The notes under the pieces are model-generated. The model was not told where the DNA came from. It did not search any database and saw only the letters and a program-made list of their open reading frames with translations. DNA of 33,567 bases from Nitriliruptoraceae bacterium. Lineage in GTDB: Bacteria; Actinomycetota; Nitriliruptoria; Nitriliruptorales; Nitriliruptoraceae. Where the stretch lies: NCBI GenBank assembly GCA_007120465.1, contig SKNO01000268.1, forward strand, positions 1 through 33,567, in the 5' to 3' direction. Below, piece by piece: positions 1 to 33,567 of this stretch (the stretch's first letter is position 1; every line of letters begins with the position of its first letter). The translations under genes were made by a program, and so were the position numbers.

Positions 1-2
1 CC

Positions 3-3000
3 ATCGCCGGCGAACCGTCCGTGCAGTTCCGCATCTACGGCTACAACGCCACCGGCGCGACCGGCACCTGGCGCATCGACGACGTCACCTTCGACGGCCT
101 CACCGACGTACCGCCACCGCCACCACCGCTGTCCCTGACGTGCACCGCGCCGCTGACGATCACCGAGGGCTATGCGGCCGCGGACGGCGAGTTCGTCGAC
201 AGCAAGGCGATCACCGCCACCGCGAGCGGCGGGGCGGGGGACTACGAGTTCGCCGTCACGGCGGTGGACCCCGACCCGGCGCCGGGTGCCGTGACCATCA
301 CCGAGGTCGACGGCGCGGACGCCGAGGCCCGCTTCTCCGACGAGGTACCCGGCCTCGATCCGCGTGAGACGGACGGCAGGTACGCGGTGACGATCGAGGT
401 CACCGACGCCGAGGAAGGGGCGGCGACGTGCGACGTTGACGTCCGGGTCGTCCCGGTCCTCAACATCGGCGAGATGCGCGGCGTGGTTCCCGACGACGTC
501 AACGGTCGCCTGCACGTCTCCCCCTACGCACTGGGCAGCCCGATCTTCACGCCCGGCGACCCGATCGCCGTCCGCGGGATCGTCACCCAGCGCACCCTCG
601 AGGAGAGCCGTGGCCGCTTCGACTTCGAGGGCTTCTTCATCCAGAGCCTCGACGCCGATCCCGATGACATCGTCGGGTTCGAGGACGGCGACCCGCTGTT
701 CGCCGACGGTGACCACCGCACCTCGGACGGGCTGTGGGTCTCGACCGGGACGTTCTCCACCGCGCGCACGGACCAGGATCCGTTCGGCCAGTACTTCGCG
801 CAGCCGGGTGACATCGTGACCCTCCGCGGCCCGGTGGTCGAGGACTTCCAGCAGACCGTGCTCCAGAACCCCTTCGTCGTCGACGTGGTGACCCCGGAGG
901 GTTCCGGCGCCGACCTCGACGAGCACATCGCCGTCCCGGAGGTCGACCCGCCGGACGACGTCCAGCAGGCGTCGGTGTACTGGGAGCGGCTCGCCGGGAT
1001 GCAGGTCGAGGTGCCAGCCGCCAGCCTGGTGGTCAGCGGCAACGACTTCTTCGCGCCGTCGACCAGCGAGTTCTGGGTGATCCGCGGCGACCACCCGGTC
1101 GCGCAGCGCGACGACCCGACCCACCGGCGCGTGTTCCGCGACTACCACCCGCTTGCCCATCCCCACCCGGTCGACCTGACCGAGGGGCCCGGCGACCAGA
1201 ACGGCTACCGGATCCTGCTCGGGTCGTTCGGCGTGAAGGCCACCCTCGGCGATGCCACCGCCACGATCACCCCGGCCCGCAGCGGTGACACGCTGACCGA
1301 GGCGCGCCAGGGCGGCGTGTACTTCAGCTTCGCCAAGTACCAGGTGATGGCCGACACGCAGCCCGAGTTGACGCGTGGGCCCGACCCGGCCGCGCCGAGC
1401 CTGACGGCCGTGGAGGGCTTCGACCCCGACACCGAGTTCTCGGTGATGGTCTACAACGTCGAGAACCTCTACGACTTCCGCTCCGACCCCTTCAGCGGGT
1501 GCGACCTCGATCCGGACGTCGTCCCCGAGGGCCAGCAGCCGACCACGCGGTGCACCCCCGACGAGCCGGGCGGCTCGACCGTGAACCCGCCGTTCACGTA
1601 CGCACCGCGGAGCCAGGAGGCCTACGACGAGCACCGCATCGCGATCGCCGAGCAGATCCTGCATGCCCTCGAGGCCCCGGACATCATCACGATCCAGGAG
1701 GCCGAGAAGCAGGACGTGTGCACGCCGGTGTTCGACGAGTCGGAGCCGAGCTCGTCGTTCATGGAATGCGACCTGTCCGCGCCGGCACCCGGCGAGACCA
1801 TGGAGAACACCGACCGGGGCTCGGGCGCGCCCGACACGGTGGAGGAGCTGGCGCTGGAGATCTTCATCCGGTCCGACGGTGAGATCCGCTACGAGGCCTC
1901 GGGCGACGCCGTCAACGGCCGCGACGTCCGCGGGATCACCCAGGCGTTCCTGCACCGCACCGACCGCGTGGAGCTGGTCCCGACCGACGAGCTGGTGGAC
2001 GACCCGGTGCTCGGCGCCGGGGACGCCATCGACATCCCCTACCCGGAGGCCGACGACCGCACCGACGTGGCGCCGTGGGTGCTCGAGGCCGCCAACCCGA
2101 AGGCCGTGAACGCCGAGCTGCCGGACGACGTGGCGATCCAGGACGGCGGGCGCTTCCCGCAGACCGGCTACGTGTTCACCCGTCCGGTCCAGGTCGGCAA
2201 GTTCCGCATCTACCCGGACGGGGTCGGCACCGCCCGCTACGTCGAGCGGTACGTGACCTCCAACCACATGTCAGCGGTACCCGACGCGCGTGTCGAGCAG
2301 CGCACCGAGCAGGCGCGCCTCAACGCCGCGGTCGCGGAGGCCGTGCGCGACACCGGCGGGAAGGTCCTCGTCACGGGCGACTTCAACGTCTTCCCGCGGC
2401 CGGATGACCCGTTCCCGGCGTACAAGACCGACCCGGACCGTGCCCCCACCGACCAGCTGGCGGCGATGTACGAGCGCGGGTTCGTCAACCTCCACGACCT
2501 CATCATCGAGGAGGCCCCGGAGAACACCTACAGCTTCATCTTCCGCGGCATCTCGCAGATCCTGGACCACATCTTCGTCGACGAGGCGACGCTCGAGGAC
2601 CTGGTCGTCGCCCGCTACATCCACGTCAACACCGACTACCCGGCGGCGACCCCCGGCTTCGAACCCGGACGCGGCGCGTCGGACCACGATCCGCTCTACG
2701 CCCGCTTCCGGTTCTTCCCCGAGCCGATGTGCGTCGACCTGCTCGCTGGTCAGCACTTGCCCGTCGGTGAGGTGTGTGTGCAGCCCTACGTCGACGACCT
2801 CGAGGTGACCTACACGACCACCGGCGGCTGGGCCATGACCGAGACCCACCTGGCCGTGTCGACCGATGCGCCCGGCACGGGCGAGTGGATCGACGAGGGC
2901 TGGCAGAACCGCCGGGGTATCCCGGTGCCGGGCCGGTTCCCTCACAGTGACGCCCACGACCCGCCCGAGACCTCGGTCACCTACACCCTCTGGTTCGACG

Positions 3001-3149
3001 ACCTCGGAGCCGCGTCGGGGGACACGCTGTACCTCGCGGCCCACGCGGACGTCGCGATGAACCGGCGGTCCGAGGGCGCCTGGGCAGACGGGGAGCGCTT
3101 CGTCGACCACGGCCCGTGGGCGACGTACGTCACCTACCTCGTGCCCTGA
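3..3149 (+). CDS. ExeM/NucH-like secreted endonuclease/exonuclease/phosphatase-family protein, 5' end outside window
   Basis: The reading frame is open from the window edge, so the N-terminus and any signal peptide are missing. The first residues are a beta-rich segment ending in RIDDVTFDG, followed by a run of prolines as linker and an Ig/cadherin-like segment. An OB-fold-like stretch follows (about nt 450-900), as in ExeM/NucH extracellular nucleases. The C-terminal half is an endonuclease/exonuclease/phosphatase domain: YNVENLYD near nt 1452, TIQEAE near 1687, TGDFNVFP near 2373 and SDHDPLYARF near 2679 carry the expected metal-binding and catalytic Asn, Glu, Asp and His residues. A final beta-rich domain (nt 2720-3149) contains two cysteines. 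Members of this family degrade extracellular DNA or other phosphodiesters with divalent metal. The architecture suggests a secreted or surface enzyme; the substrate is not determinable here. Confidence 0.82.
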   Translation: MAGEPSVQFRIYGYNATGATGTWRIDDVTFDGLTDVPPPPPPLSLTCTAPLTITEGYAAADGEFVDSKAITATASGGAGDYEFAVTAVDPDPAPGAVTITEVDGADAEARFSDEVPGLDPRETDGRYAVTIEVTDAEEGAATCDVDVRVVPVLNIGEMRGVVPDDVNGRLHVSPYALGSPIFTPGDPIAVRGIVTQRTLEESRGRFDFEGFFIQSLDADPDDIVGFEDGDPLFADGDHRTSDGLWVSTGTFSTARTDQDPFGQYFAQPGDIVTLRGPVVEDFQQTVLQNPFVVDVVTPEGSGADLDEHIAVPEVDPPDDVQQASVYWERLAGMQVEVPAASLVVSGNDFFAPSTSEFWVIRGDHPVAQRDDPTHRRVFRDYHPLAHPHPVDLTEGPGDQNGYRILLGSFGVKATLGDATATITPARSGDTLTEARQGGVYFSFAKYQVMADTQPELTRGPDPAAPSLTAVEGFDPDTEFSVMVYNVENLYDFRSDPFSGCDLDPDVVPEGQQPTTRCTPDEPGGSTVNPPFTYAPRSQEAYDEHRIAIAEQILHALEAPDIITIQEAEKQDVCTPVFDESEPSSSFMECDLSAPAPGETMENTDRGSGAPDTVEELALEIFIRSDGEIRYEASGDAVNGRDVRGITQAFLHRTDRVELVPTDELVDDPVLGAGDAIDIPYPEADDRTDVAPWVLEAANPKAVNAELPDDVAIQDGGRFPQTGYVFTRPVQVGKFRIYPDGVGTARYVERYVTSNHMSAVPDARVEQRTEQARLNAAVAEAVRDTGGKVLVTGDFNVFPRPDDPFPAYKTDPDRAPTDQLAAMYERGFVNLHDLIIEEAPENTYSFIFRGISQILDHIFVDEATLEDLVVARYIHVNTDYPAATPGFEPGRGASDHDPLYARFRFFPEPMCVDLLAGQHLPVGEVCVQPYVDDLEVTYTTTGGWAMTETHLAVSTDAPGTGEWIDEGWQNRRGIPVPGRFPHSDAHDPPETSVTYTLWFDDLGAASGDTLYLAAHADVAMNRRSEGAWADGERFVDHGPWATYVTYLVP

Positions 3150-3160
3150 CCCCACGGCCT

Positions 3161-3189
3161 GCGCCCGCGGCCGCTGGGGCCGCGGGCGC
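3161..3189. terminator. Bidirectional hairpin terminator
   Basis: A perfect 12-bp inverted repeat (arms 3161-3172 and 3178-3189, 5-nt loop) fills the 48-nt gap between the convergent nuclease and gcvT genes. There is no U-tract, as is usual in high-GC actinobacteria. Its position just after both stop codons supports a shared terminator. Confidence 0.75.
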
Positions 3190-3197
3190 GCCGCGGT

Positions 3198-4279
3198 TCA
3201 GCGTGGCCGGCGGTAGAAGGGCAGCTCGACGATCTCCACCGGGAGCGGACGCCCACGGACATCGACGGCCAGGGCGGTGCCGACCTCGGCCCGGTCCACC
3301 GGCACGTACGCCATCGCGATCGGGACGCCGAGCGTCGGTGAGAGCACCCCGCTGGTGACCGTCCCGATCGGGGTGTCGCCGTCGAGCACCGGGTACCCGG
3401 CTCGTGGCGCGCGGCGGCCCTCCGCGGTCAGCCCGACCAGGGTCTCGGTCGGGCCCGTGCGGGCGACCTCCTCGAGCGCCTCCTTGCCGACGAAGTCGGT
3501 GTCGAAGGCGACGATCCGGCCGAGCCCCGCGTCGAACGGGGTGCGGTCCGGACCGAGCTCGTGGCCGTACAGCGGCATCCCCGCCTCGAGCCGGAGCGTG
3601 TCGCGGCAGGCGAGTCCGGCGGGCACCACCTCGGCGCTGCGGCCGGCCTCGAGCAGCCCGTACCACAGGTCCGCGGCCTCGTCGGCGGGCACGAACAGCT
3701 CGACGCCGTCCTCGCCGGTGTAGCCGGTGCGGGCGAGCCACACCCGGTGCTCGAGCACGTCGGTGTCGATCCCGGCGTAGTAGCGCAGCTCGTCCAGCCC
3801 GGAGAGCCCCATCGCGGCCAGCACGCCGCTGGCGGCCGGGCCCTGCAGCGCGATCAGCGCCGTCTCCTCGCTGCGGTCGACCACCTCGGTGTCGAACCCG
3901 TCGGCGCGGGCGACCAGCTCCCGGCGGACCACCTCGGCGTTGGCGGCGTTCGCGACGACGAGGTAGCGCTCCTCGCCGCGGCGGTACACCACCAGGTCGT
4001 CGAGCACCCCGCCGTCCTCGGCGCACAGCATCGAGTAGCGCGCCCGCCCGACCGTGATCGCCGATGCCTTGCCGACCAGCGCGTGGTCGAGCGCCGCCGC
4101 CGCACCGGGGCCGGTCAGCTCGAGCTCGCCCATGTGGCTGAGGTCGAACAGCCCGGCGCGCTGGCGGACGGCGTGGTGCTCGGCGAGGTCGCTGTCGTAG
4201 CGCAGCGGCATCGACCAGCCGGCGAAGTCGGTCAGGGTGGCACCGAGCTCGACGTGGACCTCGTGCAGCGGCGTCCGCT

Positions 4280-4283
<4 letters not shown>
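3198..4283 (-). CDS. gcvT: Aminomethyltransferase (glycine cleavage T protein)
   Basis: This is the T protein of the cytoplasmic glycine cleavage system. It moves the aminomethyl group from lipoyl-GcvH to tetrahydrofolate, giving 5,10-methylene-THF and ammonia. The 361-residue product has the usual length and the family N-terminus: [23 protein letters not shown] and [14 protein letters not shown], then CT-domain motifs such as [12 protein letters not shown] and [11 protein letters not shown]. The ATG at 4283 is chosen because it begins the conserved MKRTPLHE and forms an ATGA overlap with the gcvP stop codon. A longer in-frame extension to 4349 would lie inside gcvP and is arginine-rich, so it is rejected. 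It is co-transcribed with, and translationally coupled to, gcvP. Confidence 0.96.
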
Positions 4284-7183
<2,900 letters not shown>

Positions 7184-7225
7184 GATGCGAGGCTCCTTCG
7201 CCGGAACGCCGGCGTGGTCGCCTCC

Positions 7226-7456
7226 CCGCTCTGTACTGGACCTGAGAGGTTCACCGCGCCGGTGGGCGCGGCTTGCACCAACGGTGAGCCGTGCACGTGC
7301 GGGGTTCCCGGTCGGGGAACGCCCCGGCAGCGTGCTCGGCTGCTCTCCAGAGTGGCCTGCCCGATCGGTACCGGTTGCCTGAGAGATTCCCGGGAGGAGG
7401 TTGCTCCTTCGGCGGCTGGCGGCGGTGCCGTGGGTCCAGCGCTCTCCCGAACGGGA
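7226..7456 (-). ncRNA. Tandem glycine riboswitch in the gcvP leader
   Basis: Read on the minus strand, the leader has two consecutive glycine aptamers. The first starts at GGGAGAGC (about 7450) and contains CGCCGAAGGAGCAACC and AATCTCTCAGGCAACC. The second starts at CCACTCTGGAGAGC (about 7355) and ends AACCTCTCAGG, then CAGTACAGAGCGGGG. These are the conserved P1/P3b and linker sequences of the tandem gcvT element, in the right order and spacing, directly upstream of a glycine cleavage gene. Glycine binding is expected to raise gcvPT expression. Confidence 0.93.
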
Positions 7457-7486
7457 TGGGACGGCCGGTATGCGGTTGTACCCCAG

Positions 7487-7515
7487 ACCGTAGGCGCCGC
7501 TGCGAGGCCCTGCAA
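7487..7515 (-). promoter_or_regulatory. Probable sigma-A-type promoter of gcvPT
   Basis: On the minus strand TTGCAG (7510-7515) is followed by exactly 17 nt and then TACGGT (7487-7492). This matches TTGACA-17-TANNNT well for a high-GC genome. The predicted transcription start near 7480 leaves about 25 nt before the first riboswitch aptamer. Confidence 0.5.
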
Positions 7516-7538
7516 CGACGGTGGGGTGTGACCGCGCG

Positions 7539-8570
7539 TCACCGCCCGCCGGCGGGGCTGGTCCCGCGGCCCCGCCAGCGGGCGGTTGCGCGGTGCCACG
7601 ACCACCCGACGGCCGGAACGGCACCGCGAGGAACGGCGAGGAACAGCACCAGCAGCACCGCGCCGTACACCGCCAGCCGCAGCTGCCCCAGGGGGCGCAG
7701 TACCTCGTCGAGCAGGGTGACCACGACCCCGCCGACCACCGGGCCGAGCAGCGTCCCCAACCCGCCGAACGCCACCGCCACGATCACGCGAACGTCGACG
7801 GTGGCGAAGGCGAAGGTGGTCGGGCTGACGAACCCCTCGACGTGGGCGTACAGGCTGCCCGCGGCGCCGGCGAGGGCGGACGCCACCGCGGCCGCGAGCA
7901 CCTTGGTCCGTGCCACGTCGATGCCCGCCAGTGCCGCGGCCTCGGCGTCGTCGCGGATCGCGCGGAACGCCCACCCCAGCGCCGACCGCTGGATCGCCCG
8001 GTGCCCCGCCAGCCCGACCGCGAGCAGGGCCAGCACCGCGTAGTAGCCGAGCACCGGGTCCCGCAGCGCGGTCCCGGACCCGGCCTGAACGACGAGCCCG
8101 GTCTCGCCTCCGGTCAGCTCCCGCCGTCCGAGCAGCAGGTTGTGGACGACCAGCGAGGCGGTGAGGGTCACGACCCCGACGAAGATCGTGTCCAGCCGCC
8201 GACGCACGGCCAACCAGCTCAGCGCCGCGCCACCGGTGGTCGCGAGCGCGACGCCGAGCGGCAGCGTGATGGCCAACGGCCAGCCGAGCTCGCCGCTGAG
8301 CAGCGCCGAGGTGTAGGCCGCGACGGCAGCGAGCGCCCCGATGCACAGCAGCAGCTGGCCGGTCCCACCGAACACGACGTTGAACGCGACCCCGTAGGTG
8401 ACCAGCACCACCAGCAGCGTCGCCACCGAGACGAGGTAGCGGGATCCACCGGCCAACGGGGGCACCAGCCCCAGCACCAGGACCGCGAGGACGACGGGGA
8501 GGTAGCCGCGCAGCAGCCCCTCCCGTCGCTCCAGCGGGGCGCCGGTGACCGCGGAGTCGAGGAGGCTCAT
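7539..8570 (-). CDS. livM: Branched-chain amino acid ABC transporter permease LivM
   Basis: This 343-residue inner-membrane permease has many hydrophobic helices and the LivM/LivH-family pattern: [18 protein letters not shown] near the N-terminus, and the cytoplasmic EAA-like loop around [23 protein letters not shown] that contacts the ATPases. It is the last gene of livJ-G-F-H-M. Its ATG forms an ATGA overlap with the livH stop. The end of the gene encodes a large hairpin (7542-7585) that probably ends the operon. LivH and LivM form the channel; the substrate is a branched-chain amino acid or related compound, and the family also includes urea and amide transporters. Confidence 0.9.
7542..7585 (-). 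terminator. 17-bp hairpin overlapping the livM stop codon region
   Basis: Arms 7542-7558 and 7569-7585 pair over 17 bp around a 10-nt loop. The only non-Watson-Crick pair is a U-G wobble in the minus-strand RNA. It lies within the last livM codons, directly ahead of the gcvP promoter, and no U-tract follows. It is the best candidate for the liv operon terminator. Confidence 0.6.
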
Positions 8571-9523
8571 CCGCGTCCCTCCCCGGCGCGATCGGCAGCG
8601 TCGTCATCGGTGGTGCGGTCGGGTCCAGCGATCCGCCGGGACCACCGGGCCGTGTGCCGTCGCGGCGCCCGGCCACCGAGGCCGAGGATCCCCTCGGGAC
8701 GCAGCACGATCGTGACGGCCGCGGCCAGCAGGAGCACCACCCAGGTCGCCGAGGCACCGACCGTCGCGGTGGCCAGGGCGTGCACCAGCCCCAGGACCAC
8801 GCCGGCGACGGCCGCACCCGCCACCCGCCCGAGCCCTCCCACGACCGCGACCACGACGGCCAGGATCGTCAGGTCGAAGCCGTCGGCGACCGCCACCGAC
8901 GACGCGAGTCCCTGCGCGACCGCGACCACCCCCGCCAGCGCTCCGCTCAGGACCACCACGACCGTGCGGACGCGCGCCGGCTCGATCCCGCACAGCTGCG
9001 CACCCTCCTCGTCCTGGATCACGCAGCGGATCGCGCGGCCGGCCCGCGTGGTGTGCAACAGCAGGAACGTCGCGGCGAGGGCGACCAGTCCGAGCCCGGC
9101 CGCGAGCAGGCTGCCCCCACGCATCCGCACGCCCAGCACGTCGACCGGCGGTCCGGCGACCGCGAGACTGAACGCCGCGTGGGGCCACCGGCTGACCAGC
9201 ACCCCATCGATGACGAACGCCACCGCGAGGGTCACCAGCAGGCTCAGCACCACCCGCGCCTCGCCGTGTCGCCGGTACACCGGCGCCAGGACGGTCCGGT
9301 CGATCCCGAGGGACAGGACGACCGCGAGCCCGACGGTCACGGCCACCCCGAGCAGCACCGGCCCGCCACCGGCGAGCACCAGCGACCCGACGATCGCCGC
9401 CGCGACGACCTTCGCGCCGTAGGCCAGGTCGAGAACGCCGCTCAGCCCGAACACGAGGCTGATGCCGACCCCGAGCACGGCCAGCTGGAGTCCGAGGACC
9501 GACCCGTCCAGGACGATCGCCAT
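8567..9523 (-). CDS. livH: Branched-chain amino acid ABC transporter permease LivH
   Basis: A 318-residue polytopic membrane protein with the LivH N-terminus (GLSGVLDLAYGAKVVAAAIV, corresponding to the usual G-x-x-N-LAHG-x-x-MLGAY region) and the conserved loop GRAIRCVIQDEEGAQLCGIE. It then ends on the family's closing helix and LRPEGILGLGG. It pairs with LivM to form the translocation pore. Start and stop overlap their neighbours by four bases (livF stop at 9523-9525; livM start at 8570), so translation is coupled throughout. The N-terminal DLAYGA in place of NLAHGA is a conservative variation. Confidence 0.92.
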   Translation of the reverse strand: MAIVLDGSVLGLQLAVLGVGISLVFGLSGVLDLAYGAKVVAAAIVGSLVLAGGGPVLLGVAVTVGLAVVLSLGIDRTVLAPVYRRHGEARVVLSLLVTLAVAFVIDGVLVSRWPHAAFSLAVAGPPVDVLGVRMRGGSLLAAGLGLVALAATFLLLHTTRAGRAIRCVIQDEEGAQLCGIEPARVRTVVVVLSGALAGVVAVAQGLASSVAVADGFDLTILAVVVAVVGGLGRVAGAAVAGVVLGLVHALATATVGASATWVVLLLAAAVTIVLRPEGILGLGGRAPRRHTARWSRRIAGPDRTTDDDAADRAGEGRG

Positions 9524-10224
9524 CAGCCGACCCCGAGGTAGGCGCGACGGACCGCCGGGTCGTCGGCCAGCTCCGTGCTGCTGCCGCGGTGCCGCACGCG
9601 GCCGCGCTCCAGCACGATCCCCCGCTCGGCCATCGCGAGCACCCGCGGCAGCTGCTGTTCGGCGACCAGCACGGTGATGCCGGTCTCCGTGCGCAGCGAC
9701 GCCAGGGCGGCGTACAGCTCCGCGGCCAGCGGGGGTGCGAGCCCGGTGGTCGGCTCGTCCAGGACCAGCAGGCGCGGACGGCCGACGAGCGCACGGCCCA
9801 CCGCCACCATCTGCTGCTCACCGCCGCTGAGCGTTCCGGCCCGCTGCCCCCACCGCTCGGCCAAACGGGGGAACAGGGCGGTGACGCGGCGCAGGTCGGC
9901 GGATGCCACACGCCGCGGGTGGGCGCCCAGCAGCAGGTTCTCCCGCACCGTCAGCTGCGGGAACAGCCGCCGGTCGGAGGGGACGAGCCGCAGACCGGCG
10001 CGGGCGATCGCCGCGGCAGAGCGCGCGGCGAGCGGTGCCCCGTCGAAGGTGAGCGCACCGGCGCTCGGCCGGTGCAGCCCGGCCACGCAGCGCAGCAGCG
10101 TCGTCTTGCCCGCCCCGTTGGCCCCGATCAGCGCCACCACCTCGCCGACGCCCACCGACAGGTCGACGCCGTGGAGCACCGCCAACTCGCCGTACCCAGC
10201 GTGCAGGTCACGCACCTCCAGCAC
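9523..10224 (-). CDS. livF: Branched-chain amino acid ABC transporter ATP-binding protein LivF
   Basis: A 233-residue cytoplasmic ATPase with Walker A GANGAGKTT, ABC signature LSGGEQQMVAVGRAL, Walker B LLVLDEPTTGL and an H-loop region at VLVAEQQLP, as in LivF. The GTG at 10224 is preferred over the ATG at 10254. A strong AGGAAGGAGG lies 5 nt upstream, and the conserved LEVRDLHAGYG begins immediately. This start lies inside the 3' end of livG (17-base overlap), so the ribosome-binding site is embedded in livG. It works as a heterodimer with LivG. Confidence 0.94.
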   Translation of the reverse strand: MLEVRDLHAGYGELAVLHGVDLSVGVGEVVALIGANGAGKTTLLRCVAGLHRPSAGALTFDGAPLAARSAAAIARAGLRLVPSDRRLFPQLTVRENLLLGAHPRRVASADLRRVTALFPRLAERWGQRAGTLSGGEQQMVAVGRALVGRPRLLVLDEPTTGLAPPLAAELYAALASLRTETGITVLVAEQQLPRVLAMAERGIVLERGRVRHRGSSTELADDPAVRRAYLGVG

Positions 10225-11014
10225 GGGGACCTCCTTCCTCGGACGGGGCGGCACCGGGCGCGCCGGCCCACCCCGCCGGACCGGCGTCGGGGACGCCGAG
10301 GTAGGCGGCGATGACGGCCGGGTCGCGGCGCACCTCGGCCGGGTCGCCCTCGGCGAGCACCCGACCGACGTCCATGACGACGACCCGCTCAGCGAGGAGG
10401 TCCACGGCGGGCATGACGTGCTCCACCCACAGCACCGTCAGCCCGTGCTCGTCGCGTAGCGCGCGGATCAGCGCGATGGCGTGCTCGAGCTCCCCCGGGG
10501 TCAGCCCCGCCATCGGTTCGTCGAGCAGCAGCAGGTCCGGGCGCCCCGCGAGGGCGCGGGCCAGCCCGAGCAGCCGTGTCCCGTGGAGGGTCAGGCTGGT
10601 CACCGGCGCGGCGGCCTGCTCGCGCAGTCCGACGAGGTCGAGCACCTCGTCGGCCCTGTGTAGCGCCGTCCGGTGGTCCAGGGTCTCGGCCCGACCGAAC
10701 CGTGCCCCGACCGCCACCTCCTCACGGACCGACATCGACGGGAAGCGCGTCGGCGCCTGCCGCACGGTCCCGATGCCGGCGTGGCGCACCTCGTGGACCG
10801 CCGCGCCCACGAGATCGCGGTCCCCGAACCGGAAGGTGGTGCAGGCCGTCGGGGGCACGATCCCGGCGACCAACGACAGCAGGGTCGTCTTCCCCGCCCC
10901 GTTCGGGCCGATCAGCGCGACGATCTCGCCGGTGTCCACGTCCAGGTCGATGCCGTCGACCGCGGGGAGCCCGCCGAACCGCTTGGTGAGCCCGCGCAGC
11001 GTCAACAGGGCCAT
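10208..11014 (-). CDS. livG: Branched-chain amino acid ABC transporter ATP-binding protein LivG
   Basis: A 268-residue ATPase with Walker A GPNGAGKTT, Q-loop region VRQAPTRFPSMSVREEV, and Walker B LLLLDEPMAGLTPGE followed by the LivG-type WVEHVM. The ABC signature is unusual: SLTLHGTRLLGLARAL stands where LivG proteins normally have LSYGxQRxLEIARAL. One composite ATP site may therefore be weak. The Ala/Gly/Pro-rich tail (last ~20 residues) is not part of the family core. It begins 13 nt after livJ and runs into livF, consistent with one transcript. Confidence 0.92.
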   Translation of the reverse strand: MALLTLRGLTKRFGGLPAVDGIDLDVDTGEIVALIGPNGAGKTTLLSLVAGIVPPTACTTFRFGDRDLVGAAVHEVRHAGIGTVRQAPTRFPSMSVREEVAVGARFGRAETLDHRTALHRADEVLDLVGLREQAAAPVTSLTLHGTRLLGLARALAGRPDLLLLDEPMAGLTPGELEHAIALIRALRDEHGLTVLWVEHVMPAVDLLAERVVVMDVGRVLAEGDPAEVRRDPAVIAAYLGVPDAGPAGWAGAPGAAPSEEGGPRAGGA

Positions 11015-11027
11015 CGCACCACCGTCG

Positions 11028-12233
11028 CTACGAGCCGGCCGGGGTCAGCGGCGGGGAGCGGAACACCACCTCGGGGTACCACCCCGCGCCGGGGTTGACG
11101 CCCGGCGGCGGCTCACGTTCGCGCAGGATCGTCAGCAGCGGTTCGGCTCCGGCGAGATCACCGTTGGACGTCCACGCGAGCTCCCACGCGTACCCGGGCA
11201 ACGTGAAGCGGTTCTGGCGCAGGTGCTCGGCGATCAGCGCCGGATCCTCGGTCCCGACCGCCTCGATCGCGTCGGCGACCAGCAGCACCTGCCCGTACCC
11301 GGCGAGCGCGGCGTCCTCCATGAAGCTGCCGAAGCGGTCGTGGTAGCGGGCGGCGAGCTCCTGGTAGGCCGGGTCGTCGAAGTCGGCACACGCGAGGTCG
11401 AGGTAGCGATCGAAGGCCGCGTCGCCCACCTCGGCGACGACGGCGGCGGCGGGGCTGTTGGACCCGGTGACCATCGCCGTGAGCCCGAGCTCGTCCGCCT
11501 GGCGGGTCAGCGGCAGGGCACCGGGCGGGTGCGGGGTCGCGAGGATCAGCTGCGGGTCGAGGTCCTGGAACCGGCGCAGGTAGCTGGTGAACTCCCGCTC
11601 CTGGACCGGGGCGACCTCGATCATCAGCTCCACGTCGTCGAGCGGACCGATCCGCGCGACGATCGCGTCCTCGACGGCCCGGCCCCACTCGTAGTCGGCG
11701 ACGATCGCGGCGACCCGGGTGATGCCCTCCGCCTCGAGGTAGGCGACCAGCGGGTCGATGATCGTCGACGCCGACGGCAGGCACGTGCGGAAGGTCATCC
11801 GGCTGTCGGGGGTGAGGATGCGGTCGGAACCGGCCATGACGAGGAACAGGGGCACGCCCTCCTCCTCGGCGATCCGGGCCGTGGCCAGCGCGACGTCGCT
11901 GGAGATCAGCCCGCCAGCGGCGATCACCCCGCGGCGCTCGATCAGCTCACGCAGCGCGGTGACCCCCTCCTCGGGGACCCCCTGCGTGTCGCGCTCGACG
12001 AGGGTCAGCTGCCGTCCGTCGATACCACCGGCGGCGTTGAGCTCGTCGACGGCAAGGCGCATCCCGTCGCGTGCGGGGACCCCCCAGATCGCGAAGGGAC
12101 CGGACAGCTCACCGACGAACCCGATCGCGATCGGGTCGTCCCCGGCGGTGGACTCGGGGCCCCCACCATCGGCGCAGGCGGCCAGGAGCGCACCCACGAG
12201 CAGTGCGCACCCCACCCACCGGATGCGATCCAC
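11028..12233 (-). CDS. livJ: Branched-chain amino acid ABC transporter substrate-binding lipoprotein (LivJ/LivK type)
   Basis: A 401-residue periplasmic-binding-protein fold attached to the membrane as a lipoprotein. The signal peptide ends LLAAC, with the lipidated cysteine at position 20. The mature domain opens IAIGFVGELSGPFAIWG and has ELNAAGGIDGRQLTLVERD, both typical of type-1 branched-chain amino acid receptors. The GTG at 12233 is chosen because GGAGG lies about 8 nt upstream and it gives the complete signal peptide; longer in-frame extensions would overlap the divergent DUF418 gene. It is first in the livJGFHM operon. The 177-nt gap to the divergent neighbour must hold both promoters. 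Ligand identity cannot be read from sequence. Confidence 0.9.
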   Translation of the reverse strand: MDRIRWVGCALLVGALLAACADGGGPESTAGDDPIAIGFVGELSGPFAIWGVPARDGMRLAVDELNAAGGIDGRQLTLVERDTQGVPEEGVTALRELIERRGVIAAGGLISSDVALATARIAEEEGVPLFLVMAGSDRILTPDSRMTFRTCLPSASTIIDPLVAYLEAEGITRVAAIVADYEWGRAVEDAIVARIGPLDDVELMIEVAPVQEREFTSYLRRFQDLDPQLILATPHPPGALPLTRQADELGLTAMVTGSNSPAAAVVAEVGDAAFDRYLDLACADFDDPAYQELAARYHDRFGSFMEDAALAGYGQVLLVADAIEAVGTEDPALIAEHLRQNRFTLPGYAWELAWTSNGDLAGAEPLLTILREREPPPGVNPGAGWYPEVVFRSPPLTPAGS

Positions 12234-12410
12234 GACGTCCGACCTCCGCTCACCGAGGGCCGGAAGGTAGTGGTTCCCCGGCACCTGCCACACCCTCGGG
12301 TCGGCCGTCGCACAGCCGTCGACGCGTCGCACCGCCCGTGCGGCGGACCCGTAGTCTCGACGCTTACGCAGCGGCGCGCCTCGGCGCGCATCCGATCCGC
12401 CGAGAGGACG

Positions 12411-13754
12411 ATGTCCGCACCGGACCCACCGCCACCGCCGGGGGCACCTCCGCCTCCGCCGCCTCTGCCGCCGGCACCGCCGGCACCCGCCGGACGGACG
12501 CTGGCCCCCACGGGAGCCGGGGAACGCGAACCCGTGCTCGACCTGCTGCGCGGCTTCGCGCTGCTCGGGATCCTGCTGGTCAACATCGAACTGATGCGCG
12601 GCCCCACCTTCTACGCGGTGCTGGCGGGCGACCTGCCGGAGCCGACCGAGGGCCTCGACCGGGCCGTGCAGTTCGCGATCGGGTGGCTCGCCACCGGCAA
12701 GTTCGTCTCGAGCTTCGCGATCCTGTTCGGGATCGGCACGGCGCTGATGGTGGGCCGTGCCTTCGCGGCGGGCGGTTCGGCCACCGGCCTCCTCGCGCGG
12801 CGGTACGGCTGGTTGCTGCTGATCGGCGTGGCCCACATGCTGCTGCTGTTCCCCGGCGACATCCTGTTCGTGTACGGGCTGACCGGGCTGCTCCTGCTCG
12901 CCTTCGTCTCGGTCCAGCAGCGCACGGCCCTGCTCTGGTCGGCGGTGCTGGCGGGTGGGACGGCGCTCCTGACGATCCTGGTGACGTGGGTCGGGGCCGC
13001 GCTCGCCGGCCTGACGGCGCCCACCGACGACCCCTTCATGGCCGCCTTCGAGGGGTTCTTCGCCGAACGCGGCGAGGCCGCGGTCCGCGCCCACCTCGAG
13101 GGGAGCTACCTCGATGTCATCGCGGTCAACGCCGTCGAGGCCGCCATCACGCAGGCGGGCCAGGTGTTCGTGATCCCGTGGCTGCTCGGCCTGTTCCTGT
13201 TCGGGTTCGTCGTCGGCCGGTCGGGCATCGTCGACGATCTACCCCGGTTCCGTCCGCACCTGCGGCGAGCGGCCGCGATCGGCCTGGGGCTCGGGCTCCC
13301 GCTCACCGTCGCGCAGGGGGCGGTGGATCCGATCGTCGCGCTCGGCGGGGGTGCCGGGGCGCGGGTCGGTCCTGGCCTGCTCGTGCTGGTCACCACGGGG
13401 CAACTGCTCGGCGCGCCGCTGCTCGCGGTCGGGTACCTGTCGGGGCTCGCCCTGCTGGCGCTGCGGTTCGGCGTGCTGCGTCCGCTCGCCGCGGCGGGCC
13501 GGATGGCGCTGTCGGCCTACCTCGCCCAGAGCGCGCTGGCGCTGGTCGTGTTCGCCGGGCTGGGCTGGTACGGGCGACTGACGGCCACTGGCGCCCTGGG
13601 GGTGGTGGCCGGCATCTGGGCGGTGCTGCTGGTGGCCTGCCCCCTGTGGCTGCGCCGGTTCCGCTTCGGCCCCGTCGAGTGGCTGTGGCGGACGCTGACC
13701 TACGGACGGCGGCAGCCGCTGCGCGTGTCCGCGCCACCGCGCTCGGGGACGTGA
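12411..13754 (+). CDS. DUF418-family (YeiB-like) polytopic membrane protein with proline-rich N-terminus
   Basis: The 447-residue product starts with about 30 residues rich in proline, then the family hallmark LDLLRGFALLGILLVNI. About ten hydrophobic segments follow, and the C-terminal DUF418 block includes LAAAGRMALSAYLAQS. The ATG at 12411 follows GAGAGG with suitable spacing. The frame is open far upstream, but that part lies antisense to livJ and livG and is not coding. DUF418 proteins resemble acyltransferase-3-type membrane enzymes in topology; function is not established. It is divergent from livJ and separated from the carboxylase by only 66 nt. Confidence 0.88.
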   Translation: MSAPDPPPPPGAPPPPPPLPPAPPAPAGRTLAPTGAGEREPVLDLLRGFALLGILLVNIELMRGPTFYAVLAGDLPEPTEGLDRAVQFAIGWLATGKFVSSFAILFGIGTALMVGRAFAAGGSATGLLARRYGWLLLIGVAHMLLLFPGDILFVYGLTGLLLLAFVSVQQRTALLWSAVLAGGTALLTILVTWVGAALAGLTAPTDDPFMAAFEGFFAERGEAAVRAHLEGSYLDVIAVNAVEAAITQAGQVFVIPWLLGLFLFGFVVGRSGIVDDLPRFRPHLRRAAAIGLGLGLPLTVAQGAVDPIVALGGGAGARVGPGLLVLVTTGQLLGAPLLAVGYLSGLALLALRFGVLRPLAAAGRMALSAYLAQSALALVVFAGLGWYGRLTATGALGVVAGIWAVLLVACPLWLRRFRFGPVEWLWRTLTYGRRQPLRVSAPPRSGT

Positions 13755-13820
13755 GCCCAGGGTGCTCCCGGACCTGCTCGGCTAGGTTCGCGGGCTACAC
13801 CGTCGGCCACAGAGGGTGGG

Positions 13821-19385
<5,565 letters not shown>

Positions 19386-19442
19386 GCCCCTGGCCCCGGC
19401 GACCGGGCGGTACGGTCCGCGCGACCTGAGGAGGCCCCGCAC

Positions 19443-19802
19443 GTGCGTCCCACCCGGCTCGGCCCGCTGCTGCTCGCCGTGCTGGTCGCGGTCGCCTGCG
19501 GCCCCGACGACGCGGACGACGTCGACCTGGCCCGCGGTGAGCGGCTGTTCGAGATGAACTGCGTGGCCTGCCACGGCCACCTCGCGACGGGAACGACCGC
19601 CGGTCCCCCACTCGTCCACGAGATCTACGAACCGGGTCACCACCCCGACGAGAGCTTCCACCGCGCCGTCCAGCAGGGGGTCCCCCAGCACCACTGGGAC
19701 TTCGGACCGATGCCGGCGATCCCCGGGCTGCGCGAGGCCGAGGTGACCGACATCATCGCCTACGTCCGCTCCCTGCAACGCGAGGCCGGCATCATCGACT
19801 GA
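19443..19802 (+). CDS. Small cytochrome c lipoprotein
   Basis: A 119-residue exported class-I-like cytochrome c. The signal peptide ends at AVAC (Cys19), suggesting a lipid anchor. The haem motif CVACH is at 40-44, and Met90 in FGPMPAIPGL is the likely sixth ligand. The closing helix EVTDIIAYVRSLQRE is typical. Between haem site and Met ligand are many histidines (GHHPDESFH, PQHHWDF). The start is GTG at 19443 with GAGGAGG upstream. It probably carries electrons on the outer face of the membrane; the partner oxidase or reductase is not in this window. It stands alone, with a hairpin terminator after it. Confidence 0.88.
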   Translation: MRPTRLGPLLLAVLVAVACGPDDADDVDLARGERLFEMNCVACHGHLATGTTAGPPLVHEIYEPGHHPDESFHRAVQQGVPQHHWDFGPMPAIPGLREAEVTDIIAYVRSLQREAGIID

Positions 19803-19814
19803 ACCGGCGTGAAC

Positions 19815-19848
19815 GGGCCCGGGGGCGCGCTCGCTGGCGCCCGGGCCG
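19815..19848 (+). terminator. Hairpin after the cytochrome c gene
   Basis: GGCCCGGGGGCGC and GCGCCCGGGCC form a GC-only stem with a two-base bulge and an 8-nt loop, beginning 13 nt after the stop codon. It likely separates the cytochrome gene from the downstream metal transporter operon. No U-tract is present. Confidence 0.6.
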
Positions 19849-19923
19849 ATCGTCGGGGAAGTCGGGCTGACCGGCCCTTCCGTCCCGGAGGCGATCACGG
19901 GACGGTGGGGGGTGGAGGTCGAG

Positions 19924-20739
19924 ATGGCTGCCATCCGATCCGAGCCGGCGGTGCGAGGTCACGGGCTCGTCGTGGCGTACGGCGCCCACCTCGCCCTCGC
20001 CGCGTCGGACGTCGAGATCCCCCGCGGGCAGGTCACCGCGGTGATCGGCCCGAACGGGTCGGGCAAGTCCACCCTGCTCAACGCGATCAGCGGGCTGGTC
20101 ACGCCTTCGGACGGCCACCTCGAGGTGCTCGGCCACCCTGCGGGCGCCCAGCCCCACCGGATCGCGTACGTCCTCCAGTCGACGAAGGTCAGCGACTTCC
20201 TCCCGGTCACGGTGCTGGAGACCGTGCGCATGGGCCGGTACGCGCACCGCGGCCTGACCCGGTGGTTCACCGCCGCGGACCACCGGGCGGTGGAGGACGC
20301 GCTGGCGCTCCTCGACCTCACCGACCTGGCCCACCGCCACCTCGGCACCCTGTCGGGCGGACAGCGGCAGCGGGCCTTCGTCGCGCAGGGGCTCGCCCAG
20401 CACGCCGCGCTGATCCTGCTCGACGAGCCGACCACCGCACTCGACGTCGTCTCCGCCGACCGGATCACCCAGGCGATCGCCGCGGAACGCGAGCGCGGGG
20501 CCACGGTGGTGCTGACCACCCACGACCTCGCCGAGGCCCGGACCGCGGACCACGTCGTCGTCGTCGCGGGCCGGGTCGTCGCGGCCGGACCGCCCGACGA
20601 GGTCTGCAACCCCGAGGTGCTGGGTCTCGCCTACGGCGCCCGGTTCGTCGTAACGGACCAGGGCAGCGTCCTCGTCGACGACGCCCACCACACCGGCCAT
20701 CACCGTGGTGCCGGCGGAGGGCCGGGAGGGACACGATGA
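19924..20739 (+). CDS. Zinc/manganese-type ABC transporter ATP-binding protein (ZnuC/AztA-like)
   Basis: A 271-residue ATPase with Walker A GPNGSGKST, Q-loop LQSTKVSDFLPVTV, signature LSGGQRQRAFVAQGLAQ, Walker B LILLDEPTTALD and H-loop VLTTHDL. The ATG at 19924 lies 5 nt after GGAGG; a GTG at 19912 is a poorer alternative. The tail contains DDAHHTGHH, a short histidine cluster often seen in metal-handling proteins. The ATG of the binding-protein gene overlaps its stop (ATGA). It powers import of a divalent metal through the permease encoded two genes later. Confidence 0.92.
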   Translation: MAAIRSEPAVRGHGLVVAYGAHLALAASDVEIPRGQVTAVIGPNGSGKSTLLNAISGLVTPSDGHLEVLGHPAGAQPHRIAYVLQSTKVSDFLPVTVLETVRMGRYAHRGLTRWFTAADHRAVEDALALLDLTDLAHRHLGTLSGGQRQRAFVAQGLAQHAALILLDEPTTALDVVSADRITQAIAAERERGATVVLTTHDLAEARTADHVVVVAGRVVAAGPPDEVCNPEVLGLAYGARFVVTDQGSVLVDDAHHTGHHRGAGGGPGGTR

Positions 20740-21620
20740 CCGCCCGGTGGCGCCGCACGCTGGCCGCGGCGATCATCGTCGCGCTCGCTGTGGGCTGCGC
20801 TCCCGCCGACGACGAGCCCGTCGGGCTGCAGGTGGTCGCGACCACCCCGGTGCTCGGGGACATCGCTGCCGAGGTGGTCGGCGACGACGGCACCGTGGCG
20901 ACGTTGATCCCCCGCGGCGCCGACCCCCACGACTACCAAGCGTCGCCCTCGCAGGCGGCCAGCGTGCGCCGGGCCGACCTGGTCATCGCGATCGGTCTCG
21001 GGCTCGAGGAGGGGCTCGAGCGCGTCCTCGACGCCGCGGCAGCCGACGGGGTGCCCGTCCTCGAACTGGCGCCCCACCTGGACCCGATCGCCGGCGATCC
21101 CCACATCTGGCTCGACCCGGTGCGCATCGCCGAGGGCGTGCACCTGATCGGGACGGAGCTGGCACGCCAGGACCCGGACGGCGACTGGCCCGCCCGCGCC
21201 GAGGCCTACGCGGCGGAGCTGCGGTCCGTGCACGCCGAGGTGGCGGACCTCCTGGCGGCGATCCCGCCGCACCGCCGCAGGCTCGTGAGCGACCACGACT
21301 CGCTGCGCTACCTGGCCGAGCGGTACGACCTCGAGGTGGCGGGCACGATCGTGCCCGGCACGAGCCCACTGGCGGCGCCGGCGCCACGGCACCTCGCCGC
21401 CCTCGCTGCGCTGATCCGTGAGGAGGGGATCCCGGCGGTGTTCCTGGACGAGGCCGCGTCGGGCACCGTCGCCGAGGCGTTGCGTCGGGAGGTCGGTACC
21501 GACCTCGCGGTGGTCCGGTTGCACATCGGCTCGCTCGGGCCCGCCGACGCGCCGGCCGGCACCTACGCGGGGCTGCTGCGCGAGAACGCCCGCCGCATCG
21601 CCGACGCGCTGGGAGGCTGA
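20736..21620 (+). CDS. Zinc-type ABC transporter substrate-binding lipoprotein (ZnuA/AztC-like)
   Basis: A 294-residue cluster A-I metal-binding protein. The signal peptide ends LAVGC, a lipobox. Metal ligands are visible as His in DPHDYQ, His in DPHIWLDP, His in VSDHDSLRYL and an acidic residue in FLDEAASG. Three histidines, with His rather than Glu at the third site, favour zinc over manganese; this is inference from the ZnuA/PsaA comparison. The long histidine-rich loop of many ZnuA proteins is absent. GGGAGGG lies about 8 nt before the ATG, which overlaps the ATPase stop. Confidence 0.9.
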   Translation: MTARWRRTLAAAIIVALAVGCAPADDEPVGLQVVATTPVLGDIAAEVVGDDGTVATLIPRGADPHDYQASPSQAASVRRADLVIAIGLGLEEGLERVLDAAAADGVPVLELAPHLDPIAGDPHIWLDPVRIAEGVHLIGTELARQDPDGDWPARAEAYAAELRSVHAEVADLLAAIPPHRRRLVSDHDSLRYLAERYDLEVAGTIVPGTSPLAAPAPRHLAALAALIREEGIPAVFLDEAASGTVAEALRREVGTDLAVVRLHIGSLGPADAPAGTYAGLLRENARRIADALGG

Positions 21621-21621
21621 G

Positions 21622-22497
21622 ATGGAGTGGTTGGTCGAGCCGTTCACGCAGTCCTTCATGCGCCAAGCGCTGCTGGGTGGGTCGCTCGCGGCGATCACCA
21701 CGGCGGTGGTCGGCACCTGGATGGTGCTGCGCGGCCTGACGTTCATGGGCGACGCCCTCGCCCACGGGGTGCTGCCCGGTATCGCGGTCGCCTTCCTGCT
21801 GGACGGCAACCTGGTCGTCGGCGCCGTGGTCGGCGCCTTGGTCATGGTCGGCGGCATCCACGTGGTGCACGAACGTGCCGGCCTGCCCGAGGACGTCGGG
21901 ATCGGGCTGCTGTTCGTCGGCATGCTGGCGCTCGGTGTGGCGATCATCTCGCGCAGCGGGGCGTTCACCGTCGGGCTCACGGCGGTGCTGTTCGGTGACG
22001 TGCTGGGGATCACCACCGCGGACCTCGTGCTCCTCGCCGCGGCTGCGGCCGTGACGGTGGCACTGATGGTCGTGCTCCACCGCGGGTTGCTCGCGCTGGC
22101 CTTCAACCCGGACAAGGCCCGGCTGCTCGGGCTGCGCCCACGGCTGATGCATCTCGTGATGCTCGCGCTGATGGCGCTGGCGATCGTGACCTCGTTCCGT
22201 CCCGTCGGCGCGCTCCTGGTGTTCGCGATGCTGGTCGCACCACCGTCGACGGCCGTCCTGCTGGTCCGGCGTGTCCCGGCGATGATGCTCACCGCCGTCG
22301 CCGTTGGGATCGTCGCCGTGGTGGTCGGACTCCTGGTCAGCTACCACGCCGACACGGCGGCGAGCGCCACCGTCGCTGCGACCGCGGTCGTGATCTTCTT
22401 CGTGACGCTCGTCACCCGCGAGGTCTGGCGTCGCAACCGTCCCGTCGCCGCTGCGGGGCAGCCGGCGCCGGTCACGCGTCCCCGTGGGCCGGCTTGA
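21622..22497 (+). CDS. Zinc/manganese-type ABC transporter permease (ZnuB/AztB-like)
   Basis: A 291-residue ABC-3-family membrane protein: MRQALLGGSLAAITTAVVGT at the N-terminus, then VLRGLTFMGDALAHGVLPG, LLFGDVLGI-like VLFGDVLGITTADL, and LALAFNPDKARLLGL followed by several further helices (SFRPVGALLVFAMLVAPPSTA). The ATG at 21622 lies one base after the binding-protein stop; GGGAGG precedes it. Earlier in-frame starts fall within the preceding gene. Its 3' end overlaps the convergent trmO by 26 bases. Confidence 0.92.
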   Translation: MEWLVEPFTQSFMRQALLGGSLAAITTAVVGTWMVLRGLTFMGDALAHGVLPGIAVAFLLDGNLVVGAVVGALVMVGGIHVVHERAGLPEDVGIGLLFVGMLALGVAIISRSGAFTVGLTAVLFGDVLGITTADLVLLAAAAAVTVALMVVLHRGLLALAFNPDKARLLGLRPRLMHLVMLALMALAIVTSFRPVGALLVFAMLVAPPSTAVLLVRRVPAMMLTAVAVGIVAVVVGLLVSYHADTAASATVAATAVVIFFVTLVTREVWRRNRPVAAAGQPAPVTRPRGPA

Positions 22498-22882
22498 CGT
22501 CGAGGACCGGGGTCCCGTCGATCGCCTCGAGCTCGCTGACACGCAGGCGGATGCCGTCGATCGCCACGATCCGGACCCGGTGCACCCCGATCGGGTTCGG
22601 CCGGTCCGGCGACCGGCTGTCGAACACCCCCGTAAGCGGGCTGTCCAGGTCACCACGGGGGTGCACGGACAGCACGTCGCGAGCGGCCTGGTGCAGCCAG
22701 GTCAGCACGAGGATGTCGTCACCGACGGCGAGGCCCCTCAAACCCTCGGACACCGCGGCGTCGAACACCAGCCAGGCGTCGGGCGCGCCCTCGCTGCCGT
22801 GCTTGGGCGCGGTCGCGCGGTCAACGAGCGGCGACTTCACGTACCCGATCGGCTGTAGCTCGTAGGTGGTCGGCGTCGTCAT
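22472..22882 (-). CDS. trmO: tRNA N6-methyltransferase-type protein TrmO (TsaA/YaeB family)
   Basis: A 136-residue beta-barrel protein of the TsaA/YaeB family. It contains the hallmark GVFDSRSPDRPNPIGVHRV and an N-terminal YELQPIGYVKSP. E. coli TrmO methylates t6A37 to m6t6A in tRNA-Thr using SAM. The actinobacterial copies are often shorter, without the C-terminal extension, as here. The ATG at 22882 with GAGG about 6-10 nt upstream is chosen; a longer frame to 22984 would translate a tandem repeat into Arg/Asp-rich sequence and is rejected. Confidence 0.88.
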   Translation of the reverse strand: MTTPTTYELQPIGYVKSPLVDRATAPKHGSEGAPDAWLVFDAAVSEGLRGLAVGDDILVLTWLHQAARDVLSVHPRGDLDSPLTGVFDSRSPDRPNPIGVHRVRIVAIDGIRLRVSELEAIDGTPVLDVKPAHGDA

Positions 22883-22891
22883 GGGTCGCCT

Positions 22892-22933
22892 CGTCGTCGC
22901 AGCTGACCGTCGTCGCAGCTGACCGTCGTCGCG
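22892..22933. repeat. 2.6 copies of a 16-bp tandem repeat
   Basis: CGTCGTCGCAGCTGAC occurs twice in direct tandem (22892-22907, 22908-22923), followed by a partial third copy from 22924. It lies just upstream of the trmO ribosome-binding site. CAGCTG within each unit is a palindrome. Confidence 0.85.
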
Positions 22934-23073
22934 TCCGCGGTGACGGCTGGCACGCATCCTCGACGGCCGAGCGCCGCGCGGCAAGCCGGTGGCCCGGGCG
23001 CTCGGCGGGGCTCGCGGAACCTGGTGTCGTCACGTGGACCGCGGGCGCGTTGTGGTGCGGTTGTAGGCTGCAC

Positions 23074-23100
23074 GGACGCTGCGCCGGCGGCGCAGCGTCC
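23074..23100. other. Perfect 12-bp inverted repeat between trmO and tRNA-Arg
   Basis: Arms 23074-23085 and 23089-23100 pair perfectly over 12 bp with a 3-nt loop. It stands in the divergent gap between trmO and the tRNA, 40 nt before the tRNA. It could be a transcription-terminating or processing hairpin, but no gene ends here on either strand. Confidence 0.7.
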
Positions 23101-23139
23101 GCTCCGGTCCGCCACACGGTGCGCAGGCCGGGGCCTCGG

Positions 23140-23213
23140 GCGCCCGTAGCTCAGCTGGATAGAGCAGGGGACTTCTAATCCTCAGGCCGCAGGTTCGAAT
23201 CCTGCCGGGCGCG
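23140..23213 (+). tRNA. tRNA-Arg (anticodon TCT)
   Basis: A complete cloverleaf: acceptor GCGCCCG/CGGGCGC with discriminator G, D-arm GCTC..GAGC, anticodon stem GGGGA/TCCTC with loop CTTCTAA (anticodon TCT at 23174-23176, reading AGA), 5-nt variable loop, and T-arm GCAGG-TTCGAAT-CCTGC. CCA is not encoded. It reads a codon that is rare in this GC-rich sequence. Its 3' half is the integration site of the island that follows. Confidence 0.97.
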
Positions 23214-23217
23214 CTGC
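23171..23217 (+). repeat. Left attachment-site copy (attL) in tRNA-Arg
   Basis: From the anticodon loop to four bases beyond the tRNA end, this matches 33213-33259 in the same orientation at 46 of 47 positions. The flanking bases differ on both sides. Confidence 0.88.
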
Positions 23218-23479
23218 TGCGATGCCGCCGCTCCGAGGACGCAACGGTCCCGCTCGGTGCGGTCCGCGAAGCCGAGACCGCCCCCGCCCTACGGAGAGGA
23301 CACAGGGCGGCTGACCGAGCTCGTCGTCGCCCCTAGCCCGGCGGTTGACGACAGCGCCTACGCCACGATGTACGCCAAGGTTCGAGCTATGACCGACCAC
23401 GACGCCGTGACGTTCGGTGGGCGAAGGCGATCTCGTCGGCGTCCACCCGGTTGACGGGTCCGTCGATCGGGTGCAGGTG

Positions 23480-23619
23480 CAGTCGGCCTTCGACGGGCTC
23501 TACCCGTCACCCGCCAGTGGAACTGGCGGGGTGACTTCACGCGCCAGATGCCGGACGAGGCCGTCGAACAGCACGCTCGGTTCGCCGAAGCCCTACCGAC
23601 GATGCAGTCGACCATGTGG
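23480..23619 (+). pseudogene. C-terminal-side fragment of a berberine-bridge-like FAD oxidase
   Basis: The plus strand encodes QSAFDGLYPSP (23480-23512), then, after a frameshift, WNWRGDFTRQMPDEA (from 23518), continuing to ALPTMQSTMW (to 23619). This matches the order in actinobacterial BBE-like FAD oxidases, where a Q-x-x-FD-x-L-P block is followed by a YWK/R-x-D-F-x-x-x-L-x-DEA block and a P-x-x-x-ST segment. The frameshift and missing ends show it is not functional. Confidence 0.6.
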
Positions 23620-23720
23620 CGGTGTCGACCTGATCCCAGGTGTCACCACCATGCACCCGAGCCGGCCGGGCAGCCGCGTCCACCCCGATGGCATCCATCG
23701 GTCCCAGATCGAGGACCAGG
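23615..23720 (-). pseudogene. N-terminal-side fragment of a berberine-bridge-like FAD oxidase, inverted
   Basis: The minus strand encodes LVLDLGPMDAIGVDAAARPA followed by RVHGGDTWDQVDTAT. This matches the FAD-binding N-terminal segment of BBE-like oxidases (DLSxMRxxxVDPxARTARVxxGxxWxDVDxAT). It abuts the plus-strand fragment almost exactly at 23615-23619, where GTCGAC occurs on each side. The two pieces therefore look like one gene broken by inversion and deletion. Confidence 0.6.
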
Positions 23721-23848
23721 CCCCGTCGACGGTGCCGAACCCGGCGCCGTTGCAACAGCCGAAGTCGTCGATGGCATCAACCGCATCAACGATGAGGAGG
23801 GCGTGCGGTGCGAGGTGGCCCTGCGGCTGGATGGCGTTTCCGCCGCAC

Positions 23849-25645
23849 TCACGCCACCGGCTCTGAAACGGCGAGAGGACGGTAGGTCGCCAGCCGCTTG
23901 GTGTTGGTGAGGTGGTGCCACGAGATGTTGTCGGTCGTGGAGGTACCGCCGAAGGTGCCGCAGCCGAGTGTGAACGCGGGCGGGAGGCCGCTCGTGAGCC
24001 CGCACACTCCTTGGGAGCCCGGCGAGTTCACCAGCACACGGCTCGCGGGCATCAGATCTGCGAAGCGGTTGGCGCGATCGTCGTCGGCCGTGTGCACGAT
24101 CGCTGTGTGTCCCGTGCCCATCTTGGCCAGTAGCGCCCTCGCGAGGGTCAGTGCTTCGTCGTCGCCCTGCACCGTGAAGGACGACAGGAACGGCCCCATC
24201 TTCTCGGAGGTCAGTGGGCTGTCCAGGTCCGGTTCGCCCGGCACGACCAGCACCTTGATCGGATGCTCACGCCTGATATCGAGGAAGGCCGCGATGGTGT
24301 TCGCCGCCTGACCCATGAGTTCGGGACGGAAACCGCCACCGTTATCGGTGAAGGCCGCTTCACGGAAGCGCGCCGCCTCGTCGGCGTTGAGCACGGCGGC
24401 TCCGGCGGCTTCGAGGGCGGCGTTGAATGCCGACTCGACCGTGGCGTCCACGACGAGGTTGTGCTCAGCACCGCAGATAAGACCGTGGTCGAAGGACTTG
24501 CTCGCCACGATCGAGTGGGCCGCGTGGTCGAGGTCGGCATCAGCAGCTATCCACGCTGGGGCGTTGCCCGGCCCGACGCCGATGGCCGGGGTTCCTGACC
24601 GGTAGGCGGCACGCACCATGCCCGGCCCGCCCGTTGCAAGTACGAATGCAACGTCGTCGTGAGCCATGAGCCGAGCCGTGCGATCTCTGCTGCTGCGTAC
24701 TCGCACGCTCTGCACCAGCTCGGTGGGGGCCCCGTGTCCCTCCAGCACCTCGACGACGGCGTCGGTGAACTCGGCGGCCAGCGGCAGACAGACCCGGTGG
24801 AACGACAGGATGAGCGAGTTGCGGCCCTTGAGCGCGATCAGGGTCTTGTAGATCGCAGTTGCGATGGGGTTCGTGACGGGGATCAGGCCCACGACCACGC
24901 CGACCGGCGCTGCCAGCTCCGTCACCCCGTCATCGGACGCCGGCCCGAGCGTCCCCTGCCCCGTCGCTCCTCGCAGGTACTCCCACACGCCGAGTGCGGC
25001 GAAACGGTTCTTGAATGTCTTGTCCGCCACGTTGCCGAGGTGCGTCGCCTCCACCGTCGCCGTGGCGAATGCTTCCGAACGCGCCGCCATGCTGGTCGCG
25101 AGCTCCTCGAGCAGGGCGTCGACGCGCGGTTCGTCCCAGTTGGCGAACGCAGCCTGCGCGGTGACCGCCGCTGCGACGAGGCGGTTCACCTCGGGGTCCT
25201 CGCTCTCGGCCCTCAGGTGGCCCACCAACCGCTCGTTGGTCGCCCGCAATTTGCGGGCGACGTCGCGCGCGAGCACCTGTAGCAACGTGGCGGCGATCGT
25301 CGGATGTGCCTCTCGCAGCCGTTCGAGCCCTCGCCGTGACAGCTGCCGCGCCTCGACAGCCGTCTCTGCGGTGGCGTGCGCGGACCGCGGAGAACCGTCG
25401 AGCAGGGACAGCTCGCCGAGCATCTCCCCCGACTCGACAAAGCCGAGCGTCGTGTCGGTGTCGACCTCGTGGAATGGCACCTCGAGCCGCACGACCCCTT
25501 CGTCGATCAGGTAGCAGCGGTCCCCGGACTCACCGGCTTCGAAAAGGCGCGTCTCCGCCGCGATCGTCACCGGTTCGAGGAATCCGTCCAGGATCTCGCG
25601 GTCCTGGGCGCTCAACTGCTCGAGGGGTTCGGGCAGGGTGATCAT
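23849..25645 (-). CDS. Cyclic-nucleotide-binding domain fused to CoA-acylating aldehyde dehydrogenase
   Basis: A 598-residue protein. Residues ~5-130 form a CAP_ED domain whose phosphate-binding cassette reads GELSLLDGSPRSA, keeping Glu78 and Arg87. Residues ~155-590 are an acylating aldehyde dehydrogenase like the N-terminal half of AdhE or EutE: the NAD-binding segment is PVGVVVGLIPVTNPIATAIY, catalytic Cys391 lies in SFDHGLICGAEHN, and the end reads TLGCGTFGGTSTTDNISWHH. Such enzymes interconvert acyl-CoA plus NADH with aldehyde plus NAD and CoA. No alcohol dehydrogenase half is present. The ATG at 25645 overlaps the upstream flavoprotein stop (ATGA), so the pair is co-translated. Regulation of catalysis by a cyclic nucleotide is inference from the fusion; the aldehyde substrate is unknown. 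Confidence 0.9.
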   Translation of the reverse strand: MITLPEPLEQLSAQDREILDGFLEPVTIAAETRLFEAGESGDRCYLIDEGVVRLEVPFHEVDTDTTLGFVESGEMLGELSLLDGSPRSAHATAETAVEARQLSRRGLERLREAHPTIAATLLQVLARDVARKLRATNERLVGHLRAESEDPEVNRLVAAAVTAQAAFANWDEPRVDALLEELATSMAARSEAFATATVEATHLGNVADKTFKNRFAALGVWEYLRGATGQGTLGPASDDGVTELAAPVGVVVGLIPVTNPIATAIYKTLIALKGRNSLILSFHRVCLPLAAEFTDAVVEVLEGHGAPTELVQSVRVRSSRDRTARLMAHDDVAFVLATGGPGMVRAAYRSGTPAIGVGPGNAPAWIAADADLDHAAHSIVASKSFDHGLICGAEHNLVVDATVESAFNAALEAAGAAVLNADEAARFREAAFTDNGGGFRPELMGQAANTIAAFLDIRREHPIKVLVVPGEPDLDSPLTSEKMGPFLSSFTVQGDDEALTLARALLAKMGTGHTAIVHTADDDRANRFADLMPASRVLVNSPGSQGVCGLTSGLPPAFTLGCGTFGGTSTTDNISWHHLTNTKRLATYRPLAVSEPVA

Positions 25646-27297
25646 GGTGTGCCGTCCTCTGTGGTCGTGTCCCGGTTCCCTGGCCCGTGACGCAGGTGGG
25701 CACCGATCGGCTGCGACGCGGCGGAGAGGTGCTGCGCAGCGTCGCGCCCGAGACTCAGGACCTGCGTGCGCGTCGTCGCGCGGATGCTCGCCGTGCGTCG
25801 TGAGCCTTCGAAGATGGAGATCTCGCCGAAGTGGTCGCCGGGGCCAAGATGCGCCAGTACTTCCTCCGCGCCCTCGCCGTTGACTCGCAGCACCTCGGCC
25901 TCCCCGCTCTGGAGCACGTAGAGCCGTCGGCCGATGTCTCCCTGCGTGACGATGTCCTGGCCGGCCTCGTAGACCTCTCGCCGGACCGCCATCGCCTCGT
26001 CGAGGTGGAGCCGGGCCACGTCACGGCCGACGAAGGGCGTGACGAGCCAGTCCAGGACCAGACGGAGGCGCCGGTCGACCGACGGCATGAACAACAGGAG
26101 CAGACCCCGCCAGGCGAGCCATGCCGGGAAGCCCGTGATGCCGACCCCACGGATGTGGGCGACCGCCCGACGACGACCGAGCGAGCACGCGTCACCCAAC
26201 TCCGTGAAGCGGTACCGCTGCAGCGGACGGCCGCGCACGGTGCGCAGGATGTTGCGGCCGATCCGCCAACCCGTGGCCATCGCGTACAGCGCCAGCTGCG
26301 GATTGGCCCCCCCACGCGGGTGCGGGACGGCCGCGCAGTCTCCACCGGCCCACACGTTCGACGCGTCGGGGATCTTGACGAACGGGTCTGTGACGATCCG
26401 GCCGCGCTCGTCCCGTTCGAACGGCAGGGTGTCGAACAGGGGCGACTGCGCCGTCCCGGCGGAGGAGATGATGGTCCGCGTCGCGATCCGCTCGCCGTCG
26501 TCCAGAACGGCCTCGGTCGGCGTCGCGGCCGAGACCCTTCGGCCGAGCCGGAGCTCGACACCGGTCCGTCCGGTGACGAAGTCCTGTGCCCACCGCTGCA
26601 GCCGGGGTTGGCGAACCGACAGCTCCTCCAGGATGTGCTCGCCCGGGTGGACCAGCACGACACGGACCTCGTGGGGCTCCAGGCGGGGATACTCGCGTCC
26701 CGCCATGCTCCGCAGGTAGTCGTCGAGCTCGGTGGCGACCTCGACCCCACCGAAGTTACCGCCGACGACGATGACGGTCAGCAGCCGTGCACGTTCCTCC
26801 GCGTCAGGCTCCATGTCCGCCATCTCGAGTATCCCTATTACATGGTTTCGCGCCCTCAACGCGTCGGCGTAGCCGAGAAGGACCAGGCCGTGCTCGGCCA
26901 GGCCCGGATAGCGCTCAAGATCGTCACGAGCACCCAGCCCGAACACCAGATGGTCGTAGGGGACCTCGAACTGACGGCCGTCGAGATCCCGGCTGGTGGT
27001 GACGATCCGACGGTCGAGATCGATCGCTTCCACCTCAGCGTTGTGGAACCTCGCCGGGGCGAACAGCCGCCGCGCGGGCGAGGCCACCTGCCCCGATTGG
27101 ATGCGGCTGCCCAGCATCTCCGGGACGAATCCGTGGAAGGTGTGGAAGTTCTCCCTACTGATGATCGTGAGGTCGATCTCCCGCCGGCGGACGGCCCGCT
27201 TCAGCGCCTTGACGAGGTAGACGGCGACGAAGCCGCCCCCGAGACAGACCACGTGTGGACGGCGTCTCGCCGCCTGCGGCTGTGCAGCCGCCTCCAT
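25642..27297 (-). CDS. Type II NADH dehydrogenase-like flavoprotein fused to a C-terminal cyclic-nucleotide-binding domain
   Basis: A 551-residue protein. Residues ~14-430 are an NDH-2-like flavoprotein: the FAD motif is VVCLGGGFVAVYL (16-28), the NAD(P)H motif VIVVGGNFGGVEVATEL (175-191), and the C-terminal FAD contact VWAGGDCAAVPHP (315-327). An NDH-2-like amphipathic, membrane-associating tail spans ~386-425 (GITGFPAWLAWRGLLLLFMP). Residues ~435-530 form a CAP_ED domain with FGEISIFEGSRRTAS, keeping Glu492 and Arg501. NDH-2 passes electrons from NADH to quinone at the inner membrane face without proton pumping. AGGAGG precedes the ATG at 27297. It is followed directly by the aldehyde dehydrogenase, which could supply or consume its NADH. 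A different acceptor than quinone cannot be excluded. Confidence 0.88.
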   Translation of the reverse strand: MEAAAQPQAARRRPHVVCLGGGFVAVYLVKALKRAVRRREIDLTIISRENFHTFHGFVPEMLGSRIQSGQVASPARRLFAPARFHNAEVEAIDLDRRIVTTSRDLDGRQFEVPYDHLVFGLGARDDLERYPGLAEHGLVLLGYADALRARNHVIGILEMADMEPDAEERARLLTVIVVGGNFGGVEVATELDDYLRSMAGREYPRLEPHEVRVVLVHPGEHILEELSVRQPRLQRWAQDFVTGRTGVELRLGRRVSAATPTEAVLDDGERIATRTIISSAGTAQSPLFDTLPFERDERGRIVTDPFVKIPDASNVWAGGDCAAVPHPRGGANPQLALYAMATGWRIGRNILRTVRGRPLQRYRFTELGDACSLGRRRAVAHIRGVGITGFPAWLAWRGLLLLFMPSVDRRLRLVLDWLVTPFVGRDVARLHLDEAMAVRREVYEAGQDIVTQGDIGRRLYVLQSGEAEVLRVNGEGAEEVLAHLGPGDHFGEISIFEGSRRTASIRATTRTQVLSLGRDAAQHLSAASQPIGAHLRHGPGNRDTTTEDGTP

Positions 27298-27457
27298 GGC
27301 GCCTCCTGGTCCCCGCGTCCGCTGCCGACCCGCCCGTCCGAGCAGTGGTACGCCGTTCGTTTGCGAGCCGGGTCGGTGGATCTGCGCCGCGGCGAGGTCG
27401 TATGCCCGCGACCGTCGGTGCGGCGACGCTCTCGTCCCGATCCCGCCCTCTGGGCGT

Positions 27458-27573
27458 CACCCGTAGGGTGTCGTCCGTACAGGCCGCGATCGACCCTACC
27501 AGCCTCCGACGACGCGCTGCCGGGATCGTGAGGGGCGGCGGTGGATGGGAGCGGGCCGGGCCTCTAGGGTCGA
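27458..27573. promoter_or_regulatory. Divergent control region with inverted TAGGGTCGA motif
   Basis: The 301-nt gap between the divergent flavoprotein and acyl-CoA oxidase genes has TAGGGTCGA on the plus strand (27565-27573) and its exact inverse TCGACCCTA (27490-27498). TAGGGT suits a -10 hexamer in both directions. On the plus strand a partial -35 (TGGATG, 27542-27547) lies 17 nt upstream, with a predicted leader of about 22 nt. CACCC-GTA-GGGTG (27458-27470) is a small inverted repeat containing another TAGGGT. Whether these are promoters or operator sites is not settled by sequence. Confidence 0.45.
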
Positions 27574-27598
27574 CGTACACGTGCGAGTGGAGGCGCGC

Positions 27599-30500
27599 AT
27601 GCGACCGGCCGAAGCGGCCCCGCAGCCGACAGCTGACGAACTGGCGTCCGTTCCGCTGTTCCGAGGACTGGATGTCGAGCAGCGGGCGCTGGTGGTGCAG
27701 TGGGCCGACCACATCGAGGTCGCGGCGGGCGGCACCGTCGTCGACGAGGGTGAGACCGGTAACGAGCTGTTCGTCATCCTGTCGGGAGCGGCGGACGTCG
27801 TCGTTGGAATGGACGACGGTGAACGACTCCCCGTCGGGACGCTCGGTCCGGGCGACAGCTTCGGTGAGCTAGGGGCGCTGCTGCGCGAACGACGCGCTGC
27901 CAGTGTCGTCGCGACGGCGCCCTCCCGGCTGCTGCGGATCAGCGCCACGGCGCTCACGACCCTGCTGGAACGGATCGCTCCACTCGGGCTGGCCTTGTCG
28001 CGCGTGCTGGCGCGCGACCTCACCTCGGCATTGCGGGACCGCAACGAGCGGCACGCCGACGCGACCCCCGCACGCTCGGTGGGCGGCACCAGCGAGTCCT
28101 CCCGGCTGCGCAGCGGCCTCGCCGGCTACTACCTCGCCAACGCGCGCAGCCTGCTGCGTCGGCAACGGCTCCTGCTCGACGCGGAGCGGCCTTTGTACTC
28201 GAGCGAACTCACGCTCACCGAGGATCACGTCCGAGGATGGGCCGAGCTCTTTGGGGCCCGGGCCGACACCCCGCCGGTGCCCTTCGCCTACCACGCCCTG
28301 GTCTGGGGGGACCTGCTGGTGGAGCTGGCCGACGAGCTGGGCGTGAACCTGCGCAACCTCTCGCACGAAGGCACGCGCCTGACGTTCCACCCCGACGGAC
28401 GGCGCCTCGAGCCCGGCGGGACCTACCGGGTCCAGGTGCGCACCACGCAGGTCGTGCCAACCGACCACGATCTCGTCACTCTCCACGTCGAAACCCATAT
28501 CCTCGACCAGGACGGGTCGCGGCTGGTCGCCAGCGACGACCGGTTCGTGGTCGCCAACGTCGATCCGTCCACGATCGAGGCGTTGCGACGCCGAGTCGAT
28601 GGTGACGGGTCCGGCGCCACCGGCCTGGACGACGACCCGGCACCCGCGAACCCTGACGACCCCGTGGCCAGGGAGCTCGCTCTGACGTTGGAGGACGACC
28701 TGGGTATCCGCTACGGGCGATTGACCGGCAACCTTCGCCCGGCGAATACGAGCCGCGCCGGGGCGCGGCTTCTCGGCCACGATCGCCCGTTCCTGCAGCA
28801 CCTGTGCGTCGTCGACCTCATGCTCTGTCAGCTCACCGAACAGGGCAGTGCCCCGCGCCGCCTGGAGCTTACGTTCCGAGGGCCGGTCCATCCTGGTTCG
28901 ACGGTTCACCTGCGGCTCGACGGCTCCCGTGTCGAGCTCACGGACGAGGACGACGAGCCGCTCGTCGTCGGCAACCACGAACCGGCCGAGGGCTACGAGC
29001 CGGTCGACCGGGAGCGGCGGGCGGCCGTGCCCGACCCCACGGAGGCGACCTCCGCGGATCCCGGCATCACCGCCAAGCCGGACATGACCCGTGAGCTTCC
29101 ACCGTCGACGGAGGTCGATCCAGCGCGGATGCAGCGCCTCCTCGACGGCGAGAAACGGGCGCTGCGAGCCCAGGTACGCGAGCTGCTCGCGTCACCGGAG
29201 TTCGCCCGCGACCCGAACCTGGGGCGCGACGCCTACCGCGATCGCGTCCTCGAGTGGTGCCGCCGGCTGGCTTCGGAAGGACTAGGTTCGGTCGGCTTCC
29301 CGGTCGAGGTCGGCGGCAACGACGACCCGGCTGCGGCGATCGCCGTGTTCGAGACCCTCGCAGAGCACGACCTCAGTCTCGTGGTCAAGTACGGCGTTCA
29401 GTTCGGGCTGTTCGCTGGAGCGATCCTGCACCTCGGCACCGAGCGCCACCACGAGCGCTATCTGCCGGCGGCCGGTCGCCTCGATCTGCCGGGTTGCTTC
29501 GCGCTCACCGAGCTCGGTCACGGCTCCGACGCACGCAGCATCCGGACCCGGGCGGTCTACGACCCGACCGCCCAGCGCTACGTGATCACGACCCCCGATG
29601 ACGACGCACGCAAGGAGTACATCGGCAACGCCGCCCGACACGGTCACCTCGCCGTCGTCTTCGCGCAACTCGAGGTGAACGGCGCCGAGGAGGGCGTCCA
29701 CGCCTTCGTCGTCCCGATCCGCGACGAGCGCGGCGTGCCCGTTCCAGGCGTCCGGATCGCGGACTGCGGCGACAAGATCGGGCTCAATGGCGTCGACAAC
29801 GGCCGTCTGTGGTTCGACGACGTCGAGGTGCCGTGGGACGCGCTCCTCGATCGTCACGGGCACGTCAGCCTCGACGGCGTGTACTCCAGCCCGATCGGCT
29901 CGCCGACGGCTCGGTTCTTCACGATGCTGTCCACGCTCGTCCAGGGCCGCATCAGCGTGGGACTGGCCGGCGTGAGCGCGAGCCGCTCCGCCCTCACGAT
30001 CGCCGTGCGCTACGGCGACCGGCGGCGGCAGTTCGCGCCTCGCGATGGCGAGGAGACGCCGCTGCTCGACTACCTCACCCATCAGCGACGGCTACTCGTG
30101 CCGCTGGCGACCACCTACGCGCTACATCTCGCGCTGCGCGAGCTGGTGGACGACTACCTCGCCGTCCTGCGTTCGACCGACACCTCAACGACCGAACGGA
30201 TGCGGCTGGAGACGCTGGGCGCGGGGTTGAAGGCGATCGCGACCTCGCACGCGTCCGCCACGATCCAGGAGTGCCGCGAGGCGTGCGGCGGCGCCGGCTA
30301 CCTGTGGGAGAACCGGTTCGGAGCGTTGCGGGCGGACAGCGACATCTTCACCACCTTCGAGGGCGACAACACCGTGCTCCTGCAGCTGGTCGCCAAGACA
30401 CTACTGACCGACTACAAGCAGCAGTTCGAGGACATGGACCTCGCGGCGACGGTCCGCTTCGTGGTCGGCCACGCCCTCGCTGCCGTCGTCCCCACTCCTG

Positions 30501-30991
30501 CCAGCCGGCGCACCGACGAGCAGCATCTGCGCAGCCGCACGTTCCAGCTGGAGGCATTCCGGGCGCGAGAGCAACTCCAGCTCGCGCAACTCGCAAGGCG
30601 GCTCAAGGGCACACTGGACCGTGGCTCGGACCCACATGCGGCATTCATTCGTCACCAGTCGCGGGTCGTGGCGACGGCGAGGTCGCACGTCGAACGCGTC
30701 ATGCTCGAGCGGTTCGCCGAGGCGATCGACGCCTGCGACGACCCCACTCTGGTCCGGATGCTCTCCCGCCTATGCGACCTGTATGCGCTGGCCCACCTCG
30801 AGCGCGATCGCGGCTGGTTCCTGGAGCAGGGGCTGTTCGCCGGCCCGAAGGCCCGCGCCATCGTGGGGCAGGTCGACCACTTGTGCCGGGAGCTGCGTCC
30901 CCATGCGGCCGCGCTGGTCGACGCTTTCGGGATCCCCGACGCGCTCCTCGGCGCGCCGATCGCCACCCCGGCGTCAGATCACGTGGACTGA
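27599..30991 (+). CDS. Cyclic-nucleotide-binding domain - tandem hot-dog - acyl-CoA oxidase fusion
   Basis: A 1130-residue, three-part protein. Residues ~18-135 form a CAP_ED domain with FGELGALLRERRAAS, keeping Glu90 and Arg99. Residues ~200-460 look like two MaoC-type hot-dog folds; the second has YGRLTGNLRPAN (372-383) where hydratases carry G-D-x-N-P-x-H, so the catalytic Asp and His are replaced by Asn. Residues ~500-1115 match acyl-CoA oxidases: TELGHGSDARS near 638, KIGLNGVDNGRLWFDDVEVP, RYGDRRRQFAP, and catalytic Glu921 in TTFEGDN. The expected reaction is FAD-dependent acyl-CoA oxidation to trans-2-enoyl-CoA, with O2 or another acceptor. The ATG at 27599 follows GGAGG by 5 nt; an in-frame ATG at 27545 lacks a site. 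The 3' end overlaps the convergent patatin gene by 13 bases. Confidence 0.88.
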   Translation: MRPAEAAPQPTADELASVPLFRGLDVEQRALVVQWADHIEVAAGGTVVDEGETGNELFVILSGAADVVVGMDDGERLPVGTLGPGDSFGELGALLRERRAASVVATAPSRLLRISATALTTLLERIAPLGLALSRVLARDLTSALRDRNERHADATPARSVGGTSESSRLRSGLAGYYLANARSLLRRQRLLLDAERPLYSSELTLTEDHVRGWAELFGARADTPPVPFAYHALVWGDLLVELADELGVNLRNLSHEGTRLTFHPDGRRLEPGGTYRVQVRTTQVVPTDHDLVTLHVETHILDQDGSRLVASDDRFVVANVDPSTIEALRRRVDGDGSGATGLDDDPAPANPDDPVARELALTLEDDLGIRYGRLTGNLRPANTSRAGARLLGHDRPFLQHLCVVDLMLCQLTEQGSAPRRLELTFRGPVHPGSTVHLRLDGSRVELTDEDDEPLVVGNHEPAEGYEPVDRERRAAVPDPTEATSADPGITAKPDMTRELPPSTEVDPARMQRLLDGEKRALRAQVRELLASPEFARDPNLGRDAYRDRVLEWCRRLASEGLGSVGFPVEVGGNDDPAAAIAVFETLAEHDLSLVVKYGVQFGLFAGAILHLGTERHHERYLPAAGRLDLPGCFALTELGHGSDARSIRTRAVYDPTAQRYVITTPDDDARKEYIGNAARHGHLAVVFAQLEVNGAEEGVHAFVVPIRDERGVPVPGVRIADCGDKIGLNGVDNGRLWFDDVEVPWDALLDRHGHVSLDGVYSSPIGSPTARFFTMLSTLVQGRISVGLAGVSASRSALTIAVRYGDRRRQFAPRDGEETPLLDYLTHQRRLLVPLATTYALHLALRELVDDYLAVLRSTDTSTTERMRLETLGAGLKAIATSHASATIQECREACGGAGYLWENRFGALRADSDIFTTFEGDNTVLLQLVAKTLLTDYKQQFEDMDLAATVRFVVGHALAAVVPTPASRRTDEQHLRSRTFQLEAFRAREQLQLAQLARRLKGTLDRGSDPHAAFIRHQSRVVATARSHVERVMLERFAEAIDACDDPTLVRMLSRLCDLYALAHLERDRGWFLEQGLFAGPKARAIVGQVDHLCRELRPHAAALVDAFGIPDALLGAPIATPASDHVD

Positions 30992-32748
30992 TGCTCCTGC
31001 GAAGCCAACGCCACCTCGGCGGCACGGCGTCCCTCCGCGATGGCGTCGTCCAGCCGGCCCCAATCGAGCAGGCCGAGGTCGGGCAGCTCCGGGACCACGG
31101 TCAGCCAGGCCCGGTCGCGGGCGGCATCGAGCTCGGCCCGGCTACCGAGACCGATCGAGCACGACAGCGTCTCCACCAGCGACGGGAGCGGCACCGGGGT
31201 CGACCGAGGGCGAGCACGAGGCGACCGGCGTGCACGGTCCATGCGGTACTCCCATTCCTGCTGCCAGCGGCGCATCACCTCCACGGCGACGACCGGTCCC
31301 TCTCCCGTGTCCGCCATCACGTCGACGGGCAGGTTGTTGACGACCCCGCCGTCGACCATGAGGCGTCCGGCCCACGGCATCGGTGGGGCGAGTCCGGGCA
31401 ACGACATGCTGGCGCCTACGACGTGCCGGATGGGACCTCGCCGGTGGACGAGCGTGTCGCCCGTGATCAGGTCGGCGGACACGCCGAAGCAGTCGTAGGG
31501 CAGCTCCTCGAGCTGGAGCTCGCCGAACACCCGACGAAACATCCGTTTCGCCCGGCGGGACCGGATCAGCGCGTGACGGGGCACGGTGTAGTCGGCGAAC
31601 GGGCGTCGCTCCGCGACCTCGTGGCGGAGCACGTCGGTGACCGCCTCGGGCGTGCGCCCGGTCGCGAACAACGCCGCCACAAAGGCCCCCATGCTGGTGC
31701 CGCCGTACCGATCTATCTCGATCCCCGCGTCGCGCAGCGCGGAGACCACCCCGATGTGCGCGAGGCCGCGTGCACCACCCCCCGAGAACACGATCCCGAT
31801 CGACCGACCGAACATCCGGCGGGCGACCCGCGCCGTGCCGGACCGCTGGTCGTCACCCTGGCCGATCCAGTGTCGCGCTTCCGGACGCAGCCGGTCGAGC
31901 CAGGGCGCGGTGGCGTCCGCCGTCGGTGGCCGTACGCCGACGAACGCGATGTCACGGCCGACGAGCCGGTCGTCGAGGAGCCGATCGTCGGCGGGATCCG
32001 TCGGCCGGTCGCGGGCGTCGACGACCAGGAGCAGCCGGTCGGCTTGTCGCAGACAGAACTCCCGCCAGGCGGCATCCGAGTTCGTTGAGGCGGCGAGCAG
32101 GACGACGTCGTGCACCTGCTCCCGACGGTCGAGGGCCCGACCGAGCTCCACGTCGTCGTCCGAGGCGTGGTCGGCAGCGCGGAGCCTGCCGACCGATGAC
32201 CAGCGCTCCACGGTCCGCTGCAGGTCATCGACGATCAGGTCGACCGGCAGCTCCGGTGTCATCCCGATGACCGCCACAACACCGCGCCGCTCGGGCGCGG
32301 TCCGTCGCTCGACAGTGCCAGCGAGCCGATGGCCGAGCATCGAGATCAGATTGGCGGCGAACTCGGCGTTCGCGCGAAGGAGCTGCTCGAAGTGCAGCCG
32401 GTCGAGCCGGAGCAGCTCCGTGTCTCGCATCGCCCGGACCGATGCGGTACGTGGCTGACCGGTCAGCAGGGCGAGCTCTCCGACGGCCGCACCGCCTCCC
32501 AGGACCCCGATCGTGGTCCCCGCAGGGTTGACCACCTCGAGCCGACCCGACATCACCAGATACAGCGCGTCACCTGGATCACCGTGCCGGAAGACGTGGC
32601 CACCGGCGGGGACGTGTTCGACCTCCACCACTGCGGCGATCTCGTCGCGCAGTTCGTCATCGAGTTCGGTCCAGAGCGAGACCCGACCGAGGAGCTCCGC
32701 TACGGACTGGACCGACCGTGAGGCTCCGCCATCCGGCACCGTGGCCAT
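30979..32748 (-). CDS. Cyclic-nucleotide-binding domain fused to patatin-like phospholipase (NTE type)
   Basis: A 589-residue protein. Residues ~20-135 are a CAP_ED domain with GELALLTGQPRTAS, keeping Glu91 and Arg100. A Rossmann-like NTE middle region runs from ~155 to 310. A patatin domain follows, with oxyanion loop FSGGGARGLAHIGVV (321-335), nucleophile Ser352 in GGTSMGA and catalytic Asp466 in MVDGGVVNNLP. The architecture equals that of neuropathy-target-esterase homologues such as mycobacterial Rv2565. It is expected to release fatty acids from phospholipids or lysophospholipids. GGAGGG precedes the ATG at 32748 by 6 nt. It would provide acyl chains for the neighbouring acyl-CoA oxidase after activation, but no acyl-CoA synthetase is encoded nearby. 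Confidence 0.9.
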   Translation of the reverse strand: MATVPDGGASRSVQSVAELLGRVSLWTELDDELRDEIAAVVEVEHVPAGGHVFRHGDPGDALYLVMSGRLEVVNPAGTTIGVLGGGAAVGELALLTGQPRTASVRAMRDTELLRLDRLHFEQLLRANAEFAANLISMLGHRLAGTVERRTAPERRGVVAVIGMTPELPVDLIVDDLQRTVERWSSVGRLRAADHASDDDVELGRALDRREQVHDVVLLAASTNSDAAWREFCLRQADRLLLVVDARDRPTDPADDRLLDDRLVGRDIAFVGVRPPTADATAPWLDRLRPEARHWIGQGDDQRSGTARVARRMFGRSIGIVFSGGGARGLAHIGVVSALRDAGIEIDRYGGTSMGAFVAALFATGRTPEAVTDVLRHEVAERRPFADYTVPRHALIRSRRAKRMFRRVFGELQLEELPYDCFGVSADLITGDTLVHRRGPIRHVVGASMSLPGLAPPMPWAGRLMVDGGVVNNLPVDVMADTGEGPVVAVEVMRRWQQEWEYRMDRARRSPRARPRSTPVPLPSLVETLSCSIGLGSRAELDAARDRAWLTVVPELPDLGLLDWGRLDDAIAEGRRAAEVALASQEHQST

Positions 32749-33073
32749 ACATCACCCTCCCGCCGTTGCGAGGGTCCCATGAAAGCACGACGTCCCTTGC
32801 GTTGGACGGGTGCGACACCCGAGAGTGGATCGATCTCAGGACCCGCTGCGCGAGCGCACCCCAACGTGGAAAACCGAGCGGAGACCTCCGGAACTTGTCG
32901 GGAGGTGCCACGTCCCACCGCAGACCTCAAGCCCACAGCGCCGCGGAGATGTTGGCAGCCTCGTCGACTCCTCCTTCGAACTCGCCCTTTCCCAGGGGCG
33001 TAGTGTTCGCAGGCAGCGTCGAGTGACAGACGTGCAGCGCCGTCACCCACCACGCCCTGTGCCCCGCTCGACT

Positions 33074-33091
33074 GTCCGGCAGCTGCCGGAC
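33074..33091. other. Perfect 18-bp palindrome near the right island end
   Basis: GTCCGGCAG is followed immediately by its reverse complement CTGCCGGAC. With no spacer it is more like a dimeric protein-binding site than a terminator. It lies 121 bp before the right attachment copy. Confidence 0.75.
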
Positions 33092-33113
33092 CGCGACACT
33101 GATCGGCCAAACC

Positions 33114-33139
33114 CGTGACCGATCGTGACAAGTCGTGAC
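33114..33139 (+). repeat. Three CGTGAC direct repeats in 10-bp phase
   Basis: CGTGAC occurs at 33114, 33124 and 33134, each exactly one helical turn apart; the flanks suggest (A/T)CGTGACCG. It lies 73 bp before the right attachment copy, where recombinase-arm or excisionase sites are commonly found. Confidence 0.7.
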
Positions 33140-33212
33140 CGTCAGGGGCACGACCGATACATGGAGACAGCCCAGATTCGCCAGGATCGCCCAGTTAGAG
33201 CCGCCTCGACGA

Positions 33213-33259
33213 ACTTCTAATCCTCAGGCCGCAGGTTCCAATCCTGCCGGGCGCGCTGC
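33213..33259 (+). repeat. Right attachment-site copy (attR), partial tRNA-Arg
   Basis: A copy of the tRNA-Arg 3' half from the anticodon loop onward, plus four bases. The only difference is C at 33239 for G at 23197, in the T-loop. The 5' half of a tRNA is absent upstream, so this is not a tRNA gene. Confidence 0.88.
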
Positions 33260-33349
33260 CGAATCTACCGGGCTAGAAGCATACGCGGCTGTTTGCTGAT
33301 TCGGCCGGATCGTTATCCACAGCCTCGCGTGACAAATCCATGCCCGCGC

Positions 33350-33567
33350 TCAGGCGGCGGTTGCTACGAGCTCGCTGAACTTCTCGGATGGCGTCATCCA
33401 GCCGAGCGTTTGGCGAGGACGTTCGTTGAGCTCGGCGGCGATGGCGTCGAGCTGAGCGTCGGTGACGGTGGAGAGGTCGAGGCTGCGGGGCAGGTACTGG
33501 CGCAGCAGCCCGTTGGTGTTCTCGTTGGTGCCGCGCTGCCAGGGTGAGTGCGGGTCGCAGAAGTAGA
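33350..33567 (-). CDS. IS30-family transposase, C-terminal part only (continues beyond window)
   Basis: The minus strand encodes 72 residues running in from the window edge: [20 protein letters not shown], then [31 protein letters not shown] and a stop at 33350. This is the end of the IS30 DDE catalytic domain, including the final Glu in NENTNG. The terminal inverted repeat should lie between about 33260 and 33349, but cannot be identified without the other end. Whether the element is intact is unknown. Confidence 0.92.

Follow-up and report, generated by a model that had tools for sequence, protein, structure and literature searches.

The window, by which we mean the whole stretch of 33,567 nucleotides analysed here, is an entire contig of a MAG (80.5% complete) from the class Nitriliruptoria, in which Euzebya is also placed. 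Four consecutive genes form an island at positions 23,849–32,748. Pfam places one PF00027 domain above the curated cut-off in each of the four intact open reading frames, and the earlier note's description of four genes that each carry a fused CAP_ED domain, at the N- or C-terminus as it had specified, is borne out in all four. The incomplete genome contains eight PF00027 matches in total; as half of them lie on four consecutive genes, their clustering is not due to chance. The island has a GC content of 70.0% compared with 73.4% for the remaining contig, the tetranucleotide profile differs slightly, and the island was not found in three genus mates, one of them only 53% complete. Beyond the island, genes were called with a simple ORF scorer rather than a trained gene finder. 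At the contig end, we observed an integrase-core fragment whose match falls below the curated cut-off.

The leftmost gene (23849..25645, minus strand, 598 aa) encodes a CAP_ED domain (25307..25567, minus strand, cassette LGELSLLDGSPRSAHATA) fused to an acylating aldehyde dehydrogenase (ALDH), and overlaps the end of the neighbouring NDH2 gene in an ATGA. The two parts match PF00027 (E=2.3e-14) and Aldedh in Pfam. The nucleophile Cys391 is invariant across five sequences, as are Gly356-Val357-Gly358, Gly360 and Asn361, and the protein combines the catalytic Cys of the ALDH family with a GVGxGN motif at the site of ELGG in non-acylating ALDHs. The top-scoring models for the fusion are AdhE and acetylating acetaldehyde dehydrogenase, and its nearest solved structures are acetylating, short-chain ALDHs; thus, the sequence offers no tie to the acyl chains of lipids. 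In the predicted structure, a long helix (residues 115–146, moderate confidence) bridges the CAP and ALDH parts. Mean pLDDT values for the NDH2 and ALDH fusions were 70.1 and 68.9, indicating moderate confidence, and among the matches listed for either fusion there was no solved structure covering the CAP and enzyme parts together. The sole plasmid record with more than 80% query cover, from the cyanobacterium Kovacikia, turned out to be of the AdhE type and to lack a CAP domain, and a plasmid-borne CAP-ALDH was rejected.

The adjoining gene (25642..27297, minus strand, 551 aa) encodes a type II NADH dehydrogenase-like flavoprotein with a C-terminal CAP_ED domain (25726..25977, minus strand, cassette FGEISIFEGSRRTASIRA). 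Pfam recognises PF00027 (E=5.3e-23), Pyr_redox_2 and, weakly, NDH2_C. The protein has the NDH-2 fold, a flavoprotein with two dinucleotide-binding domains, and in structural comparison it comes closest to mycobacterial NDH2, with a TM-score of 0.80 by target length for a model with a mean pLDDT of about 70. For the C-terminal membrane-contact domain PF22366, the window protein scores 26.3 bits (cut-off 27.7) and the orthologue from genome G037 scores 34.4 bits. NADH:quinone oxidoreductase activity is predicted for this type II NADH dehydrogenase-like fusion.

At the far end of the island, a third minus-strand gene (30979..32748, 589 aa) encodes a CAP_ED domain (32368..32619, minus strand, cassette VGELALLTGQPRTASVRA) followed by a patatin of the neuropathy target esterase (NTE) type. 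PF00027 (E=2.8e-22) and Patatin are both matched in Pfam, and the two motifs of the catalytic dyad, GxSxG and DGG, are kept as GTSMG and VDGG. The NTE P-loop-like domain PF24179 scores 25.5 bits in the window protein (cut-off 27) and 77.2 bits in the G037 orthologue. At their 3' ends, this gene and the oxidase gene overlap by 13 bp.

The oxidase gene lies on the opposite strand, between the NDH2 and patatin genes (27545..30991, plus strand, 1148 aa). It encodes a CAP_ED domain (27716..27973, plus strand, cassette FGELGALLRERRAASVVA), a MaoC-like hotdog region and an acyl-CoA oxidase, and Pfam detects PF00027 (E=2.8e-18) and the ACOX domains PF22924 (ACOX C-alpha1) and PF01756. The catalytic Glu939 is located in TFEGDNTV, which aligns with TFEGENTV of the solved acyl-CoA oxidase 1is2. 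The predicted acyl-CoA oxidase identity is based on the ACOX domains and this Glu, a sequence compatible with either O2 or ETF as electron acceptor. The hotdog region, overlooked by the earlier note, comprises about 345 residues between the CAP and oxidase parts (residues 176–520; 28070..29104, plus strand). It matches MaoC dehydratase weakly in the window (E=0.003), and with E=3.9e-5 in a relative from G022, a MAG of the same family (Nitriliruptoraceae; contig SKTG01000247.1; 88% complete). The active-site motif GDxNPxH is absent from the fused hotdog, which has GNLRPAN in the window and GNLSPAH in G022, whereas free-standing MaoC homologues near unfused oxidases retain GDRNPIH. Given this degenerate motif, the hotdog of the fusion is probably no longer active as a hydratase. 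In some relatives, an unfused oxidase is found near a thiolase, a ketoreductase and a free-standing MaoC gene.

The oxidase fusion stands outside the conserved core of the island. A profile search of the genome contigs with the CAP-hotdog alignment as query yielded CAP domains that were for the most part unrelated, and only the G022 contig holds a true relative, near its end. The ALDH and NDH2 fusions were not found in this 88% complete genome, from which they are likely, though not certainly, missing. One conserved unit of all four genes was considered and rejected, as none of the other four clusters includes the oxidase fusion, while in G022 it turned up with no sign of its ALDH and NDH2 counterparts.

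The remaining three genes recur together. In a comparison set of 66 Nitriliruptoria genomes, full-length CAP-ALDH occurs in four besides the window's own: G037, Euzebya pacifica (G057), G058 and G059. The second contig of G057 matches the E. pacifica plasmid NZ_CP031166.1 at 100% identity over 6 kb. In each, NDH2-CAP lies immediately upstream of CAP-ALDH and CAP-patatin lies beside the pair, so that the CAP-bearing trio of patatin, NDH2 and ALDH genes is clustered in five genomes and three families of one class. Pfam confirmed the cluster genes of G037 and G057 and two genes of G059. The three Euzebya-genus genomes share the order patatin-NDH2-ALDH, and G037 has NDH2-ALDH-patatin; in the window, the genes follow the Euzebya order on the minus strand, and the plus-strand oxidase gene lies between patatin and NDH2. 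The NDH2 stop and ALDH start codons share 4 bp in the window and in all three Euzebya genomes, and 1 bp in G037. Full-length NDH2 fusions are confined to the same 5 of the 66 class genomes as the ALDH fusion. The chance that two random 5-of-66 sets coincide is about 1e-7, although three of the five genomes belong to one genus, leaving effectively three lineages. The cluster is genuine, conserved and unusual; its neighbours in E. pacifica and G058 include rpoB/rpoC-like genes. G060, the fourth genome of the E. pacifica genus, lacks both the ALDH and NDH2 fusions, and the module is therefore dispensable.

Outside this class, CAP-ALDH occurs without its trio partners in G091, whose class holds three genomes. 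NDH2-CAP is present in Rhodobacter sp. CZR27 (by Pfam) and Gemmatirosa kalamazoonensis (by alignment), with no trio partner within about 8 kb in either. Extending the search to the order, which is small, gained one extra genome. The earlier proposal that four architectures travel together holds for patatin, NDH2 and ALDH and fails for the oxidase fusion. Independent occurrence, which was to count against it, is seen in part: the fusions can stand alone (as in G091, Rhodobacter, Gemmatirosa and G022), yet patatin, NDH2 and ALDH are also conserved as a trio.

The Gly-Glu and Arg of the binding cassette have a role in contacting the cyclic phosphate (PMC2246266). Across the 18 CAP domains of the fusions (6 ALDH, 5 NDH2, 5 patatin and 2 oxidase), neither the Gly-Glu nor the phosphate-contacting Arg has been lost in any. 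The residues following the Arg vary between TA, SA and AA, with LG in the patatin of G037, and the proteins may therefore differ in ligand or affinity. The CAP domains cluster by partner enzyme, which implies that each fusion is old and did not arise by recent duplication; a recent spread of a single CAP domain through the island was ruled out on the same grounds. The other four CAP proteins of the genome are an MFS transporter, a histidine kinase, a Crp-type regulator and a hydrogenase-linked CAP, the last being encoded just upstream of genes judged by eye to be hydrogenase genes. Cassette residues are lost in three of these four and kept in the MFS-CAP. Among the CAP domains found in the incomplete genome, only those of the four island enzymes and of one transporter have a kept cassette. 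The same incomplete MAG contains one class III cyclase (88.5 bits; cut-off 21.9), encoded just upstream of the MFS-CAP gene with a 4 bp overlap. The missing part of the genome may hold further cyclases or targets.

As the best reading of these sequences, we propose that control by one second messenger is shared across the core trio: with each enzyme bearing its own cyclic nucleotide-binding (CNB) domain, one small molecule would tune all three directly, a proposal to which we assign a probability of about 55%. We infer that this molecule is most likely cAMP, which would act on patatin, NDH2 and ALDH while bypassing transcription. As the messenger rises or falls, the CAP barrel would shift together with the helix that connects it to the enzyme, with consequences for activity, assembly or membrane contact. 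The putative ligand, direction of control, substrates and joint pathway all belong to this model. The flow would most likely be oxidative. The patatin would attack membrane lipid, the ALDH would convert aldehyde, CoA and NAD+ to acyl-CoA and NADH, and NDH2 would pass electrons from NADH to quinone. Coupling of this kind would let NDH2 draw the ALDH reaction in the NADH-forming direction, from aldehyde to acyl-CoA. In the host genome, the CAP-hotdog-acyl-CoA oxidase on the opposite strand would extend the set to acyl-CoA oxidation. For the joint module of the earlier note, the conserved trio, its NDH2-ALDH overlap and the kept cassettes support the existence of a unit, but do not support membership of the oxidase in it. 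Its four-step lipid pathway goes beyond the evidence and stays conjectural, the solved structures nearest to the ALDH being those of acetylating enzymes, with no pointer to long-chain fatty aldehydes.

The three enzymes could instead bind nucleotide yet be regulated separately and serve different pathways, held together by a shared expression programme or by movement as a block. Every fusion does occur elsewhere without the trio, and block movement is in line with the GC content of the island (0.700 against 0.734), its absence from genus mates and the integrase-core fragment at the contig end; a block transfer into the host genome is plausible. As each fusion is also found outside the trio, the parts may act without one another. 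The trio itself is carried by only three independent lineages. However, three families retain it, next to rpoB/rpoC-like genes in E. pacifica and G058, and NDH2 overlaps ALDH even in G037, where the patatin gene is on the other side. We consider separate regulation rather unlikely, while taking it seriously. Judged from the sequence alone, the contig may be mis-joined around the island, a doubt that does not touch the island itself, since the Euzebya and G037 clusters are independent of the window contig.

Two further explanations appear improbable to us. CNB domains that bind haem or chlorophenolacetic acid are known (PMC2246266), and the CAP domains of the trio could likewise sense another ligand, or serve as oligomerisation or docking modules, and be unresponsive to cAMP or cGMP. 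The long helix at residues 115–146 in the moderate-confidence CAP-ALDH model would also be needed in a dimerisation device. Against this stands the retention of Gly-Glu and Arg throughout, despite most window CAPs being only about 40–50% identical to their class orthologues. The other explanation, which we likewise doubt, is a module for acetaldehyde in place of fatty aldehydes, fed, for example, by ethanolamine head groups, with the patatin deacylating phospholipid, the ALDH behaving as an acetylating enzyme of the EutE type and NDH2 reoxidising NADH. It would suit the best scores of the ALDH, against AdhE and acetylating acetaldehyde dehydrogenase, and its closest structures, although ALDH specificity is not readable from sequence and no ethanolamine-utilisation gene was recognised among the neighbours of the clusters, which were read by eye only.

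We therefore retain shared control of the trio by a cyclic nucleotide as our working model. That the trio is kept together in distant relatives suggests that the cell can switch the whole enzyme set directly. More tentatively, and with somewhat less than even confidence, we hypothesise a regulon at the protein level, in which one cyclic nucleotide jointly controls a conserved enzyme set through built-in sensors that replace a CRP-type transcription factor. To our knowledge, bacterial cyclic nucleotides work mainly via transcription factors, and there are few documented examples of metabolic enzymes under their direct control. Three enzymes with a sensor domain each, encoded in a conserved cluster, would be a clear-cut example. 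As the trio is present in a cultured species, E. pacifica, binding, activity and the phenotype of a deletion are all measurable.

Direct gating of an enzyme by a fused CNB domain has a precedent in the mycobacterial cAMP-binding acetyltransferase Pat. The NCBIfam model of Pat gave a match in the island via the CAP part only. Whereas Pat modifies other proteins, the CNB domain in the island sits on the metabolic enzymes themselves. Fusions of CNB and patatin domains are well known, and NTE-type patatins with an N-terminal CNB domain share with the window patatin the order of the two domains and the GxSxG and DGG motifs. This architecture is also found in Solirubrobacterales loci. Unlike the known NTE-type CNB patatins, the window patatin is genetically linked to NDH2-CAP and CAP-ALDH. 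An NDH-2 that bears a second-messenger domain may likewise have a counterpart in the calcium-regulated NDH-2 enzymes of plants and fungi. These respond to Ca2+ through an EF-hand, whereas the NDH2 fusion has a CAP_ED domain, with a cyclic nucleotide as the proposed messenger.

Neither CAP-acylating-ALDH nor CAP-hotdog-oxidase appears in the 2007 classification of CNB proteins (PMC2246266, Table 1), and we found no report of either in the open-access literature, which is weak evidence of absence. For the NDH2 fusion, the case is different. The earlier note had regarded only the patatin fusion as a known arrangement, but Kannan et al. 2007 already list a pyridine nucleotide-disulphide oxidoreductase with tandem CNB domains as family 13, Bact_Pyrredox (PMC2246266, Table 1). 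Both Bact_Pyrredox and the NDH2 fusion join an N-terminal pyridine nucleotide-disulphide oxidoreductase to a CNB domain with a canonical cassette. The NDH2 fusion is thus a variant of an already described oxidoreductase-CNB architecture, from which it differs in having a single CNB domain in place of the tandem, in being NDH-2 like and in adjoining other CNB fusions.

On contig C176 of the source genome, a class III cyclase gene and a gene for an MFS transporter with a CAP_ED domain lie together (~11194–16142; loci L057 and L021). The cyclase carries a long C-terminal extension, and its gene is directly followed, with an overlap of 4 bp, by that of the transporter. The CAP_ED domain is located at the C-terminus of the MFS protein and has retained its binding cassette.

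A CAP protein encoded on a different contig of the same genome, C88 (~3617–7267; locus L023), has lost the phosphate-binding cassette; putative hydrogenase subunit genes, identified by eye, are found immediately downstream. Within the Nitriliruptoraceae, CAP_ED matches number 17 in the single genome G014, many of them in short proteins. Genome G028 encodes the family's nearest unfused NDH-like relative (locus L056, 15318–17824), which adjoins a dehydrogenase-like protein of 379 aa.

In the window itself, the island is adjoined by an integrase-core fragment on the reverse strand (33350–33565; rve_3, 24.2 bits, under the cut-off), which is cut by the contig end. A forward-strand ORF of 1147 aa (10311–13754) matches DUF418 at residues 969–1132 only, its long N-terminal part having no match in Pfam. 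The forward-strand gene at 13821–19385 encodes a carboxylase of 1854 aa, which combines biotin carboxylase, BCCP, ACC_central and carboxyl transferase domains in one polypeptide. This is the usual multidomain layout of the eukaryotic acetyl-CoA carboxylase.
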